Part shown: one piece after another, positions 1-64,000 of the stretch
Position numbering within the stretch: the first letter of the stretch is position 1
How the letters are laid out: every line of letters begins with the position of its first letter
NCBI GenBank assembly: GCA_017614375.1
Contig: JAGABZ010000013.1
Span: 262,414-326,413 of the forward strand
Origin: Spirochaetales bacterium
GTDB lineage: Bacteria; Spirochaetota; Spirochaetia; Sphaerochaetales; Sphaerochaetaceae
Direction of reading: 5' to 3'
Length of the DNA stretch: 64,000 nt
Program-made: the position numbers and the translations under genes
The notes under the pieces: model-generated
Seen by the model: the letters and a program-made list of their open reading frames with translations, nothing else
What the model was told of the DNA's origin: nothing
Database searches by the model: none

Positions 1-549
1 CTCCAGGAGCGCCTGGCCAAGCTCTCCGGCGGAGTTGCCGTGATCAACGTCGGCGCCGCCACCGAGGTCGAACTGAAGGAGCGCAAGCAGCGCGTCGAGG
101 ATGCCCTGAACGCCACCCGCGCAGCAATCGAGGAGGGAGTCATCGCCGGAGGCGGAGTTGCCCTCTGCCAGGCTGCCAAGAACCTTGAGAAAAAGGACCT
201 CAACGACCTCTCCGACGAGGAGAAGATCGGATACAAGATCGCCCGCAGGGCCCTTGAGGAACCGATCCGCCAGATTGCCGAGAACGCCGGTGAAGACGGC
301 TCGATCATCGCCGACAAGTGCAAGAACGCAAAGGTCGGTCAGGGATTTGATGCCAGGAACAACGTCTGGGTGGACATGATGGAAGCCGGAATCGTCGACC
401 CGGTGAAGGTGACCAGATGCGCCCTGCAGAACGCGGCCAGCATTGCTTCGCTGATTCTCACCAGCGAATGCGCCATCACCGACATCCCCGCTCCGGAACC
501 GGCCCCGGCCGGCAACCCCGGCATGGGCGGCATGGGCGGAATGATGTAA
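1..549 (+). CDS. groEL: Chaperonin GroEL (60 kDa), C-terminal part, cut by window edge
   Basis: GroEL is the cytoplasmic chaperonin subunit that forms double heptameric rings and folds proteins with GroES and ATP. The visible 182 residues are open at the 5' edge. They begin in the segment [15 protein letters not shown] and contain the family-typical stretches [26 protein letters not shown] and DPVKVTR, which belong to the late apical, intermediate and second equatorial domains. The protein ends in the classic Gly/Met-rich tail [10 protein letters not shown] strong terminator follows 20 bp after the stop, so this is the last gene of its transcript. Nothing unusual is seen. Confidence 0.98.
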
Positions 550-569
550 GCCCCGCTTGCTTTCAGACG

Positions 570-600
570 CGGCTCTCCGGTCAACCGGGGAGCCGTTTTT
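570..600 (+). terminator. Rho-independent terminator of groEL
   Basis: A perfect 11-bp stem (CGGCTCTCCGG with CCGGGGAGCCG, one G-T pair) closes a TCAA loop and is followed directly by five T. It lies 20 bp after the groEL stop codon. Confidence 0.95.
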
Positions 601-631
601 GCATCCGAATAACCCAGGGATGACCCGGCGA

Positions 632-710
632 ACAAAAAAAAGGCTGCCGTCTATCCTGCCCGGCAGCCCCCAAAAGGGTAAGAATGAATGAAGATGTCTG
701 TAACTTACCC
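632..710. other. Hairpin cluster in the groEL downstream gap; minus-strand terminator shape
   Basis: The 329-bp gap between groEL and the next likely start (550-878) holds no convincing gene. GGCTGCCG (642-649) pairs with CGGCAGCC (661-668) and is preceded on the plus strand by a run of A. Read on the minus strand this is a stem followed by T residues, the shape of a terminator. A second hairpin, GGGTAAG (676-682) with CTTACCC (704-710), follows. Short GC-rich inverted repeats continue to about 830. No minus-strand gene lies close in front of the terminator-like hairpin. Confidence 0.5.
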
Positions 711-878
711 TGTGTTCCTTAAATGAACTTAAAAAGTGAAAAAAGTTTTGCGGGTGTCCCGGATTCGGGAACATTTTTCTTTTTCCGCGTTTTTGTTTCC
801 CTGTTCGGGGACAAAACGCCCCAGCCGGGGAAATCGGTGTTAGGATGGGCGGTGCACCCTTTTCCCGGCAGGCCTCTT

Positions 879-1895
879 ATGACTGAAATGACTTCCGCGG
901 TTTTGGATTACCTGACCGATGTCCGCGACGATGGGGAGAAGTACCGGATAGTCAGGGACCAGCTTCTGGTGTTCATCTACGGCAACTGCTGCTATGTGAA
1001 CATCCGCCAGGAGGACGCGGCCGAATTCCTTGATTTCTGTATGCCGAAGATGCGAACGGCATTGAAAAAGTATGAGTTTTTCGGCATCGACGTCGAATCT
1101 TACGTTTTCGCGGGCATGAAAAGACTGTCCTGGCACTTCTACGCGGAGAGAAACAGGAAAAACCGCCGGACGGGAGCGGGCGATCTTCTGTATTGCGTCG
1201 ACACCGGATACCGCTACGACTCCTATGAATCCCTCTTCGACGACGAGCCCGTCCGGGACGACGAAACCCTCGTTCCGCTGTGCCGCCTCGCCCTTGTCTG
1301 TCTCGGCAGCCCCGTATGGGCGTCACGCGCCAGACTCTACTTCTTGATGGCCAGCCCGATTATGAGCGAACAGCGGTGCAGGCTCCTGTGCTCCCTGTTC
1401 AACCTCCCCCTTGCCCGGTTCATGATCTGCCGTGCCCTGATGTTCCGGCTTCTGGGCAGCCGTGAGACCGGCGAAGTCTATGTCGACCGCTTCAGGAGGC
1501 GGCGGAACCTTTCCTATTGTCTGAACTTCGAGGAATCATTCGGAAGTGTCGCGGAGGCCAGGGACCCGTACCTGCCCTCACAGGAGGCCCCCGTTCCCAG
1601 GCGCGGCATGAAAATCCGCTCGCTGAGGCAGCTTGTCAGCGTTGAGCTGCTCTCCAGGGTCTTTGGTGAGAGCAGGGGAACGGTTTCCTCGAACGTATAC
1701 TACGCAAAGGCGTTGATCGAATGCTGCGCCGACACCGACAGCCCGAAGATGGAAACAATGCCCCAGTACATCCGACAGATCCTGCGCAGGTCGGTAAATG
1801 TCCCTGAAGTCCGTGAAAAACTCGGAAAGCGTCCGCTTTTTGACCTGGACATACCCGGGTTGTTCACTGCCGTGTCCGGGGATTTCCGCAGGTAG
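879..1895 (+). CDS. Unrecognised protein with sigma-70 region-2-like N-terminal part
   Basis: I do not recognise this 338-residue protein with certainty. Residues about 20-95 follow the pattern of sigma-70 region 2: a helix near VRDQLLVFIY, an acidic EDAAEFLDF stretch, a KKYEFFGIDVESYVFAGMKRL helix comparable to the -10 recognition helix, then a basic AERNRKNRR tail. A second possible helix-turn-helix lies near the C-terminus (SVELLSRVFGESRGTVSSN). It could be a degenerate sigma factor or another DNA-binding regulator; this is inference from pattern only. The ORF is open from an ATG at 723. I prefer 879 because the upstream part is low quality, rich in Phe and hairpin-forming; ATG 888 is also possible. 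It converges on the minus-strand gene ending at 1910. Confidence 0.6.
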   Translation: MTEMTSAVLDYLTDVRDDGEKYRIVRDQLLVFIYGNCCYVNIRQEDAAEFLDFCMPKMRTALKKYEFFGIDVESYVFAGMKRLSWHFYAERNRKNRRTGAGDLLYCVDTGYRYDSYESLFDDEPVRDDETLVPLCRLALVCLGSPVWASRARLYFLMASPIMSEQRCRLLCSLFNLPLARFMICRALMFRLLGSRETGEVYVDRFRRRRNLSYCLNFEESFGSVAEARDPYLPSQEAPVPRRGMKIRSLRQLVSVELLSRVFGESRGTVSSNVYYAKALIECCADTDSPKMETMPQYIRQILRRSVNVPEVREKLGKRPLFDLDIPGLFTAVSGDFRR

Positions 1896-1909
1896 GAAAC
1901 CACCCGCGG

Positions 1910-3073
1910 CTACACGCCGGTGAGGATGTACATCGTCTGCGAGATGTCACCCAGATAGCAGTCGCCGTTGTAGAAGTCGATGAACTCGACCTCTTTCCAA
2001 TAACCGTCGGAGAACAGGTCGATTACGCTGTCCTCAACTGCGTTTTCAAGGTCAATGACCCGGATTACATCAGGGTTGACCCCGGTGCCCATTCCCTCGG
2101 TCGAATAGATCCTGCCGTCGTGGTAACAGGCCCCCTGCAGGTAGTAGGAATAGGGGACGTCAAACATCCTGATGATGTCTTCTTTCCGGAGGACGACCAG
2201 ATTCACCCCGAACTGCTCGCTGTACGTCCCGTCGCCCGGGGAAGGAATGTCGAAACAGAAAAAGCGGGTGGTCTTGGGCTCGTCCCGGGTGACGAAGAAC
2301 CACATCTTCCCGTTGTCCGTATCGATTACCATGTTCCCGTACGGAGAGCGGTCGGCACCGATGCCGGAAAGCCACAGCGAGGTATCCTGATCGAATCCGA
2401 TGCGGATGATCTGCACGATTTCTGCCGAGAACCTGCGGCCGTCCCTGGTGATCCGGTAGACCCCGATCGTGCCGAACAGCCTGTCCAGCGAAGTATCGTA
2501 GTTGTTGTACGCGTTTGTGTAGAACAGGGGGAACTCATCGCCCTCGGCAAAGTATGTGCAGCCGAAGCAGGCGCAGTTGGAGTGGGGCGTGAAACGGTCC
2601 AGGGCGTTCTGGTCGAGGTACAGCGTGGCGGCGTACCGGCGCTCCGGCATGTAGTAGACGGATGAGACGCCGGAGGCGTTCAGGCGCATCAGATAGTCCC
2701 CGGAAACAGCACCGTCCTGGCTCAAGCCCATCGTCCCGAGCTTTTGCCGCGTGTATGAGGTGTTAATCCACCTGGCATCGGCTGTCACCTGTCCGGCTTC
2801 GGGATGGGAGACAAACCAGTCCGCCGTCAGTTCGATGACTCCCTCAGTGCAGGTGACCCACCAGCCGTTGAACGAGTATCCCCGGCGCACCGGGTCGCGC
2901 GGCAGTCTGAAGGTTCCGTCGTCTTTCACGGCAGAGACGGCCAGGGGCTGGCCCTGGGACCTGAACGTGACGGACCTTGCCCCTTCGGGAACCGACAGCT
3001 GCGTCGATGCGCAGGAGGTAAAGACGACTGTCAGGACCAGACAGAGAAGGACGGCCGGAAAGAGGCGTTTCAT
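1910..3073 (-). CDS. Lipoprotein with InlB B-repeat, paralog of the next gene
   Basis: This is a 387-residue predicted lipoprotein. The signal peptide ends in FTSC, a lipobox. After it comes an InlB B-repeat (Listeria-Bacteroides repeat) with the family hallmark GYSFNGWW around residues 65-72, followed by about 270 residues that look like repeated beta strands, possibly a propeller. The substrate or ligand is unknown. It starts one base after the stop of the upstream paralog and shares with it a long C-terminal region (for example HSNCACFG against HCNAVCFS, then YYLQGACYHDGRIYSTEG against WYLQGACYHQGKIYSTEG). The pair is therefore a tandem duplication in one operon. It probably sits in the cell envelope facing the periplasm or outside. 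Confidence 0.85.
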   Translation of the reverse strand: MKRLFPAVLLCLVLTVVFTSCASTQLSVPEGARSVTFRSQGQPLAVSAVKDDGTFRLPRDPVRRGYSFNGWWVTCTEGVIELTADWFVSHPEAGQVTADARWINTSYTRQKLGTMGLSQDGAVSGDYLMRLNASGVSSVYYMPERRYAATLYLDQNALDRFTPHSNCACFGCTYFAEGDEFPLFYTNAYNNYDTSLDRLFGTIGVYRITRDGRRFSAEIVQIIRIGFDQDTSLWLSGIGADRSPYGNMVIDTDNGKMWFFVTRDEPKTTRFFCFDIPSPGDGTYSEQFGVNLVVLRKEDIIRMFDVPYSYYLQGACYHDGRIYSTEGMGTGVNPDVIRVIDLENAVEDSVIDLFSDGYWKEVEFIDFYNGDCYLGDISQTMYILTGV

Positions 3074-3074
3074 C

Positions 3075-4274
3075 TCAGATGCCGGTCATTCTGTAGAGGA
3101 ATGCCGTCGGATTGTTGTTGATCTTCTTGTAGTCACCGTACCAGAAGGCTCCGTCGGCGAAGTCGATGTACTCGGCCTCCCGCATGTAGGCGTGGTCGGC
3201 GTAGAGGTCTATGACACAGTCTTCGATTCCGTGTTCGAGGTCCACGACGCGGATTCTCGAGGGGTTGGCGTCGGTGCCCAGACCTTCGGTCGAGTAAATC
3301 TTGCCCTGATGATAACAGGCACCCTGCAGATACCAGGAATAGGGGATGTCGAACGTCCGGATGACATCGGCCTCGGTGAGCGTCATGCCCAAGGAGTCAG
3401 GCTGAACCTCAGGCAGGTCGAAGCAGAAGAACCGGGTCGTGAGGTTTGCGTCGCGGGTGACGAAGACCCAGAGTTTGCTGTTGTCCGTGTCGACTATGAA
3501 GTTGCCCCACGGGGAGCGGTCGGTCCAGGTCTGGCTCTCCGTGTCCCACTTGGAGCGCCACGGCTGGTCATCGGCGAAACTGACGCGGATTATCTGGACA
3601 AGGGTGGTTGAGAACTGGGTGCCGTTGCGCTGGATCCGGTAGACGCAGACCATGCCGGCCCGCTTGTCGTCGAATTCATCCTTGTTGTAGTTGTTGTAGA
3701 TGTTGGCGTAGAGCAGGGGGAACTCATCGCCCTCGGCGTAGTATCTGTTGCTGAAGCAGACGGCGTTGCAGTGGGGCTTGAAGTCGTCTGCCCGGTTGAG
3801 GGTGAATCCCCCGACCTTTTTGCCGGTTGTCCGGGAATAGACGTAGCACAGTCCGGTGCTGTGGAACTTAAAGAACCAGTCGCCCCAGATTGTTCCGTCC
3901 TGGATTACTCCGACCGTGGTCAGTTCCTGCTGCTCAAAGGTGTACGAGGTCTCCAGCCAGCGGGCGTTGACCTTGACTGTGCCCTCTTCCAGATGCTCAC
4001 TGAGCCAGTCCCGGGTGAATTCGACAATGCCCTCCTGCTCGGTGGTTACCCACCAGCCGTTGAAGGTGTAGCCGTCCCTGACCGGAGGTTCGGGCAAGGT
4101 GAATCTGTCTTTGTGCTCGAAAACGGTTTCCGTGATTTTTGCCCCTTGGCTGTAAAACTGGACGCGGATAGTCTGTCCCTCCTTCAGTGGGATGGAACTG
4201 GAACATGACCCGAGCAGAAGCAGACATATGCAGGTGAGAATGATTGAGGCGGCGGTCTGTTTCGTTCTGTTCAT
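3075..4274 (-). CDS. Lipoprotein with InlB B-repeat, first gene of tandem pair
   Basis: This is a 399-residue predicted lipoprotein with signal peptide and lipobox LLGSC. The InlB B-repeat has the hallmark GYTFNGWW. The C-terminal part matches the downstream paralog along its length and ends with a similar LTG motif. The open frame extends 27 codons further upstream, but the start at 4274 is chosen because it gives a clean signal peptide and has AGGAGA about 8 nt upstream. A promoter with TATAAT lies about 30 bp before the start, so this gene leads a two-gene operon. Function unknown; surface or periplasmic ligand binding is the most that can be inferred. Confidence 0.87.
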   Translation of the reverse strand: MNRTKQTAASIILTCICLLLLGSCSSSIPLKEGQTIRVQFYSQGAKITETVFEHKDRFTLPEPPVRDGYTFNGWWVTTEQEGIVEFTRDWLSEHLEEGTVKVNARWLETSYTFEQQELTTVGVIQDGTIWGDWFFKFHSTGLCYVYSRTTGKKVGGFTLNRADDFKPHCNAVCFSNRYYAEGDEFPLLYANIYNNYNKDEFDDKRAGMVCVYRIQRNGTQFSTTLVQIIRVSFADDQPWRSKWDTESQTWTDRSPWGNFIVDTDNSKLWVFVTRDANLTTRFFCFDLPEVQPDSLGMTLTEADVIRTFDIPYSWYLQGACYHQGKIYSTEGLGTDANPSRIRVVDLEHGIEDCVIDLYADHAYMREAEYIDFADGAFWYGDYKKINNNPTAFLYRMTGI

Positions 4275-4302
4275 GGCGCGGTTCTCCTGTAGTCTGAAAC
4301 CA

Positions 4303-4330
4303 ATTATACCTCTTGATTCCCCGCAGGCAA
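4303..4330 (-). promoter_or_regulatory. Sigma-70-type promoter of the lipoprotein pair
   Basis: On the minus strand, TTGCCT (plus 4325-4330), a 16-bp spacer and a perfect TATAAT (plus 4303-4308) lie about 30 bp before the start at 4274. A GCTAAT-N7-ATTAGC hairpin (4341-4359) lies just upstream. Confidence 0.75.
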
Positions 4331-4378
4331 AAAGCATGTTGCTAATACCTGCCATTAGCAGGGCTTCTGACGGGGCCT

Positions 4379-5032
4379 CTACCAGACGAACTCGGTTGAG
4401 ACGGGGATCGAGGCCTCACCGTTGTCGGCGAGGATAGCCTGGCCGGTGCAGGAGCGGTTGGTCAGGGTCAGAAAGACCGCCCAGTCGGCGCATTCGTCCT
4501 CGGTCATCCACTTGCCAAGCGGGGTGGCGGCCATGATTCTGGACCATTTCTCCGGGTCGTCGGTGACAGGGCGGTTTGATTCGGTCAGGACTCCGCCGGG
4601 GCACAGGGCGTTGCAGACGGCTCCCTGCGGGGCCAGACGGCGGGCCAGATTCTTCATGTATCCCAGCAGGCCGGCCTTTGAGGCGGCATAGGCAGGGAAC
4701 TCCGCTCCGGTCAGGGCACTGGCCGATGAGATGAACAGCACGGCTTTAAGGGAAGGGGACAGGTAGCGCTCACAGACATTGATTGCCCCTTTGAGATTGA
4801 CGTCTATGTCGTCCGCCGTGCCCTGAACGCCGGCGTTGCTGATGAGAATCCCGATGCCGTCAAGTTCAGGAAGATCCGCATCGTTGACCGAACAGACGAA
4901 ATGTCTGTAGTTTTCATGCGTAAACGACGGTTCCCGGACATCGATTCCGAAAACCTCGTGTCCTTCCTCCAGAAAGCGCCGGGCGATTGTCCGTCCGATT
5001 CCTCCCGATGTGCCGGTAATCAGAACCTTCAT
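4379..5032 (-). CDS. Short-chain dehydrogenase/reductase
   Basis: A classical SDR of 217 residues, a cytoplasmic NAD(P)-dependent oxidoreductase of unknown substrate. The cofactor glycine motif TGTSGGIG is at residues 7-14, NAG is at about 66-68, the catalytic serine is in ISSAS, and the catalytic YAASK is near residue 125. The length is on the short side for the family (usually about 250). The start ATG overlaps the stop of the VUT transporter (ATGA), so the two are translationally coupled. An open frame runs further upstream but is only a shadow of the transporter gene. Confidence 0.88.
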   Translation of the reverse strand: MKVLITGTSGGIGRTIARRFLEEGHEVFGIDVREPSFTHENYRHFVCSVNDADLPELDGIGILISNAGVQGTADDIDVNLKGAINVCERYLSPSLKAVLFISSASALTGAEFPAYAASKAGLLGYMKNLARRLAPQGAVCNALCPGGVLTESNRPVTDDPEKWSRIMAATPLGKWMTEDECADWAVFLTLTNRSCTGQAILADNGEASIPVSTEFVW

Positions 5033-5781
5033 TGCTGAGCCTCCTTTTGCTTTTCCACGAAATCCAGATAGGCCTGTCCGACCTTGTCCTTTTCCCAGGC
5101 CCTGGCCATCCGGTATCCGAAGCCGGAAAAGGCGACCTCGGCCAGAAGCTCCATCCCGGCCCCGGTCAGAGAGCAGACCAGAACCTGGGTCCAGGTCCAG
5201 CCGAAGAAGAATCTCGAGACGACCGTGGCAAAGACGAGATTGTCTATGAACTGGCTGATTCCCGTCGAGACGAAGGAACGCAGGGCGAACTCGGCGTATC
5301 CGGTCCTGCGGGTCAGGCCTCCGATCAGCCCGTTGAGGGCGCTGTTGAGCAGAAAAGAGATGAACATCGCCAACGCCGAGCCCAGCACGACGTACCACGA
5401 GCCCCCGATTGTGTTGTTCAGCGCCAGGTTGACCGCATCCAGCCCGGTGGAGTAGTACTCCCCCCACTTTCCCGGGGTCAGGGACAAAAGGAAGAACACC
5501 CCGCAGACGCAGAGGTTGATCAGGATGGCGATAACCGAAACCTTGGCCCCGGCGCGTGCGCCGTAGCGCTTGCAGATGCAGTCCAGCGTCAGAAACGAAA
5601 TCCATGAGACACAGAAACCGCAGTCCAGGGCCAGAGTCGGGGTCTGGACCAGCTCCTTGTTTGCCAGGAGGTTCATCGAGATGACGGATACTACGAATAG
5701 GGTGAAAGCCAGGGAGGGAATGTTGCGCAGCAGGGCTTTCGTGTCGCGCAGTTCCCGCCGCACGCGGCCGGAAAGATTCAT
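5029..5781 (-). CDS. VUT-family transporter (YhhQ/queuosine-precursor-type)
   Basis: A 250-residue integral membrane protein with about six hydrophobic segments, matching the VUT_1 (vitamin/queuosine precursor uptake) family; YhhQ of E. coli imports preQ0/preQ1. Features seen are the early FTLFVVSVISMNLLANK helix, a charged cytoplasmic loop KRYGARAGAKV and a C-terminal GMELLAEV segment. AAAGGAGA lies upstream of the start. It is the first gene of an operon with an SDR and has its own promoter and a structured leader resembling a preQ1 aptamer. The exact substrate is inferred from the family, not seen. Confidence 0.85.
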   Translation of the reverse strand: MNLSGRVRRELRDTKALLRNIPSLAFTLFVVSVISMNLLANKELVQTPTLALDCGFCVSWISFLTLDCICKRYGARAGAKVSVIAILINLCVCGVFFLLSLTPGKWGEYYSTGLDAVNLALNNTIGGSWYVVLGSALAMFISFLLNSALNGLIGGLTRRTGYAEFALRSFVSTGISQFIDNLVFATVVSRFFFGWTWTQVLVCSLTGAGMELLAEVAFSGFGYRMARAWEKDKVGQAYLDFVEKQKEAQQ

Positions 5782-5785
5782 GAAA

Positions 5786-5841
5786 TGGTCTCCTTTATGT
5801 TTTATTGTTTAACGAGAAGGATGACAGAGCTAGAACTCCTC
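5786..5841 (-). promoter_or_regulatory. Candidate preQ1-I-like riboswitch in the VUT leader
   Basis: The minus-strand leader carries a short stem (GAGGA with TCCTT), the loop text TTCTAGCT that is highly conserved in preQ1-I aptamers, and an A-rich tail leading to the ribosome binding site AAAGGAG. The usual CTAA of the tail is not seen, and the loop is a few bases longer than typical. The call therefore rests on the loop motif, the position and the VUT gene behind it. Confidence 0.4.
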
Positions 5842-5860
5842 GGGTGCGGGCACCGGGAGC

Positions 5861-5889
5861 ATTATAGCCTCCGTCCGGCTTTTAAACAA
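5861..5889 (-). promoter_or_regulatory. Promoter of the VUT-SDR operon
   Basis: On the minus strand TTGTTT (plus 5884-5889), 17-bp spacer, perfect TATAAT (plus 5861-5866). Transcription would start near 5853, giving a leader of about 70 nt. Confidence 0.8.
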
Positions 5890-5899
5890 CACACCGCCC

Positions 5900-5928
5900 T
5901 TGACCGAAGGTCCGCTCTTTGTTAAATT
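5900..5928 (+). promoter_or_regulatory. Probable promoter of the metal exporter gene
   Basis: TTGACC (5900-5905), a 16-bp spacer and TTAAAT lie about 40 bp before the TTG start at 5969, divergent from the VUT promoter. GTTA-N7-TAAC (5921-5935) overlaps the -10 and could be a small operator. Confidence 0.5.
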
Positions 5929-5968
5929 GCCTAACGTTCGGATACGCAAGCAATACGGAGGCGGTAGT

Positions 5969-6841
5969 TTGAGCTGGGACGGCTTTGTCGACATCATTTC
6001 GGACGCGCTTAAAGACAGCGCGCTGGTGTTCCTGTTCGTGCTGGCCTTTCACGTCCTCATCTCGTTTTTCGACGATGCCCTGGCCGGGCTTCTGGTCCGC
6101 AGACGCAGGACAGGCCCTCTGCTCGGTTCTCTTTTCGGACTGATTCCGCAGTGCGGAACCAGCGTCCTCGGAGCTGACCTGTACGCCCGCGGGATGATTT
6201 CCGCAGGCACCCTTATTGCCGTATTCCTGAGCTGCAGCGACGAAGCCCTGGTCATCCTCTTCGGAGCCGGAGCCGGTTATCTGCCGCGGGCCTTTGCCAT
6301 TATGGGCCTGAAACTGGTCATAGGAACCGTCGTCGGGCTGGCGGCCGACGGGCTTCTGGGCGCCCCGGGCAAAGCCGACCCGCCTGATGGCCCGGGCCAC
6401 GCCGTCACCTGCACACACCGCCATCATGAGGAGCATGTCTCCCCGCTTCACGACCATCTGCTGCACCCCGTCCTTCACGCCCTGGAGATCTTCGCCTACG
6501 TTCTGGCGGTGAATCTGGTCCTGGGGCTGGTCATCGGACTGGTGGGTGAGGACAGTTTCGCCGCCTTCGTCTCGGGCAGCAGGTACTTCGCCCCGGTCTT
6601 CAGCGCCCTTGTGGGGCTCATCCCCAACTGCGCCTCCAGCGTCCTGCTGGCGGAGCTGTACCTCTCCGGCGCGCTTTCCTTCGGGGCCTTGCTCGGAGGA
6701 CTGCTGGTAAACGCCGGATTGGGGATGATGGTGCTGCTTCGGGGCCGGAAAAGCATCAGAGGATGGTTGAGAATCCCCGTGATTTGTTTTACAGTTTCCA
6801 TTGTGGCCGGGTACATCGCCTGCGCGTTAACCGGATTCTGA
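5969..6841 (+). CDS. Putative heavy-metal/manganese exporter, ArsP_2-like membrane protein
   Basis: A 290-residue membrane protein made of two related halves. The first half has LFGLIPQCGTSVLGADLYARG followed by LIAVFLSCSDEAL, and the second has LVGLIPNCASSVLLAELYLSG. This matches the putative ten-helix metal exporter family (ArsP_2, often annotated as putative manganese transporter). Between the halves is a His-rich cytoplasmic loop (CTHRHHEEH, then HDHLLH) suited to metal binding. The start TTG at 5969 is chosen because GGAGG lies 7 nt upstream; the frame is open further up but with no ribosome binding site. The metal transported is not established. Confidence 0.8.
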   Translation: MSWDGFVDIISDALKDSALVFLFVLAFHVLISFFDDALAGLLVRRRRTGPLLGSLFGLIPQCGTSVLGADLYARGMISAGTLIAVFLSCSDEALVILFGAGAGYLPRAFAIMGLKLVIGTVVGLAADGLLGAPGKADPPDGPGHAVTCTHRHHEEHVSPLHDHLLHPVLHALEIFAYVLAVNLVLGLVIGLVGEDSFAAFVSGSRYFAPVFSALVGLIPNCASSVLLAELYLSGALSFGALLGGLLVNAGLGMMVLLRGRKSIRGWLRIPVICFTVSIVAGYIACALTGF

Positions 6842-6865
6842 GTCCCGGCCCGCAAGGAGGGCCGC

Positions 6866-7807
6866 ATGGACACATCGCTTTTCACATCCTGCCGTAACAG
6901 ACTGGTCGAAAACTGCTCAAAGGTAATTGTCGGCAAGGAGTCCGTCACCGAGGAAATTCTCATCGCCCTGGTCGCATCGGGGCACGTGCTTTTGGAGGAC
7001 CTGCCCGGTACCGGAAAGACGATGCTGCTGCGCTCCTTTGCCAGGAGCATCGGCGGGGATTTCCGCAGAATCCAGTTCACCCCGGACCTCCTGCCGTCCG
7101 ACCTCACCGGAATCAACTTCTACGACCAGAAGAACGGTGAGTTCGTCTTCCGCCGCGGACCTTTGTTCTCGAACATCGTGCTTGCCGATGAGATCAACCG
7201 CGCCGTCCCGCGGAGCCAGTCGGCCCTGCTGGAGGTCATGGAGGAAAAGCAGATCACCGTCGACGGCACCACATATCCGATGACCGAGCCGTACATGGTC
7301 CTGGCCACCCAGAACCCGATCGAGTCTTACGGGACCTTTCCTCTGCCCGAAGCCCAGATGGACCGCTTCTTCATGCGCCTGTCGCTGGGGTACATGACCC
7401 GCGAGCAGGAAACCGGAGTCATCGGCCGCACCGACAGCATCAGAATCATCGAAACCCTCGGCCAGGTGGTCAGCACCGACGAGATACTCAAGATGCGCGG
7501 TACCTTCGCCGGGGTGAAACTCGGACCGGAAATCGCCGGCTACATCATGGACATCATCGGGTACACCCGCCAGAGCAGCCTGCTTGTAAACGGAGTGTCC
7601 ACCAGAGGAGCCATAGCCCTGTACAAGGCCGCCCAGATCCGTGCCGCCGTCGAGGGACGCGACTACGTCATCCCCGAGGACGTCAAGAAGGAAGCCCCGG
7701 CGGTCCTGACCCACCGCATCAACCTCACCGGCCGCAGCCACATGGACAGCGCCGGCTTCGTCAACGGGATGCTCGAGGAAGTCGAAGTTCCGCTTGAGAA
7801 ACACTGA
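6866..7807 (+). CDS. MoxR-family AAA+ ATPase
   Basis: A 313-residue MoxR-type AAA+ ATPase, a chaperone-like factor thought to help mature or activate partner protein complexes. The Walker A motif LPGTGKT is at residues 46-52, Walker B LADEINRA is near 108-115, and the sensor region ATQNPIE follows. AAGGAGG lies just upstream of the ATG. The next genes encode a DUF58 protein and a DUF4129 membrane protein, the usual MoxR companions, so they probably work as a unit at the membrane. What the complex acts on is unknown. Confidence 0.93.
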   Translation: MDTSLFTSCRNRLVENCSKVIVGKESVTEEILIALVASGHVLLEDLPGTGKTMLLRSFARSIGGDFRRIQFTPDLLPSDLTGINFYDQKNGEFVFRRGPLFSNIVLADEINRAVPRSQSALLEVMEEKQITVDGTTYPMTEPYMVLATQNPIESYGTFPLPEAQMDRFFMRLSLGYMTREQETGVIGRTDSIRIIETLGQVVSTDEILKMRGTFAGVKLGPEIAGYIMDIIGYTRQSSLLVNGVSTRGAIALYKAAQIRAAVEGRDYVIPEDVKKEAPAVLTHRINLTGRSHMDSAGFVNGMLEEVEVPLEKH

Positions 7808-7827
7808 CGCAGGAAGAGCCCCGACAA

Positions 7828-8883
7828 ATGCTTCTGTTCGTCCTGGCCGGCCTGACCGCCCTGTTCATAGTCCTCCAATCGCTGAGCATGATCCGCCCGC
7901 TGAGCCGGATTACGCTGAAGTGTTCGTGCGACATGAAACTCGTGGCCCCCGGCGAGAGGATGAACTTCCACTACACCGTCACCAACACCGGAGCCCTTCC
8001 GGTGCTCTGCCTGAGCCTGTCATTCTCCTTCAGCGACGATTTCTCCGTCTGCGAGGATGAAAAGTGGCAGGAGCGCTATGTCCGGCGCGAGTTTTCAGGA
8101 TTCAGCGTCGGCCGCCCGCTGTTTCTCTGGCCCCACGCCTCGAAAAAAGGCCGCTTCGCCGTCTGCGTGAACCGCCGCGGACTCCACCGCTTCGGCAAGC
8201 GCTATCTTGAGGCCGGCGACTTTCTGGGCCTGACCAGCTCGGTCGTCTCCAGAGAGCCTGATTTGTCGGTAATCTGCACCGCGGCCGCTGCCGAACAAGA
8301 CCCCCAGATCACCATCCTCGGCGGATTCATCGGCGACATCAGCGTCCGGCGCTTCATCATGGACGACCCGAGCATCCTGCTCGGCTACAGGGACTACACC
8401 GGCCACGAGCCGATGAAGGACATATCCTGGCTCCAGTCGGCCAAGACCGGCAAACTGATGGTCAAGCAGCATGACTTCACCCTCGATGTCAACGTCGCCG
8501 TCGTGGTCAACATGTCCACCGACTCACCCCGGATCAAGGACATCGAGCAGTGCTTCTGCCTGACCCGCAGTGTCTGCGAGAAACTCGAGGAGATGAAGAT
8601 CCCGTATGCCTTCATGTCCAACGGCGACCTTCGCAGCTTCCCCCGCGGAATGGGACGCGGACACCTGGGTGCCATCCTCAAGAACATCGGCCTGTCCTCC
8701 CGGGCCTGCTATCAGGGCCTGCCCGAGCTTATCGACGCCTGCATCGCCCAGAATGCCGACAACCGCAGCTACATAGTCATCAGCCCCCAGCCGGACCCCG
8801 AGACCCTCAGGCACCTGCGCCGGCTCCAGGCCTCCTGCGACCATGAAATCTGCACCCTCTACGGAAACGGAGGCGCCCGGTGA
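7828..8883 (+). CDS. DUF58-domain protein
   Basis: A 351-residue protein with one N-terminal hydrophobic segment (residues 1-22), a beta-rich middle, and a DUF58 signature near residues 175-215 (RDYTGHEPMKDISW). The C-terminal part resembles a von Willebrand A-like fold in this family. It is the standard partner of MoxR ATPases. The stop overlaps the GTG start of the next gene by four bases (GTGA). Role unknown beyond the MoxR/DUF58 association. Confidence 0.88.
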   Translation: MLLFVLAGLTALFIVLQSLSMIRPLSRITLKCSCDMKLVAPGERMNFHYTVTNTGALPVLCLSLSFSFSDDFSVCEDEKWQERYVRREFSGFSVGRPLFLWPHASKKGRFAVCVNRRGLHRFGKRYLEAGDFLGLTSSVVSREPDLSVICTAAAAEQDPQITILGGFIGDISVRRFIMDDPSILLGYRDYTGHEPMKDISWLQSAKTGKLMVKQHDFTLDVNVAVVVNMSTDSPRIKDIEQCFCLTRSVCEKLEEMKIPYAFMSNGDLRSFPRGMGRGHLGAILKNIGLSSRACYQGLPELIDACIAQNADNRSYIVISPQPDPETLRHLRRLQASCDHEICTLYGNGGAR

Positions 8884-10061
8884 AAAGCCTCAGAACCGTC
8901 AGCCACATCTGTTTCCTCTACTTCGTCCTCTGCTTTTTCGCGTTCTTCGGCATGCACACCGCTCTTCTGGCCGTCACCGCGCTGATTTGTGCCGTCATGA
9001 TTCTCCTGACCTCCGCCCTCTTTTCGGGCAAGTCCGGACCGCTCCCCGCGCTTTTCACCCTCCTGAGTGCCCTGGCCGTGTTTTTCGCAGTCCCGCTCAT
9101 CTTCCCGGAGGTGCGCACATCCCTGGCCCTGCGCCTGGCCGTCGGTGGGGCCTGCGTGATAATGACAGTCTTCGGCTGCTTCAGAAAACCCGGTTCGTCC
9201 TACTACGCCGGCACCCTGATTTTCAGGATGCAGCTTCTGATCTGCCTGGTCATGACCGGCTGGCTCTGCGTGTTCTGCCTGATGAACCGCTCCGAACCGT
9301 GGCCGGGCATCCCGGTATTCGGAATCGCCTTCGGAGTCAGCGGCGTGATCGGACTCCGGAGCATGCGCTGTGAGGGCAAGGGCCGCGGCTGGGAACTTAC
9401 CAACATCGCCGAGGTCCTGGTTCCGACGCTGAGCGTCGGTGTGGCCCTCTGCATCATCTATCTGGGTCTGGCCGCCCTCCTGGCGATGATCAAACCCGAC
9501 TCATCGACCCTGCCGCCGAGACTCCGCGGCGAATACGCCCAGTACCAGAGCAACCACTACGTGGTCACCCAGGTCGCGGTCTCCGGCGGAAACAGGGAGA
9601 GCGAAGAGCACGTCGGTGACGAGCATTTGGAAATCATCAAGCAAGAGGAGGAGGAAAACCGCCTCTGGCCCGTCATAGCCGCCGCCGTCATCGTCACCGC
9701 GGTGGCTGCCTTCTTCATAATCCGCCGCCGGATGAAGAAAAAGGCCATTGAGAAACTCCTTGAGGACGACCTGCCTCAGTCACCGTCCGGCGACGCGGTC
9801 ATCTCGGTGCGCAGGATATACCGCGAATACCTGGAGTTCCTGACCGCGCGCGGCCTGAACCTGCGCAGGGGCAGCACCTCGGCCGATGTCCTGAAGCTGT
9901 CATCTTCCGGCGGCGCGAACGGTGATGACCCCGAGGCGGTCCTGCGCGGAATCTACATCAGGGCCCGTTACGCGGGAGAAGTCTCTGCGCAGGATGTCCT
10001 GCGGGCCCGCAACTGTCTGGACGCCGTTACCGGGTCGGAAAAAACCGGGAGGGAGATATGA
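8880..10061 (+). CDS. Membrane protein with C-terminal DUF4129
   Basis: A 393-residue protein starting at GTG, with about six N-terminal membrane segments, an extracytoplasmic stretch (about 205-255), one further membrane segment ([19 protein letters not shown]), and a cytoplasmic C-terminal DUF4129 ([16 protein letters not shown] onward, about 305-385). In many MoxR operons DUF4129 sits behind a transglutaminase-like domain; that domain is absent here. Four-base overlaps with both neighbours indicate tight co-expression. Function unknown. Confidence 0.78.
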
Positions 10062-10336
10062 GCGAGAGCAAATCCATCATCACCGTGGTCGGAAAGGATC
10101 AGGTGGGCATCATCGCCCGCATCACGACCTATCTGTACGAGAACAACGTCAACATCGAGGACATCACCCAGTCAATCGTGGCCGGATACTTCAATATGAT
10201 GATGATTGTCGATACCAGCGGCTCGGAAAAAGCCTTCATCACCCTGTCCGAGGAGCTCGAGGCCCTGGGCAGCCGGATCGGAGTGATGGTCAAACTCCAG
10301 CGCGAAGACATCTTCAAAAGCATGCAGCGCATATGA
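10058..10336 (+). CDS. ACT-domain protein paired with UPF0210
   Basis: A 92-residue single ACT domain protein, with the ligand-binding start [14 protein letters not shown] and the following helix [15 protein letters not shown] domains usually bind amino acids and signal to a partner. It overlaps both neighbours (ATGA each side). Its neighbour is UPF0210, with which this small ACT protein is almost always paired, so it is probably a regulatory subunit. The ligand is not visible from the sequence. Confidence 0.92.
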
Positions 10337-11697
10337 TCAACATCAACGAAGTCATCGAAACGAACAACATGATCCAGAAGGAGAACCTGGACGTCCGTAC
10401 CGTGACTCTGGGTATCTCCCTGCTGGACTGTGTCAGCGACCGCATCGACACCCTTTGCGACAACATCCGCCTCAAGATCGCCCGGACCGCCAAAGGCCTG
10501 GTGCCGGTCTGCCGCGAAATCGAGCGCGAATACGCCATCCCGATTGTGAACAAGCGTGTCTCGGTCACCCCGATTTCCCTCGTAGGCGCCGGCGCCTGCA
10601 GAACGGAGGAGGATTTCGTGCGCGTAGCCCGGGCCCTGGACGAAGCGGCCCGGGAGGCGGAAATCAACTTTCTCGGGGGCTATTCCGCCCTGGTTTCAAA
10701 GGGCATGACCCGGGCCGACGAGCTGCTTATCAACTCCATCCCCCGCGCCCTGGCTGAAACCGAACGGATCTGTGCCTCGGTAAACGTCGGCTCGACCAAG
10801 ACCGGCATCAACATGGATGCCGTCCGGCTGATGGGCTCGATAATCAGGAAAACGGCCCATCTGACCGCGGACAGGGACAGCATCGGCTGTGCCAGGCTGG
10901 TGGTCCTGTGCAACGCCCCCGACGACAACCCCTTCATGGCCGGCGCCTTTCACGGGGTTACCGAGACAGACAGCGTGATCAACGTCGGTGTCTCCGGCCC
11001 CGGCGTCATCAACCATGCCATCCAAACGGTCAAAGGCAGGCCTTTCGGCGAGCTCTGCGACACAATCAAAAAGACGGCGTTCAAAGTCACCCGCCTGGGG
11101 CAACTGGTTGCCCAGGAGGCCTCGCGCAGGCTGGGTATTCCCTACGGGATAGTCGACCTTTCCCTGGCCCCGACCCCGGCCGTCGGGGACTCCATAGCCG
11201 AAATCCTCGAGTCGATGGGCCTTGAAAAAGCCGGGGCCCCCGGAACGACTGCCGCCCTGGCCCTGCTCAACGACCAGGTCAAAAAGGGCGGAATAATGGC
11301 CTCAAGCTATGTCGGCGGCCTGTCCGGGGCCTTCATCCCCGTTTCGGAGGACCACGGCATGATCGACGCCGCCTCGTGCGGAGCCCTGACGCTGGAGAAG
11401 CTCGAGGCCATGACCTGCGTCTGCTCGGTCGGGCTGGACATGATCGCCATCCCCGGCAGCACCCCTCAGAGCACCATCAGCGGAATCATCGCCGACGAGA
11501 TGGCCATAGGCATGATCAACCAGAAGACCACAGCCGTCAGAATCATCCCAGTCGAGGGCAAGTCCGTGGGCGACCGCGCCAGCTTCGGCGGCCTGCTCGG
11601 CTACGCCCCGGTCATGGCGGTCAATCCCTGGTCGAGCCGTGACTTCATCGACCGCGGCGGACGGATTCCCGCCCCGGTGCACAGCTTCAAGAACTGA
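10333..11697 (+). CDS. UPF0210 (PFL-like, DUF711) family protein
   Basis: A 454-residue cytoplasmic protein of the UPF0210/DUF711 family. The N-terminus [13 protein letters not shown] and the Gly-rich GVSGPGVIN are family-typical. Structures of this family resemble the pyruvate-formate-lyase barrel fold, but no catalytic role is established. The ATG overlaps the ACT gene stop. It ends an overlapping series that begins with the MoxR ATPase, though a shared biological role for MoxR and UPF0210 is not known. Confidence 0.9.
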
Positions 11698-11713
11698 CAA
11701 TCCGTATCATTAC

Positions 11714-11802
11714 CGGCCCCGGGGCCGCACCGTCCCGTGCGGGCCCTGTCAATTTGACCCGGCATACAGGTCCGGACAGGTGCAGTGTGTCATTTTGACC
11801 CG
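11714..11802 (+). repeat. GC palindrome and 15-bp direct repeats after the UPF0210 gene
   Basis: CGGCCCCGGGGCCG (11714-11727) is a perfect palindrome, and CCGCAC pairs with GTGCGG at 11725-11742, but there is no T run, so termination is uncertain. TGTCAATTTGACCCG (11747-11761) and TGTCATTTTGACCCG (11788-11802) are direct repeats with one mismatch; GTCAATTTGAC is itself palindromic. They may be protein-binding sites. The 326-bp gap 11698-12023 also holds the two entries that follow; I see no convincing gene in it. Confidence 0.6.
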
Positions 11803-11810
11803 CTGACAGC

Positions 11811-11922
11811 CAGGCCTTGCCCGGCCTCTCCCTGGGACCGTATAACTTTTTCGCCAATTTTCATCAAAAAAGTTATATCAACACAACTTTTTGCCCCAAA
11901 AATGCCGGAAAAAGTTATGTTG
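11811..11922 (+). repeat. Tandem-hairpin element A upstream of hsp20
   Basis: GGCCTTGCCC (11812-11821) is followed by two hairpins with the same arm text. TATAACTTTTT (11841-11851) pairs perfectly with 11867-11877. A related arm ending in AACTTTTT (11879-11892) pairs with 11909-11922 over 14 bp with one mismatch. The first loop contains TTTTCATCA (11858-11866). The arms lie about 30-110 bp upstream of the sigma-54-type promoter of hsp20, the distance expected for activator sites. Confidence 0.75.
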
Positions 11923-11950
11923 CCGGTTCCCCGTCGCTACCCCCGGAGAG

Positions 11951-11967
11951 TTGGCACGGATTAAGCA
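11951..11967 (+). promoter_or_regulatory. Sigma-54-type promoter of hsp20
   Basis: TTGGCACGGATTAAGCA has the -24 element TTGGCACG in full, and GG and GC are separated by exactly 10 nt. The -12 part reads AAGCA rather than TTGCA. Transcription would begin near 11978, leaving a leader of about 46 nt. Confidence 0.7.
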
Positions 11968-12023
11968 GTAGGGACGGTGTCGGTCGTAAGGCCGCATGAA
12001 ACAGCAATTATCGGAGGCACGAT

Positions 12024-12443
12024 ATGAGGTATTTGGTAACACGCAACAACAATTCACTGATGGACGGGTTCGACGGAATCTTCAATGATTTCTTCGGCGA
12101 TTGGTCTACGACCTGCAAAATCCCCTCAGTGGACGTCAAGGAAGACGAGAAGCAGTACACCGTCGAGGCGGAGCTGCCCGGGTACACCGAAGCCGATGTC
12201 AGAATCCATGTTCAGAACCATGTTCTGACGATCTCTTCTGAAAAGAAGACCGAGGCCAAGGACGGAAAGAAGTATCTGGTCCGTGAAAGGTACTACAGGT
12301 CGTTCGAGAGGAGTTTCACCCTTCCCGAGGGAATCGACGAAGCCAACATCTCCGCCGAGTTCAAGAACGGAATCCTGGACATCGCACTGCCCAAGCTTCC
12401 GGTGGAGAAGCCGAAGCAGATTGAAGTGAAGATCGGAAGATAA
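12024..12443 (+). CDS. Small heat shock protein, Hsp20 family
   Basis: A 139-residue alpha-crystallin-type chaperone that holds unfolding proteins without ATP. The alpha-crystallin domain spans about residues 30-125 (VEAELPGYTEADVRI, then the conserved FKNGILDIALPK) and the tail is short. GGAGG lies 6 nt before the ATG. It is a single-gene unit between a sigma-54-type promoter with upstream inverted repeats and a terminator at 12471. That suggests activator-controlled stress expression rather than HrcA/CIRCE; no CIRCE element is seen. Confidence 0.96.
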   Translation: MRYLVTRNNNSLMDGFDGIFNDFFGDWSTTCKIPSVDVKEDEKQYTVEAELPGYTEADVRIHVQNHVLTISSEKKTEAKDGKKYLVRERYYRSFERSFTLPEGIDEANISAEFKNGILDIALPKLPVEKPKQIEVKIGR

Positions 12444-12470
12444 GCCGGTCTCCGGATGATTTGACTTGGA

Positions 12471-12504
12471 CCGCCGCGCCGTCGGGTGCGGCGGTTTCTT
12501 TTTA
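12471..12504 (+). terminator. Terminator of hsp20
   Basis: CCGCCGC (12471-12477) pairs with GCGGCGG (12488-12494), followed by TTTCTTTTT. Confidence 0.9.
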
Positions 12505-12518
12505 TACAGCCGGGCGGT

Positions 12519-12547
12519 TTGAACAAAAAACCGTGTTGGAGTAGAAT
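12519..12547 (+). promoter_or_regulatory. Promoter of MATE pump, apparently leaderless
   Basis: TTGAAC (12519-12524), 17-bp spacer, TAGAAT (12542-12547), then only 7 nt to ATG 12555. Transcription would start at or next to the start codon. Confidence 0.75.
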
Positions 12548-12554
12548 CGCTCAC

Positions 12555-13907
12555 ATGGAAAAACAGCAGGGAACAATGGTCCGTGACCTGACCAACGGCT
12601 CCGTTACCAGGCAGCTTCTGGCCTTTGCCTTTCCCCTGTTCGTGTCCAACGCCCTGCAGGCGGTGTACAACATGGTCGACATGATCATAGTCGGCCAGGT
12701 TCTCGGGGGGCCGGGCATGTCCGCCGTCTCGATAGGGGGCGACCTTTTGCACCTGCTGACCTTCGTCTCGATGGGATTTGCATCGGCGGGGCAGGTGATA
12801 ATAGCCCGTAACGTCGGTGCCGGCAGGATGAAGGAAGTAAGTCAGACAATCGGGACATTGTTCTCCTTCCTGCTGGGGGTTTCGGTAATTCTCTCCGGGC
12901 TGTGCTTCGCCCTGAGGGGGCCGATTCTCCGGGCACTGAACACCCCCAACGAATCCTATTCCTACGCGATGGACTACCTGGTCACCTGCGTCTGCGGCCT
13001 GGTGTTCATATACGGGTACAACATTGTTTCCGCCATCCTGCGCGGGATGGGGGACAGCCGCAGACCGTTTGTGTTCGTCGGAGTGGCGGCGGTTCTGAAC
13101 ATCATCCTGGATTACGTCTTTGTCGTCATCGCCGGGATGGAGGTCTTCGGGGCGGCGCTGGCTACGGTCCTCAGCCAGGGGGTCAGTTTCGTCTCGTCCC
13201 TGGTTTACCTGTACATAAAGAGGGAGAGCTTCGGCTTTGACTTCAGAATCCGGAGCTTCGCAATCCGTTCACAGACCCTCCGGCCGCTGGTGCTGCTCGG
13301 AGTCCCGATGGCAATCCAGAGCGCCGCGGTCAGTTTCTCAAAGGTCCTGCTCATCTCATGGATCAACCTCGAGGGCGTCGTCTATTCGGCCCTGGGCGGG
13401 GTGTACAACAAGATCAACACCATCGCCGCGGTTTTTTCCATGGCCTTCGTCACCGCCGGAGCTTCGATGATCGGGCAGAATCTCGGGGCGAAGAAGTACG
13501 AACGCGTACCGAGGATTATGCTCACCATAGCCGTCTGCTGCACAGCCATGTACACCGGCTTTACGGTTCTGGTCCTGCTCATCCCGGATGAGATTTTCCG
13601 GGTGTTCACGTCGGATCCGGCGGTCATTACCCTGGCTCCGGTGCTGCTTGCACCGATGGTAATGAACTTCTACGGGACCGCCACCCGGAGCTTCAGCTTC
13701 GCCCTGATCAACGGCTCGGGAAACACGAAGCTCAATCTGGCCATAGCCCTGGTCGACGGAATCGTAATGCGCATAGGGTTCGCCGCCCTGCTGTGCTTCG
13801 GCCTGGGAATGGGCAGCAGAGGGTGCTGGTTCGGCGACGCGGCGGCAGGTTTCATGCCGCTGGTTATCGGCATGGCGTTCTTCATTTCGGGCAGGTGGAA
13901 GCGCTGA
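12555..13907 (+). CDS. MATE-family efflux protein
   Basis: A 450-residue, 12-helix Na+/H+-coupled multidrug or metabolite exporter of the MATE family in the inner membrane. It shows the family-typical LAFAFPLFVSNALQAVYNMVDM start and the repeated second half beginning PLVLLGVPMAIQSAAVSFSKV. The start at 12555 fits a leaderless message; the next ATG, 12576, has a weak GGGA before it and is the alternative. A second MATE gene lies at 44833-46209. The substrate is not deducible. Confidence 0.9.
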   Translation: MEKQQGTMVRDLTNGSVTRQLLAFAFPLFVSNALQAVYNMVDMIIVGQVLGGPGMSAVSIGGDLLHLLTFVSMGFASAGQVIIARNVGAGRMKEVSQTIGTLFSFLLGVSVILSGLCFALRGPILRALNTPNESYSYAMDYLVTCVCGLVFIYGYNIVSAILRGMGDSRRPFVFVGVAAVLNIILDYVFVVIAGMEVFGAALATVLSQGVSFVSSLVYLYIKRESFGFDFRIRSFAIRSQTLRPLVLLGVPMAIQSAAVSFSKVLLISWINLEGVVYSALGGVYNKINTIAAVFSMAFVTAGASMIGQNLGAKKYERVPRIMLTIAVCCTAMYTGFTVLVLLIPDEIFRVFTSDPAVITLAPVLLAPMVMNFYGTATRSFSFALINGSGNTKLNLAIALVDGIVMRIGFAALLCFGLGMGSRGCWFGDAAAGFMPLVIGMAFFISGRWKR

Positions 13908-13914
13908 GCGCTTG

Positions 13915-13943
13915 TTGATTTGTCCGTCATTATTGTGTATCTT
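13915..13943 (+). promoter_or_regulatory. Probable promoter of the yajC-secDF operon
   Basis: TTGATT (13915-13920), 17-bp spacer, TATCTT (13938-13943), about 35 nt before yajC. Confidence 0.6.
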
Positions 13944-13978
13944 GGTTCTGAAATTCTCATAATCCAAAGGGGATAAAC

Positions 13979-14401
13979 ATGTACGCGAATATTCTCGCCA
14001 TGGGAGCCACCACTACCGGTACGACCGCAGCGGCCGACGGAACCACCTCGTTCCTGCCTACGCTGATCATCTTCGGCGCAATCATCCTGATTTTCTACTT
14101 CCTGATCATCCGTCCCCAGAAGAAAAAGGAAAAGGAAGAAAAGGAAATGCTCGCCGCCATGAAGAAGGGTGACAAAATCGTCACCATCGGCGGAATCCGC
14201 GGCACAGTAGCCGTCGTCAAGGAGACCACGGTCATCATCAAGGTCGACGACAACACCAGAATCGAGTTCAGCAAGAACGCCATCTCCGCCATCCTGGACA
14301 AAAAGCCGGAAAAGAAAGCCGCCGAGACGGTTGAAAAGCCCGTCGAAAAGGTCGAGAAGCCGGCAGCCGAAGAGCCCCAGGCCGAAGAGAGCAAGTTATA
14401 A
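13979..14401 (+). CDS. yajC: Preprotein translocase accessory subunit YajC
   Basis: A 140-residue single-pass inner-membrane protein of the Sec holotranslocon. The membrane helix is at about 28-46 (LPTLIIFGAIILIFYFLI), followed by the signature RPQKKKEKE and the small YajC domain (GDKIVTIGGIRGTVAVV). The C-terminus has an unusual low-complexity EKPVEKVEKPAAEEP tail. It is directly followed by secD and secF, the standard order. RBS AAAGGGG is upstream. Confidence 0.96.
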   Translation: MYANILAMGATTTGTTAAADGTTSFLPTLIIFGAIILIFYFLIIRPQKKKEKEEKEMLAAMKKGDKIVTIGGIRGTVAVVKETTVIIKVDDNTRIEFSKNAISAILDKKPEKKAAETVEKPVEKVEKPAAEEPQAEESKL

Positions 14402-14410
14402 CGACTGAAA

Positions 14411-16114
14411 ATGGGTAAGATCGGGGGAAGAATCCTCATCGCGGCGGTTGTACTGGCCGTCTGCTTCTGGTTTCTCTATCCGACCGTCCGTTGGTATTTC
14501 GCCACGGATGCGGATGACAGGGCAGTGGCGCTGAGCGCAAGCAGCCAGATCCGCGACATTTCACAGGCCAAGGCCTCGGCAGACCTCGCGTCCGTCAAGG
14601 CCCTGGCAGGGGATACCCCGCTTCCCGAATCATTTGCCTATCTCAAGGACCTCGTCAAAAGCAAGGGCGTCGACACCAAGAACCTGACCGCCGGCACCCT
14701 GCTCGGTGCGGCAACCGAGCAACAGGTTTTCGAGGCCATCGAGAAACACTACAGGGCCCTGTACATCGGCCTGAAGCAGACCAGCCGGAGCGCGCTGAAG
14801 CTCGGACTGGACCTCAACGGCGGGATGAGCATCCTGCTGGACGTCGATGTGGAGTCTTTCGAGGCCAAGCTCGGACGCAAGGCCTCCGAGGCCGAGATTT
14901 CGCGGGCAATCGACGAGGACATCGAGGTCCTTAAGAACCGCATCGACCAGTACGGGGTGACCGAGCCTGAAATCCGCAGGCAGGGACAGAACCAGATCCT
15001 GATCGAGATTTCGGGAGAGGCCGACCCGGACCGGGTCGAGTCATTCCTCCGCGGCCGGGGTGCCCTTTGTTTCCAGCTGGTCGACACTGCCGCCACCCAG
15101 AAAGCCGTCAGCTACTACAGCACCCATATGGATGAGCTGTATCTGCCGGACGGGTCGATTGCCCAGCCGGATTTCCTGCCGGAGGGGACGACCCTTACAG
15201 GCTATTACGTCAAGGACGAGTACGGGATTGACCAGTTCGTCGGGCTCTGCGTGATTATCGACAGCCCCTTGATTGACGGGCGCTACATACAGAACGCCAT
15301 CCAGGAGACCGACCGGATCCAGAACCGGCCGGTGGTCAACTTCACCCTGTCATCCGAGGGTGGCAGCCAGATGTACAGCCTGACTTCAGAGCATGTAGGG
15401 GATGTGATGGCAGTCGTCCTCGACGGAAACGTCAGAACCCGGGCGACGATCAACAGCGTTCTGAGCACCTCGATCCAGATATCGGGATTCACCTTGGACG
15501 AGGCGCAGGAAATCGCCCTGCTTCTGAAGTCCGCCACGATGCCGATCGAGGTGTCCGTTGCCAGCCAGAGGTCGGTTGGAGCGTCGCTGGGTGAGGACGC
15601 CGTACGGATCGGTCTGTACTCGATCATCGCCGGACTGGCGCTGGTCGTGCTGTTCATGTTCGCCTATTACGGACTGTGCGGCCTGGCCGCCGACGCCGGA
15701 CTGCTGGTGATGATGTACATGATCGTCTCGGTGATGGCCGGATTCAAGTCCACCTTTACTCTTTCCGGAATCGCCGGCCTGATCCTGACTCTGGGGATGG
15801 CGGTGGATTCCAACGTAATCATCTTTGAGAGAATCAAGGAACAGCTCAGGCTCGGAATGACCCCGGCAAATGCCGTTTCCGACGGATTCAGACAGGCATT
15901 CTGGACAATCATGGATGCCAACCTGACGACTCTGATCGCCGGGGTGGTGCTGATGATCCTCGGTTCGAGCACGGTCAAGGGCTTTGCCACGACCCTGGTC
16001 ATCGGAATCGTCTGCTCGCTGTTCTGTTCGCTGTTCTTCTGCCGGGTCATCCTCGACCTGACGGTCCGCAGGAGGATTCATATCAGCTTCAGGAGGCCCG
16101 CCGGTGAAAAATAA
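14411..16114 (+). CDS. secD: Protein translocase subunit SecD
   Basis: A 567-residue inner-membrane protein that uses the proton gradient with SecF to pull secreted proteins outward. One N-terminal helix is followed by a large periplasmic domain containing LKLGLDLNGGMSILLDV (about 135-150), then five C-terminal helices with the SecD signature GMAVDSNVIIFERIKEQL. The last 11 bases overlap secF. The size is normal for SecD. Confidence 0.97.
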   Translation: MGKIGGRILIAAVVLAVCFWFLYPTVRWYFATDADDRAVALSASSQIRDISQAKASADLASVKALAGDTPLPESFAYLKDLVKSKGVDTKNLTAGTLLGAATEQQVFEAIEKHYRALYIGLKQTSRSALKLGLDLNGGMSILLDVDVESFEAKLGRKASEAEISRAIDEDIEVLKNRIDQYGVTEPEIRRQGQNQILIEISGEADPDRVESFLRGRGALCFQLVDTAATQKAVSYYSTHMDELYLPDGSIAQPDFLPEGTTLTGYYVKDEYGIDQFVGLCVIIDSPLIDGRYIQNAIQETDRIQNRPVVNFTLSSEGGSQMYSLTSEHVGDVMAVVLDGNVRTRATINSVLSTSIQISGFTLDEAQEIALLLKSATMPIEVSVASQRSVGASLGEDAVRIGLYSIIAGLALVVLFMFAYYGLCGLAADAGLLVMMYMIVSVMAGFKSTFTLSGIAGLILTLGMAVDSNVIIFERIKEQLRLGMTPANAVSDGFRQAFWTIMDANLTTLIAGVVLMILGSSTVKGFATTLVIGIVCSLFCSLFFCRVILDLTVRRRIHISFRRPAGEK

Positions 16115-17162
16115 GATCAATATCCCGGTTGTCCGCCTGAGGAAGTTCAGTTTCATCCTGTCGTCTGTTCTCGTGCTCGCTGCGGTGATTCTGATTATCG
16201 TTCCGGGATTCAACCGCGGCATAGACTTCGAAAGCGGTCTGGCTCTGACGGTGGAGGTCAAAGAGGGCGGAACCGGGGCACCTATTGCCGACGTCCGTTT
16301 TGCGCTGAAAAAGATCAACGTGACCCGGGTCCAATCGGTCGGTTCGGCCGACGGCGGGGTGTTTCAGCTGAGGATGGGTCTCCGGAAGGATGCCACCGAC
16401 ACCCTTGCCAAGGAAACCGAGGCCCTGGTCACCTCGACTCTGGCCTCTGCCTTTGAGTGCGGCTCGGTAAAGGTGCTTGAGAGCAACTTCATCGGTGCGA
16501 AGTTCTCATCCAGTCTGCTTCGCAACTCGCTTCTGGCGGTAGCGGTGGCCGTGGTGCTGATCCTGCTGTACGTCTGGATGAGGTTCGAGCTCGGATATGC
16601 CCTGTGCGCCGTCATCGCCCTGGTCCATGACGTGCTGTGCATGCTGGGCTTCATAGTCATCGCCCGCTTCGAGGTTTCCTCTACGACGATTGCCTCGGTT
16701 CTGACGATAATCGGGTATTCGCTGAACAACACCATCGTAATCATGGACAGAATCCGTGATTATCTGCGCGCCGAGGAAGGGGAACCGGATCTGCAGGTCA
16801 TCGTTGACCGCAGCGTCTCGGCCTCGTTCAGCCGGACCACAATCAGCAGCGTCACCACCTTGCTGGCGATAATCCCGTTGTGCATCTTCTCCTCCGGTGA
16901 CATCTACGCCTTTGTAATGAGCCTGCTTGTCGGGATTGTGATCGGAACCTATTCATCGAACTTCATCGCCCCGGCCCTGCTTTACTGCTTCGACGGCAGG
17001 GGCGTGCTGGATCCGCGCCGCCTGAAGGAACGCTCGGAGAAAAAGGTTCCTACGGATGAGGAGGAGGCTGCGTACCTGCTCGAGGACGAGGTCATCAAGG
17101 CCCGGGCGATGAAATTCCAGCCTGCCAAAAAGAAGGGCAGGGAAAAAGACGACGCCGACTGA
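16104..17162 (+). CDS. secF: Protein translocase subunit SecF
   Basis: A 352-residue SecF, partner of SecD, with six membrane helices. It shows the typical GIDFESGLALTVEV near the N-terminus and IGYSLNNTIVIMDRIRDYL in the fourth-fifth helix region. It starts at GTG with AGGAGG 7 nt upstream, inside the end of secD. The C-terminus is a charged cytoplasmic tail (PAKKKGREKD). ispH follows after 8 bp. Confidence 0.97.
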   Translation: MKNKINIPVVRLRKFSFILSSVLVLAAVILIIVPGFNRGIDFESGLALTVEVKEGGTGAPIADVRFALKKINVTRVQSVGSADGGVFQLRMGLRKDATDTLAKETEALVTSTLASAFECGSVKVLESNFIGAKFSSSLLRNSLLAVAVAVVLILLYVWMRFELGYALCAVIALVHDVLCMLGFIVIARFEVSSTTIASVLTIIGYSLNNTIVIMDRIRDYLRAEEGEPDLQVIVDRSVSASFSRTTISSVTTLLAIIPLCIFSSGDIYAFVMSLLVGIVIGTYSSNFIAPALLYCFDGRGVLDPRRLKERSEKKVPTDEEEAAYLLEDEVIKARAMKFQPAKKKGREKDDAD

Positions 17163-17170
17163 GGAGCGCG

Positions 17171-18028
17171 ATGGAAATCATCTATTCTGAAAAACTGGGT
17201 TACTGTCCGGGAGTGCGGAACGCCGTCAGCCAGGCGAACAACATCGCCGAGCAGGCGGCAGCCGAGGGAAAGAGAGCCTACTGTATCGGCCGTCTGGTCC
17301 ACAACAACGCCGTCGTCCAGGCGATGGGCAGGATGGGGATGGAGTTCATCGACGAACCGGACGGCCATGTCCCGGGAACGGCCCTGATCAGTGCCCACGG
17401 CATCCCCGATTCGCTCAGGGACCGGTTCGTCCGGGCAGGATTCACCCTGATCGACGGAACCTGTCCCAGGATAATCGAGAACAGGAACAAGATTCTCCAA
17501 CAGGCCCGGATGGGCAGGCTGATCGTCATAATCGGAATCCCCGGACACAGCGAGGTGCGGTGTCTCGAGGGAACCGACCTTTTCCCCGGAGTTCCGGTAT
17601 CCTCGGTGGTTGTCGGAAGCAAGCAGGACATTGCAAAAATCCCCGACGGCTTCCCGCTGGCGGTCGCAGCCCAGACAACCGTTGACAGGGACCTTTTCGA
17701 TAGCCTGGTCGAACTGATAAAGGAACGTTTCCCCGATGTGACCGTACTGAAAACAATCTGTCCCGAACCGCTTCAGCGCCAGGCCGCACTTAGGCATCTC
17801 TGTGAGAGGTGTCCGGCGGTGGTGATTGTCGGCGGTCTGCACAGTGCCAACACGACGGTTCTTGCCGAAGTGGCCCGGAGAAACGGTTGCAGGGCCTATG
17901 TGTGCGAACGGAGCGGGGAACTGCCCGAAGAGGTCTTTTCCCATCCGGTTCTCGGCATAGCCAGCGGGGCCTCGACCCCGTTTGCCCAGGTGAGCGCAGT
18001 GGCAAAGGACTTGTCCGAACATGTTTGA
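17171..18028 (+). CDS. ispH: 4-hydroxy-3-methylbut-2-enyl diphosphate reductase
   Basis: IspH is the last enzyme of the MEP isoprenoid pathway; it reduces HMBPP to IPP and DMAPP with a 4Fe-4S cluster. The 285-residue protein has the three cluster cysteines C12 (GYCPGVRNAV), C98 (DGTCP) and C197 (TICPEPLQRQ). The last motif differs from the common form but keeps Cys and RQ. Its 3' end overlaps the fRMsr gene by 8 bp. It is the only MEP gene in the window. Confidence 0.95.
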   Translation: MEIIYSEKLGYCPGVRNAVSQANNIAEQAAAEGKRAYCIGRLVHNNAVVQAMGRMGMEFIDEPDGHVPGTALISAHGIPDSLRDRFVRAGFTLIDGTCPRIIENRNKILQQARMGRLIVIIGIPGHSEVRCLEGTDLFPGVPVSSVVVGSKQDIAKIPDGFPLAVAAQTTVDRDLFDSLVELIKERFPDVTVLKTICPEPLQRQAALRHLCERCPAVVIVGGLHSANTTVLAEVARRNGCRAYVCERSGELPEEVFSHPVLGIASGASTPFAQVSAVAKDLSEHV

Positions 18029-18506
18029 GCCTTTTGACAAGAGCGAAGGGGACGGAGCATTCCTTCAGGCCGCCGCGGCTCTGGCCGACGTGCCGAATAA
18101 AGGCAGCCTGATCGATGTCCTGGGACCGGTTTCCAACATCATCGCGTTGCTGAATTGGTATCTTGAGGATATCAACTGGGTGGGTGTCTACCTGCTAGAC
18201 GGGGACAGACTGGTCCTGGGGCCTTTCCAGGGCCTTCCTGCATGCGAGACAATCCCCGTCGGCCGCGGTGTGTGCGGGACGGCCGCCGCCGCGGCGGAAA
18301 CGGTGGCGGTCGGGGACGTGCACCGGTTTCCCGGACACATAGCCTGCGACGGTGCCTCGGAGAGTGAAATCGTCGCTCCGGTTTTCAATCCGCAGGGAAA
18401 GCTGGTCGGGGTTCTGGACGTCGACAGCCCGGTCAGGGGCCGTTTCTCGGAAAAACACAAGCAGTTCTTCAGCGCCGCCGCGGGAATCATAGGCCGGCTG
18501 TTCTGA
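18021..18506 (+). CDS. Free methionine-(R)-sulfoxide reductase (GAF domain)
   Basis: A 161-residue GAF-domain enzyme of the fRMsr type, which reduces free Met-R-sulfoxide in the cytoplasm. The cysteines C75, C85 and C109 have the same spacing (10 and 24) as Cys84, 94 and 118 of E. coli fRMsr, within GLPAC, GRGVCGTAAA and GHIACD. NWVGVYLL is also typical. It overlaps ispH, the other redox-sensitive enzyme here, and ends the secDF operon. Confidence 0.92.
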   Translation: MFEPFDKSEGDGAFLQAAAALADVPNKGSLIDVLGPVSNIIALLNWYLEDINWVGVYLLDGDRLVLGPFQGLPACETIPVGRGVCGTAAAAAETVAVGDVHRFPGHIACDGASESEIVAPVFNPQGKLVGVLDVDSPVRGRFSEKHKQFFSAAAGIIGRLF

Positions 18507-18623
18507 GGGGACGGTCAGGACTTGCCCGTAAAAAGCGCAGTTTCATCAGAATCGGGCTGTTTGTGCCCGAATTGATGAAAATTTTCATCAAAACAACAGT
18601 TATTCTCCGCTTTCTGATGAAAA
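18507..18623 (+). repeat. Tandem-hairpin element B between fRMsr and thrS
   Basis: CGGTCAGGACTTGCCCGT (18512-18529) is identical to 60062-60079. Then TTTCATCA (18541-18548 and 18583-18590) alternates with TGATGAAA (18573-18580 and 18615-18622), giving two consecutive hairpins. The inner two arms also form a perfect 20-bp palindrome, TTGATGAAAATTTTCATCAA, at 18572-18591. The first hairpin has an inner TCGGGC/GCCCGA stem. Arms 2 and 3 can therefore pair with each other or with their outer partners, not both. Confidence 0.75.
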
Positions 18624-18674
18624 CGGGAAAACCGGGATGTGCGCGCGTGTGTAGAACAACTTCTGACGAAGTGC

Positions 18675-18680
18675 TATACT
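18675..18680 (+). promoter_or_regulatory. Possible extended -10 promoter of thrS
   Basis: TGCTATACT (-10 TATACT, 18675-18680) lies about 50 nt before thrS; no good -35 is visible. Confidence 0.4.
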
Positions 18681-18731
18681 TTGCAACAGTTTGGCTCCGC
18701 ATGACGACGGGGCCTGAAACGGAGGAAGAAT

Positions 18732-20480
18732 ATGGCGGATAAAGCGAACGCGCAGGACAGGCTGGACATGATCCGGCATTCCATGGCCCACGTGATGGCC
18801 GAAGCGGTCCTGGAGATGTTCCCGGGGGCTCAGATTGCAATCGGGCCGTCCATCGAGGACGGATTTTACTATGATTTTGACCTTCCCAGACCGCTGACTA
18901 CCGATGACCTGGATGAAATCACCGAGAGGATGAAGAACATCATCTCCCAGGACAAGGCTTTCGAGCGCAAAGTCGTGACCAGGGACGAGGCCCGCGCGCT
19001 TTTTGCCGACCAGAAGTACAAGCTGGAGCTGCTTGAGGCCATTCCTGAGGGCGAGGAAGTTTCCATCTACAACCAGGGCGGCTTTACGGACCTCTGCCGC
19101 GGACCGCACGTGAAGTCCACGAAGGAACTGAACAAGGATTCGTTCAAGTTGCTGTCAATCGCCGGCGCCTACTGGAGAGGCAAGGAGTCCAACCCGATGC
19201 TGACCAGAATCTACGGCACCGCCTGGAGCAATCCCAAGGAACTGCGCCTGTATCTGGACCATCTTGAGGACATCAAGAAGCGCGACCACCGCAAGCTCGG
19301 TCAGGATCTGGATTTGTTCAGCCTCCACGAAGAGGCAGGTCCCGGACTGGTCTACTGGCACCCCAGAGGGGCCCGGATCCGTCTGGCCATCGAGAACTTC
19401 TGGCGCGAGGAGCACTACAAGAACGGTTACGAGATGGTCTACACCCCGCATGTGGGAAAGGCCTGGCTGTGGGAAACCAGCGGACACCTGGGCTTCTACA
19501 AGGAGAGCATGTATCCGCCGATGAAGATGGACAGCACCGACTACTACGCAAAGCCGATGAACTGTCCGTTCCACATCATGATTTATCAGGACACCAAGCA
19601 TTCGTACAAGGACCTGCCCCTGCGCTGGTGCGAGCTGGGCACCGTCTACCGCTACGAAAAGGCCGGTTCGCTGCACGGACTGATGAGGGTCCGCGGATTC
19701 ACGCAGGATGATGCCCATATCTTCTGCACCCCGGAGCAGATGGACGCCGAGATTCTGGAAGTCCTGCGCTTCTCCCTGTACATGCTGCGCAGTTTCGGTT
19801 TTTCCGAGATCAAAGCCTATCTGTCCACCAGACCCGAAAAGAGCGTCGGTGAGCAGGAGCGCTGGGACGCGGCTACCGAAGCCCTGAGAAAGGCAATCGA
19901 GAACGAGGGCCTGTCCTACGAGGTCGACGAGGGCGGTGGAGCGTTCTACGGGCCGAAGATCGACCTCAAGATCAAGGATGCAATCGGCCGCGAATGGCAG
20001 CTGTCCACCGTCCAGTTCGACTTCAACCTCCCGGAGAGGTTCAAGCTGACCTTCACCGACAGCGACGGATCGGAAAAGAGGCCGTACATGATCCATAGGG
20101 CCCTGCTGGGGTCGATCGAGAGGTTCTTCGGAGTGCTGGTCGAGCATTATGCCGGAGCGTTCCCGCCGTGGCTCGCCCCTGAGCAGGTCCGGCTCGTCCC
20201 GGTAACCGACCAGGTCACCGACTACGCCAAGGCGGTCGAAGCCAGGCTGAGAAAGGAGGGCTTCAGGGTCTCCTGCGACTTCTCCAGCGAGAGAATGAAC
20301 GCCAAGATCCGCGCCTCCCAGATGATGAAGAATCCGTACTGCCTGATTCTGGGCGAAAAGGAGAGGGACGCCGGGACCGTGTCGGTACGTTACCGCACCG
20401 GCAAGCAGGTCAACGGTGTGCCGCTTGAGGACTTCATCGCCGAACTCCACGACGCGGTGGACAAAAAGACCCAGATCTGA
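18732..20480 (+). CDS. thrS: Threonyl-tRNA synthetase lacking the TGS domain
   Basis: ThrRS charges tRNA-Thr. The 582-residue protein starts directly in the editing (SAD) domain with H16 and H20 of the HxxxH motif (HSMAHVMAEA) and CRGPHV, followed by the class II catalytic core (GPGLVYWHPRGARIR, then MNCPFH, GLMRVRGFTQDDAHIF) and the C-terminal anticodon-binding domain. Most bacterial ThrRS are about 640 residues with an N-terminal TGS domain, which is missing here; Borrelia has a similarly short form. RBS GGAGGAA is 4 nt before the ATG. A strong terminator follows. Confidence 0.97.
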   Translation: MADKANAQDRLDMIRHSMAHVMAEAVLEMFPGAQIAIGPSIEDGFYYDFDLPRPLTTDDLDEITERMKNIISQDKAFERKVVTRDEARALFADQKYKLELLEAIPEGEEVSIYNQGGFTDLCRGPHVKSTKELNKDSFKLLSIAGAYWRGKESNPMLTRIYGTAWSNPKELRLYLDHLEDIKKRDHRKLGQDLDLFSLHEEAGPGLVYWHPRGARIRLAIENFWREEHYKNGYEMVYTPHVGKAWLWETSGHLGFYKESMYPPMKMDSTDYYAKPMNCPFHIMIYQDTKHSYKDLPLRWCELGTVYRYEKAGSLHGLMRVRGFTQDDAHIFCTPEQMDAEILEVLRFSLYMLRSFGFSEIKAYLSTRPEKSVGEQERWDAATEALRKAIENEGLSYEVDEGGGAFYGPKIDLKIKDAIGREWQLSTVQFDFNLPERFKLTFTDSDGSEKRPYMIHRALLGSIERFFGVLVEHYAGAFPPWLAPEQVRLVPVTDQVTDYAKAVEARLRKEGFRVSCDFSSERMNAKIRASQMMKNPYCLILGEKERDAGTVSVRYRTGKQVNGVPLEDFIAELHDAVDKKTQI

Positions 20481-20493
20481 CGACGGCAATCAA

Positions 20494-20520
20494 GGCAGGC
20501 TGCGCGCCTGCCTTTTCTTT
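20494..20520 (+). terminator. Terminator of thrS
   Basis: GGCAGGC (20494-20500), loop TGCGC, GCCTGCC (20506-20512), then TTTTCTTTT. Confidence 0.95.
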
Positions 20521-20561
20521 TGACCGGTCTCCCTGCCGGGAGTCCGAATGGAGACAGAACT

Positions 20562-22076
20562 TTGAGAAGCAAGCAGGCGTTCACGAAACTTGAGGAACTT
20601 GACCGCAAGCTCAACATGATGAGCCACATCCTTTCCGTTCTGGGATGGGATTTCGAAACCTCGATGAGCCCCAGAGGCGGAGCGGAGCGGGGCCGTCAGT
20701 GCGCCTGGCTCGGGGAGCAGATTCACAATCTGATAGCCTGTGACAGCACCGCAGACCTGATTGAACAGGTCAAACAGGACATTCAGACCACCCCCGCCTG
20801 GTACAGCGACCGCGACCGGGCGCTGGTGAGAATCCTGGACAAGGCCTGCACCAAGGAGCGTTGCGTGCCCTCGTCCCTGGTCACTGAGATGGCAATCGCG
20901 ACCAACGAAGCCTCCGACCGCTGGTTCGAGGCCCGTGGAAACTGCGATTTCGCCTCATTCAGCCCGTACCTGGAAAAGGTCTTCAACCTCACCATACAAC
21001 GTGCCCGGTGCATCAGACCGGACAGCCCCGTCTATGACACACTTTTGGACGAGTTCGAGCCGGGACTGACCGCACAGCGGACCGAGAGCCTGTTCTCCGA
21101 CATGGAAAAGACCATCCGGAAAGTGATGGAGATGACCTCCAGGCAGGACACCGACGACTCGTTCCTGTATCTCAAGTACCCCCGCCGGACCCAGGAGAGG
21201 CTGGACAAGTCAATCGTCCTGGCGATGGGATTCGACACCAGAAGGGGTGTGATGGGCATCAGCCACCACCCGTTCACCACCACCGTCGGTGAGGATGACA
21301 TCCGCATCACCTCCCGCTTCACCGACCCCAGAGTCGCTGACCCGCTTTTCAGCTACATCCACGAAGGCGGCCACGCCCTGTACGAGATGGGCGCCTCCAA
21401 TGCCCTGACCCGCGGCACATCGCTCGCCGGAGGAACCTCGATGGCCTTCCACGAAAGCCAGAGCAGACTCTGGGAGAACGTCTTCGGTCACAGCCGCCCG
21501 TTCTGGGAATACTGGTATCCCCGCTTTGAAAAGGCCTATCCCAGGCAGCTTGAGGGCATCGGCCTGGACCGTTTCGTCCGGGCAATCAACAAGGTCCAGG
21601 CGAGCGACATCCGGGTAAACGCCGACGAAGTCACCTACGGACTGCACATCATCCTCCGCTTCAGGCTTGAAAAGGCCCTGTTCGATGGCTCACTGGCCAT
21701 CGCCGACCTCCCCGGGGCCTGGGACGAACTGAGCATGCAGTTGCTCGGGCGCAGGCCTGAGAGCATCGCCTCGGGGGTGCTTCAGGACAACCACTGGGCA
21801 GGCGGAGCCTTCGGATACTTCCCCTCCTATGCCTTGGGCAACCTGATCAACTCCCAGATCCTCTACACGATGAAATCCCGGCTGGACATCGACGCCCTCC
21901 TGCGGGAAGGACGCCTGAAGACCCTCAGGACCTGGCTGGATCGCAACATCTATCGCTACGGCGCGATCTACGAGAGTCCCGATCTCCTGGAGAAGGTCAC
22001 CGGCCAAGGCCTGACCGCCTCCTTCTTTGACCGGTACCTTACCGAAAAGTACACGGCGCTCTGCCAAGGAAACTGA
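20562..22076 (+). CDS. Carboxypeptidase M32 (thermostable carboxypeptidase Taq-type)
   Basis: A zinc metallocarboxypeptidase of family M32 that removes C-terminal residues from peptides in the cytoplasm. From the TTG start at 20562 the protein has 504 residues, normal for the family. HEGGH (267-271) is the zinc motif; GISHHPFTTTVGEDDIRIT and the later ESQSRLWEN are family hallmarks. The TTG is chosen because GGAGA lies 7 nt upstream. pgsA follows with a 1-bp gap. Confidence 0.93.
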   Translation: MRSKQAFTKLEELDRKLNMMSHILSVLGWDFETSMSPRGGAERGRQCAWLGEQIHNLIACDSTADLIEQVKQDIQTTPAWYSDRDRALVRILDKACTKERCVPSSLVTEMAIATNEASDRWFEARGNCDFASFSPYLEKVFNLTIQRARCIRPDSPVYDTLLDEFEPGLTAQRTESLFSDMEKTIRKVMEMTSRQDTDDSFLYLKYPRRTQERLDKSIVLAMGFDTRRGVMGISHHPFTTTVGEDDIRITSRFTDPRVADPLFSYIHEGGHALYEMGASNALTRGTSLAGGTSMAFHESQSRLWENVFGHSRPFWEYWYPRFEKAYPRQLEGIGLDRFVRAINKVQASDIRVNADEVTYGLHIILRFRLEKALFDGSLAIADLPGAWDELSMQLLGRRPESIASGVLQDNHWAGGAFGYFPSYALGNLINSQILYTMKSRLDIDALLREGRLKTLRTWLDRNIYRYGAIYESPDLLEKVTGQGLTASFFDRYLTEKYTALCQGN

Positions 22077-22077
22077 C

Positions 22078-22674
22078 ATGAATCTTCCAAACCGACTCAC
22101 CGCGGCCAGACTGGTCATATCCCCGCTGTTCTTCATCAGCTTCATGCTCCCGACCTGGTTCGGCGAAGGCCTGAAGACCCTTTCGACGGTGCTGGTGCTC
22201 GTGCTTTTCACCGTCAATGAACTGACCGACCTGCTCGACGGGAAAATCGCCCGCTCGCGCAACCTGATCACCGACCTGGGAAAGGTGATGGACCCCTTCG
22301 CCGACGTGTTCAGCCGCCTGACGTACTTCGTCTGCCTGATGAATGCCGGCATCATGCCGGTTTTGGCGTTCATCATCATCCTCTGGCGCGAACTGGGCAT
22401 ACTCTTTGTCCGGATGTTGATGATGGGCCGGGGAAAGGCCGTGCCGGCCAACATTTTCGGCAAGTCAAAGGCGGTCCTCTACGCCGTCTGCGGAGTCTGC
22501 GGAATAATCCTCCACGCCCTGAACACCTGGTGTGCCGGCTCCCAGTGGCTGGAGGTCTGTGCCGTAGTGATGAACATCCTGTTCTACCTGGCCGCCTTCG
22601 CCTCCGCCGCCTCGTTTATGACATACATCGCCTTTATCCGCCGCGACGGCGCCCTGAGGAACCTGACCAGATAG
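22078..22674 (+). CDS. pgsA: CDP-alcohol phosphatidyltransferase (probable PgsA)
   Basis: A 198-residue inner-membrane enzyme, probably making phosphatidylglycerophosphate from CDP-diacylglycerol and glycerol-3-phosphate. The full family motif is present: D51, D54, G55, A58, R59, G68, D72 and D76 (DLLDGKIAR, then GKVMDPFAD). About five membrane helices. The start ATG at 22078 lies one base after the carboxypeptidase stop. PgsA is the likeliest family member, but other CDP-alcohol transferases share the motif. Confidence 0.85.
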   Translation: MNLPNRLTAARLVISPLFFISFMLPTWFGEGLKTLSTVLVLVLFTVNELTDLLDGKIARSRNLITDLGKVMDPFADVFSRLTYFVCLMNAGIMPVLAFIIILWRELGILFVRMLMMGRGKAVPANIFGKSKAVLYAVCGVCGIILHALNTWCAGSQWLEVCAVVMNILFYLAAFASAASFMTYIAFIRRDGALRNLTR

Positions 22675-22684
22675 AGAGCCGGTC

Positions 22685-22732
22685 TTTACTTTCTCCCGAA
22701 ACCGTACGATAATCAGAGGCAAAACCGTACGA
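22685..22732 (+). promoter_or_regulatory. Toxin-antitoxin promoter with two operator copies
   Basis: TTTACT (22685-22690), 17-bp spacer, GATAAT (22708-22713). AACCGTACGA occurs twice, at 22700-22709 (touching the -10) and 22723-22732 (in the leader), with palindromic core CGTACG. This is a good place for the antitoxin to repress its own operon. Confidence 0.75.
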
Positions 22733-22744
22733 AAAGGAGGAAGC

Positions 22745-22966
22745 ATGACCATCACCGCAACCGAACTTAAGGAAAACCTCGGATACTACCTCGGATTTGT
22801 CGCGAAGGAGAGCGTCTGCATAACCAAAAACGGCAAGGCGGTCGCCGTGCTGACCAGCCCCGCCTTTCAGAAACTCGAGGCACTCAACTCACTCATCGGA
22901 ATCATCCCGGACGACGGGAAGACCGCCGATGACTACAGGGCACAAAGGCTGGCCGAATACCTGTGA
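22745..22966 (+). CDS. Phd/YefM-family antitoxin
   Basis: A 73-residue antitoxin: an N-terminal Phd-type DNA-binding part (TATELKENLGYYLGFVAKES, then ITKNGKAVAVLTS) and a short toxin-binding tail. It should neutralise the PIN toxin encoded next and repress the promoter through the paired CGTACG sites. RBS AAGGAGG lies 7 nt upstream. Its stop overlaps the toxin GTG start by four bases. Confidence 0.9.
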   Translation: MTITATELKENLGYYLGFVAKESVCITKNGKAVAVLTSPAFQKLEALNSLIGIIPDDGKTADDYRAQRLAEYL

Positions 22967-23382
22967 GAATCCTGATCGACACCAACGTTGCCGTAGACAT
23001 CATGGCACGGCGTGAACCGTTTATCGGTGAATCGTCAAAGGTCCTGCTCCTGTGCGCCTCCGGCCTGACCGCCGGCTTCTTTTCAGCCTCCGCTTTCACC
23101 GATTTGCACTACATCCTCCGCCGGCACCTGCACAATGAGAAGGATGTCAGGAGCGCCCTGCGTTTCTGGCTCACGATCATAGACATCATCGACTCCGACA
23201 GCGGGGATTGTACCGCGGCCCTGGACTCGGAGGTGGATGACTATGAGGATGCCGTCATCTGTGAGGCCGCCAGGAGGCGGGGGCTGGACTATATAGTCAC
23301 GAGAAACCCGTCGGATTTTGTCCGCTCCCCGGTGCCGGCAATCACCCCCGGGGAGTTTCTGAAGCTGGCCCTGAAGTACTGA
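22963..23382 (+). CDS. PIN-domain toxin (VapC-like RNase)
   Basis: A 139-residue PIN-domain protein, expected to cleave RNA with Mg2+. D6 in LIDTNVAVD, an acidic residue near position 40-45, and D-Y-E-D near 92-95 (VDDYEDAVICEAARRRGLDYIVTRN) form the acidic site. It starts at GTG overlapping the antitoxin stop. Targets are unknown. A Phd antitoxin with a PIN toxin is a common combination. Confidence 0.9.
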   Translation: MRILIDTNVAVDIMARREPFIGESSKVLLLCASGLTAGFFSASAFTDLHYILRRHLHNEKDVRSALRFWLTIIDIIDSDSGDCTAALDSEVDDYEDAVICEAARRRGLDYIVTRNPSDFVRSPVPAITPGEFLKLALKY

Positions 23383-23499
23383 GCTTCACAGTAAATCTCC
23401 AGTCTTGCCCCCAGAGGATAAACCGGCTTATCATTTGATTCGCATTCCGTTTGGGACGGGGGAGTCCGCGGCGGTCCGGCAGACCGCGGAGGATGAACC

Positions 23500-23874
23500 A
23501 TGGACAGACATCAGCAGAGACGTATGGTGGCCGACATGTCCCGCAAGGGACGCTACTACCTCTACCGCAGGGACCGCGGCCCGGATTTGGGCTGGATCAG
23601 CAACGAAAACCTGGCAATCACCGGAATAAACATCAACAAGCTACGCAGTGAGGCGATGGAATCCGAGGACTATCCCCGGGTTCTGTTCCGGAATCTGGCC
23701 GCTTGCCGGGCCCGTGCGGCCAAGGATCCGGCCGAACAGCAGCGCCAGAGTGAAATCAGGGGCAGAATCCAAAAAGAAACCGGGTCCGAAGAACCGGACC
23801 CGGAATCAATGTCGGTGGCGCTGTCGTTTTTCAGCAGTCCGTCACCTTATGTATGGAAATACGGGCGGGACTGA
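23500..23874 (+). CDS. Small hypothetical protein
   Basis: A 124-residue basic protein of unknown function. The N-terminal part MSRKGRYYLYRRDRGPDLGWISNENLAI could be a small nucleic-acid- or protein-binding fold, and the middle is Ala/Arg-rich and helical. GGAGG lies before the ATG, and a GCGGTC/GACCGC hairpin (about 23471-23487) precedes it. Its 3' end contains a terminator-shaped hairpin for the opposite strand, so the C-terminal coding (GSEEPDPES) may be secondary. No family recognised. Confidence 0.55.
   Translation: MDRHQQRRMVADMSRKGRYYLYRRDRGPDLGWISNENLAITGININKLRSEAMESEDYPRVLFRNLAACRARAAKDPAEQQRQSEIRGRIQKETGSEEPDPESMSVALSFFSSPSPYVWKYGRD
23771..23803 (-). terminator. Terminator of the MFS gene, inside the end of the opposing gene
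   Basis: Read on the minus strand, CCGGGTCC and GGACCCGG (plus 23780-23787 and 23796-23803) form an 8-bp stem followed by TTTCTTTTT. It lies about 80 bp past the MFS stop and within the 3' coding end of the plus-strand gene. Confidence 0.8.
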
Positions 23875-23880
23875 TCAGAT

Positions 23881-25509
23881 TCAATCGTCCACATCCATCG
23901 CCTCGAGGCCCTTTTTAGCCTCGGGCTTGGAATCGCCGTGTCGGACACAGAGCATGGTGAAGAAGGCCAGAGCGGCAAAGACCGCGGCGTAGGGGAAAAG
24001 AACGGTCATCCTTCCCGTGGTGTCCATCAGCAGCCCCGAGAGCAGCGGGGTGACTGTCTGTGCGGCCATCGAGGCGGTGTAGTAGAATCCGGTGTACTTT
24101 CCGACGTCCCCGCCCTTGGCCAGTTCGACGACCATCGGGAAGCTGTTTACGTTGATTGTAGCCCAGCCGATTCCTGCGAGGGCGAACATGCAGTTCATCA
24201 GCAGAACCGGGCTGCCGGCCCTGACGAACGCGGCGATGGTAAAGGCCGCCGTGAGCATCACGATTCCGGCGAGAATCGTCTTTTTGCGTCCCACCTTGGA
24301 GGCTATGATTCCGACCGGCAGATAGGAGATGATTGCCGCCGCCTGGGCGATGATCAGCGTCATGTTGTAGTCCATGTTGAGGACCTTGCCGGCGTAGACG
24401 GAGTACTTTGAGGTAACCGCATTGTAGCCCATGAACCAAAGCACGATGGATGCCATCAGCAGAATCAGTGAGCGCTTTTCTCCGGGAGAGAGCTTGCGCT
24501 GTTCGGCAGTGGCGTTTTCATCCAGCTCCTGGATTCCGTACTTGCGGCTCTCCTCATGCATCTCCTGGGCCCACTTGGGTTCGCGGACCTTCCAGAGGAA
24601 GATCAGCAGGGCCAGCAGCATGATTCCGGCCATCAGCGAGAAGTACGCAGTGTAGCTGGTCATTGCCTTCAGGGTGCTTCCGGTGTGGAATACGATTCCG
24701 AGAATCAGCACCAGGATTCCGCCGGCAGAGCCCATCAGGTTGATGATCGCGTTGGCCTTGCTCCTGAGCGGCTTGATCGTCACGTCCGGCATCAGCGCCA
24801 CGGCGGGGGAGCGGAAGATCGCCATGCTGACCAACAGCATCAGCAGGACGACGACGAACAGAATCAGAGGCAGACGGTTGGTCTGCTGGACGGAATGGGC
24901 ATAGGCCTGACGTACCGCCACGACGTAGGTGACGAAATCAGGGTTGTCGACAATCTTGCCGTCCGCGTTCCGGATCTGGGCGGTTATTTTCTTGAAATCC
25001 TTTTCAAGTATCACCGTGCCTCCGTTCTGGAGGAGCTGCTGTGATTCGGCGGTGGCGGCGGAAACAAGCATGAACTTCTCGCCGTCGGAGGTGGTCAGGA
25101 TCTGTCCCTCCATCTCATCAAAGAGGATGTCCATACCCTCGGGGTCGATGGTGTTCAGGCCGTCCTCGTTTACGACGAACCGGGCCGGCTTGCCGATGTT
25201 GGCCAGCTGCATGTTGTCGACGAACGACAGACCGACGAACAGGACGCAGGCGCAGAGGGTTCCGACGAGGATGAACGGGGTGCGGCGGCCCAGGCGGCTG
25301 TGGCACTTGTCCGAAATCGCGCCGAACAGGGGCAGGAGGAACAGGGCGAGGATGTTGTCCAGGGCCATGATCAGTCCGCTCCAGGTCTGGCTCATGCCGA
25401 ACTTGTCGATGAGAATCTTCGGCACTATGTTGTCATAGGCCTGCCAGAACAGGCAGATGAGGAAAAAGGCAAAACCGACGAACAGGGTCCGTTTGTAGTT
25501 CAGTTTCAT
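23881..25509 (-). CDS. MFS transporter (GPH/SLC45-like) with a large soluble insertion
   Basis: A 542-residue inner-membrane transporter. The N-terminus FWQAYDNIVPKILIDKFGMSQTWSGLIMALDNI and GRRTPFILVG place it in the MFS sugar/cation symporter (MFS_2-like) group. Unusually, about 110 hydrophilic residues (about 95-210, from NIGKPARFVVNED to NPDFVTYVV) are inserted between helices 3 and 4, probably on the outer face. The frame is open upstream through the tRNA, but the start at 25509 has AAAGGAGC and a TTGACA/TATGAT promoter. Substrate unknown, perhaps a disaccharide. Confidence 0.87.
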   Translation of the reverse strand: MKLNYKRTLFVGFAFFLICLFWQAYDNIVPKILIDKFGMSQTWSGLIMALDNILALFLLPLFGAISDKCHSRLGRRTPFILVGTLCACVLFVGLSFVDNMQLANIGKPARFVVNEDGLNTIDPEGMDILFDEMEGQILTTSDGEKFMLVSAATAESQQLLQNGGTVILEKDFKKITAQIRNADGKIVDNPDFVTYVVAVRQAYAHSVQQTNRLPLILFVVVLLMLLVSMAIFRSPAVALMPDVTIKPLRSKANAIINLMGSAGGILVLILGIVFHTGSTLKAMTSYTAYFSLMAGIMLLALLIFLWKVREPKWAQEMHEESRKYGIQELDENATAEQRKLSPGEKRSLILLMASIVLWFMGYNAVTSKYSVYAGKVLNMDYNMTLIIAQAAAIISYLPVGIIASKVGRKKTILAGIVMLTAAFTIAAFVRAGSPVLLMNCMFALAGIGWATINVNSFPMVVELAKGGDVGKYTGFYYTASMAAQTVTPLLSGLLMDTTGRMTVLFPYAAVFAALAFFTMLCVRHGDSKPEAKKGLEAMDVDD

Positions 25510-25527
25510 ATCCGCTCCTTTTGTGTT

Positions 25528-25563
25528 TGATGACATCATAACTGCGCCATTTTTGTTTGTCAA
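25528..25563 (-). promoter_or_regulatory. Promoter and operator of the MFS gene
   Basis: Minus strand: TTGACA (plus 25558-25563), 17-bp spacer, TATGAT (plus 25535-25540). The palindrome TGATG-A-CATCA (25528-25538) covers the -10 and start point, a repressor position. Confidence 0.8.
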
Positions 25564-25640
25564 AGAGAACCCCCGCCCGGGATGCCAATCCTTTACACTG
25601 CAATTCAAATTTGCTATCATCTCTTGCGTCTCCGGACACC

Positions 25641-25713
25641 GGGCCCATAGCGCAGCGGTTAGCGCAGAGGACTCATAATCCTTTGGTCCAAAGTTCAAAT
25701 CTTTGTGGGCCCA
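25641..25713 (+). tRNA. tRNA with CAT anticodon, probably tRNA-Ile2 (lysidine type)
   Basis: A complete cloverleaf of 73 nt without encoded CCA: acceptor GGGCCCA/TGGGCCC, D-arm GCGC, anticodon arm GAGGA-CTCATAA-TCCTT, T-arm CAAAG-TTCAAAT-CTTTG. The CAT anticodon could be Met or Ile2. C4:G69 and C5:G68, the pairs TilS is known to require, and the TTGGTC variable region as in E. coli ileX favour Ile2. The T-loop TTCAAAT is normal. Confidence 0.95.
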
Positions 25714-25721
25714 CAACAGAG

Positions 25722-25770
25722 CCTCGCAATACCATGCTTTCAAAGAGGGTGTTGTGAGGTTTGTTTTTTA
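25722..25770 (+). terminator. Terminator behind the tRNA
   Basis: CCTCGCAATACC (25722-25733) pairs with GGTGTTGTGAGG (25748-25759) over 12 positions including two G-T pairs, then TTTGTTTTTT. Confidence 0.85.
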
Positions 25771-25801
25771 TCCGGAATCCCGGTTATCCGGCATCCCGGC
25801 A
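25770..25801. repeat. 16-bp tandem repeat
   Basis: ATCCGGAATCCCGGTT (25770-25785) is followed directly by ATCCGGCATCCCGGCA (25786-25801); 13 of 16 bases match. It lies between the tRNA terminator and the lipoprotein promoter. Confidence 0.7.
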
Positions 25802-25816
25802 GAGTACAAACGGTAA

Positions 25817-25845
25817 TTGCATATTTGCCCGGCCAAATATAGAAT
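25817..25845 (+). promoter_or_regulatory. Promoter with operator-like palindrome before the lipoprotein gene
   Basis: TTGCAT (25817-25822), 17-bp spacer, TAGAAT (25840-25845). ATATTTG (25821-25827) and CAAATAT (25834-25840) form an inverted repeat filling the spacer. Confidence 0.65.
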
Positions 25846-25875
25846 TATTCCAAAGCTTACATAAGGAGTCACTCC

Positions 25876-26928
25876 ATGAAAAAGGCAATCATAGTAGTCA
25901 TGTGCGTTCTGGCCTTGGTTTTCGTGGCCTGCGACCTCGAGGGATTGAATATCCCCGGTGGAAACACCGGCAACTCCGGCAACGGTAGCGGCCAGACCGA
26001 GGATCCGGGCAACGGAAGCGGTACCGGTGAGCAGGGCGGCGGGAGCCAGGGCGGCGACCAGGGCCACGGCGGCGGAGAGGTCGATCCTTCCGGCGGAAAC
26101 ACCGAACCGGTCCATGACCACACGTTCTCCGATGCCTGGTCTCACGACTGGACATACCACTGGCATGCCGCGACCTGCGGACATGACGATGTGACTTATG
26201 CCAAGGGAACACATACCTACGTCGAGGGTTACTGCTCCGTCTGCGGTTTCAAGGAACCCCAGGTCGGAGAGGCCGGACCTTCCGGCGGGCTCATCTTCCA
26301 TGACAAGGGCTACTATTCCGACGGCTGGAGATTCCTCGAGGCGGCACCTTCGGACCTGAGGGTCATCGGCGGTGTCCCGACGGTGGATCCCGCTGCCGCA
26401 CCTCCCGAGGACGGAGTGGTCAAGCGCCTGTTTGCTTTCGGAGACTATGTCAACGAAGAAACCGGTGAGCTTCTGTTCGTAAACGGAAATACGGCACATG
26501 GCGCGGACGATATCACCAAGACCGGACTGGGACAGGGCAAACGCAATACGCAGATGCTTGTGGCCGCGATGGGGGAGGAGACATACAGGTTCTACACCTG
26601 GGCAGTTCCGGAGGATAACGAGAAAACCACCGAATATGCCGCGAGAATGTGCGATATTCTGGTCTACAACGGTTTCGACGACTGGTACCTGCCGAGCAAG
26701 GCCGAGCTGAACAAGATGTACACCGAGTTGCACGCGAAGGGACTGGGAGATTTCCATACCGGAGAAATCGACGGATACACGATGTCGGATTATGAGGCCT
26801 ACTGGTCCTCCAGTGAGAACACTTCGGACCGGTATAAGGCTTGCGCCCAGTATTTCTCCAGCGGCCAGCAGACCGAACTCAAATACCGCTCCGACAGGGC
26901 CAGAATCAGGCCGCTCAGATACTTCTGA
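25876..26928 (+). CDS. Lipoprotein with Gly-rich linker and DUF1566-type domain
   Basis: A 350-residue predicted lipoprotein: signal with lipobox FVAC (Cys about 19), a very Gly/Asn/Ser-rich linker (about 25-75), a His/Cys-containing segment (HDHTFSDAWSHDWTYHWH, then CGH and CSVCG) and a C-terminal DUF1566-type domain from GPSGGLIFHDKG to RIRPLRYF, including WYLPSKAEL and YWSSSE. Such proteins are numerous in spirochaetes and the domain resembles C-lectin/sulfatase-modifying-factor-like folds. It should be anchored in the envelope. It has its own promoter; ligand unknown. Confidence 0.85.
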   Translation: MKKAIIVVMCVLALVFVACDLEGLNIPGGNTGNSGNGSGQTEDPGNGSGTGEQGGGSQGGDQGHGGGEVDPSGGNTEPVHDHTFSDAWSHDWTYHWHAATCGHDDVTYAKGTHTYVEGYCSVCGFKEPQVGEAGPSGGLIFHDKGYYSDGWRFLEAAPSDLRVIGGVPTVDPAAAPPEDGVVKRLFAFGDYVNEETGELLFVNGNTAHGADDITKTGLGQGKRNTQMLVAAMGEETYRFYTWAVPEDNEKTTEYAARMCDILVYNGFDDWYLPSKAELNKMYTELHAKGLGDFHTGEIDGYTMSDYEAYWSSSENTSDRYKACAQYFSSGQQTELKYRSDRARIRPLRYF

Positions 26929-26956
26929 TTTCCCAGCCGGCACCCAGGAGGTACAG

Positions 26957-27805
26957 ATGTTGGATAACGAAACACTCTTGATGCTCAAAACGAAGGCCGT
27001 CCGTCTCAGGGAACTGACAATCCGCGAGATTGCCCACCTGGGAAGCGGCCATATCGGCGGAAGCATGTCAATCATCGAGATTCTCACATACCTTTACCAT
27101 CAGGCGATGAACGTCGACCCCGCCGATCCGCTCAAGGAGGACCGTGACCGCCTGGTCTGCTCCAAGGGACACGCCGGTCCGGCCGTCTACGCCACCCTGG
27201 CGGACAAGGGGTTCTTTCCCCTGGACTGGCTGATGACGCTCAACCAGGGCGGAACGAACCTGCCCAGCCACTGCGACATGACCAAGACCCCCGGAGTCGA
27301 CTTCACCACCGGCTCGCTCGGCCAGGGTGCCAGCGCAGCCGTGGGAATCGCCCTCGGGCAGAAGATCCGCGGCTTTGACGGGGCATACACCTATCTGATC
27401 CTCGGAGACGGCGAGAGCCAGGAGGGCGAGGTCTGGGAAGCCGCCCAGACCGCCGCTCAGTTCAAACTGGGAAACCTGATTGCCTTCACCGACCTGAACA
27501 AAAAGCAGCTCGACGGCTGGACCGAGGACATCATCAGCATGAACAACCTCGATACCCGCTGGCTGGGCTTCAACTGGCACGTCCAGCGGATCAACGGCCA
27601 TGATCTGGAGGCGATCGACAGGGCGGTGCTCAACGCAAAGGCCGAGAAGGACCGCCCGAGCATGATCATCTGCGACACAATCAAGTCATATGGTTTCGGC
27701 CCCGGAGAGAGGACGTTCGGCAACCACAGCATGCCGATTTCCGTAGAGACCGCCGAGGCGGCCATCGCCGAGCTGCACCAGCGCTTTGACGTGAAGGAGG
27801 CCTGA
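26957..27805 (+). CDS. Transketolase, N-terminal subunit
   Basis: The 282-residue thiamine-diphosphate-binding half of a split transketolase. Seen are HLGSGHIGGSMS near residue 27, SKGHAGPAVYA, and the ThDP/Mg motif GDGESQEGEVWEAAQTAAQFKLGNLIAFTDLNKKQ. With the C-terminal subunit it transfers two-carbon ketol units in pentose metabolism. AGGAGG lies before the ATG. It is separated from the second subunit by one base. Confidence 0.93.
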   Translation: MLDNETLLMLKTKAVRLRELTIREIAHLGSGHIGGSMSIIEILTYLYHQAMNVDPADPLKEDRDRLVCSKGHAGPAVYATLADKGFFPLDWLMTLNQGGTNLPSHCDMTKTPGVDFTTGSLGQGASAAVGIALGQKIRGFDGAYTYLILGDGESQEGEVWEAAQTAAQFKLGNLIAFTDLNKKQLDGWTEDIISMNNLDTRWLGFNWHVQRINGHDLEAIDRAVLNAKAEKDRPSMIICDTIKSYGFGPGERTFGNHSMPISVETAEAAIAELHQRFDVKEA

Positions 27806-27806
27806 G

Positions 27807-28751
27807 ATGAAAGACACCACGACAATCAATGCGATGCGTGACGCGCTGATGGCGGCAATCAACGACCTGGCCGCCGACCACCCCGAAGTCGTGCTTCTCG
27901 AGGCCGACCTGGCCGGCTGTCTGGGCAGCGGCTCGTTCAAAAAACTCTACCCCGGGCGTTACTTCAACTGCGGAATCGCCGAAGCCAACATGGTGGCCAT
28001 GGCCGGAGGCCTGTCCTCCGTCGGACTGGTGCCGTTTGCCCACAGCTTCGGCTGCTTCTCCAGCCGCCGCGCCTACGACCAGTGGTTCCTCTCCGTCAAC
28101 TACGCCCGTCGCAGGGTCCACCTGATCGGCACCGACCCCGGAATCACCGCCCAGCTCAACGGCGGAACCCACATGCCCTTTGAGGACATCGCCCTGATGC
28201 GTCAGGTGCCCGACATCATCATCATCGAACCCTCCGACGCCCAGAGCTGCTACGAGCTGGCCGTCCAGGCCTATGAAAGCGGCAAGAGTTCCTACATCCG
28301 CATCCCGCGAAAGAGCGTGACGCACCGCTATGCCCCCGGCAAGGTTCAGCTGGGCAAGGCCGAGATTATCTCCGAAGGAAGCAACGTGGCCATAATCGCC
28401 ACAGGCGAGCTCCTCGTCAACGAAGCGTCAAAGGCAGTCGAAACCCTGTCCGGGCAGGGAATCAAGGCAACCCTCGTGGACCTGCACACAATAAAGCCGC
28501 TGGACACGGAGCTGATTGCCGAGGTGGCCGCCAGGTGCGGGAAAGTCCTGGTCTGCGAGAACGGACGCTACGCCGGCGGAACCGGCGAGGCCATAGCGGC
28601 TTTCCTGGCGCAGACAAACCCGGTGAAGATGGACTTCGTCAACGTCGGCGAGCGCTTCGGCGAAGTGGGCAAGCTTGCCTACCTGCAGCAGGTCTTCGGC
28701 TTCACCGCCGAAAACATCGCCCAAAAGGCCGCCCGTCTGGCCAAGGCCTGA
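27807..28751 (+). CDS. Transketolase, C-terminal subunit
   Basis: The 314-residue partner subunit with the pyrimidine-binding domain (NCGIAEANMVAMAGGLSSVGLVPFAHSF) and a C-terminal transketolase domain (ATGELLVNEASKA). RBS AAGGAGG lies inside the end of the first subunit. Such split transketolases often sit in sugar catabolic clusters; here a sugar-binding protein gene follows behind a terminator and new promoter. Confidence 0.93.
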   Translation: MKDTTTINAMRDALMAAINDLAADHPEVVLLEADLAGCLGSGSFKKLYPGRYFNCGIAEANMVAMAGGLSSVGLVPFAHSFGCFSSRRAYDQWFLSVNYARRRVHLIGTDPGITAQLNGGTHMPFEDIALMRQVPDIIIIEPSDAQSCYELAVQAYESGKSSYIRIPRKSVTHRYAPGKVQLGKAEIISEGSNVAIIATGELLVNEASKAVETLSGQGIKATLVDLHTIKPLDTELIAEVAARCGKVLVCENGRYAGGTGEAIAAFLAQTNPVKMDFVNVGERFGEVGKLAYLQQVFGFTAENIAQKAARLAKA

Positions 28752-28777
28752 GAGCACAACCCGCAGCTTTCCTGTTA

Positions 28778-28820
28778 CAACCCGTCACGGAAACGATGCC
28801 CGTGGCGGGTTGCCGTTTTT
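28778..28820 (+). terminator. Terminator of the transketolase operon
   Basis: CAACCCG/CGGGTTG outer stem (28778-28784, 28806-28812) and CACGG/CCGTG inner stem, then GCCGTTTTT. Confidence 0.9.
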
Positions 28821-28838
28821 CCGGGGCTCAGTTTTTCC

Positions 28839-28898
28839 TTGATTTATCAAAAACCCCGTCATAAAATTGTAAGCACTTGACAAACAATTTAAAAATTG
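28839..28898 (+). promoter_or_regulatory. Promoter of the sugar-binding protein gene
   Basis: TTGATT (28839-28844), 17-bp spacer, TAAAAT (28862-28867). Downstream, CAATTT-AA-AAATTG (28885-28898) is a palindrome in the leader just before GGAGG. Confidence 0.7.
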
Positions 28899-28908
28899 GA
28901 GGTAGGAA

Positions 28909-30303
28909 ATGAAGAAATTATTGACCATTTTGCTGGTGTTTGCCGTTGTGGTCAGCTTCGCCTTTGCCGGTGGAAACTCCGAAACCGGAACTGCCGAAGC
29001 CGCCCCCGCCGCCGAATCCCACATTCCCACCGGGAATCCGCCGGCCGGCAAGATTCACCTCGTATTCTGGTCGAACATGTCCGGTGATTCGCTGATCTGC
29101 ACCGAGAACGCCGCCAAAGCCTTCAACAAGGCCCAGGACAGGTATGAGATGGAGGTCATCTACACCAGCAACATCCCGACCAAGATGCTCACCTCGACTG
29201 TTGAAGACAGACCGAACCTGATCCACAGCTCCGGAAACGACTCGGCGACCTACATCGCCCTGACCGGTGCCGACAGGCTGACCGTTCCCGTACAGGAGTT
29301 CATCGACTACGACAAGTACGACATGAGCAACATCGTCAAGAACCTCGCCACCAACTACACCAGAAACGGTGAATGGCAGTGCGTTCCCTACGGAAACACC
29401 TCTACCGGTTACTTCTACAACATCGACATCCTTTCCGCCCACGGAATCGACGTCGAGAGCCTCAAGAGCTACGAAGCCATCTACGAAGCCTGCAAGAAGC
29501 TCAAGGCCGAGGGCGTGGAGAATCCGTTCTTCTACAGAATCCACGTCGACTATCTGAACTACGCCCTGACCGCCGAAGGAATCGAGTACTTCAACAACGA
29601 CAACGGAAAGAGCGGGGTTCCGACCGCTTCCTACTTCAACGAAGGCAAGTGCTACGAGGCCACTCTGGCATTCTTCTCCTTCATCAAGAAGATGGCCCTT
29701 GAAGGCCTGCTGATGGATATCGAGATCGGAAACACCGATGCCCGCAACATGTTCGGAAACGGCGACATCGCCATCATGGGCGGCTACTCCTCCGGTATCG
29801 ACCCGACCATCAAGGTCACCAAGGAAGACGTGCACTTCGTTTTCAGACCGTCCCCGACAGTCTTCGCAGCCACCACTTCCGCCGGCCAGAGCCCCGGAGG
29901 AGCCTGTATCTTCGTCTGCGACGTCGACGACCCGTGGAAGGAATACGGTTCGTGGGAATTCCTGAAGTTCTTCATGCAGGATGAGTGGACCTGTGCCTTC
30001 GCCATGGCTTCCGGCTACGTGCCGATCACCATGACCGGCGCCAAGACTCCGGAGTATCAGGAGTACATCAAGACAAAGAACCCGTCCGCCCAGGTCATTC
30101 TGGACATGATGGATGCCACACCGTACGGCGTCGGCTACGCTCTGCTTCCGTACTCGACGGACTACAACACCGCCTTCAAGAACATCTTCAAGAAGATGGT
30201 TACCACCCCCGAGTACACCGCCGAGGCAGCTGCCGCCGACTTCTACAAGGATGTCAAGGAAGTCATCGAGATGTACTTCCTCTCCAAGGGCATCGTACTC
30301 TGA
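28909..30303 (+). CDS. ABC transporter extracellular solute-binding protein (family 1, sugar type)
   Basis: A 464-residue periplasmic or lipid-anchored solute-binding protein. The signal peptide MKKLLTILLVFAVVVSFAFA precedes GGNSETG; there is no clear lipobox Cys. The mature part opens with KIHLVFWSNMSGDS and contains PYGNTSTGYFYNIDIL and GNGDIAIMGGYSSG, as in sugar-binding proteins of carbohydrate uptake transporter family 1. No permease or ATPase genes are adjacent; two orphan permeases lie at 43047-44776. A strong promoter and terminator make it a single-gene unit. Confidence 0.9.
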   Translation: MKKLLTILLVFAVVVSFAFAGGNSETGTAEAAPAAESHIPTGNPPAGKIHLVFWSNMSGDSLICTENAAKAFNKAQDRYEMEVIYTSNIPTKMLTSTVEDRPNLIHSSGNDSATYIALTGADRLTVPVQEFIDYDKYDMSNIVKNLATNYTRNGEWQCVPYGNTSTGYFYNIDILSAHGIDVESLKSYEAIYEACKKLKAEGVENPFFYRIHVDYLNYALTAEGIEYFNNDNGKSGVPTASYFNEGKCYEATLAFFSFIKKMALEGLLMDIEIGNTDARNMFGNGDIAIMGGYSSGIDPTIKVTKEDVHFVFRPSPTVFAATTSAGQSPGGACIFVCDVDDPWKEYGSWEFLKFFMQDEWTCAFAMASGYVPITMTGAKTPEYQEYIKTKNPSAQVILDMMDATPYGVGYALLPYSTDYNTAFKNIFKKMVTTPEYTAEAAAADFYKDVKEVIEMYFLSKGIVL

Positions 30304-30324
30304 GTACGCAGCCACGGTTGCTCA

Positions 30325-30355
30325 GGACGCCGGTTTTCCCCGGCGTCCTTTTTTT
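30325..30355 (+). terminator. Terminator of the solute-binding protein gene
   Basis: GGACGCCGG (30325-30333) pairs with CCGGCGTCC (30340-30348), followed by seven T. Confidence 0.97.
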
Positions 30356-30370
30356 GTGTGAAACCCCCGC

Positions 30371-30461
30371 CCGGAGGGAATGCCGATGAGCCCCGTGTAA
30401 CCTCTCCGGAGGGAATGGTGATGAGGTTTTCTTTTTTCCAGAAAACCGCATCGCCATTCCC
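30371..30461 (+). repeat. Large hairpin with a duplicated 5' arm
   Basis: The segments 30411-30431 and 30441-30461 form a 21-position stem with one G-T pair and one mismatch and a 9-nt loop. The 5' arm text CGGAGGGAATG-NN-GATGAG is also present at 30372-30390, about 36 nt upstream, so the 3' arm could pair with either copy. No T run follows. It lies between a finished terminator and the promoter of the catabolic operon. Confidence 0.8.
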
Positions 30462-30471
30462 GACTCTTGAC

Positions 30472-30536
30472 AATGTTTTGACCGATAAAAAATGAATAAT
30501 GACAAGATTGATAATTTCACATACCGATGCTATCAT
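30472..30536 (+). promoter_or_regulatory. Promoter of the catabolic operon with DeoR-like sites
   Basis: TTGATA (30508-30513), 17-bp spacer, TATCAT (30531-30536). TGACAAGATT (30500-30509) and AATGTTTTGA (30472-30481) resemble the sites AATGTTGTCA/TGACAACATT next to the deoR-type gene. Confidence 0.6.
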
Positions 30537-30591
30537 GATATCCGCATCCGGACGGACTGGCGGCCGGTGGCGCAAGCAAAGGAGCAAATCC

Positions 30592-31674
30592 ATGAAGAAC
30601 ATGACGATAGCGGTTCTCGGCGGAGGTAACGGAGCCCATACGATGGCGGGCGACCTGGCGCTGAGGGGATACCATGTGAGGATGTACGAGCAGAGCCGTT
30701 TCATCGGAAAACTCGGAGTGCTGAAACAGACCCTGACGATTCACTGCACCGGTGTCGTTTCCGGTGATGCGAAAATCGATATGCTGACCGACGACATTTC
30801 AAAGGCTATCGACGGCGCGAAGTACATCGCGGTGGTAACCCCGTCGTTCGCCCACGAGGCGGTCGCCGAGCAGCTCAAGGGAAAGGTGAAAAAGGACCAG
30901 ACGATCCTCATCTATCCCGGCGGTTTCGGGGCTCTGGTATTCAAGAAGATCCTCGGTGACGAATGCCCGCTGATCGTCCAGACGAACAACCTTCCCTATG
31001 ACACCAGACTCAACGGACCGGCCAGTATCTTCTGCTCCGGCATGAGCCCGGTCAATGTGGCCCTTTTCCCGGCGAACGCCGACCGTGCCGTTCTGGAGGA
31101 TGTGAAGGACATCTCCCCGTTCAACAGAGTCTATGAGGACGTCCTGGAGTGCGACCTGTCTCTGGTCAATCCCTCGGTTCACTCCGGTCCGTGCCTGATC
31201 AACATGGGCGCCATCGAGCAGCAGGACCTCAGGGGAAAGTTCTGCATGTACGAGCACTTCACCTTCGGGGCCGCGAAACTGGACAAGGTGATCGATGACG
31301 AGCGAAAGGCGGTGGGAGCGGCGTTCGGCTACAAGCTCCGCCCGCTGGAGGATTTCGTCGAACCGCGCGGTGAGCTGAGGTGGCAGGACATCTACATGAA
31401 GATGCACGGCGAACCCTCGCTGACCCCGATTACCGGCCCGGACAGCATCTGGAACAGATACCTCACCGAGGACTGCCCCAACGGCCTGGTTCCGTGGAGC
31501 GAACTCGGACGCATAGGCAATGTAAAGACCCCGGTGATGGACAGCGTCATCAGCGTCTACAGCGTCGTTCATGAAATCGACTGGCGCGAAACCGGACTTA
31601 AGGCCGACAGACTCGGACTTGAAGGTATGACCGTACCGCAGATCAAGGAGTACCTGAAGACCGGGCGCAAGTAA
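30592..31674 (+). CDS. NAD/NADP octopine/nopaline dehydrogenase family protein
   Basis: A 360-residue dehydrogenase: an N-terminal Rossmann domain with AVLGGGNGAHTMAGDLALRG and a C-terminal all-helical octopine dehydrogenase domain (NPSVHSGPCLINMGAIEQ). Relatives oxidise N-(carboxyalkyl) amino acids (opines) to a keto acid plus an amino acid. The open frame continues upstream, but ATG 30592 has AAAGGAG. First of five co-directional genes (to 36194) encoding a kinase, a cyclodeaminase-type enzyme and two phosphate-removing enzymes. Substrate unknown. Confidence 0.85.
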   Translation: MKNMTIAVLGGGNGAHTMAGDLALRGYHVRMYEQSRFIGKLGVLKQTLTIHCTGVVSGDAKIDMLTDDISKAIDGAKYIAVVTPSFAHEAVAEQLKGKVKKDQTILIYPGGFGALVFKKILGDECPLIVQTNNLPYDTRLNGPASIFCSGMSPVNVALFPANADRAVLEDVKDISPFNRVYEDVLECDLSLVNPSVHSGPCLINMGAIEQQDLRGKFCMYEHFTFGAAKLDKVIDDERKAVGAAFGYKLRPLEDFVEPRGELRWQDIYMKMHGEPSLTPITGPDSIWNRYLTEDCPNGLVPWSELGRIGNVKTPVMDSVISVYSVVHEIDWRETGLKADRLGLEGMTVPQIKEYLKTGRK

Positions 31675-33189
31675 ATGAAGGTTTCACTTGGCATAGACAT
31701 CGGAACCACCGGAATCAAAGCGGTAGCCGTAGACGAGGCTTTCAGGCCTTTGGCCTATGAATCCGCCGAGCAGAGGCAATCGTTTCCCCAGCCCGGCTGG
31801 TGTGAACAGGACCCGGACGAAATCTATGAGCTGAGCGTCTACCTGATTCGTAGGGTTCTCGACCGCATCGGACTGAAACCTGGCGACCTGGCCTGCATAG
31901 GATTGGACCATCAGGGGGAATCCTGCCTGGTCTGGGACAGGGAAACCGGCCGTCCCGTCTATCCGATAATCACCTGGCAGGACCGGCGTATGGCCGCCGT
32001 CTCCGATGAATTCGGCGCCGTCCACGGGGACAGGATACGCACCCTGACGGGACTTCGCTCCGACTCATACTACAGCGCGTGGAAAATCCGCTGGATCCTG
32101 GACAACATACCCGACGGCCAGCAGAGGGCTCAGAGGGGCGAACTGCTTGCCGGAACAATCAACACCTGGATCTTCTGGAAACTCTCCGGGGGCAGGGCCT
32201 TCGTCACCGACGAAAGCAGTGCGGACGTCATGATGCTCTGCGACCCGAGGGTCACCGGCTGGAACCCCTGGCTGTTGGAGCAGATGAATATTCCCGAGGT
32301 GATGCTTCCTGAAATCAGGCCGTGCAACAGCGTCCTGTGCGTCACCTCTGCGGAAATCTTCGGAGCCGAGGTCCCGGTGACCTGCTCCCTGGCGGACTGT
32401 TCGGCCGGAATCGTGGCCTCAGGGGCGGTTTCGGAAGGGGACCTGACCGTCACGTACGGCACGGGGAGCTTCATGCACCTGATAACCGGCAGCCGTTTCG
32501 TCGTTCCGGACGAAGGGCTGACCTCCGCCTGCAGCTTCGCGACCATGACGCAAAAGGCATACCAGCTCAACGGAATCTGCTACACGGCAGGTTCGGCTGT
32601 GAAATGGCTCAAAAAAGGCCTCGGGCTGTTTGAGGACGAGGCTCAGACCCAGGCTCTGGCTCAGTCGGTCCCCGACACCAACGGTGTTTACTTCGTGCCG
32701 GCCATCAACGGCCTGGCCACGCCGTACTGGGACCAGAGCGCCCGCGGGGCCTTTATCGGACTGACCGCCGGGGCGACCAGGGCACATCTGGTCCGTTCGG
32801 TTCTGGAGAGCTGCGCGTTACAGGTGGCCAACTGCAGCCGGATAATGCGCTCGTTAAGCGGAGTGGAGATTTCCTCCATCAACGCCATGGGCGGGATGAC
32901 TGCAAATGATTTCCTGATGCAGTTGCAGGCGGATCTGTGCGGTCTGAGGGTCAATCTGCCTGCTCAGACAGAGCCCTGCTACGGGGCGGCCTGCATGGCC
33001 TGTAGCGGGGTCGGGTCAGGACTTGCCCCGGATGAACTCAAAAGGATAAACCCGCCGGTGCGCAGTTTCAGTCCTTCGATGGACGAGGGCGAGCGGACGA
33101 GGCGGATAGACAACTGGCTGGACGCGGTGCGGCGGACGCTGGACTGGCACCCGGCAAACGGTCAAGGAGGACCTTATGGGAAAATATGA
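31675..33189 (+). CDS. FGGY-family carbohydrate kinase
   Basis: A 504-residue kinase of the xylulokinase branch of FGGY kinases. Seen are the phosphate-1 loop GIDIGTTGIKAVAVD at the start, GLDHQGESCLVWD, TYGTGSFMHL and a C-terminal GGMTANDFLMQLQADL. The ATG follows the previous stop without any gap, and the end overlaps the next gene by 14 bases. It phosphorylates a sugar or polyol, not identified. A stretch at 33013-33027 matches a dispersed intergenic motif (see findings). Confidence 0.9.
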   Translation: MKVSLGIDIGTTGIKAVAVDEAFRPLAYESAEQRQSFPQPGWCEQDPDEIYELSVYLIRRVLDRIGLKPGDLACIGLDHQGESCLVWDRETGRPVYPIITWQDRRMAAVSDEFGAVHGDRIRTLTGLRSDSYYSAWKIRWILDNIPDGQQRAQRGELLAGTINTWIFWKLSGGRAFVTDESSADVMMLCDPRVTGWNPWLLEQMNIPEVMLPEIRPCNSVLCVTSAEIFGAEVPVTCSLADCSAGIVASGAVSEGDLTVTYGTGSFMHLITGSRFVVPDEGLTSACSFATMTQKAYQLNGICYTAGSAVKWLKKGLGLFEDEAQTQALAQSVPDTNGVYFVPAINGLATPYWDQSARGAFIGLTAGATRAHLVRSVLESCALQVANCSRIMRSLSGVEISSINAMGGMTANDFLMQLQADLCGLRVNLPAQTEPCYGAACMACSGVGSGLAPDELKRINPPVRSFSPSMDEGERTRRIDNWLDAVRRTLDWHPANGQGGPYGKI

Positions 33190-34198
33190 GTTTCGTTATC
33201 TGTCGCAGGAGGACATCCTCGCGCTGAACATCCCGTACTCGGAAGTCATCGACACCGTCGAGAAGGGAATGTCCGAATTCGGAAAGGGCACATGCCAGCT
33301 TCCGGTCAAGGTCCACACCAACCCCCGCCCGCTGACTTTCCTCAATGCCATGCCGGCCTATATCGGCGGAGACCAGGATGTGACCGGTCTCAAGTGGGTT
33401 GCCGGATTCCCGGAGAACCGCAAGAAGGGGCTGCCTGTGACCTGGGGAATCCAGGTTCTCAACGACACCGAAACAGGCGGAGTCACCGCCGTGATGGACG
33501 CCCGCTGGATCACCGCCATCCGCACCGCCGCCGTCGCCGCCGTGACAGCCAAGTACTGCAAGGTCGAAAACTCCCACTCGATGACGATTATCGGAGCCGG
33601 CGAGCAGGGCCGCTGGAACGCCAGGCTGTTTAAGATGGTCGTTCCCGAGCTGAAGAAAATCTACATCGACGATATCTTCCCCGCCGCCATAGATGCCTAT
33701 CTGAAAAAGATGCAGCCGCTGATGCCCGAGGTTGAGATCATCCCGATCCGCAGCCCAAAGCAGCGCCAGCAGGCCATCGACGATTCGCAGATCCTGCTTT
33801 CGGCCACCCAGCGCGGCGACAAGCCGATAATCTACTGCGAGAACCTCCACAAGGGCATGCTCGGCCTGCCGCTTGAGAGCACCGCGTGGGACGGCAGGAC
33901 CTACACGCAGATGGCCGACAGGTTCATCTGCGACGACTGGAACCTGGTCAAGTGCTATCTGGACGACGGCAAGTACACCGACGGCTTGGACAAGTTCGTC
34001 AACAACCACCAGATTCTTGGTCAGGTCATCAACGGAACCGCCTGCGGCAGGGCAAACCAGGAGGAGTTCGTCATCGCCTCCAGCCACGGAATCGCCATCA
34101 GCGATGTGGCCGTCGGCCAGCTGATCCTCAGGAAAGCCGAGGCGCAGAACATCGGAACGATGCTCCCGCTGATGGAGGAGAACGACATCCTCAGATAG
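33176..34198 (+). CDS. Ornithine cyclodeaminase/mu-crystallin family protein
   Basis: A 340-residue NAD(P)-binding protein of the OCD/mu-crystallin family. Seen are the N-terminal YSEVIDTVEKGM, KWVAGFPENRKKGLPVTWGIQVLNDTETG, ARWITAIRTAAVAAVTAKY, and the nucleotide-binding MTIIGAGEQGRWNARLF near residue 140. Members cyclise ornithine, reduce cyclic imines or act as alanine or opine-like dehydrogenases. With the upstream opine-type dehydrogenase it suggests imine or N-substituted amino acid chemistry. Confidence 0.88.
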   Translation: MGKYEFRYLSQEDILALNIPYSEVIDTVEKGMSEFGKGTCQLPVKVHTNPRPLTFLNAMPAYIGGDQDVTGLKWVAGFPENRKKGLPVTWGIQVLNDTETGGVTAVMDARWITAIRTAAVAAVTAKYCKVENSHSMTIIGAGEQGRWNARLFKMVVPELKKIYIDDIFPAAIDAYLKKMQPLMPEVEIIPIRSPKQRQQAIDDSQILLSATQRGDKPIIYCENLHKGMLGLPLESTAWDGRTYTQMADRFICDDWNLVKCYLDDGKYTDGLDKFVNNHQILGQVINGTACGRANQEEFVIASSHGIAISDVAVGQLILRKAEAQNIGTMLPLMEENDILR

Positions 34199-34248
34199 TC
34201 TGCCCGAATAGCGGGCCTGTCCTTCCGGGCCCGCTTCAAGGAGTGCAT

Positions 34249-35571
34249 ATGAAACAGAAACTTTTCGTCCTTTCGATGGACGCCATGGTCGGAGAGGACA
34301 TCGAGTACCTCAAGACCCGTCCGAATTTCTCCAGACTCATGGCCCACTGTGCCAGGGTGGCCAAGGCCCAGACGATCTACCCGAGCGTGACTTATCCCGC
34401 CCATGTGAGCATGATTACCGGGTGCACCGCCAACCACCACGGAATCTACAACAACACACATTTCCGCACCAGCAAGGGGTACCCGGCGTGGCACCTGTAC
34501 AGTGACGAGATAAAGGTCGAGGATCTGTTCGCCGCAGCCAAGAGGGCGGGGTGCACCACCGCTTCGGTGTACTGGCCGGTCACGGGAAAGAACCCCAACA
34601 TCGATTACCTGATTGATGAGTTTTTCTTCTACGAGCCGGAGGAATCGGCTTCTGAGGCCGCCATTCTGGACTGCTTCAGAAAGCTCGGCGCGTCGGAGGA
34701 TGCCCTGCTGACCGTCAGCGACAACATGGACCGCTTCCCCCGCAGCTACAAGACCAAGAGCGACTGGCTCAGGCTGGACCAGACGTTCGACCACTTCATC
34801 AACGGGGTGGTCTGCAGCATGATCCGCCGTTTCCAGCCCGACGTGCTGGTCGCCCACAACTGCCTGCTCGACTCGATGCGCCACAAAAACGGTGTGTTCA
34901 ACGACAGGGTTACCTGGGCGCTGGACATTACGGATTACTGGCTCGGAGAGATTATCCAGGCGATGACCGACGCCGGCGTTCTGGAGGACACGAACTTCGT
35001 CATCGTGTCCGACCACGGGCAGATGAACTTCAGCCGCAGGGTAAAGCCCAATGTGCTCTTTGAGAAAAAGGGCTGGATCGATGTGGACGCGGATGGAAAG
35101 ATCTCCGACTGGAAGGTCTACGGACAGTCCAACGGAATGAGCTTTGCCGTGTATGTGAAGGATCCGGCCCTGAAGCAGACCGTTTACGACTATCTGCGTA
35201 TCCTGCGGGACGAGCAGGTCTGGGGATTTAGTGAGGTCTATACCCGCGAGGAAGTATCTCAGCGCTACGGCTGGGACGGCCCGTTTGATTTCGTACTCGA
35301 GACCGACGGGTACACCACCTTTTCCGAGGATTGGCTTAAGGAGTACATCGCCGGAATCGACCTGAGCGACTACCGCCTGGGCAGGGCGACCCACGGCTAT
35401 CAGCCTGAAAAAGGACCGCAGCCCGTGTTCGTCGCCACCGGACCGGCTTTCAAAAAGGATGTGACGATCCCGTTCTGTCTGACATTGGACGAGTCTCCGA
35501 CCTTTGCCCATATCCTGGGACAGAGCATGCCTCAGGCGGACGGCAGGGTACTCACCGAACTTCTGGTCTGA
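34249..35571 (+). CDS. Alkaline phosphatase-like phosphodiesterase (nucleotide pyrophosphatase type)
   Basis: A 440-residue enzyme of the type I phosphodiesterase/nucleotide pyrophosphatase family. Metal ligand Asp in LSMDAM (about residue 10), nucleophile Thr in YPSVTYPAHVSMITG, and the later SDHGQM and D-S-M-R-H metal sites are present. No signal peptide, so probably cytoplasmic. Relatives include phosphonoacetate hydrolase, but the substrate cannot be told. AAGGAG lies before the ATG; a GCGGGC/GCCCGC hairpin sits in the gap upstream. Confidence 0.87.
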   Translation: MKQKLFVLSMDAMVGEDIEYLKTRPNFSRLMAHCARVAKAQTIYPSVTYPAHVSMITGCTANHHGIYNNTHFRTSKGYPAWHLYSDEIKVEDLFAAAKRAGCTTASVYWPVTGKNPNIDYLIDEFFFYEPEESASEAAILDCFRKLGASEDALLTVSDNMDRFPRSYKTKSDWLRLDQTFDHFINGVVCSMIRRFQPDVLVAHNCLLDSMRHKNGVFNDRVTWALDITDYWLGEIIQAMTDAGVLEDTNFVIVSDHGQMNFSRRVKPNVLFEKKGWIDVDADGKISDWKVYGQSNGMSFAVYVKDPALKQTVYDYLRILRDEQVWGFSEVYTREEVSQRYGWDGPFDFVLETDGYTTFSEDWLKEYIAGIDLSDYRLGRATHGYQPEKGPQPVFVATGPAFKKDVTIPFCLTLDESPTFAHILGQSMPQADGRVLTELLV

Positions 35572-35579
35572 GGTCTGCG

Positions 35580-36194
35580 ATGAGGGTATTCTTCGTCCGG
35601 CACGGCCAGAGTGAGGACAACCGGCTGATGCGGGCCTGCGGATGGAGCGACTGTCCGCTGTCCGACGCCGGACGTGAGCAGGCACGGGCCGCGGCTCCGC
35701 TTTTAAAGGGCATCAGGTTCGACAGGGTGTTCAGCAGCGACCTGCCCAGAGCGGTCGAGACGGCTAAACTGGTGCTTCCGGGGTGTGAGCCGGAGCTTTC
35801 GGACAGAATCCGGGAGATTTCCGTCGGACACATCTCCGGCCGGTTCCGCACCGAACTTAAGGAGAGCCTCGGAGAGGCTTATCTGAACGCCCGTGACCGG
35901 CACGACTACACAGCCTTCGGCGGAGAGAATGACGACATGATCAGCGCCAGGGTCTTTGAGTTCATGAGGATGCTCGAGACCCTGAAGGACTGCGAAAACG
36001 TCGCCGTCTTCGGCCATGAGGGGACGGTCCACCAGATGCTCAACTATGTGCTCGGGGTGAGGGTGATCCTGCAGCATCTGAGGGCGCCGAACTGTTCGGT
36101 TTCGGTGTTCTGCTATGAAAACAACTGGTGGAAGCTGGAGAAGTTCTCCTACAACAACGCGATAATCCCGACAATCAATACAATCAAGGGCTGA
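35580..36194 (+). CDS. Histidine phosphatase family protein
   Basis: A 204-residue branch-1 histidine phosphatase (phosphoglycerate mutase-like). RHGQSEDN near residues 7-14 carries the phosphohistidine, FSSDLPRAVETAK follows, and FGHEGTVHQML holds the second His. It probably removes phosphate from a small sugar phosphate or related compound. Last gene of the plus-strand catabolic operon; converges on the PHP gene with a 15-bp gap. Confidence 0.9.
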   Translation: MRVFFVRHGQSEDNRLMRACGWSDCPLSDAGREQARAAAPLLKGIRFDRVFSSDLPRAVETAKLVLPGCEPELSDRIREISVGHISGRFRTELKESLGEAYLNARDRHDYTAFGGENDDMISARVFEFMRMLETLKDCENVAVFGHEGTVHQMLNYVLGVRVILQHLRAPNCSVSVFCYENNWWKLEKFSYNNAIIPTINTIKG

Positions 36195-36209
36195 AGTACG
36201 GATCAGGGG

Positions 36210-37061
36210 TCAGACTGCCGCCGGCTCCGGCGGGATTGCCTGCGCCCCGGTGCTTCCGATTGACCATGAAACCGGGGTGATTCCCAGCCTGTCGGCCATG
36301 GCCCGGGTGTCGCTGATGCCGTCCGGGGTGAGCAGGCCGGCCACCAGGGAGGGCTGGTGGGCGTCACTGCTCAGGCAGATCAGGGCGCCCATGTCCCGTG
36401 CCAGGGCATAGAACTCGTCGGTGCTGTAGGGGCACCTCGGGCCTTCGGGTGCGGGGACCTGCGGCTTGCGCAGTCCGCAGCCGTTGATTTCCAGAGGAAT
36501 GTTGTTTTCAACGGCGCACTGTATGATGTCGCGTGAGGCCAGGCGGGCGTTTTCGTCCCAGGGGAGGTATGAGGCGCGGAACAGGTCGGGGTGGCAGCCG
36601 AAAAGGAAGATACCCGACTCCAGGGCCCGGCAGTATCTGGCCACGTAATCGGAAAGGTAGCGGGAGAAGTCCCTCGATTTTGAGGCGAAGCACATCGCCC
36701 TCTGCTCGAAGTCGAAGTAAAGATGAATCGAGCAGATCAGGTAGTCGAATCCGTACTTCCCCAGCAGTTCGTCCCGGTAGTAGTTCTCCAGTACCGGCTC
36801 GAAGTCGCATTCGCAGCCCAGCAGGACCCTGAGGTCCGGGCTGTCCTGGCTGCGGACCGTCCGGACATAGCGGGGAAGGTCCTCATACATCATGTTGCAG
36901 GAAATCGGGTTTCCGGGAACCGGGGCGTGTTCGGTCATGCCCAGTACCTTCAGCCCGGCCTGATGCGCATGGGCGACATAGTCGGCCACCGAGCCTGTGG
37001 CGTGGTCGCAGAAGTCGGAATGTGTGTGGAGATTTACGGATTTCTGTGGATATACCGACAT
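36210..37061 (-). CDS. PHP-domain phosphatase (histidinol-phosphatase HisJ-like)
   Basis: A 283-residue PHP-family metal phosphoesterase. NLHTHSDFCDHATGS (about 9-23), GMTEHAPVP, LLGCECDF, SIHLYFD and GCHPDL supply the metal ligands, and LSSDAHQPSLVAG ends the site. HisJ-type histidinol phosphatases have this layout, but there are no other his genes here, so another small phosphate is possible. Start 37061 is chosen over the upstream frame opening because of its AAGGG ribosome site and promoter. Confidence 0.82.
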   Translation of the reverse strand: MSVYPQKSVNLHTHSDFCDHATGSVADYVAHAHQAGLKVLGMTEHAPVPGNPISCNMMYEDLPRYVRTVRSQDSPDLRVLLGCECDFEPVLENYYRDELLGKYGFDYLICSIHLYFDFEQRAMCFASKSRDFSRYLSDYVARYCRALESGIFLFGCHPDLFRASYLPWDENARLASRDIIQCAVENNIPLEINGCGLRKPQVPAPEGPRCPYSTDEFYALARDMGALICLSSDAHQPSLVAGLLTPDGISDTRAMADRLGITPVSWSIGSTGAQAIPPEPAAV

Positions 37062-37088
37062 GTGTCTGACCCTTTTCCTGTGGGAAAA

Positions 37089-37134
37089 ATGGTAACACGG
37101 CAACACAACGCAGTCAACAAACAGTCATTGTTTG
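37089..37134 (-). promoter_or_regulatory. Promoter and palindrome upstream of the PHP gene
   Basis: Minus strand: TTGACT (plus 37112-37117), 17-bp spacer, TACCAT (plus 37089-37094). Directly upstream is the 17-bp palindrome CAAACA-N5-TGTTTG (37118-37134). Confidence 0.6.
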
Positions 37135-37180
37135 AGAATCTCCGTTATCGTGTTCTGATTGTTTTGGACCGGCTGCCGGA

Positions 37181-37963
37181 TCAGCGGATGCCGGAGGCCA
37201 CGACCACGTTGATGTTGCCCTTCTGCAGCAGGGAAATCACCTCGGCCGGGGTACCCTCGTCGGTGACCACCGTATCGATTTTCTCACTTGGGCAGCAGAG
37301 GCAGTTTCCGGGAACGCCGATCTTCGAATGGTCGACGACCAGTATTATCTTGCCCGTCTTTGATATTATCTGCTTTTTCAGGATCGACAGCTCAAGCGAC
37401 TGCTCGGTGGTGCCGAGCTCGGGGATGAATCCGTCGCAGGAAAAGACGGCGTAGTCCAGGTGGTAGAAGTTGGCCAGAAACTCGGTGGCGAAGATTCCCG
37501 TCGAGGCCAGTGAATCGGTTTTGATGACCCCTCCGATGAAATATACCAGGATATTCGGGTTCATTCCGAGGATTTCGGCTATTCTTATCGAGTTTGTCAG
37601 GACGGTGATGTTGCTCCGGGATGCCAGGAAGGTCGACACTTCGTAAACCGAGGTACCGGAGTCCAGAAAGATTGTGCTGCCGTCCGGAATCAGTTCGACG
37701 GCCCGCTCGGCCATCCGGAGTTTGGAGACGGAGTTGGTGTTCATCCTGACTTCCCAGTCGTCGACGGGGATGGCGGCCTGGGAGAATTCGGCCAGGGAGG
37801 CACCGCCGTAAACCTTCCGGATGAAGCCCTCCGACTCGAGGTAGCTGAGGTCCCTTCTGACGGTCTCTATGGATATGCCGAAGGTGTCGCACAGTTCTTT
37901 GTTGGTGATGTTCCTCTTGCTTATGAAGAGTTTCTTCATTTCCTGGATTCTCTGCATCTTCAT
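37181..37963 (-). CDS. DeoR/GlpR-family transcriptional regulator
   Basis: A 260-residue repressor: N-terminal winged helix with ITNKELCDTFGISIETVRRDLSYLE and the family signature GFIRKVYGGASL, then a DeoR sensor domain (FLDSGTSVYEVS, GGVIKTDSLASTG) that usually binds a sugar phosphate. It is divergent from a class V aminotransferase gene; the shared upstream region is full of AATGTTGTCA-type sites. It probably controls the aminotransferase, itself and perhaps the operon at 30592. Confidence 0.92.
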   Translation of the reverse strand: MKMQRIQEMKKLFISKRNITNKELCDTFGISIETVRRDLSYLESEGFIRKVYGGASLAEFSQAAIPVDDWEVRMNTNSVSKLRMAERAVELIPDGSTIFLDSGTSVYEVSTFLASRSNITVLTNSIRIAEILGMNPNILVYFIGGVIKTDSLASTGIFATEFLANFYHLDYAVFSCDGFIPELGTTEQSLELSILKKQIISKTGKIILVVDHSKIGVPGNCLCCPSEKIDTVVTDEGTPAEVISLLQKGNINVVVASGIR

Positions 37964-38001
37964 GGCGTCAGTCCCTTTTCCCGTCGTTGTATTATGGTTG
38001 G

Positions 38002-38162
38002 ATTATACGTTGTCCGCAGCCCTGCGGTCAACAAATGTTGTCAAATAATGGCAATGTTGTGATGAAGTTTGATTGTGGTCACAACCTGTTCAAATGACAA
38101 CATTGAATGCTGTCAATCCTGTCAACTCACAATTGACAAATGCTTTTTTCCATCTCTATAAT
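38002..38162. promoter_or_regulatory. Divergent deoR/aminotransferase control region
   Basis: Plus strand: TTGACA (38133-38138), 18-bp spacer, TATAAT (38157-38162) for the aminotransferase. Minus strand: TTGACC (plus 38026-38031) and TATAAT (plus 38002-38007) for the regulator gene. Between them AATGTTGTCA (38034-38043) and its inverse TGACAACATT (38095-38104), plus AATGTTGTGA (38053-38062), TTGTG-GT-CACAA (38073-38084) and AATGCTGTCA (38106-38115). These are probably multiple repressor sites. Confidence 0.8.
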
Positions 38163-38232
38163 CAGGGTGTTGCGGCTATGTCCCGCACTTCATGAGGGAA
38201 CGCAACGACTGACTTATGGAGGATCGTACACA

Positions 38233-39333
38233 ATGAGTGCTCCCAAACTTTTCTCACCGGGTCCGGTACTGGTAAAAGCCAACGTCCGCAATGCGTTGTT
38301 GCATTATGACATCTGCCACAGAAGCAAGGAATTCGAGGCGATGTTCCAGGACACCCAGAAAAAAATCATCAAGCTGTTCAACGCCGATGAGTCCTACTAT
38401 GCCGTCATCGTTTCCGGCTCCGGAACGTCCGCCAACGAAACTGTCCTTTCCTCGGTCGTGAAGCCGGGCGAGAGCGTCATGCTCCTCAGAAACGGACTGT
38501 TCGGCGAGCGCCTTCAGGAAATCCTGGAGAAGTACAAGACTCCGTACGTCGACGTTTCCTTCCCCTGGGCCACCGCGTTTGACACCGACGTCATCGAAGC
38601 CCAGATGAAGGCCCACCCGGAGGCCAAGATTGTCGCCATGGTCTTTCACGAGACCTCGACCGGCATGATCAACAAGGCCTATGAGGTCGGCCAGCTCTGC
38701 GCCAAGTACGGCCGCAAGCTGTTCACCGACACCGTTTCCGCCGCGGCCGGCCAGCACATCGACGTGGTCAAGAACAACATCACCTTCGCCACCTCCGTCG
38801 GCGGCAAGTGCCTCGGCGCCTTCCCCGGTTCGGCCTACGTAATCGCCAAGACGGCCGAGCTCGAGCAGCTCACTCCGGACCAGTGCCACAACGTCTACCT
38901 CAACCTGTACAAGCACTATGTCTCCGCCCGTGACACCCACCAGACTCCGAACACCCCGAACGTCAACCTTTTCTGGCCGCTCAACCAGGCTCTGACCAAC
39001 GTGTTCGAAGAGGGCGGACTCGACGCCCGCGTCGCCAGGTACGAGGAGTGCGCCGCCATCATCCGTCAGGGTCTGAAGGACATGGGCCTGAAGCTCCTGC
39101 TCGGAGATGCCGACCACAAGTCCAGCACGGTGACCTCGGTTTTCTTGCCGGTTGACGCCAAGACCTTCCTCAGGGAAATGGAGGACAGGGGATACGTGTT
39201 CTACATCGGAAAGGCCGACTACGCCAAGCAGAACATGATTCAGGTGGCCAACATGGGTGAGATTTACCCGCAGGACTGCCGCAACATGCTCCGCGTGTTC
39301 AAGGAATGCCTTGAGACCGTGAAGAACATGTAA
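38233..39333 (+). CDS. Class V aminotransferase (alanine-glyoxylate/2-aminoethylphosphonate type)
   Basis: A 366-residue PLP enzyme. FSPGPVLVKANVRN at the start, SGSGTSANETVLSSV, DTVSAAAG and the PLP-lysine region SVGGKCLGAFPGSAYVI are typical of the aminotransferase V group that includes alanine-glyoxylate and 2-aminoethylphosphonate aminotransferases. The ATG at 38233 (GGAGG upstream) is chosen over an earlier in-frame ATG. It is under the strongest-looking promoter of the region, flanked by DeoR-type sites. It probably removes an amino group from the substrate of the catabolic pathway. Confidence 0.88.
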   Translation: MSAPKLFSPGPVLVKANVRNALLHYDICHRSKEFEAMFQDTQKKIIKLFNADESYYAVIVSGSGTSANETVLSSVVKPGESVMLLRNGLFGERLQEILEKYKTPYVDVSFPWATAFDTDVIEAQMKAHPEAKIVAMVFHETSTGMINKAYEVGQLCAKYGRKLFTDTVSAAAGQHIDVVKNNITFATSVGGKCLGAFPGSAYVIAKTAELEQLTPDQCHNVYLNLYKHYVSARDTHQTPNTPNVNLFWPLNQALTNVFEEGGLDARVARYEECAAIIRQGLKDMGLKLLLGDADHKSSTVTSVFLPVDAKTFLREMEDRGYVFYIGKADYAKQNMIQVANMGEIYPQDCRNMLRVFKECLETVKNM

Positions 39334-39360
39334 TCATCCCGGAATACGGGAATACACCAG

Positions 39361-39395
39361 GGCTGCCGCCTCGCTTTGTGCGGCAGCCTTTTTTT
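39361..39395 (+). terminator. Terminator of the aminotransferase gene
   Basis: GGCTGCCGC (39361-39369) pairs with GCGGCAGCC (39380-39388), followed by seven T. Confidence 0.97.
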
Positions 39396-39401
39396 GCCCG
39401 G

Positions 39402-39450
39402 GGCTTCACGGCCGGGATCGCCCGGGCCTTGCCCGAAAGCCTGAAGCCTA
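39402..39450. repeat. Inverted repeat with GGCCTTGCCC copy at the 3' end of the orphan gene
   Basis: GGCTTCA (39402-39408) pairs with TGAAGCC (39442-39448, reaching the stop codon of the minus-strand gene). Inside is GGCCTTGCCC (39425-39434), also found in element C at the other end of the gene. Confidence 0.6.
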
Positions 39451-40347
39451 TTTGAGGTATCGGCTGATGATTTCGTCAACAGTCTCCAGTCGGAGCGGAT
39501 TGAGGGAATCCTCATGTGTAAGCAGCACTTCTTCCCCGATTGTGTAGCCCGCATCAACTATTCTCACGATCCTGTTGAGATTCTCCGTGCAGTACTTCGG
39601 ATCCTGCAGCCTTCCCAGGTGTTCCCAGAAATAGGCCTTTCTTGTCCGCTTGTTCAGTACGTAGAAATCCGGGTGCAGCGTGTCCTTTGAGTACGGGTCC
39701 AGGCCCGGAGCCTCGTAGCCGGCAAGTCTGCCGTATTCATCGTACACCGGCCTCGTTCTGTCGGCTTCGGCCTCGGGAACAAAGGCAATCTCGTAGTGGT
39801 AGGGAATCCCGTTGGCAAACAGCCTGTCGGCGATGATGGCCTCGCTTTTTGACCCTACATAATCACCGCGCATGGTCTTGAACTGGTGATAATCATCCTT
39901 CGCGTGAATCCGCCTGCGTTTCACCACTACGTTGGATTCCTGCCAGCGTTCAGCGTAAGAATCATCCGTCATCGCACCCGGCGTGACATAGGGCCGCAGC
40001 TGCGAATTGATGCCTGCCAGCACGTCGTTGACATCGGAAATGGCCCCTTTCGGCTTGCAGAGGATTCCGAGGCAGGCCCGCAGCTGCGCCCGTTCCCTCT
40101 CCGCGGCCCTCTTCATCCGGGATTCATACAGCCTGCCTGCCAGAGCAGCGATGACATCCGCATTTTTAGTGGAAAGATAACTCTCCTTCCCGTCGGCGTT
40201 TCTTTTGTAGAAGCGGGTCGCGCCTCTATAAGCCTTGCAGATTATCTTCCCGTCGCCAGGTTCCGGCTCCAGCGTCTCCAGGATGCGGTCCAGTTCCGCG
40301 CTCAGCTCTCTGATTTGCTCAATGATTATGGTTTTCGAGATGCTCAT
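39448..40347 (-). CDS. Hypothetical protein with PD-(D/E)XK nuclease-like C-terminal half
   Basis: A 299-residue protein of no firm family. The C-terminal half fits a PD-(D/E)XK nuclease fold: an acidic residue in GSKSEAIIADRLFANGIPY (about 170-188), then HPDFYVLN and KAYFWEHLGRL with the expected D and E-x-H. The N-terminal half is helical and charged (about 1-110). It stands alone, flanked on both sides by GGCCTTGCCC-containing repeats, with a tandem-hairpin element directly before its start. The ribosome site is weak (AAGG). It could be a restriction-like or defence nuclease; this is inference. Confidence 0.65.
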   Translation of the reverse strand: MSISKTIIIEQIRELSAELDRILETLEPEPGDGKIICKAYRGATRFYKRNADGKESYLSTKNADVIAALAGRLYESRMKRAAERERAQLRACLGILCKPKGAISDVNDVLAGINSQLRPYVTPGAMTDDSYAERWQESNVVVKRRRIHAKDDYHQFKTMRGDYVGSKSEAIIADRLFANGIPYHYEIAFVPEAEADRTRPVYDEYGRLAGYEAPGLDPYSKDTLHPDFYVLNKRTRKAYFWEHLGRLQDPKYCTENLNRIVRIVDAGYTIGEEVLLTHEDSLNPLRLETVDEIISRYLK

Positions 40348-40369
40348 GCCTTCAGTCTGGGGTGGAAAT

Positions 40370-40497
40370 CGTCGTTTTTCAAGAAAAAAGACGGGTTAGG
40401 GTCGATTTATCGTCGTTTTTTCCAAAAAACTGATAAAAAAGACGATTTTGCCCGGGCCGTGCGGGGTGGGTCTGGCCTTGCCCTGAAGCCGGGCAAG
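40370..40497. repeat. Tandem-hairpin element C before the orphan gene
   Basis: The first hairpin uses CGTC-GTTTTT (40370-40379) with AAAAAAGACG (40384-40393). The second uses ATCGTC-GTTTTTT (40409-40421) with AAAAAAGACGAT (40435-40446). GGCCTTGCCC (40474-40483) follows and its CTTGCCC pairs with GGGCAAG (40491-40497). Same build as elements A, B and D. Confidence 0.75.
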
Positions 40498-40575
40498 ACA
40501 GGACCGACCTCAGCCGTAGCGCCCCGAACCCGGACCCGGTCGGCGGCCGTCCCGCGCATGGGAAATAACATGGGA

Positions 40576-40607
40576 AATAAAAAACCGCACCCGGGAGCCG
40601 GATGCGG
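40576..40607 (-). terminator. Terminator of the beta-helix lipoprotein gene
   Basis: On the minus strand a CCGCA-T-CCGG stem pairs with CCGG-G-TGCGG (plus 40585-40607), followed by TTTTTTATTT. Confidence 0.85.
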
Positions 40608-40632
40608 TGTGCGGAAATCCGATTAGGGGATA

Positions 40633-41670
40633 TCAGCGGTTGTCGGTCAGGACCGAGGCAACTCCCGCGCCCTTCCAGTCGGCATCGGACTCGCCGACGG
40701 TGTCGTTGATGTTGAGGTTGTCAGCGGGAATCGGGTTGGGCAGCTCGGCGCCGGCTCCGTCGAGGACGACTGCTCCCTTGTTGATGACGAGGGTGGAACC
40801 GGTTCTGAAGTAGAAGGTGGCCTTTCCGGCGGCCGGCTGGACGGTGACGCCCTGGCCGATGGTGGTGAAGCCCTGCTTCTCGAGGTAGATGCCGTAGGTT
40901 CCCCATGCGCCGATCTGGACGACGGCGTCTTCGGCGAAGTTCAGGGTGGAGCACTGGGCGGAGTAGACGCCGAACTTGCCCTTGAACTCACACTCGCCCT
41001 GGACGAGGACCGTGCCGTAGCTGTGGGCGACGAATCCGGCCGAAGCGCCTTCTTCCATCGTGACGGCCTTGACGTTGCGGACGATACCGCTGGAGCCCTG
41101 CATGACCAGACCTCGGTACTGGCCGCCGGTGAACTCACAGTCGTAGATTTCGACGGTGCTGTAGCCGCAGAGCATGCCTGTGGCGACGATGTCGTGTACG
41201 ATGACCCTCTTGGCCCAGACGGGATCCGCCTCGTCATAGGCGGCCGGAACGTGGGCCAGGGCCTGGTCCTTCAGACCGTTTGTGCCCTCATAGTTGATGT
41301 TGACGCTGTAGCGGTTGTTGGCGTCGTTTCCGAGGATGGTTCCGTTCTGGAGAACGAAGCTGTCTCCGGTGAGGTCAAAGGCGTTCTTGGGTACTTCGGA
41401 AATGGTGTGCCCGCCGAGGTCGATGGTCAGCCCGGTCGCCTTGGCCATGAACACGTAGTCACCGCCGGCGTACTTGGTGAAATCCCAGACGATGTCGTTC
41501 TCAAGATAGATGGTATTCTTCTGGGGATTGGCCTGGGCCTCGTCGAAAGCGGCGATGAACTCGTCGAAAGTGGTGACGTGGACGATTCCGTCTTCCTTCG
41601 GGGCTGTGGCGCAGGAGGCCAGCAGGGTCACAAGAAGGACGGCGGCAATGAACAGACAGGTTTTTTTCAT
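40633..41670 (-). CDS. Lipoprotein with predicted right-handed beta-helix
   Basis: A 345-residue predicted lipoprotein (signal MKKTCLFIAAVLLVTLLASC, lipobox Cys about 20). The body has the repeated short-strand pattern of a pectate-lyase-like parallel beta-helix: NTIYLENDIVWDF, TGLTIDLGGHTIS, DSFVLQNGTILGN, LVMQGSSGIVRNVKAV. Such domains bind or cleave polysaccharide; no catalytic residues can be assigned. Start 41670 has GGAG about 10 nt upstream. It is divergent from a metallo-beta-lactamase lipoprotein and ABC permease operon. Confidence 0.83.
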   Translation of the reverse strand: MKKTCLFIAAVLLVTLLASCATAPKEDGIVHVTTFDEFIAAFDEAQANPQKNTIYLENDIVWDFTKYAGGDYVFMAKATGLTIDLGGHTISEVPKNAFDLTGDSFVLQNGTILGNDANNRYSVNINYEGTNGLKDQALAHVPAAYDEADPVWAKRVIVHDIVATGMLCGYSTVEIYDCEFTGGQYRGLVMQGSSGIVRNVKAVTMEEGASAGFVAHSYGTVLVQGECEFKGKFGVYSAQCSTLNFAEDAVVQIGAWGTYGIYLEKQGFTTIGQGVTVQPAAGKATFYFRTGSTLVINKGAVVLDGAGAELPNPIPADNLNINDTVGESDADWKGAGVASVLTDNR

Positions 41671-41725
41671 GCTTTCTTCTCCGTTTGCAGTTGTTCCGGC
41701 GTGTTGTGGCGTGCCGGACAAGACA

Positions 41726-41887
41726 ACGATAGACCAGGGCGGACGGGAAGTCAACGAAACAGTTCCTTTTTGTGGGATTTGCAAATGTTTCAGGGAAAAC
41801 ATTGTCAAAAACAGACCATTTCTGGTGCGACCTTATCATGACCCGCTCAAAAAAAACGTTGCCCGCAGGTACTATATCAGTTATCAT
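41726..41887. promoter_or_regulatory. Divergent promoters of the two lipoprotein genes
   Basis: Minus strand: TTGACT (plus 41749-41754), 17 bp, TATCGT (plus 41726-41731). Plus strand: TTGCCC (41859-41864), 17 bp, TATCAT (41882-41887). Between them is the 20-bp inverted repeat AATGTTT-N6-AAACATT (41784-41803), possibly a shared operator. Position 41671-41915 has no gene. Confidence 0.6.
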
Positions 41888-41915
41888 CGAAAGGTAATAA
41901 CAAGGAGTATCCGCA

Positions 41916-43031
41916 ATGAAGAAGTTGCTCTGTTTCGTCTGCGCGGTCCTGATCGCAGTCCTCCTGACGGTGTCCTGTGCCTCGGTCAAAGGCACGGTGG
42001 ACTATTCGTCCCCGGTCTACAAGGGGGTCCGCGGCGAGCAGCCCGCGTACACATATCTGGTTCTGGACGAGGAGTATCGCAGTCCCGACGGCGACTACAC
42101 GATTCCGTACACCGAGAACGCCGTCGAAGTGGCAAAGGCCACCGGAACCATCCGCTTCTACTTCATGGTCGGCGAGCGCTGGTTGCTTGATACCGGAGTT
42201 GACGCTGCCTATCTGGGCGATTCTACATTGGTGGTGTTCCCCGACGGGCAGACGATGCTCATCGACGGCGGGCGGTACCAGTACGCATCGATTCTGGTCC
42301 AGAACCTCCGCAAACTCGGAATCGAGAAACTGGACTATGTCCTGCTGTCACACATGCACAACGACCACTACGGAGTTCTCTGGACAGCCCGGGGCATATT
42401 CGCCAACTTCCCCGTCGGGACGCTGATCTGGAACGGAAGCTACAACACCACCGACTCGACGATGACCGGCTTCAACGATGCCGTGGCGAAGTACGGCATC
42501 AAGCTCGTGAGGGTGGAGAAGGGCGACTCGTTCGACATCGGGGACGTGCACTTCGACATCTACGGGCCGGTGGAATACGACCTGGTCGGCGAGCAGGTGC
42601 CCGAGACCAAGCTGAACAACTCCTCCATCGTCGCGAAGATGACCTACGGCGATTTCAAGGCCCTGTTCGCCGGCGATCTCTATGTCGAGGGTGAGTGGAG
42701 GGTTCTCGAAGCCAACGAGCCCGGCGTGCTGGATGTGGACCTGCTCAAGTCCAACCATCACGGTCAGCCCACTTCAAGCTCCACGGAATGGATCGAAGCA
42801 ACCACGCCGAGAGTGGTTTTCTCGACCACTTCCCCTTCAGACACGCTTTACATGCGCTTCTCAAAGGTCGGGGCGAGGGTCTTTTCGGATTACATGGACG
42901 GCTACCTCAGGGTTGTCTCCGACGGATACAACTGCGAAGTCACCGCCGCCATCCCGAGGGAAAGCACCCACTACATAAACTTCGACAAACTTGTTGAAAC
43001 CCGGTATCCGGGGTCGTTTCCGGACAGGTAA
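41916..43031 (+). CDS. Metallo-beta-lactamase-fold lipoprotein (ComEC/Rec2-like hydrolase)
   Basis: A 371-residue predicted lipoprotein (lipobox TVSC, Cys 21). The MBL domain has HMHNDH at 146-151 (H146, H148, D150, H151 metal ligands), FAGDLY with the bridging Asp, and the later KSNHHGQPTSSS His. This set matches MBL proteins related to the ComEC C-terminal nuclease. An exported location is unusual and suggests cleavage of a phosphodiester outside the cytoplasm. AAGGAG lies before the ATG. Two ABC permease genes follow after 15 bp. Confidence 0.86.
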   Translation: MKKLLCFVCAVLIAVLLTVSCASVKGTVDYSSPVYKGVRGEQPAYTYLVLDEEYRSPDGDYTIPYTENAVEVAKATGTIRFYFMVGERWLLDTGVDAAYLGDSTLVVFPDGQTMLIDGGRYQYASILVQNLRKLGIEKLDYVLLSHMHNDHYGVLWTARGIFANFPVGTLIWNGSYNTTDSTMTGFNDAVAKYGIKLVRVEKGDSFDIGDVHFDIYGPVEYDLVGEQVPETKLNNSSIVAKMTYGDFKALFAGDLYVEGEWRVLEANEPGVLDVDLLKSNHHGQPTSSSTEWIEATTPRVVFSTTSPSDTLYMRFSKVGARVFSDYMDGYLRVVSDGYNCEVTAAIPRESTHYINFDKLVETRYPGSFPDR

Positions 43032-43046
43032 GGAGGGTATCACAGA

Positions 43047-43931
43047 ATGAGTACCGCAGTTCCGGCGATGTTGAGAAAGAAACGGAAGAAGACCGGCCCG
43101 CTCCCGTACATTCTTCTGCTTCCCACGATGTTCTTTCTCATCCTCTTCACTTTTTATCCTTTCATCAACTGCATAAGGCTGACCTTCTACGCCACCGACT
43201 CGATCGGCCGGCCGGGTGCTTTCGTCGGTCTGAGAATCTGGAAGAAGGTCCTGACTTCGGATGAGTTCATCAAGTCTCTGAAGGTCACATTCCGTTACGG
43301 CGGGCTCATCGGAATCGGCACCTTCAGCCTGGCGATGATCCTGTCCTTCATCAGCACCAAGAACCTCAAGGGCTCGAAGGTCTACCAGACGATGTTCGCC
43401 CTCCCGATGGCCCTGGCCACCGCGCCGATCGCGGCAATCGGAACCTATATCTTCAGCCGCTACGGTCTGTTCAACGCCATTTTCGGGACGACCAACATTT
43501 GGCTGGCGGGAAACACCCTGTTCGGCACTGTCGTCGGAATCGTCATCTGGGCGAACTGCGGCTCGAGCTTCATCTATCTGCTGGTCGGATTCAGAAACGT
43601 CTCCGAGGAGCTGATCGAGTGCGCCGATCTCGACGGGGCCAATATCTTCACCAAGTTCTTCAAGATATATCTCCCGATAGCCTCGCCCCAGGTGTTCTTC
43701 GTCATCTTCCTCAACATCCTCACGGCGTTCAAATCGTTCGCGATGATCCGCATCCTCGTCGGAACGGATGACTCGCCCCTGGCTGTCCTGATAGTCAAGC
43801 TCTACAACTACGCGTTCGTGCGGCAGAGATATGAAACCGGCTGTGTCTACGCGCTGATTCTGTCACTGGTCATCTTCCTGGTGTCCAGAATCCAGTTCCT
43901 GGTCGAGAAAAAGGTGGTGTTCTATCAATGA
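43047..43931 (+). CDS. ABC sugar transporter permease (MalF/UgpA type)
   Basis: A 294-residue inner-membrane permease with six helices. LLPTMFFLILFTFYPFINCIRLTFY at the N-terminus and the EAA loop (ELIECADLDGANIFTKFFKIYLPIASP) are typical of carbohydrate uptake family 1. AAGGAGGG precedes the ATG. It needs a solute-binding protein and an ATPase, neither of which is adjacent; the binding protein at 28909 is a candidate partner. The second permease overlaps its stop. Confidence 0.92.
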   Translation: MSTAVPAMLRKKRKKTGPLPYILLLPTMFFLILFTFYPFINCIRLTFYATDSIGRPGAFVGLRIWKKVLTSDEFIKSLKVTFRYGGLIGIGTFSLAMILSFISTKNLKGSKVYQTMFALPMALATAPIAAIGTYIFSRYGLFNAIFGTTNIWLAGNTLFGTVVGIVIWANCGSSFIYLLVGFRNVSEELIECADLDGANIFTKFFKIYLPIASPQVFFVIFLNILTAFKSFAMIRILVGTDDSPLAVLIVKLYNYAFVRQRYETGCVYALILSLVIFLVSRIQFLVEKKVVFYQ

Positions 43932-44776
43932 GTAAGCAACGTAAAAAACTGACACACAGACAGAAGGAACGCCTGGCGGTAGGAATCAAGATCTTCCTCG
44001 GAATACTCTTCATGAGCCCGATTTTCATCGGACTTGTGTTCAGCTTCGTTCCCGATGACGAGCTGTACGAGCTGCCCACGATACAGACGATCATCGACAA
44101 CTTCACCTTTTACAACTACGCCAAGGTCCTGCGTACCCTGCCGATTCTGTCCTACATCAAGACCTCGCTGGTCATGTGCGCCATCGTAATAGTCGTGCAG
44201 ATCACGGTCACCTCGCTCTCGGCGTACGCGTTCGCGTTCTTCAACTTCAGATTCAAGAACCTGCTCTTCACGCTGGTGCTGATCGCGATGATGATTCCCG
44301 GGCAGGTGGTCACCATCACGAACTTCCTGACGATCCGGGCGCTGAAACTGCTCAACACCTATCTGGGACTGACCATAGTGTCGTTCACCGCGGGCCGTTC
44401 GCTGTTCATGTTCCGCCAGAGCTATCTGTCTCTGCCCAGGGAGATGAAGGAGGCCGCCACGGTGGACGGATGCAGCGAACTGCGCTACCTGTTCCAGTTT
44501 GCCATCCCGCTCTCGCTGCCCTCGATTGCCTCGATAAGCATCATGATCTTCATCGGTGAGTTCAACGCCTATCTCTGGCCCCTGCTCGTCTCCCGCGAGC
44601 CGAGGATGTACACCATCCAGATCGGAATGGCCCAGATGATCGGCAGCGACGCCATCCCCAACTACGGCAGCATGATGGCGGTTGCCATGATAAGCCTGGT
44701 CATCCCGATTATCGCCTTCATCATCGGCGAGGATTACCTCATCGCCGGTATGACCAGAGGAGCGGTCAAGGGCTGA
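43928..44776 (+). CDS. ABC sugar transporter permease (MalG/UgpE type)
   Basis: A 282-residue second permease subunit. The ATG overlaps the stop of the first (ATGA). EAA loop: EMKEAATVDGCSELRYLFQFAIPLSLPS. A C-terminal LIAGMTRGAVKG end is characteristic of the MalG/UgpE group. Operon order lipoprotein MBL, permease, permease; a terminator follows. Confidence 0.93.
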   Translation: MSKQRKKLTHRQKERLAVGIKIFLGILFMSPIFIGLVFSFVPDDELYELPTIQTIIDNFTFYNYAKVLRTLPILSYIKTSLVMCAIVIVVQITVTSLSAYAFAFFNFRFKNLLFTLVLIAMMIPGQVVTITNFLTIRALKLLNTYLGLTIVSFTAGRSLFMFRQSYLSLPREMKEAATVDGCSELRYLFQFAIPLSLPSIASISIMIFIGEFNAYLWPLLVSREPRMYTIQIGMAQMIGSDAIPNYGSMMAVAMISLVIPIIAFIIGEDYLIAGMTRGAVKG

Positions 44777-44803
44777 GCCTCTGCTGAATGCTTTATGATT
44801 TTT

Positions 44804-44833
44804 GGGCCCTGCTGCGAAAGCGGGGCCTGTTTT
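44804..44833 (+). terminator. Terminator of the permease operon
   Basis: GGCCC-T-GC pairs with GC-G-GGGCC across TGCGAAA, followed by TGTTTT; its end touches the stop of the minus-strand MATE gene. Confidence 0.75.
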
Positions 44834-46209
44834 CAGTCGGCCGTCGGACGCTTGAGGGGCAGACCGACGCCGATTTCCCGGAAAAAGGCGAAACAGAAGG
44901 GGATCGAGAGGCTCAGGGTTATGAAGTCGGTCAGCATCTGGGCCATCTCGATGCCCCTCAGGCCGAGCAGGGCGCGGAAAACCAGCAGAACGGGGATGAA
45001 GACCAGACCCTGGCGGCACATGGCCAGCAAGGTGGCCCGCCGGGTTTTGTTCACCGTCTGGAGCATCATGTTGGTCAGGGCGGTAAAGCCTGTGAACGGG
45101 AAGGAGAGACACTGGAACCTCAGCGCCGCCGAGCCTATGGCTATGACCTCCGGGTCGTCGCGGAAGAACGCCACCAGACCCGGGGCAAAGGCAAAGCCGA
45201 GGATGGAGAGGGCCAGAAGCACCAGGAAGGAAAAGCGGGTGCAGAAGTCGAACGACTCCTTGATCTTTTTGTACAGCTTCGCCCCGTAGGAGAAGCCGCA
45301 CAGAGGCTGGAATCCCTGGCCGAATCCGATAATCGAGGACTGGGCGAACTGGGCGATGCGGTTGACCACTGAAATCCCGGCGATGGCGGCGTCTCCCCAC
45401 AGCCCGGCAAAGGTGTTCAGACAGACCGTGGCGACACCGGACAGCCCCTGGCGGACCAGGGAGGGCAGGCCGCCGCTGATGATCTTGCGGTAGTAAAAGA
45501 GGCTCGGTTTGAAGTTGCGCAGGCGGATGGGGATGTTGGCGTTGCGCCGCAGCTGCAGAAACAGGATCAGGAAACTGATGAACTGGCTGATGATGGTGGC
45601 CAGACCGGCGCCGGCGGTGCCCATGCCGAAGACGAAGATAAAAAGCGGATCCAGACCGATGTTGATCACAGCCCCGGTGACGATTCCGATCATGCCGAAA
45701 AAGGCCGAGCCCTCGAACCGCAGCTGGTTGTTCAGCGTAAGCGAGGAGGCCATGAAAGGCATGCCGATGAGGATGTAAAAGGCATAGTCCCGGGCGTAGC
45801 CGAAACTCGTCGCCGTCGCCCCCAGACCCCAGATCAGGCTGTCGAGGAACACCAGCCCCAGGATGCCCAGCAGGGCGGCGAAGATAAAGCAGGAAAAGAA
45901 CCCCACGGCGGCCATCGTCTCGGCCTGGTCGTTCTGCTTGCGGCCCATCGCCATGGAGATGAAATTGCCCGACCCGTGCCCGAAAAAGAAGCCCAGAGCC
46001 TGGATGACCGCCATGACGGAAAACACCAGGCCGACCCCGGCCGTGGCGCTTGTGCCGATCTTTCCGATAAAGAAGGTGTCCGCCATGTTGTAGAGGGATG
46101 AGATGAGCATGCTCAGAATCGAAGGCCCGGCGAGCCTGAGCACTATTGTCCTGACGGGGGTTTCGGACATATAGGCGTACTTTTCTTCTGCGCTGTTGAA
46201 ACGGGGCAT
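44833..46209 (-). CDS. MATE-family efflux protein (second copy)
   Basis: A 458-residue MATE exporter with 12 helices. ILSMLISSLYNMADTFFIGKIGTSATAGVGLVFSVMAVIQALGFFFGHGSGNF is typical of the DinF/NorM-like group and differs from the copy at 12555. It begins 3 bp after the stop of a small hypothetical gene, with which it forms an operon. Substrate unknown. Confidence 0.92.
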   Translation of the reverse strand: MPRFNSAEEKYAYMSETPVRTIVLRLAGPSILSMLISSLYNMADTFFIGKIGTSATAGVGLVFSVMAVIQALGFFFGHGSGNFISMAMGRKQNDQAETMAAVGFFSCFIFAALLGILGLVFLDSLIWGLGATATSFGYARDYAFYILIGMPFMASSLTLNNQLRFEGSAFFGMIGIVTGAVINIGLDPLFIFVFGMGTAGAGLATIISQFISFLILFLQLRRNANIPIRLRNFKPSLFYYRKIISGGLPSLVRQGLSGVATVCLNTFAGLWGDAAIAGISVVNRIAQFAQSSIIGFGQGFQPLCGFSYGAKLYKKIKESFDFCTRFSFLVLLALSILGFAFAPGLVAFFRDDPEVIAIGSAALRFQCLSFPFTGFTALTNMMLQTVNKTRRATLLAMCRQGLVFIPVLLVFRALLGLRGIEMAQMLTDFITLSLSIPFCFAFFREIGVGLPLKRPTAD

Positions 46210-46212
46210 GGA

Positions 46213-46722
46213 TTACTTCGTGCGGAGCCTGAGGGTGAGTTGGGAGGGGTCGGAGCCGTCTGAGACGTCGCGGTTCTTAAGGGGAGAGCAACTCAGGCTC
46301 TGCCTGTCGAAGTGGTAGTATTCCACCATGCGCTCACGGGCCCTGTAGATGAGGAAGTAGTCGCGCTTGGGAAAGAAGGAGAGGGCCAGAACCAGAGAGT
46401 GCGATTCCGAGGCGGCCTTTTGCAGGCGGGTCTGCTCGGCGGCGGAGAAGTAGTCCGGCTTGCACCAGATCTGGAGAGCCACCTGACCCTCGGCGGTGCG
46501 CAGGACGATGTCGCAGTCGGGTCCGCGGCTGGAGAGACAGGGCTGCAGGTCCACCCGGAAGGCGGGCAGGGCCTGCTGGAGGTACAGCGCCAGGCGGAAG
46601 CAGAAGGCGGCCCTGGGACGGGGCCAGGAGAGGATCTCCAGATCGCCTGTCTGGACGGAGGCCAGAGCCTGGGTGAAGCACCCGAAAAGCCTGATGTCCG
46701 ATATTTCGCGTTTTTTCTGCAT
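46213..46722 (-). CDS. Hypothetical protein, possible restriction-endonuclease-like fold
   Basis: A 169-residue protein of unrecognised family. RGPDCDIVLRTAEGQVALQIWCKPD could be a PD-(D/E)XK-like core (D, then Q in place of E/K), and the C-terminal part is strand-rich and positively charged. Start 46722 is chosen because a promoter lies about 45 nt upstream; the ribosome site AAGG is close. The MATE gene follows 3 bp later. The much longer open frame extending further on this strand is antisense to aspS and not a gene. Confidence 0.6.
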   Translation of the reverse strand: MQKKREISDIRLFGCFTQALASVQTGDLEILSWPRPRAAFCFRLALYLQQALPAFRVDLQPCLSSRGPDCDIVLRTAEGQVALQIWCKPDYFSAAEQTRLQKAASESHSLVLALSFFPKRDYFLIYRARERMVEYYHFDRQSLSCSPLKNRDVSDGSDPSQLTLRLRTK

Positions 46723-46767
46723 AACCTTGTCCGGCGTAAATTTAGACGCCACAGTCCCCTTGTCCGG

Positions 46768-46796
46768 ATTATAACAGGCTTCAGGGCTTTGCACAA
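46768..46796 (-). promoter_or_regulatory. Promoter of the hypothetical-MATE operon
   Basis: Minus strand: TTGTGC (plus 46791-46796), 17 bp, perfect TATAAT (plus 46768-46773). Confidence 0.75.
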
Positions 46797-46816
46797 CCGC
46801 GGAGGGTCGGCGGTAA

Positions 46817-46845
46817 TTGATAAGCAGGGCCGATGGTGGTATCAT
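46817..46845 (+). promoter_or_regulatory. Promoter of the aspS operon
   Basis: TTGATA (46817-46822), 17 bp, TATCAT (46840-46845), about 27 nt before aspS. Confidence 0.7.
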
Positions 46846-46872
46846 CCTTGCATCAAAGAGGACGGCATCACT

Positions 46873-48672
46873 ATGCAATTCAGTCAGAGAACAGTCACAT
46901 GCGGAGGCCTGAGGGCCTCGGACGTCGGCAAACAGGTGGTACTCAACGGATGGGTCCACAGGGAACGTAACCACGGAGCGATTCACTTCATCAACCTCAG
47001 GGACCGCTACGGGATAACCCAGGTTGTCGTCGACGGTGACGCCCCGGCCGAGCTCCAGCAGACTGCCTCGGCCCTGAAGATGGAATACTGCATCGCGGTG
47101 ACCGGCACCGTACGGCCCAGGCCGCAGGGAATGGTCAACCCCGACATGCCCACCGGAGAGGTGGAGGTAAAGGCACAGAAGATCGAGATTCTCTCCACCT
47201 GCGCCGTTCTGCCGTTCATGATCGATGAGGACAACAAGACCAAGGAAGACCTCAGGCTCCGCTACAGGTTCCTCGACCTGCGCTGCGGCGGCATCCAGAA
47301 GCGCATAGCCCTGCGCCACCGCTTCATCAAGTCGATCCGCGATTTCCTGTCCGCCAGGGACTTCTATGAGATCGAGACCCCGACCCTGATCCGCTCCACA
47401 CCGGAGGGGGCCAGGGACTTCCTCGTCCCCAGCAGGCTCTATCCGGGCAAGTTCTACGCCCTTCCCCAGAGCCCGCAGCTGATGAAGCAGATCCTCATGT
47501 GCTCGGGATTCGACAAGTATTTCCAGATTGCCCGGTGCTACCGCGACGAGGACGCCCGCGGAGACAGGCAGCTCGAGTTCACCCAGCTGGACCTGGAGAT
47601 GAGCTTCGTAAAGCGTGACGATATCCTGAATCTGATGGAAGAGCTCTTCGGATACGTGTTCAACGAGGTTCTGGGCTATCAGTTGCCGGTACATTTCCGC
47701 CGCATCGCATACCGCGACGCGATGAACACCTACGGCTGCGACAAGCCCGACCTGCGCTTCGGGGTGGAGATGATCGACTTCGACGACCTGGCCCGGAAGA
47801 GCAGTTTCAACGCATTCCATCAGGCCCTGGAGTCGGGCAAGGGAGCCGTGCGCGCCCTGGTGGCCCCGGCGACCGAGGGGTTTGAGTTCACCCGCAAGTA
47901 CATCCAGGAGCTGGAGGACGCGGCAAAGATCTACGGCGCCAAGGGTCTGGCCTGGATGAAGGTCACCGACGAGGGCAGGCTCACCGGAGGAGTGTCGAAG
48001 TACTTCGAAGGGCTGGACGGTGAAGTCTTGACCGTAACCGGCGCCAAGCCGGGAGACCTGATCTGCATCGTCGCCCACGAGAAGTGGAAGAAGGCCTGCG
48101 TGAGCCTCGGAGCGGTCAGAAGCCGCCTGGGAAAGGACCTGAAGCTGATCCGCGAGGGATTCGAGTTCTGCTGGATCATCGACTTCCCGCTGTTTGCGTA
48201 CAACGAGGAAGAGGGCCACTGGGAGGCCGAGCACCACATGTTCTCCGCCCCGCAGGTACAGTTCCTCCCGACTCTGGAATCCGACCCGGGTTCGGTGCTC
48301 GGAGACCTGTACGATCTGGTCCTCAACGGCTACGAGGTCGCCTCCGGATCGATCAGAATCCACGATGTGGAGCTGCAGAAGAGAATCTTCAGAATCTGCA
48401 ACTACGACGACGAGACGGCGGAGAAGAAGTTCGGCTTCCTGCTCAACGCGTTCAAGTACGGACCGCCGCCGCACGGAGGAATCGCCCCGGGCATCGACCG
48501 CATGGTGATGATCATGACCGGCCAGGATTCGATCCACGAGGTTATTGCCTTCCCGAAGAACACCTTCGGAGTCGACCCGATGGACGGCAGCCCGGAAGAG
48601 GTCGACCCCAGGCAGCTTGAAGAGCTCCATCTGAGCATCGTCTATCCTCAGAAGCAGGAAAAGGCCGACTGA
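46873..48672 (+). CDS. aspS: Aspartyl-tRNA synthetase
   Basis: A 599-residue class IIb synthetase of bacterial type. The N-terminal OB fold binds the anticodon (GWVHRERNHGAIHFINLRDRYGITQVV). Then come FLDLR, the class II motif 2 region CYRDEDARGDRQLEFTQLDLEMSF, the bacterial GAD insertion, and motif 3 GGIAPGIDRMVMIM. Normal length. The ribosome site is AAAGAGG-like. rsmI and a SpoU methyltransferase gene follow in the same direction. Confidence 0.97.
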   Translation: MQFSQRTVTCGGLRASDVGKQVVLNGWVHRERNHGAIHFINLRDRYGITQVVVDGDAPAELQQTASALKMEYCIAVTGTVRPRPQGMVNPDMPTGEVEVKAQKIEILSTCAVLPFMIDEDNKTKEDLRLRYRFLDLRCGGIQKRIALRHRFIKSIRDFLSARDFYEIETPTLIRSTPEGARDFLVPSRLYPGKFYALPQSPQLMKQILMCSGFDKYFQIARCYRDEDARGDRQLEFTQLDLEMSFVKRDDILNLMEELFGYVFNEVLGYQLPVHFRRIAYRDAMNTYGCDKPDLRFGVEMIDFDDLARKSSFNAFHQALESGKGAVRALVAPATEGFEFTRKYIQELEDAAKIYGAKGLAWMKVTDEGRLTGGVSKYFEGLDGEVLTVTGAKPGDLICIVAHEKWKKACVSLGAVRSRLGKDLKLIREGFEFCWIIDFPLFAYNEEEGHWEAEHHMFSAPQVQFLPTLESDPGSVLGDLYDLVLNGYEVASGSIRIHDVELQKRIFRICNYDDETAEKKFGFLLNAFKYGPPPHGGIAPGIDRMVMIMTGQDSIHEVIAFPKNTFGVDPMDGSPEEVDPRQLEELHLSIVYPQKQEKAD

Positions 48673-48681
48673 GGCCGGATT

Positions 48682-49374
48682 ATGGCGACCCTCTATATCA
48701 CGGCGACCCCGATAGGAAACCTCGAGGACATCACTTACCGTGCCGTCCGGGTCCTGTCGCAGGTCGACGTGATTGCATGTGAGGACACCCGCCACACCCG
48801 GATCCTGCTGGACAGGTACAACATCACCGGCAAGCGCCTGATTGCCTGCCACGCCCGCAACGAGGACAACTCATCCGACGGCATCATCAAGCTGCTGGAG
48901 GAGGGCCTGGACATAGCCTATGTCAGCGACGCCGGCACCCCCGGCATCAACGACCCGGGCGGAAAGGTGGTCAGCGCCGCCCGCAAAGCCGGGTTCGAGG
49001 TGGTGCCGGTCCCCGGCCCGAGCGCCGTGGCCACCCTCGTCTCGGTGGCGGGGTTCACCGGAAAAACGTTCACCTTCGAGGGCTTCCTGAGCCCCAAACC
49101 GGGTCGCCGGCGCTCCCGGCTGGTTCAGCTGTTGGACAGGGACGAGACCTTCATTGTCTACGAGTCGCCCTACAGGGTGGCCAAGCTGCTTGCCGATATA
49201 GCCGACCTGGCCCCGCAGAGGCAGCTGACCGTCGGGCGGGAGATGACAAAGGCCTTTGAACAGTTCATCAGCGGAACCGCCTCCGAGGTCCTCTCAGCCC
49301 TGGCCCAGCCTAAGGGCGAGTTTGCCGTCCTCGTCCATCCGTCGGCCGCCGCGGAACCCGACGAAGAAGACTGA
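48682..49374 (+). CDS. rsmI: 16S rRNA 2'-O-methyltransferase RsmI
   Basis: A 230-residue SAM-dependent tetrapyrrole-methylase-fold enzyme that methylates the ribose of C1402 in 16S rRNA. LYITATPIGNLEDITYRAVRVL at the start, CEDTRHTRILLDRY, SDAGTPGINDPG and VPGPSAVATLVSVAG are all present. A little shorter than E. coli RsmI, which has an extra C-terminal part. Its stop overlaps the next ATG. Confidence 0.96.
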   Translation: MATLYITATPIGNLEDITYRAVRVLSQVDVIACEDTRHTRILLDRYNITGKRLIACHARNEDNSSDGIIKLLEEGLDIAYVSDAGTPGINDPGGKVVSAARKAGFEVVPVPGPSAVATLVSVAGFTGKTFTFEGFLSPKPGRRRSRLVQLLDRDETFIVYESPYRVAKLLADIADLAPQRQLTVGREMTKAFEQFISGTASEVLSALAQPKGEFAVLVHPSAAAEPDEED

Positions 49375-50171
49375 TGATCACAATCCGCAAACTCCTGACC
49401 CTGGAGCCGCGCCTGAGATTACGCAAATGCTCGGCCGTCTTTCACCAGGCCGCGCAGCGCTGGCCCGTCGGCGAAAGCGACCTTGTGTACCTTCATGATT
49501 TGCAGCAAACTATCCGCCGCACCGTGCCCGAGGTCCCCGGAGAGGGGACTTACCTCCTGCGCCTCTGCTCCGGTACGCTGACACGCACCCTCTGCGACGA
49601 CATCTGTTACGCCATCCTCGCGCTCCTGGGGGCCGAACCGGCCGACTGGGACTTTACCGCTGATAGCGGCCGCTCCCTGACCGATCCCGGCGTGCTTGAC
49701 CCGTCCCGCAGGGAAGTGCGGCCCTTTACCCTGGTGCTTGACCGGCTGCGCTCGCCCTTCAACGTCGGCTCGGTGTTCCGCAGCGCCGACAGTTTCGGGG
49801 TGGAGAAGATAATCCTCATCGAAGGCACCGCCTCGCCGCTTCATCCCCGCGCGCAGCGCACGGCCCGTGGTACCACCGAAACGGTAACGTGGGAGTTCCT
49901 GCCGGAGGACGATGCGGTGGCGCTGCTTGAAAAGGCCGGGCCTGAAAGGGTCTTTGCCCTTGAGGTAGGCGGACAGCAGCTGGCTGATGCAAAGCTGCCT
50001 GAGGACGGAATCGCCATAATCGGCAGCGAGGAGTTCGGGGTCAGTCCGAACCTGCTTCGGTGCGCCGGAAAGAAGGTGAGCATCCCCATGGCGGGGACCA
50101 AAGGCTCGCTGAACGTGTCGGTGGCCACCGGAATCCTGCTTCACGCCTGGTTCACAAAAGGCCGTAGGTAA
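49374..50171 (+). CDS. SpoU/TrmH-family RNA 2'-O-methyltransferase
   Basis: A 265-residue protein with an N-terminal extension of about 115 residues and a C-terminal SPOUT domain: LVLDRLRSPFNVGSVFRSADSFG (motif 1), IIGSEEFGV (motif 2) and IPMAGTKGSLNVSVATGILLH (motif 3, knot). It methylates a ribose in rRNA or tRNA; the target is unknown. Its stop codon lies within the palindrome that I propose as the activator site for the first pspA gene, so gene and enhancer overlap. Confidence 0.92.
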   Translation: MITIRKLLTLEPRLRLRKCSAVFHQAAQRWPVGESDLVYLHDLQQTIRRTVPEVPGEGTYLLRLCSGTLTRTLCDDICYAILALLGAEPADWDFTADSGRSLTDPGVLDPSRREVRPFTLVLDRLRSPFNVGSVFRSADSFGVEKIILIEGTASPLHPRAQRTARGTTETVTWEFLPEDDAVALLEKAGPERVFALEVGGQQLADAKLPEDGIAIIGSEEFGVSPNLLRCAGKKVSIPMAGTKGSLNVSVATGILLHAWFTKGRR

Positions 50172-50181
50172 AATTTACCAA
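50165..50181. promoter_or_regulatory. Candidate PspF activator site 1
   Basis: TAGGTAAAATTTACCAA contains the perfect palindrome GGTAAA-A-TTTACC. It matches the site at 52132-52148 at 13 of 17 positions. Its centre is 83 bp upstream of the -24 GG of the first pspA promoter. Confidence 0.7.
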
Positions 50182-50253
50182 CAACATTTTCTGCTGTCTG
50201 ACCCGGGGGCCGGAATCTGCGTCTGAGGGCCCTGCGGGGCCGGTTTCGGGCAG

Positions 50254-50270
50254 TTGGCACGCTGTTTGCA
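50254..50270 (+). promoter_or_regulatory. Sigma-54 promoter of pspA copy 1
   Basis: TTGGCACGCTGTTTGCA: complete -24 (TTGGCACG) and -12 (TTGCA) elements with GG and GC 10 nt apart. Confidence 0.93.
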
Positions 50271-50344
50271 GTTCTTAAGGCGTACCGGCAAAAGCGGCAA
50301 GCTGCAAACGGGCCGCCTGAGAAAACGGGACAAAGGAGCAGAAA

Positions 50345-51001
50345 ATGAAGTTTTTCACCAGAGTAAAGAACATCGTCAATTCGAACCTCAACAGCGCGTT
50401 GGACAAGATGGAAGATCCGAAGAAAATGATAAAGCTGACCATCGACGAGATGACCGACACACTGGCTGAGGCCAGGGCCAGCCTGGCCGCCTCGATTGCC
50501 GGCCGCAAGCGCTGTGAGTCCGAGCTGAAACTCCTCGGGGAGAGTGTCGGGCGTTGGGAAAAGAGGGCTGAGATGGCAGTGGCCAAGGGTCTGGATGACC
50601 TGGCCCGCGAGGCGCTGACCGAAAAGAAGGCCGCCCAGGCCAAGCAGGCTGCCAAGTCCGAGGAGCTTGCCGCCCTTGACGGAATCATCGAGGCAAAGAA
50701 GGAGCAGATCGAAAAACTGCAGACCAAGCTCGAGGAGATGAAGGCCAAGGCCAACACGATGGTGGCCCGCGCCGCCAGCGCAAAGGAGAAGATCCGCACC
50801 GAAAAGCAGATCCAGGAAGCCGACGGCACCGAGCTGATCCGCCGCTTCGAGGCCTTTGAGGCAAAGGTCGAGAGGCTCGAGGCCGAGGCCGAGGTCGCAG
50901 GGCTCCATCCCAGCGCCGGCGAGAGCCGCTTCGTGCAGATGGAAACCGACGCCGAGGTTGAAAAGGAGCTGGCCGAGCTCAAGCAGAAGGCCGCAAAGTA
51001 A
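50345..51001 (+). CDS. Phage shock protein A family protein, copy 1
   Basis: A 218-residue PspA/IM30 protein, an ESCRT-III-like membrane-maintenance protein that coats stressed inner membranes. MKFFTRVKNIVNSNLNSALDKMEDPKKMIKLTIDEM is the family N-terminal amphipathic helix and start of a long coiled coil (to about 180). AAAGGAG lies before the ATG. It forms its own unit between a sigma-54 promoter and a terminator, apart from the second pspA operon. In E. coli PspA also restrains PspF. Confidence 0.95.
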   Translation: MKFFTRVKNIVNSNLNSALDKMEDPKKMIKLTIDEMTDTLAEARASLAASIAGRKRCESELKLLGESVGRWEKRAEMAVAKGLDDLAREALTEKKAAQAKQAAKSEELAALDGIIEAKKEQIEKLQTKLEEMKAKANTMVARAASAKEKIRTEKQIQEADGTELIRRFEAFEAKVERLEAEAEVAGLHPSAGESRFVQMETDAEVEKELAELKQKAAK

Positions 51002-51025
51002 GATTCAAAATCAGCAAAAGCCTTT

Positions 51026-51048
51026 GGCCGCGGGAAACCGCGGCCTTT
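51026..51048. terminator. Two-way terminator between pspA copy 1 and pspF
   Basis: GGCCGCGG (51026-51033) and CCGCGGCC (51038-51045) with a GAAA loop; TTTG follows on the plus strand and a shorter T run on the minus strand. Confidence 0.75.
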
Positions 51049-51051
51049 GTG

Positions 51052-52095
51052 TTATTTGTGGTACTTTCGGACCAGACCGCGGAACTGGTCGTATGTCAGG
51101 CCCATGAGTTCGGCCGCTTCCTTTTGGTTGGAACAGCTTCGCAGGGCCCGGTCGAGCAGGGCCTGTTCGACCCGCCGCTTTGTACTTTCAAGTTCGGTCA
51201 GACCGATGCCCTCCAGGGCCCGGTCGAGCATCTCCTGCGGGCCTAGAGTCATCTCCGGGGCCATTGTCCGGCTCTGCGCGGAGGTATCCGCTGCGGCCTT
51301 TGCGGCCGGGGGAGCATCAGGCGCGGCATAGGGGTTGGCAAACGGGTCGAGCTGGATGGTTTTTATTTCGCCGCCGCGGTTGCGGTAGACGGCGCGCTCG
51401 ATTACGTTTTTAAGTTCGCGGACGTTGCCCGGCCAGGGGTAGGAGAGCAGCTGCTCTATGACTTCGGGGCTGAACGAGGGACCGGTTTCCAGGCCGCATT
51501 CGATGGCCATCTTTTCGGCGAAGTACTGGGCCAGGAGGATGATGTCGTCGCCCCGCTCGCGAAGCGGCGGGACGAAGATCACCTCGAAACTGAGGCGGTC
51601 CAGGAGGTCCTGCTTGAAGCGGCCCTCGCTGCACAGCCGGGGCAGGTCGGCGTTCGTTGCCCCTACGATGCGGACGTTGAGGTTATGGGTCCGCGAGGAG
51701 CCGACCCGCTCAAAGGTGCCGTATTCGACGACCCGGAGGATTTTCTCCTGGACCTCGAGGGGAATCAGGCCGATTTCGTCGAGAAAGATCGTCCCGCCGT
51801 CGGCCTCTTCGAAGCGGCCCTTGTGGAGCTTCTGCGCCCCGGTGAAGGCCCCCGGCTCGTAGCCGAAAAGTTCGGATTCAATCAGGTTCTGCGGCAGGGC
51901 GGCGCAGTTGACGGTGACCAGAGGATTCTGCCACCGGGAGGAGAGGTAGTGCAGGCGCGAAGCGGCCACTTCCTTTCCCGAGCCGCGCTCGCCGACGACC
52001 AGAACGCTCCGGTCGACCCTGGCGGCCTCGGACAGGCGGTTGAGAAAGTCGAGAAAGACCTCGGATTCTCCCAGATAGTTGCTGCCGTTTTCCAT
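51052..52095 (-). CDS. pspF: PspF-type sigma-54 activator
   Basis: A 347-residue bacterial enhancer-binding protein without a receiver domain, as in PspF. The AAA+ domain has Walker A GERGSGK (35-41), the sigma-54 contact loop GAFTGA (82-87), Walker B GGTIFLDEIG, and PPLRERGDDI; a Pro/Ala-rich linker leads to a C-terminal FIS-type helix-turn-helix (NQKEAAELMGLTYDQFRGLVRK). Lies between two pspA genes, each with a sigma-54 promoter. GGAGGAAG precedes the start. Its -10 (TATTAT) sits in activator site 2, suggesting autorepression. Confidence 0.9.
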   Translation of the reverse strand: MENGSNYLGESEVFLDFLNRLSEAARVDRSVLVVGERGSGKEVAASRLHYLSSRWQNPLVTVNCAALPQNLIESELFGYEPGAFTGAQKLHKGRFEEADGGTIFLDEIGLIPLEVQEKILRVVEYGTFERVGSSRTHNLNVRIVGATNADLPRLCSEGRFKQDLLDRLSFEVIFVPPLRERGDDIILLAQYFAEKMAIECGLETGPSFSPEVIEQLLSYPWPGNVRELKNVIERAVYRNRGGEIKTIQLDPFANPYAAPDAPPAAKAAADTSAQSRTMAPEMTLGPQEMLDRALEGIGLTELESTKRRVEQALLDRALRSCSNQKEAAELMGLTYDQFRGLVRKYHK

Positions 52096-52131
52096 TGTCT
52101 GAGCTTCCTCCGGCGCCGGGCAGGCGCCATC

Positions 52132-52148
52132 TTGGTAAATAATACCAA
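52132..52148. promoter_or_regulatory. Candidate PspF activator site 2, overlapping the pspF promoter
   Basis: TTGGTAAATAATACCAA is a perfect palindrome (TTGGTA-N5-TACCAA). Its centre is 93 bp upstream of the -24 GG of the second pspA promoter, one helical turn more than site 1. On the minus strand its middle reads TATTAT, a plausible -10 for pspF. A weaker half-site CGGTAAAA follows at 52153. Confidence 0.7.
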
Positions 52149-52230
52149 CTTTCGGTAAAAAATGCTACTATTAATGAAGCTGAGGGTTCGGATGTCCCCG
52201 AAAACGGGGTCTGACAGGCCTTGGCCGATA

Positions 52231-52247
52231 TTGGCACGCTTGTTGCA
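52231..52247 (+). promoter_or_regulatory. Sigma-54 promoter of the pspA copy 2 operon
   Basis: TTGGCACGCTTGTTGCA: complete -24 and -12 elements, GG and GC 10 nt apart. Confidence 0.93.
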
Positions 52248-52288
52248 ACTGTGATTTCGACGGACGGATTGCCGTCCCGGGAGGATGT

Positions 52289-52960
52289 ATGGGAGTTTTC
52301 TCAAGGTTCATGGATATAGTGAACGCAAACATAAACGCCATGCTCGACAAGGCCGAGGATCCGGAGAAGATGATCCGGATGATGCTCCAGGAGATGGAGG
52401 ACACCCTGATCGAGCTCAAGAGTTCCTGCGCCGCCAAACTGGCCCGCGCGACCAAGACGGGCAGACTCATCGATGAGCAAAAGGCCCTGATCCAGCGCTG
52501 GCAGGCCCGTGCCGCCCTGGCAGTGGAGCGGGGATTTGACGACCTGGCCCGCGAGGCGATTGCGGAAAAGCGCCGGGCCCAGCAGGAACTGGACAGGCTG
52601 ACCGAGGAGCAGACGAGGCTGGACGATTTGATTAAGGCTGCCAAGGCTGATATAGTCATGCTCGAGGACAAGCTTGACAGCGTGAAACTCAAGTACCAGT
52701 CGATCCTCGAAAAGGCGCGCAGGGAGAGGGAAAAGGCCAGGGCCGACGAGTCCGCCCGAAAGGCCGATGAATCCGAGACGCTGCGCCGCTTCCGCGAGAT
52801 GGAGGAGAAGATCGACCGGATGAACGCCGAGAATCAGATGAACGGCACCGGCACCACTTCCCGGAGCACCGAGGAGCGGTTCAGGGACCTGGAAGAGGCC
52901 GAGGCAGTTGAGCGCGAGCTGCAGAACCTGCGCAGGCAGTCCGAAGGAGAGGAAAAATGA
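52289..52960 (+). CDS. pspA: Phage shock protein A family protein, copy 2
   Basis: A 223-residue PspA. MGVFSRFMDIVNANINAMLDKAEDPEKMIRMMLQEMEDTL is the hallmark N-terminus, closer to E. coli PspA than copy 1, followed by a coiled coil through about residue 190. GGGAGG lies before the ATG. It heads an operon with a PspB-like, a PspC and a DUF4097 protein, so this is the copy most likely to control PspF and answer to PspB/C. Confidence 0.95.
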   Translation: MGVFSRFMDIVNANINAMLDKAEDPEKMIRMMLQEMEDTLIELKSSCAAKLARATKTGRLIDEQKALIQRWQARAALAVERGFDDLAREAIAEKRRAQQELDRLTEEQTRLDDLIKAAKADIVMLEDKLDSVKLKYQSILEKARREREKARADESARKADESETLRRFREMEEKIDRMNAENQMNGTGTTSRSTEERFRDLEEAEAVERELQNLRRQSEGEEK

Positions 52961-53247
52961 GCACCGCCACAGAGATTCTCGGAGTCATCTTCGGCTTTAT
53001 CATCGTCATAGTCCTGATCAACAACCTCCACGAGCTGCTGATGAAAAAGAAGGGCCGCCGTGACGAGGACGAAGAGTCCGGAGACGATGACGACAGGCAG
53101 TACAGAAAGGAAAGAAAGCGCCGCGGCGCGGCGAAGAGTGTTGACGAGATGAACCGTGAGGAACTGCTTAGGGGCATCGACGACCTCAACACCCGCATAG
53201 AAAACATGGAAACTATCATCAGGGGAAGAAAGAAAAATGGCAACTGA
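52957..53247 (+). CDS. PspB-like small membrane protein
   Basis: A 96-residue protein with one N-terminal membrane helix (ILGVIFGFIIVIVLINNLHELL) and a charged cytoplasmic part ending in a short coiled coil (MNREELLRGIDDLNTRIENMETII). This matches the layout of PspB, the PspC partner, though the acidic KGRRDEDEESGDDDD linker makes it longer. The four-base overlap with pspA and ten-base overlap with pspC support the role. Confidence 0.7.
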   Translation: MSTATEILGVIFGFIIVIVLINNLHELLMKKKGRRDEDEESGDDDDRQYRKERKRRGAAKSVDEMNREELLRGIDDLNTRIENMETIIRGRKKNGN

Positions 53248-53677
53248 AAGGCTTTACAGATCGAATTACGGTGAGATATTCGGAGTTTGCAAGGGAATTG
53301 CCCAGTGGAGGGACCTGCCGGTCGGAGGAGTCAGGCTGGTATTCATCCTGATTGCGGTGTTCACCGCCATCGTGCCCTGCCTGCTGGTCTACTGCGTCCT
53401 GGGAATCTTCATCCCGGCCAACCCCAACGAGAAGCCCTCCAAGTCCGATGAGAACGGCGACTGGAACAACTACAAGAGGCGCGAGAAGCGGTCCTACAGT
53501 TCCTCAAAGGCCGAGTACGGCACATACGAGAACGTCAGCGACGATGACAACGAACAGCTCCGCCGCAAGTACGAGGACCTGAAGAAAAAGGTCGAGGACA
53601 TGGAAACCACCGTCCTGGACAAGGAAAACGACTGGGACGCCCGCTTCAGCCAGAGTGACTCGGGAGACGCGAAATGA
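53237..53677 (+). CDS. pspC: PspC-domain membrane protein
   Basis: A 146-residue PspC. RLYRSNYGEIFGVCKGIAQW is the PspC start; two hydrophobic segments (VRLVFILIAVFTAIVPCLLVYCVLGIFI) precede a polar tail with a coiled coil. PspC senses envelope damage with PspB and draws PspA to the membrane. Its stop overlaps the DUF4097 gene start. Confidence 0.93.
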   Translation: MATERLYRSNYGEIFGVCKGIAQWRDLPVGGVRLVFILIAVFTAIVPCLLVYCVLGIFIPANPNEKPSKSDENGDWNNYKRREKRSYSSSKAEYGTYENVSDDDNEQLRRKYEDLKKKVEDMETTVLDKENDWDARFSQSDSGDAK

Positions 53678-54570
53678 GCGACACCAGAAAACTCAGGGAA
53701 TCGCTGGCCTTCAAAATCATCCTGATTGTGGTCCTGGTCATCGTCTGGATCCTCTGGGCCCGCAGTGCCTCCTGCTCCAACGCCGGAACAGGAACAAAGA
53801 CCGAAGTCAGCCAGGTGCTGCCCGGTGACGTGAGGTCTCTGGATGTCGAAGTTTCCTCGGCTGAAATCCGGGTAACGGTCTCTTCGTCGGCCACTGCCGT
53901 CACGGTGAACGCCTCCGGCAGGAGGCTGGGCGACGGAGCGATCAACGTCGAGACGCAAAAGAACGGGTCCTACAAGGTGACCGTCCCCGTCGCGAACCGC
54001 AACTGGCTCAGCTTCTGGAAAAAGACCGCCAGGCTCGAAACACTGGAAGTGGTGATCCCCGCCTCGTTGACCCTTGAATCGTTAAAGGCGGTGACCGCCT
54101 CCGGAAGCCTCAAGGCAGATACCCTGCAGTGCGCTTCGTCCATCACTCTGCGCTGCGTATCCGGCAGAATCGATGCCGGAACCCTCAACGCCCCTCAGAT
54201 CGATCTGCAGTGCACCAGCGGCAGCATCCATTGCTCGGTGCTCCGTGCATCCGCCGCCTCGGTGGAGGACACCAGCGGTAGCATCAACATCGGGCTGTTC
54301 GCCGGGCCTGAGCTGGAGCTTAGGGCAGTCAGCGGCAGTATCAACCTCGGCGGCGCCGAAGGCCTGAAGAAGCTCAGCGCCAGGGACACCAGCGGCACAG
54401 TCACCCTCAATTTAGGCGCGGTCGACCCGGACATCGAGGCTTCGACCACTTCGGGAAGCATCTACGCAAACGGAGTATCGGCCTCCAGGAAGTACAGCCG
54501 CACCGGTAACGGATCGTGCCAGGTCGAAGCGACCTCGGTCAGCGGGAGTGTGAAACTCACCTGGCAGTAA
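53674..54570 (+). CDS. DUF4097-type beta-repeat membrane protein
   Basis: A 298-residue protein with an N-terminal membrane anchor (IILIVVLVIVWILWA) and an exported beta-helical adhesin-like domain (DUF4097) of short repeats ending in SGSI/SGTV (for example LQCTSGSIHCSVLRAS, VEDTSGSINIGLFAG, ARDTSGTVTLNLG). DUF4097 proteins often follow pspC. It is the last gene of the psp operon; probably an envelope-facing sensor or binding domain. A terminator follows. Confidence 0.87.
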   Translation: MSDTRKLRESLAFKIILIVVLVIVWILWARSASCSNAGTGTKTEVSQVLPGDVRSLDVEVSSAEIRVTVSSSATAVTVNASGRRLGDGAINVETQKNGSYKVTVPVANRNWLSFWKKTARLETLEVVIPASLTLESLKAVTASGSLKADTLQCASSITLRCVSGRIDAGTLNAPQIDLQCTSGSIHCSVLRASAASVEDTSGSINIGLFAGPELELRAVSGSINLGGAEGLKKLSARDTSGTVTLNLGAVDPDIEASTTSGSIYANGVSASRKYSRTGNGSCQVEATSVSGSVKLTWQ

Positions 54571-54603
54571 TCAAATAACGCAGATTTCCGGACAGACATT
54601 CAG

Positions 54604-54630
54604 GGCGGGTGCTATGGCATCCGCCTTTTT
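54604..54630 (+). terminator. Terminator of the psp operon
   Basis: GGCGGGTGC (54604-54612) pairs with GCATCCGCC (54617-54625, one G-T), then five T. Confidence 0.93.
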
Positions 54631-54632
54631 GT

Positions 54633-56573
54633 TCAGTTGGCGGGACGGGAGAGGTTGCAGAGGTTCTTGAGGTGGTTCTCGATGATGTTGTTCAGCGTGT
54701 CCGGGGGGAAGTTGCCCTTGGAGTTGCGCTGGCCGCTCGGGCGGTTGGTGAGGATCTCCATGCCCTGGTCGATTGTATCGATGGCGTAGATGTGGAACTT
54801 TCCCGAGCGGACCGCTTCGAGAATCTCGTCCCCCAGAAGCAGTGAGTTGAGATTCTTACGGGGGATGATTACGCCCTGACGGCCGGACAGCCCGGTGAGC
54901 TTGCAGATTCTGAAGTAGCCGGAGATCTTCTCGTTGATTCCGCCGACAGGCTGTATATCGCCCAGCTGGTTGACCGAGCCGGTGACGGCGATTTCCTGTC
55001 TGAGGGGGATGTCCCCGATGGCCGAAAGGAGGGCAAAAAGCTCGGCTGACGAGGCCGAGTCACCGTCGACCTCGGCGTAGGACTGCTCAAAGCAGATTCC
55101 CGCGTACATCGACAGCGGGAATGTCCGGGCATAGTGCTTGCGAAGATAGCCCTCCAGGATCAGCAGGCCTTTGTCGTGGATTTCCCCGGACAGCCCGGCT
55201 TCGTGTTCGATGTTGACTATGCCCTCGGTGCCGGGGGCCACCGAAACGGAGATGACCGTCGGGGTGCCGAAAGAGGCGTTTCCCCTGTCCATCACCGCCA
55301 GACCGTTTATCACGCCGGTCTTTGTGCCGGAGAGGGAGATTATCATCTCGCCGTTTGTGATTTCCTCGTTGATCTTCGACTCGGTCAGGCTGTTCATCCA
55401 CTCGCGCATCCTCACCGCCCGGTCGATGTCCTCAGGCTGGATCAGGTCCCTGCCTGACTCCGAGGCCCAGTAGCTGGCCTCGCGGACCAGATCGGAGAGG
55501 AACGAAAGCTTGGTCGTAAGCTCGCCGCGGAGCTCTGCGTAGGCGGAGCTGTAGAACAAGGCCCGGGCCACTGCCGGGTCGCTCAGGGGAATCAGATTGT
55601 CCTTCCGGACACAGCGGTCAAGATAGCCGACGGTCGAGATGATGTTCTGCTCGTTTGCCGGCATACTGAAGTCGAATTCGGCCGAGACGTTGAACAAATC
55701 CAGAAATCCCTCGTCCAGTTCGCAGAGCTTGTCATAGGAGGCGTCGGTGCCGATGAGGATGATCTTCACGTTGGGCCTGAAGGCCGTGGGTTTGATGATC
55801 AGGCTCTCCGACTCGCCGACAGTCTGCTTGATCAACAATGTCCCGAAATCGAGGAATTTGCGGAGATTGTCCCAGAGTTCCGGGTCATTGAGTAGCTGTT
55901 GCGCGTCGATTACGAGAAATCCGTCGGTGGCATCGATGACCGAGCCGGGGCAGAGGGACAGGTGTACATACCCGCTCCCTCCGGAAACCTGGCCGAAAAG
56001 GTTGGTCTGTGTCGGGTGTGATTCGAACACCAGCGGGCGCTGTCCCGCGGCGCAAAAGGCGCAGTTGACCCTCAGCCTGTCATCCGCCTCATCCGATGCT
56101 GTGCGGCGCAGTTCCTCCAGTGCCCGAGCGCAGAAGATCTCCGCCTGGGGCGGCATGGACCGCTCCATGACCCGGCGCAGCTTTTGTCCGCGCTCACCGG
56201 CAGGGGCGGTGGCGACCGCCTCCATTTCCAGGGAAAACTCCCGGCCCTCTCCGGCGGGGAAGACCAGCGTCAGCGGGGAGCGGGGCCGGTCAAAGTTGTA
56301 GGCGAACACGATGTCATGCAATTCTCCAGCCGGCGGAGGGGGCAGGAGAGAGGCGGTGTAACGCACAGCTTCGTGACGGCCGCTGCCGGGGTCACCGCTT
56401 AAGAAGATGTTGTAGTTCTTGGCAAACAGGCTCATGCCCATCTTCAGGGCCCGAAGCGCCCGGGGCTGGCCTATGAAGGATTCGTCCGTGGCGGCCTGGG
56501 CCCGGAAACGGCTGAATATATCCGTAGAATAGGAAAATTCAAGCTGCTGCGGCTTGACTTCGTTTCTGTCCAT
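54633..56573 (-). CDS. Lon-related ATP-dependent protease (LonC/LonB-like)
   Basis: A 646-residue member of the Lon-like group COG1067. The AAA-like part has GDPGSGRHE (60-68), where Walker A Lys is replaced by Arg as is common in this group, and DGFLVIDAQQLL. The C-terminal Lon protease domain has DSASSAELFALLSAI with the catalytic Ser and GGINEKISGYF with the catalytic Lys. Promoter TTGACA/TAGAAT ends 6 nt before the ATG with no Shine-Dalgarno, so the message looks leaderless. It converges on the psp operon. Confidence 0.9.
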   Translation of the reverse strand: MDRNEVKPQQLEFSYSTDIFSRFRAQAATDESFIGQPRALRALKMGMSLFAKNYNIFLSGDPGSGRHEAVRYTASLLPPPPAGELHDIVFAYNFDRPRSPLTLVFPAGEGREFSLEMEAVATAPAGERGQKLRRVMERSMPPQAEIFCARALEELRRTASDEADDRLRVNCAFCAAGQRPLVFESHPTQTNLFGQVSGGSGYVHLSLCPGSVIDATDGFLVIDAQQLLNDPELWDNLRKFLDFGTLLIKQTVGESESLIIKPTAFRPNVKIILIGTDASYDKLCELDEGFLDLFNVSAEFDFSMPANEQNIISTVGYLDRCVRKDNLIPLSDPAVARALFYSSAYAELRGELTTKLSFLSDLVREASYWASESGRDLIQPEDIDRAVRMREWMNSLTESKINEEITNGEMIISLSGTKTGVINGLAVMDRGNASFGTPTVISVSVAPGTEGIVNIEHEAGLSGEIHDKGLLILEGYLRKHYARTFPLSMYAGICFEQSYAEVDGDSASSAELFALLSAIGDIPLRQEIAVTGSVNQLGDIQPVGGINEKISGYFRICKLTGLSGRQGVIIPRKNLNSLLLGDEILEAVRSGKFHIYAIDTIDQGMEILTNRPSGQRNSKGNFPPDTLNNIIENHLKNLCNLSRPAN

Positions 56574-56579
56574 GTCAAA

Positions 56580-56608
56580 ATTCTAGGTGGAGCAAAAAAC
56601 GTTGTCAA
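56580..56608 (-). promoter_or_regulatory. Promoter of the Lon-like gene, apparently leaderless
   Basis: Minus strand: perfect TTGACA (plus 56603-56608), 17 bp, TAGAAT (plus 56580-56585), then 6 nt to the ATG at 56573. Confidence 0.85.
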
Positions 56609-56624
56609 CTCAACAGGAGGGCAT

Positions 56625-57386
56625 ATGAACCTTACAGAACTCACCCGGTTTCTGGACAGCACCTTGGAGATTTCCGATTTCGCCTCGGTTGATCCTTCGC
56701 TCAACGGACTGCAGGTCGGCGACCCCAACGACAGGAGCCAGATTGAAAAGGTCGCCTTTGCCGTAGACGCCTGCATGGACACCTTCACTGCCGCCGTCGC
56801 TGCGGGGGCTCAGCTTCTGGTGGTGCACCACGGCCTGTTCTGGTCAAAATCCCCGCTGACCGGGACGATGTTCGAGAGGGTGGACTTCCTCCTTAAACAC
56901 CGCATGGCCCTCTATGCCTGTCACCTGCCCCTGGATGCCCACGGGGTGTACGGAAACAACGCCTCGATTGCAAAGGCCATAGGGCTTGAAAACCTCGAGG
57001 GCTTCTGCCGTTTCCGCGGCCGGACGGTCGGATTCAAAGGAATGCTGCCCCGGGCCCTGACGTCCAAAGAGATAGTTTCGCTTCTGGGGCTGGAGGACAG
57101 CCTGCGCCTGAGTCTGGACTTCGGCCCGGAGAAATGCTCCCGCGTAGGTGTTCTTTCCGGACGGATGGAGGTCGTGGACCTGTCCGAGGCGATTGACCAG
57201 GGACTGGATCTGCTGATCACCGGGGAGCCTATTCACGAGATGTACCACTACTGCCGCGAGGCGGGTCTGAATGTCCTCTGTCTGGGGCACTACGCCACGG
57301 AAACGTTCGGGGTGCGCTCGCTGCAGTCGCTTCTGGGGTCCATGGGGCTGCAGACTGCCTTTGTTGATGTTCCCACCGGACTGTAG
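56625..57386 (+). CDS. Nif3-like dinuclear metal center hexameric protein
   Basis: A 253-residue NIF3/YbgI family protein. FASVDPSLNGLQVG, LLVVHHGLFW (metal His pair), YACHLPLDAH, GEPIHEMYHYCREAGLNVLCLGHYATETFGV are conserved metal-site regions. The family has been linked to GTP cyclohydrolase-like activity and metal handling; the function is uncertain. AGGAGG precedes the ATG; it is divergent from the Lon-like gene. lspA follows after 12 bp from its own promoter. Confidence 0.93.
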   Translation: MNLTELTRFLDSTLEISDFASVDPSLNGLQVGDPNDRSQIEKVAFAVDACMDTFTAAVAAGAQLLVVHHGLFWSKSPLTGTMFERVDFLLKHRMALYACHLPLDAHGVYGNNASIAKAIGLENLEGFCRFRGRTVGFKGMLPRALTSKEIVSLLGLEDSLRLSLDFGPEKCSRVGVLSGRMEVVDLSEAIDQGLDLLITGEPIHEMYHYCREAGLNVLCLGHYATETFGVRSLQSLLGSMGLQTAFVDVPTGL

Positions 57387-57392
57387 TATTAT
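57364..57392 (+). promoter_or_regulatory. Promoter of lspA, apparently leaderless
   Basis: TTGATG (57364-57369), 17 bp, TATTAT (57387-57392), then 6 nt to ATG 57399. It overlaps the end of the nif3 gene. TTGTTG/TAGTAT shifted by three bases is an alternative reading. Confidence 0.65.
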
Positions 57393-57398
57393 TGCCAC

Positions 57399-57971
57399 AT
57401 GTCGGAAAAAACCCTGAGAACCGCCGCGAAGGATGAAAAAGCCGGCCGCCGGCGCCGCTGGCTGCCCTTTTTGATGACGGCGGTCCTGCTGGCCGTGGAT
57501 CAGCTTTCAAAAGCCTGGGTCGTGGCCAATATGCCCCTCGGGGAAATCTACCGCAAATACTTCGGAGACTTCATCTGGCTCTGGCATGTGCGCAACACCG
57601 GGGCCGCCTTTTCCCTCGGCGCAGGCGGCGGGGATTTCGTCCGCGTCCTGCTGTTCATAGTCCTGCCGCTGGCGGTCATGGGCTTTCTGGCCTGGGCAAT
57701 CGTTTCGCCCAGAAGCCCGCTGACCCCGGCCCAGAGGTGGTTCTGCGCCGGAATCCTCGGCGGCGGCCTGGGTACGATCTGGGACAGGGTATTCAGGTTC
57801 TCCGAAGGGGTGGTGGACTTCATCAGCGTCAGGTTCTACGGCCTGTTCGGACTGGAACGCTGGCCGACCTTCAACCTCAGCGACAGTTATGTGGTCATAT
57901 TCGTAATCCTTTTGGCCTTCTCCCTTGTTTTCGAGAAGAAGGCCCCGGAAAACAAGGAAGCAAAGAAGTGA
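57399..57971 (+). CDS. lspA: Lipoprotein signal peptidase (signal peptidase II)
   Basis: A 190-residue inner-membrane aspartyl protease that cuts lipoprotein signal peptides at the lipobox. Four helices; AVDQLSKAWVV, NTGAAFSL, the first catalytic region GTIWDRVFRFSEGVVDFI and the second FNLSD. It serves the several lipoproteins of this window. A basic N-terminal extension (KDEKAGRRRR) precedes the first helix. No Shine-Dalgarno is visible; the promoter suggests a leaderless message. Confidence 0.95.
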   Translation: MSEKTLRTAAKDEKAGRRRRWLPFLMTAVLLAVDQLSKAWVVANMPLGEIYRKYFGDFIWLWHVRNTGAAFSLGAGGGDFVRVLLFIVLPLAVMGFLAWAIVSPRSPLTPAQRWFCAGILGGGLGTIWDRVFRFSEGVVDFISVRFYGLFGLERWPTFNLSDSYVVIFVILLAFSLVFEKKAPENKEAKK

Positions 57972-58342
57972 ACAAGAAAGCAAACTCCGCCATATTCATA
58001 ATCATAGCCACAATCGTCAACATGATTCTCATCCTGGCATTCGCCCTTCTGGGCTTCATGCTCTGCGGCAAGCTCTTTCCCGACGGCTCGGTGAGCGAGG
58101 ACTCCCTGGCCCTGCCGCTGGCAATCTTCGGCCTGTGCTTCCTGCTGCCGATGGTTCTCGGCTGGGGTGCGTATACCCTGATCCTCCGGTTCCTCAACAA
58201 GAAGTTCAACCTCGAGGACAAGATGGCACCGCTGTTTGCCCGCAGACGCGGCCGCAGAAACGGCCCCGGAAAAGACGCGGGGGACTCCGGCCGCGGCGGC
58301 AACAACGGCTCCGGACCGGTGACTCCCGGAGTGAAGGGCTGA
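57968..58342 (+). CDS. Small membrane protein of unknown function
   Basis: A 124-residue protein with two membrane helices (IFIIIATIVNMILILAFALLGFML and ALPLAIFGLCFLLPMVLGWGAYTLIL) and a basic then Gly-rich C-terminal tail. It starts at GTG overlapping the lspA stop, so it is translated together with lspA. No family recognised. It may accompany lipoprotein processing, but only position suggests it. Confidence 0.75.
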   Translation: MNKKANSAIFIIIATIVNMILILAFALLGFMLCGKLFPDGSVSEDSLALPLAIFGLCFLLPMVLGWGAYTLILRFLNKKFNLEDKMAPLFARRRGRRNGPGKDAGDSGRGGNNGSGPVTPGVKG

Positions 58343-58355
58343 GCGGAGGATTACC

Positions 58356-59384
58356 ATGCAGCCGGTGCAGAAACTGGACAACATCTCATGGTTTCCCTTC
58401 AACGACGAACCCCTTTTAAGCGGCCCGTGGTACCTGCCGGCCGTCTGCGATCCGCAGCTCCTGCTCCCCGACGAGTCCCCGGACGGACGCTGGCACCTCT
58501 TTGCCCATTCGTGGCTGGGACTGCACCACTACGTCAGCACCTCGGGCATAGCCTGGGAGCCGTCAAAACTGATCGAATACCGGGCCCATTCGCCGTTTGT
58601 CTTCATTCATAAAGGCAACTACTACCTGCTGTACGAAAAGCACGACCGCAAGATTCCCTTCGTGGGCCGCAGCAGCGCCCAATCTGACGGGAACAACGAC
58701 GACTCCAGCCGGATCATGCTCTGCTCCTCTCCCGACCTGAGAACCTGGAGCCGGCCCAGGGTCCTGCTGGACAGCCGCAGCGTGCCATTCAGCGCAGATT
58801 ACATCCACGCTCCCAGGGTGTCCCGGCCGCAGCTGGTCAAGACCGCCGAAGGCTTCAGACTCTACTTCGGGGTGTCCCAGACCGCCATGCCCGACACCGG
58901 CGAGCTGTTTTCCCGCTATTTTGCCTGCGCCGAGTCTTCAACGATAGACGGCCAGTACACACCCTCCGGCCGCGGCCCGCTCCTGGCCCCCGGTCCGGAT
59001 GACCCGTACATGAACCTCGGGGCCGGCTCGGTCAGGGTCCTGCAGGGCCAGGAGGGCTTTGCCGCCTTCCAGTGCTCCGCATATTGGGACGAAAAGCTCC
59101 GCCGTTCCCGCTCGGCGCTGTTCGTGCTGACCTCCCAGGACGGCCTGAAGTGGAAGCGCGAGCCGGAAACCCCCATCCTGATGACCCCGCAACGGGGCTG
59201 GGCCGCCGGCTACATCAAATCCTGCGACGTGCGGTTCAAGGAGTCGGAGAACTGCTGGTACTGCTACTATTCGGCCGACACCGCCGTCATGCCGGGCCTC
59301 AGGCGCGAATCGATCGGTCTTCTGCTGGGGCAGGTGCCCACCCTTCAGGGGCTCGAGGCCACGAGGGTCGGTAACGGAGAATGA
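58356..59384 (+). CDS. Glycoside hydrolase-like five-bladed beta-propeller (GH43/GH32-like)
   Basis: A 342-residue protein with no signal peptide and the repeated blade pattern of family 43/32 glycosidases: DPQLLLPDESPDGRWHLFAHS, SPFVFIHKGNYYLLYEKHD, SRIMLCSSPDLRTWSRPRVLL, SRPQLVKTAEGFRLYFGVS. An acidic residue in the first blade (DPQL) would be the base. It could also be a beta-mannoside phosphorylase-like protein; substrate unknown. GGAGG lies before the ATG; the next gene overlaps its stop. Confidence 0.75.
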   Translation: MQPVQKLDNISWFPFNDEPLLSGPWYLPAVCDPQLLLPDESPDGRWHLFAHSWLGLHHYVSTSGIAWEPSKLIEYRAHSPFVFIHKGNYYLLYEKHDRKIPFVGRSSAQSDGNNDDSSRIMLCSSPDLRTWSRPRVLLDSRSVPFSADYIHAPRVSRPQLVKTAEGFRLYFGVSQTAMPDTGELFSRYFACAESSTIDGQYTPSGRGPLLAPGPDDPYMNLGAGSVRVLQGQEGFAAFQCSAYWDEKLRRSRSALFVLTSQDGLKWKREPETPILMTPQRGWAAGYIKSCDVRFKESENCWYCYYSADTAVMPGLRRESIGLLLGQVPTLQGLEATRVGNGE

Positions 59385-59923
59385 ATGACATGAAAAAAGC
59401 TCTGGTTGTCGTGGACTACCAACACGATTTCATTGATGGCTCGCTGGGCTTCCCCGGCGCGGAGAAACTTGATTGTCTCATCGCCGCCAAGGTCAGACAG
59501 GCCATCGCCGACGGGACGCAGGTATTCTTCACTCTGGACACTCACGGCGAAGACTACCTGTCCACCAACGAGGGCAGACACCTGCCCGTAGTCCACTGCG
59601 TCCGGGAAAGCCACGGCTGGGAGCTCTACGGACAGACCGCCCAGGCCGCCGGGGAAGCGCTTAAAAAGGGTGCCGTGCTCATTGAAAAAGGGCAGTTCGG
59701 CTCCCCCGATCTGGCGCGCGAGATTCAATGCGGCGGCTTTGCGGAGGTGGAGATCTGCGGGCTTGTGTCCGACATCTGCGTCGTTTCAAACGCCCTGATG
59801 ATAAAGGCCTTCGCTCCCGAAGCCCGCGTGGTCGTCGACAGCCGGGCCACCTCCTGCGCGGATAGTGCCAAAAACGCCGCTGCGCTGCAAATTATGCGCA
59901 GCTGCCAGATCGAAGTTCTCTGA
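59381..59923 (+). CDS. Isochorismatase-family hydrolase (nicotinamidase-like)
   Basis: A 180-residue cysteine hydrolase. VVDYQHDFIDGSLGFPGA holds the catalytic Asp, VLIEKGQFGS the Lys, and GLVSDICVVSNAL the Cys. FTLDTHGEDY is like the metal-binding region of nicotinamidases, so conversion of nicotinamide to nicotinate is the best guess. ATG 59381 overlaps the previous stop; ATG 59390 with GGAGA about 9 nt upstream is equally good. Confidence 0.87.
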   Translation: MNDMKKALVVVDYQHDFIDGSLGFPGAEKLDCLIAAKVRQAIADGTQVFFTLDTHGEDYLSTNEGRHLPVVHCVRESHGWELYGQTAQAAGEALKKGAVLIEKGQFGSPDLAREIQCGGFAEVEICGLVSDICVVSNALMIKAFAPEARVVVDSRATSCADSAKNAAALQIMRSCQIEVL

Positions 59924-59938
59924 TTCACAATTATTGCA

Positions 59939-60079
59939 TTGGCCTGGTTTTGCCGTTTTTGTAAAAAAGTGGCCAACGATTTGGCCTCGATGTGCACGTT
60001 TTCATCATTGCGAGGCCAAAAGCGGCTCGAGGGCAAGGCAGAGGGGCACCCGGGCGGGGGTCGGTCAGGACTTGCCCGT
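59939..60079. repeat. Tandem-hairpin element D before the alpha/beta hydrolase gene
   Basis: TTGGCC (59939-59944) pairs with GGCCAA (59971-59976). TTTGGCCTCG (59980-59989) pairs perfectly with CGAGGCCAAA (60011-60020), with TTTTCATCA (59999-60007) in its loop. CGGTCAGGACTTGCCCGT (60062-60079) is identical to the copy in element B. The 214-bp gap holds no gene. Confidence 0.75.
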
Positions 60080-60101
60080 TTAAAGGGGAAAGGCGCGATT
60101 C

Positions 60102-60130
60102 TTGAAATGTATTCTGACGCGTGTTAGTAT
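60102..60130 (+). promoter_or_regulatory. Promoter of the alpha/beta hydrolase gene, apparently leaderless
   Basis: TTGAAA (60102-60107), 17 bp, TAGTAT (60125-60130), then 7 nt to GTG 60138; no Shine-Dalgarno. Confidence 0.75.
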
Positions 60131-60137
60131 TCCCTCT

Positions 60138-61160
60138 GTGGAAAACCCCAGCTTTTCACGCAAGTCGAACAAGGTTCTGGCCGTTTGCCGCCGTCTGGGC
60201 GTGGACATGCTCCTTGATGAAATGACCTCCGAGCAGATTGAGGGGTCGAACCGCCGTAGCCTGCTGGACAACCCCCAATACCGCAAGATTTCCCACAAAC
60301 AGGACCGCAATGTCTATTCAAAGACCTTCATCATCCCCGTCGAGGACGGGCAGGTGACGGGGTATTTCTTTGAAAAGCCGGCCATCAGGACCGGGGCGGG
60401 GCTGAAGTCGCTGATTGTGTTTTTCCATTCGGGCGGCTGGATGCTGGGGAACATGGACAAGCACATCCTGTTCTGCAACCATATCTGCTCGGTCACCGGG
60501 GCTTCGGTTCTGAGCGTCGACTACAGGCTGTCGCCGGCCTTCAGGTTCCCCACCGCGCTGCATGACTGCTACGCGACGCTGGAGTGGGCGAGCAGGGGAG
60601 CGCGCTACTGGGGCATCGACCCGGACAGGATTTATCTGATGGGTGACTGCGCCGGCGGAAATCTGGCTATCGGGGTCAGCAGGCTGTCGCGCGACCAGAA
60701 GGGGCCCAGGATTGCAGGCCAGATTCTCTTCTGCCCGGTCACCGACTGCAGGATGAGGACGAAAAGCTACGAGGAGTTCGCCGACGGGCCGGTGCTCTCG
60801 GCAAAGACGATGAACTTCTTCATCAAGAACTACCAGCGCGAGCCCAAGGACATCCTGGACCCCGAATTCTCCCCGATGCTCTCAAAGGACCTCTCCAGGC
60901 TGCCCCCGACGCTGATCATCACCGCCGACCACGACGTGCTCTGCGACGACGGCAGGATTTTCGCCCAGGCTCTGGAGGAGGCCGACACCCCGGTGAAGTT
61001 GTTGCAGGCCCGGGACACCTTCCACGGTTTCTACCATTATCCCAAGGCCACCGGCACGAGCGAGGTCGACAACGCCCTGCGCCTGTTCTTCCGCGGCAGG
61101 AGCCTGAAGAACATAGAACTGCTTACCAACGCCCAGATGAGGAAACAGAAGGACATATGA
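60138..61160 (+). CDS. Alpha/beta hydrolase (HSL-like) with Cys in the nucleophile position
   Basis: A 340-residue alpha/beta hydrolase of the hormone-sensitive-lipase type. The oxyanion motif is HSGGW (97-101); the nucleophile elbow reads GDCAGG (169-174), with Cys171 (codon TGC) where esterases have Ser. ADHDVLCDDG gives the Asp and DTFHGFYHY the His. Cys nucleophiles are known in dienelactone hydrolase but are not usual here. GTG 60138 is taken as start from the promoter position; the frame is open a few codons further up. galE overlaps its stop. Confidence 0.87.
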   Translation: MENPSFSRKSNKVLAVCRRLGVDMLLDEMTSEQIEGSNRRSLLDNPQYRKISHKQDRNVYSKTFIIPVEDGQVTGYFFEKPAIRTGAGLKSLIVFFHSGGWMLGNMDKHILFCNHICSVTGASVLSVDYRLSPAFRFPTALHDCYATLEWASRGARYWGIDPDRIYLMGDCAGGNLAIGVSRLSRDQKGPRIAGQILFCPVTDCRMRTKSYEEFADGPVLSAKTMNFFIKNYQREPKDILDPEFSPMLSKDLSRLPPTLIITADHDVLCDDGRIFAQALEEADTPVKLLQARDTFHGFYHYPKATGTSEVDNALRLFFRGRSLKNIELLTNAQMRKQKDI

Positions 61161-62176
61161 GCATACTTATCACCGGAGGGGCCGGGTTCATCGGCTCGCA
61201 TACCTGCGTGGAACTCCTGCAGGCCGGATACGAAGTCGTCGTCATCGACAACCTTTCAAACAGCCACGAGGCCTCGCTTGACCGGGTCCGGCAGATCACC
61301 GGCAGGGACCTGCGCTTTTACAAAGCCGACGTCAGGGACGAGGCGATGCTTGGGCGGATCTTCACCGAGAACCACATAGAGTGCGTCATCCACTTCGCCG
61401 GGCTCAAGGCGGTGGGCGAGAGCGTGCGAATGCCGCTGGAGTACTATGAGAACAACCTGAACACCACTCTGACCCTGGTGCGGGCCATGCGGGCCTTTTC
61501 GGTCAAGGCCCTGGTCTTCTCCTCCAGCGCGACGGTGTACAGCAGCACAAACGCCATGCCCCTGACCGAGGATGTCAGCCGCACCGGTGATTGCTCCAAT
61601 CCGTACGGTTGGACGAAATACATGCAGGAAGTGATGCTTCAGGACATCGCCCGGGCCGATGAGAGCCTGAGTTTCGTGCTTTTGAGGTACTTCAACCCCG
61701 TCGGCGCCCACCAAAGCGGGCTGATCGGCGAGGACCCGCAGGGAATCCCGAACAACCTGATGCCCTACATCAGCCAGGTCGCCGTCGGCAGGCTGGAGCG
61801 CCTGTCGGTCTTCGGCGACGACTATCCCACCCCCGACGGCACCGGGGTGCGCGACTACATCCATGTCGTGGATCTGGCCCGCGGCCACCTCAAGGCGGTC
61901 GAGTATGCCCTGGGGCACAGGGGATGTGAGGTCTTCAACCTGGGAACGGGACGGCCGTGCAGCGTTCTGGAGATGGTCAGGGCTTTTTCCGAAGCCTGCG
62001 GAAAGCAAATACCCTATGTAATAGCGCCGCGGCGCCCGGGTGACCTGCCCGTCGTGTACAGCAACCCGGACAAGGCCCGAAGGATGCTCGGATTCGAGAC
62101 TCAGAAGGATCTGAAGGACATGTGCGCGGATTGCTGGAGGTGGCAGAGCCTCAACCCCCGCGGCTTTTCAGAATGA
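61157..62176 (+). CDS. galE: UDP-glucose 4-epimerase
   Basis: A 339-residue extended SDR that interconverts UDP-glucose and UDP-galactose. ILITGGAGFIGSHTCVELL binds NAD, SSSATVYSS has the catalytic Ser/Thr, and NPYGWTKYMQE the Tyr and Lys. FNPVGAHQSGLIGEDPQGIPNNLMPYI is typical of GalE. The ATG overlaps the hydrolase stop (ATGA). Normal length. Confidence 0.96.
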   Translation: MSILITGGAGFIGSHTCVELLQAGYEVVVIDNLSNSHEASLDRVRQITGRDLRFYKADVRDEAMLGRIFTENHIECVIHFAGLKAVGESVRMPLEYYENNLNTTLTLVRAMRAFSVKALVFSSSATVYSSTNAMPLTEDVSRTGDCSNPYGWTKYMQEVMLQDIARADESLSFVLLRYFNPVGAHQSGLIGEDPQGIPNNLMPYISQVAVGRLERLSVFGDDYPTPDGTGVRDYIHVVDLARGHLKAVEYALGHRGCEVFNLGTGRPCSVLEMVRAFSEACGKQIPYVIAPRRPGDLPVVYSNPDKARRMLGFETQKDLKDMCADCWRWQSLNPRGFSE

Positions 62177-62225
62177 GTTTTTGAATAAAAAACACATTAA
62201 AATTCGACTGATTGCCCTGCCCCTG

Positions 62226-62255
62226 TTGAACAAGACCCTAAAAGTCATTTAAAAT
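62226..62255 (+). promoter_or_regulatory. Promoter of the oligopeptide-binding protein gene
   Basis: TTGAAC (62226-62231), 18 bp, TAAAAT (62250-62255); AGGAGG follows just before the ATG. Confidence 0.65.
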
Positions 62256-62299
62256 CGAGCCTACCATTATTTTTGGAATTTTTATCCAGGAGGAAAAAA

Positions 62300-64000
62300 A
62301 TGAGAAAACTTATCGTTGCTCTGCTCGTTGTGGCTTTCGCTATGACCGCTGTCATGGCTCAGCCGACAACCGAGACCAAGACTCCTGTTGCCACACCCAC
62401 TACTGAGGCTGCTCCGGCTACCACCGTTGAGCGCCCCGCCACCTGGGTCCGCGGCGACGAAGAGGAAGTCTACGAGCAGGTCCTCGGCCAGTACGAGGCC
62501 CTTTCCGAAGCAGCAAAGGCCGCTGACAACAACGACGCCAGGTTCGTCCTGTACGCCCAGTCCGAAGCCTATCTGCTCGACGCTGCCGTAATGTTCCCGA
62601 CCACCACTCAGGGCGGCGCCTACACCATCTCCAGAATCGCATACAGGACCGTCCCGTATGTAAACTGGGGAAATGACGACGACAGATGGTACGGAATCAT
62701 CATCTCTTCCGACTTCATCACCAAAGAGGAAAGAGCTGACCTGATCGAGATGTGGAACAAGGCCGTCAAGGGCGAAGCCGAGTATGATCCGGCTGCCTAC
62801 CTGATCAGCAAGGGCCACAGCATCGTCACCGATTACAAGACCACCTTCGCCACCGCTCCGGCTACCCTGGACACCCTGAACACCTCCATGCAGTCGGATA
62901 CCGAGATCCTGGTCCAGACCACCGACAACCTCGTCCAGTACAACAACCTCGGACAGATGGTTCCGGCCATGGCTGAAACCTGGGAAGTCTCCGATGACGG
63001 ACTGACCTACACCTTCCACCTCCGCCAGGGTGCCTATTGGTACACCTCCGAAGGAACCCCGTACGCCGAAGTCACCGCTGAGGACTACGCTGCCGGATTC
63101 CAGCACATGCTGGACACCGAAGCCGGTCTCGAGTGGCTGGTTGAGGGCGTCGTCAAGGGCGCGACCGAATACCTGAAGAAGGGCGGCTCGTGGGATGATG
63201 TCGGATACAAGGCCATTGACAAGTACACCCTCCAGGTTACTCTCGAGGCTCCGACTTCCTACTACCTCACCATGCTGACCTACAGCTGCTTCAGCCCGAT
63301 CTGCAAGAGCTTCTACGAGTCCCGCGGCGGCGTGTTCGGAAAGACCGCCTACACCGAAGCCTCGGCTGCCGGAACCATCCAGTATGGTCTCGCCACCGAT
63401 GTTTCCTCCCAGGTCTACAACGGAGCCTTCCTGCTCCAGAAGCTGAACTCCGACTCCGAAATCGTCGTTGTCAAGAACCAGAACTACTGGAACAAGGATG
63501 CCGTCAAGGTCAACTCCATCACCTGGATCTACAACGCCGGTGAGAACCCGACCCAGCTTTATGACGATGTCTGCAAGGGCGTCTATGCCGGAATGGCTCT
63601 GAACGCTTCCAACGGAACCCTGGCTCTGGCCCAGGCCGACGGAAACTTCGACAAGTATTCCTACATCTCCGACACCACTTCGACCTCCTACCTCGGAGCC
63701 CTGAACGTCTGCAGAGGAACCTACGTCCTCGAGAACGGCAACATGGCTTCCACCAAGACCGAGGATCAGAAGATTGACACCCAGCTGGCAGTCCTGAACA
63801 AGAACTTCAGAAAGGCCATCCTGCACGCCTTCGACAAGGCTACCTACAATGCAGTCTCCAGAGGCGAGGACCTGGCTCTGACCAACCTCAGGAACATGTA
63901 CACCCACCCCGAGTTCGTCCAGCTCTCCACCGAGCAGACCGATGCCGACGGACACACCTTCCCGGCAGGAACCATGTACGGCGAGATGGTCCAGTACTAC
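62300..64000 (+). CDS. ABC oligopeptide-binding protein (SBP family 5), truncated by window end
   Basis: 567 codons are visible without a stop. Signal peptide MRKLIVALLVVAFAMTAVMA, a Thr/Pro-rich linker, then an N-terminal region (about 50-165) that looks like the C-terminal lobe of such proteins (RFVLYAQSEAYLLDAAVMFPTTT), followed by the normal family-5 start (DTLNTSMQSDTEILVQTTDNLVQYN, AETWEVSDDGLTYTFHLRQG, YAEVTAEDYAAGF). It imports peptides with an Opp/Dpp-type transporter presumably encoded downstream. The codon choice is plainer (many GCT, GTT, ACT) in the first 40 codons. Confidence 0.9.
   Translation, partial: MRKLIVALLVVAFAMTAVMAQPTTETKTPVATPTTEAAPATTVERPATWVRGDEEEVYEQVLGQYEALSEAAKAADNNDARFVLYAQSEAYLLDAAVMFPTTTQGGAYTISRIAYRTVPYVNWGNDDDRWYGIIISSDFITKEERADLIEMWNKAVKGEAEYDPAAYLISKGHSIVTDYKTTFATAPATLDTLNTSMQSDTEILVQTTDNLVQYNNLGQMVPAMAETWEVSDDGLTYTFHLRQGAYWYTSEGTPYAEVTAEDYAAGFQHMLDTEAGLEWLVEGVVKGATEYLKKGGSWDDVGYKAIDKYTLQVTLEAPTSYYLTMLTYSCFSPICKSFYESRGGVFGKTAYTEASAAGTIQYGLATDVSSQVYNGAFLLQKLNSDSEIVVVKNQNYWNKDAVKVNSITWIYNAGENPTQLYDDVCKGVYAGMALNASNGTLALAQADGNFDKYSYISDTTSTSYLGALNVCRGTYVLENGNMASTKTEDQKIDTQLAVLNKNFRKAILHAFDKATYNAVSRGEDLALTNLRNMYTHPEFVQLSTEQTDADGHTFPAGTMYGEMVQYY

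Follow-up and report, generated by a model that had tools for sequence, protein, structure and literature searches.

A sigma-54 promoter precedes the small heat-shock gene ibpB of Escherichia coli, as it does the hsp20 gene described here. E. coli, which belongs to a different phylum, also uses sigma-32 for small heat-shock control, and we know of no Rrp2-type regulator and no palindrome like the one reported below in the ibpB system. In the psp operon, a sigma-54 promoter is combined with an enhancer-binding protein, PspF, that has no receiver domain. The Rrp2-RpoN-RpoS pathway has been described in Borrelia burgdorferi (PMC1976401, PMC4014564), where Rrp2 did not bind the 238 bp upstream of rpoS and was described as acting independently of an enhancer (PMC1976401). 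Heat-shock chaperones, including the IbpA family, have been predicted downstream of sigma-54 promoters in Bacteroidota and Planctomycetota, and the part of that study considered here deals with enrichment in these other phyla and names neither the enhancer described below nor a Spirochaetia hsp20 (PMC12316311). No earlier description of sigma-54 in connection with hsp20 in spirochaetes was found in a literature search limited to open-licence papers.

The DNA analysed here, referred to as the window, is a 64-kb stretch from the genome of a member of the Sphaerochaetaceae (1.54 Mb in 17 contigs, 98% complete), the family to which its nearest named relatives also belong. The features around its hsp20 gene are as follows:

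11745-11761, unstranded: UAS1, predicted distal enhancer palindrome CCTGTCAATTTGACCCG, 206 bp upstream of the -24/-12 element
11786-11802, unstranded: UAS2, predicted proximal enhancer palindrome TGTGTCATTTTGACCCG, 165 bp upstream of the -24/-12 element and 41 bp from UAS1
11841-11877, unstranded: first AACTTTTT inverted repeat, arms 11841-11851 and 11867-11877, 11 of 11 positions paired
11879-11922, unstranded: second AACTTTTT inverted repeat, the next unit 41 bp on, arms 11879-11892 and 11909-11922, 13 of 14 positions paired
11951-11967, plus strand: sigma-54 (-24/-12) promoter TTGGCACGGATTAAGCA, assigned from sequence and conservation
12009-12024, plus strand: short RNA hairpin with most of the Shine-Dalgarno GGAGG (12013-12017) in its loop, assigned by energy comparison
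12024-12443, plus strand: hsp20, encoding a 139-residue small heat-shock protein (PF00011, HSP20, 6e-26)
12468-12497, plus strand: intrinsic terminator 3' of hsp20, a 13-pair stem followed by a T run

The initial annotation of this DNA had placed a sigma-54 promoter at 11951, and the comparison with relatives bears this out. The site carries the GG and GC of the TTGGCAC-N5-TTGC-like consensus at the correct spacing, 57 bp 5' of the hsp20 ATG at 12024, with a -12 half (AAGC) that is weaker than the usual TTGC. The number of matches in the window alone is unexceptional (5 at one mismatch or fewer, against 3.9 expected), and the promoter is taken as real because it is conserved in orthologues. 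Orthologues of hsp20 occur in 49 of 61 related genomes, and nearly all of their upstream regions contain TTGGCAC-type promoters. Among 75 hsp20 upstream regions, which represent the non-redundant named loci of relatives, 66 contain a strong -24/-12 site, compared to 0.65 expected from dinucleotide shuffles; most of the regions under the threshold either precede the second gene of a tandem hsp20 pair or miss the threshold narrowly. Transcription would start near 11978. As the annotation had also stated, there is no sigma-70-type site between the upstream gene and hsp20, and no match to CIRCE (TTAGCACTC-N9-GAGTGCTAA) at up to three mismatches, which leaves hsp20 outside an HrcA/CIRCE regulon. 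The proposed joining of small heat-shock control to sigma-54 stands, though not as the peculiarity of one organism: the conserved sites indicate that hsp20 is under sigma-54 across the Sphaerochaetaceae and in most of the Spirochaetia families sampled.

The promoter is accompanied by a conserved element that the annotation had not mentioned, namely the direct repeats TGTCAATTTGACCCG (11747) and TGTCATTTTGACCCG (11788). A profile trained on the hsp20 upstream regions of other genera, with the window's own genus excluded, gives the palindromic consensus TGTGTCAAAATGACACA (TGTGTCAnnnTGACMCA). UAS2 is the top match to this profile in the window (23.3 bits) and UAS1 the second (14.9 bits), compared to 11.7 bits for the best position outside the two, and their order is unchanged when the composition of the window is used as background. 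The UAS2 score was never equalled among 3 million random positions; a score like that of UAS1 is expected 0.38 times per 64 kb of random sequence, so UAS1 counts because of its place. The element is present in all 70 of the hsp20 loci counted for it, a figure that is partly circular since the profile was trained on those loci. The arrangement at hsp20 agrees with what is expected of an enhancer, tandem palindromes at roughly 80-200 bp upstream that are conserved together with the promoter, and the UAS1/UAS2 pair is best read as the predicted enhancer of a sigma-54 activator.

A different set of repeats, lying between this pair and the promoter, had originally been put forward as the activator site. 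The four AACTTTTT-type arms do form two inverted repeats, as claimed, and the arrangement AACTTTTT-N8..24-AAAAAGTT occurs at only two places in the window, where none is expected. Eight AACTTTTT units were found in the genome, in three intergenic arrays with 41-bp spacing, at hsp20, C6:2635 and C6:144829. The 41-bp tandem repeat arrays are located at:

L301 3828-3983
L300 2635-2706
window 11841-11922

In each 41-bp repeat, a palindromic stretch of 26 bp is conserved and the other 15-16 bases vary. All five junctions of the arrays contain the linker AAAAAGTTRTGTTGATAYAACTTTTT without a mismatch, and eight relatives (two congeners and six further members of the family) lack it. The repeats themselves are absent from the congener G002, and a single, chance-like case was seen among the 75 related hsp20 upstream regions. 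The annotation had suggested searching the genome for this repeat near other -24/-12 promoters: the search returned the two C6 arrays, which precede malQ/fusA-like and isochorismatase-like genes and have neither a convincing sigma-54 promoter nor the enhancer. A different, lineage-specific sigma-54 activator that uses the AACTTTTT repeats as its enhancer is therefore a highly improbable explanation of the locus. Their placement would suit it, as they are centred some 79 and 120 bp upstream of the predicted start, and so would their occurrence strongly above chance and a 41-bp spacing like that of the other enhancer; against it stand the two arrays without a convincing sigma-54 promoter, the absence of the repeats from those eight relatives, and a genome with only three full-length sigma-54 activators over the family cut-off. 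The AACTTTTT repeats are probably not the enhancer, and a lineage-specific intergenic tandem repeat fits the sequences best. The A-tracts at hsp20 are centred at 11849, 11859.5, 11868.5, 11890, 11900 and 11911, spaced at about one helical turn, and the repeat may perhaps act as curved DNA between enhancer and promoter or as an operator of some kind.

The UAS1/UAS2 palindrome is also found upstream of a second gene. On contig C1, three copies placed 40 bp apart are followed by TTGGCATGCATGTTGCA and then by an RpoS-like sigma-factor gene; this sigma-54 promoter (L075 11189-11205) lies 5' of the group-2 sigma-70 gene at 11229-12071. The product scores 268.6 with the RpoS model, under its cut-off of 378.7, and may be an orthologue of Borrelia RpoS, with which it has 33% identity, a linked position and a shared promoter. 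Since the profile was trained on hsp20, the upstream regions of the sigma gene serve as an independent test set. The promoter is matched in 29 of 30 orthologous regions, and a palindrome pair 38-42 bp apart is present in all 29 loci scored, the best pair being exactly 40 bp apart in 26 of them; no such pair arose in 1400 hsp20 upstream regions after shuffling. The enhancer and promoter pattern extends to most of 24 other Spirochaetia families sampled, the exceptions being G049, G059 (sigma-gene enhancer weak or absent in both) and G054, which a plasmid match of 100% identifies as Borrelia turicatae. Neither the sigma-gene regions nor those of hsp20 matched an Rfam family.

A scan of 22 genomes for pairs exactly 40 bp apart recovered the sigma gene in ten genomes and hsp20 in a single one, was blind to 41-bp pairs such as that at hsp20 in the window, and gave other matches at about control counts, so that no further target was established. 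A strict sigma-54 pattern applied to the whole genome did not recover the sigma-gene promoter, which has TTGGCAT where the pattern demanded TTGGCAC. A separate observation concerns L077 3964-4060 (G000:C1:191963 onward), where a perfect sigma-54 promoter has no gene close behind it and a strong intrinsic terminator within about 100 nt. The stretch is a candidate for a small RNA that depends on sigma-54 and contains CCUCCUUUU; some 110 bp upstream of the promoter there is a weak palindrome resembling the enhancer (11.6 bits).

RpoN is encoded in this genome (C10:97287-97775; PF04552, 4.5e-51; TIGR02395, 369.8 bits against a cut-off of 277.35), together with the three full-length activators; a fourth, weak match is a different protein. 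EBP1 (C1:34441-35790, 450 residues) combines a receiver, an AAA+ sigma-54 domain and a Fis-type HTH, and its gene is directly 3' of one for a PAS-type histidine kinase. Nearly all genomes compared have a counterpart conserved at 54-75%, and in many of them its gene is within about 5 kb of the sigma gene. EBP2 (C13:32495-33853) is a second NtrC-type activator, and the third is PspF, an equivalog match. In the window, the PspF gene is located between two pspA genes, with a gene for a PspC-domain protein also present (50254-53677), and each pspA gene has its own sigma-54 promoter (50254, 52231).

The suggestion that an activator other than PspF may act at hsp20, already made in the initial annotation, is supported. 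The hsp20 palindrome is absent upstream of both pspA genes (best scores 6.3 and 5.5 bits), and PspF was rejected as the regulator on this ground. More generally, binding of the palindromes by EBP2 or PspF is very unlikely, even though both are present in the genome and EBP2 is widespread in the family. PspF adjoins pspA genes of its own that have no such palindrome at their promoters, and several complete genomes retain the enhancer pair without a clear orthologue of EBP2 (none above about 50% identity in G005, G015, G043, G046, G048 and G057). Conversely, EBP2 is kept in G014 and G030, where the enhancer pair is absent. In G014 no Rrp2-type gene was found beside the sigma gene; in G030 the sole Rrp2-type counterpart is divergent, with the receiver domain absent and the HTH shortened. 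The RpoS-like gene of both genomes still has a perfect sigma-54 promoter, and hsp20 is missing from both, which could be coincidence. The two belong to one genus, and their pattern is support rather than proof because it represents a single evolutionary event. The activator-like gene without a receiver in G030 (L238/L286) is itself located near the RpoS-like gene whose promoter has lost the enhancer. G007 and G013, at 86-88% completeness, also yielded no Rrp2-type gene, and the enhancer of hsp20 or of the sigma gene is retained in them. Among the three activators, EBP1 is the likely reader of the enhancer.

EBP1 has the make-up of an Rrp2 protein, with a receiver, an AAA+ sigma-54 domain, a Fis-type HTH and an adjacent kinase gene. 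The activator of Borrelia turicatae is 54.4% identical to EBP1, compared to 40.9% to EBP2, and in a tree with only two outgroup families it groups with the EBP1-type activators and not with EBP2 (support 0.83). The HTH end, IGRKTLH, is still common to the Borrelia activator and EBP1. By these comparisons EBP1 is the orthologue of Borrelia Rrp2. The gene arrangement is also similar: in B. turicatae a kinase gene lies upstream of the Rrp2 gene, and rpoS, about 7 kb away, retains a sigma-54 promoter (TTGGCATGATTTTTGCA), just as the rpoS-type gene near EBP1 stands behind one here. The difference lies in the enhancer. No enhancer above 7.5 bits occurs within 420 bp of B. turicatae rpoS, in line with the enhancer-independent activation by Rrp2 published for B. 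burgdorferi (PMC1976401), and hsp20 of B. turicatae has neither a sigma-54 promoter nor the enhancer. In the family studied here, by contrast, the tandem enhancer is conserved, hsp20 is a predicted second target, and enhancer-independent activation does not describe the locus.

The leader of hsp20 offers another possible level of control. Across species, the short hairpin around the Shine-Dalgarno sequence displays covariation; its energy is weak, with a mean of -2.64 over 56 distinct sequences, compared to -1.76 +/- 0.17 when the 3' flanks were swapped between species (0 of 500). The hairpin may be an RNA thermometer that adds temperature control of translation. Many hsp20 leaders also begin with a 5' hairpin. 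The covariation, and the lack of a classical heat-shock operator at hsp20, could be taken to mean that heat control acts mainly through this hairpin, with the -24/-12 match marginal and the palindromes serving as operators of a repressor or of a sigma-70-class regulator. Such an arrangement has little probability, as two unrelated genes have the palindromes together with a sigma-54 promoter, and the palindromes, rather than overlapping the promoter, are 76-201 bp away from it, as an enhancer would be.

The promoter, the enhancer pair, their conservation, their sharing with the sigma gene, the linkage of the genes and the phylogenetic pattern, as read from the sequences, point to an Rrp2-type circuit. 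In this reading, to which we give a probability of roughly 0.8, hsp20 would be transcribed directly by sigma-54 RNA polymerase, driven by an Rrp2-type activator and RpoN through the paired enhancer, and the RpoS-like sigma gene would be driven likewise. The PAS-type kinase would phosphorylate EBP1, the Rrp2-type response regulator; phosphorylated EBP1 would bind both palindromes (11745-11761 and 11786-11802), four helical turns apart, and would reach the promoter at 11951-11967 by DNA looping. One two-component signal would then raise the hsp20 chaperone directly and, in parallel, the general stress sigma factor.

We consider it probable, with somewhat less assurance, that an Rrp2-RpoN circuit with a tandem enhancer is ancestral to the Spirochaetia, where it would have jointly controlled an RpoS-like factor and hsp20, and that the enhancer-independence of Borrelia is derived, both the enhancer and the hsp20 branch having been lost. 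The comparison provides a concrete candidate DNA site for Rrp2-type regulators, which were described as enhancer-independent in Borrelia, and points to sigma-54 control of a small heat-shock gene in most of a class. It also suggests what the circuit may do elsewhere in the class, namely control a stress sigma factor together with a protein-protecting chaperone, and Sphaerochaeta, which are non-pathogenic, may serve as models for the Rrp2-type circuit.
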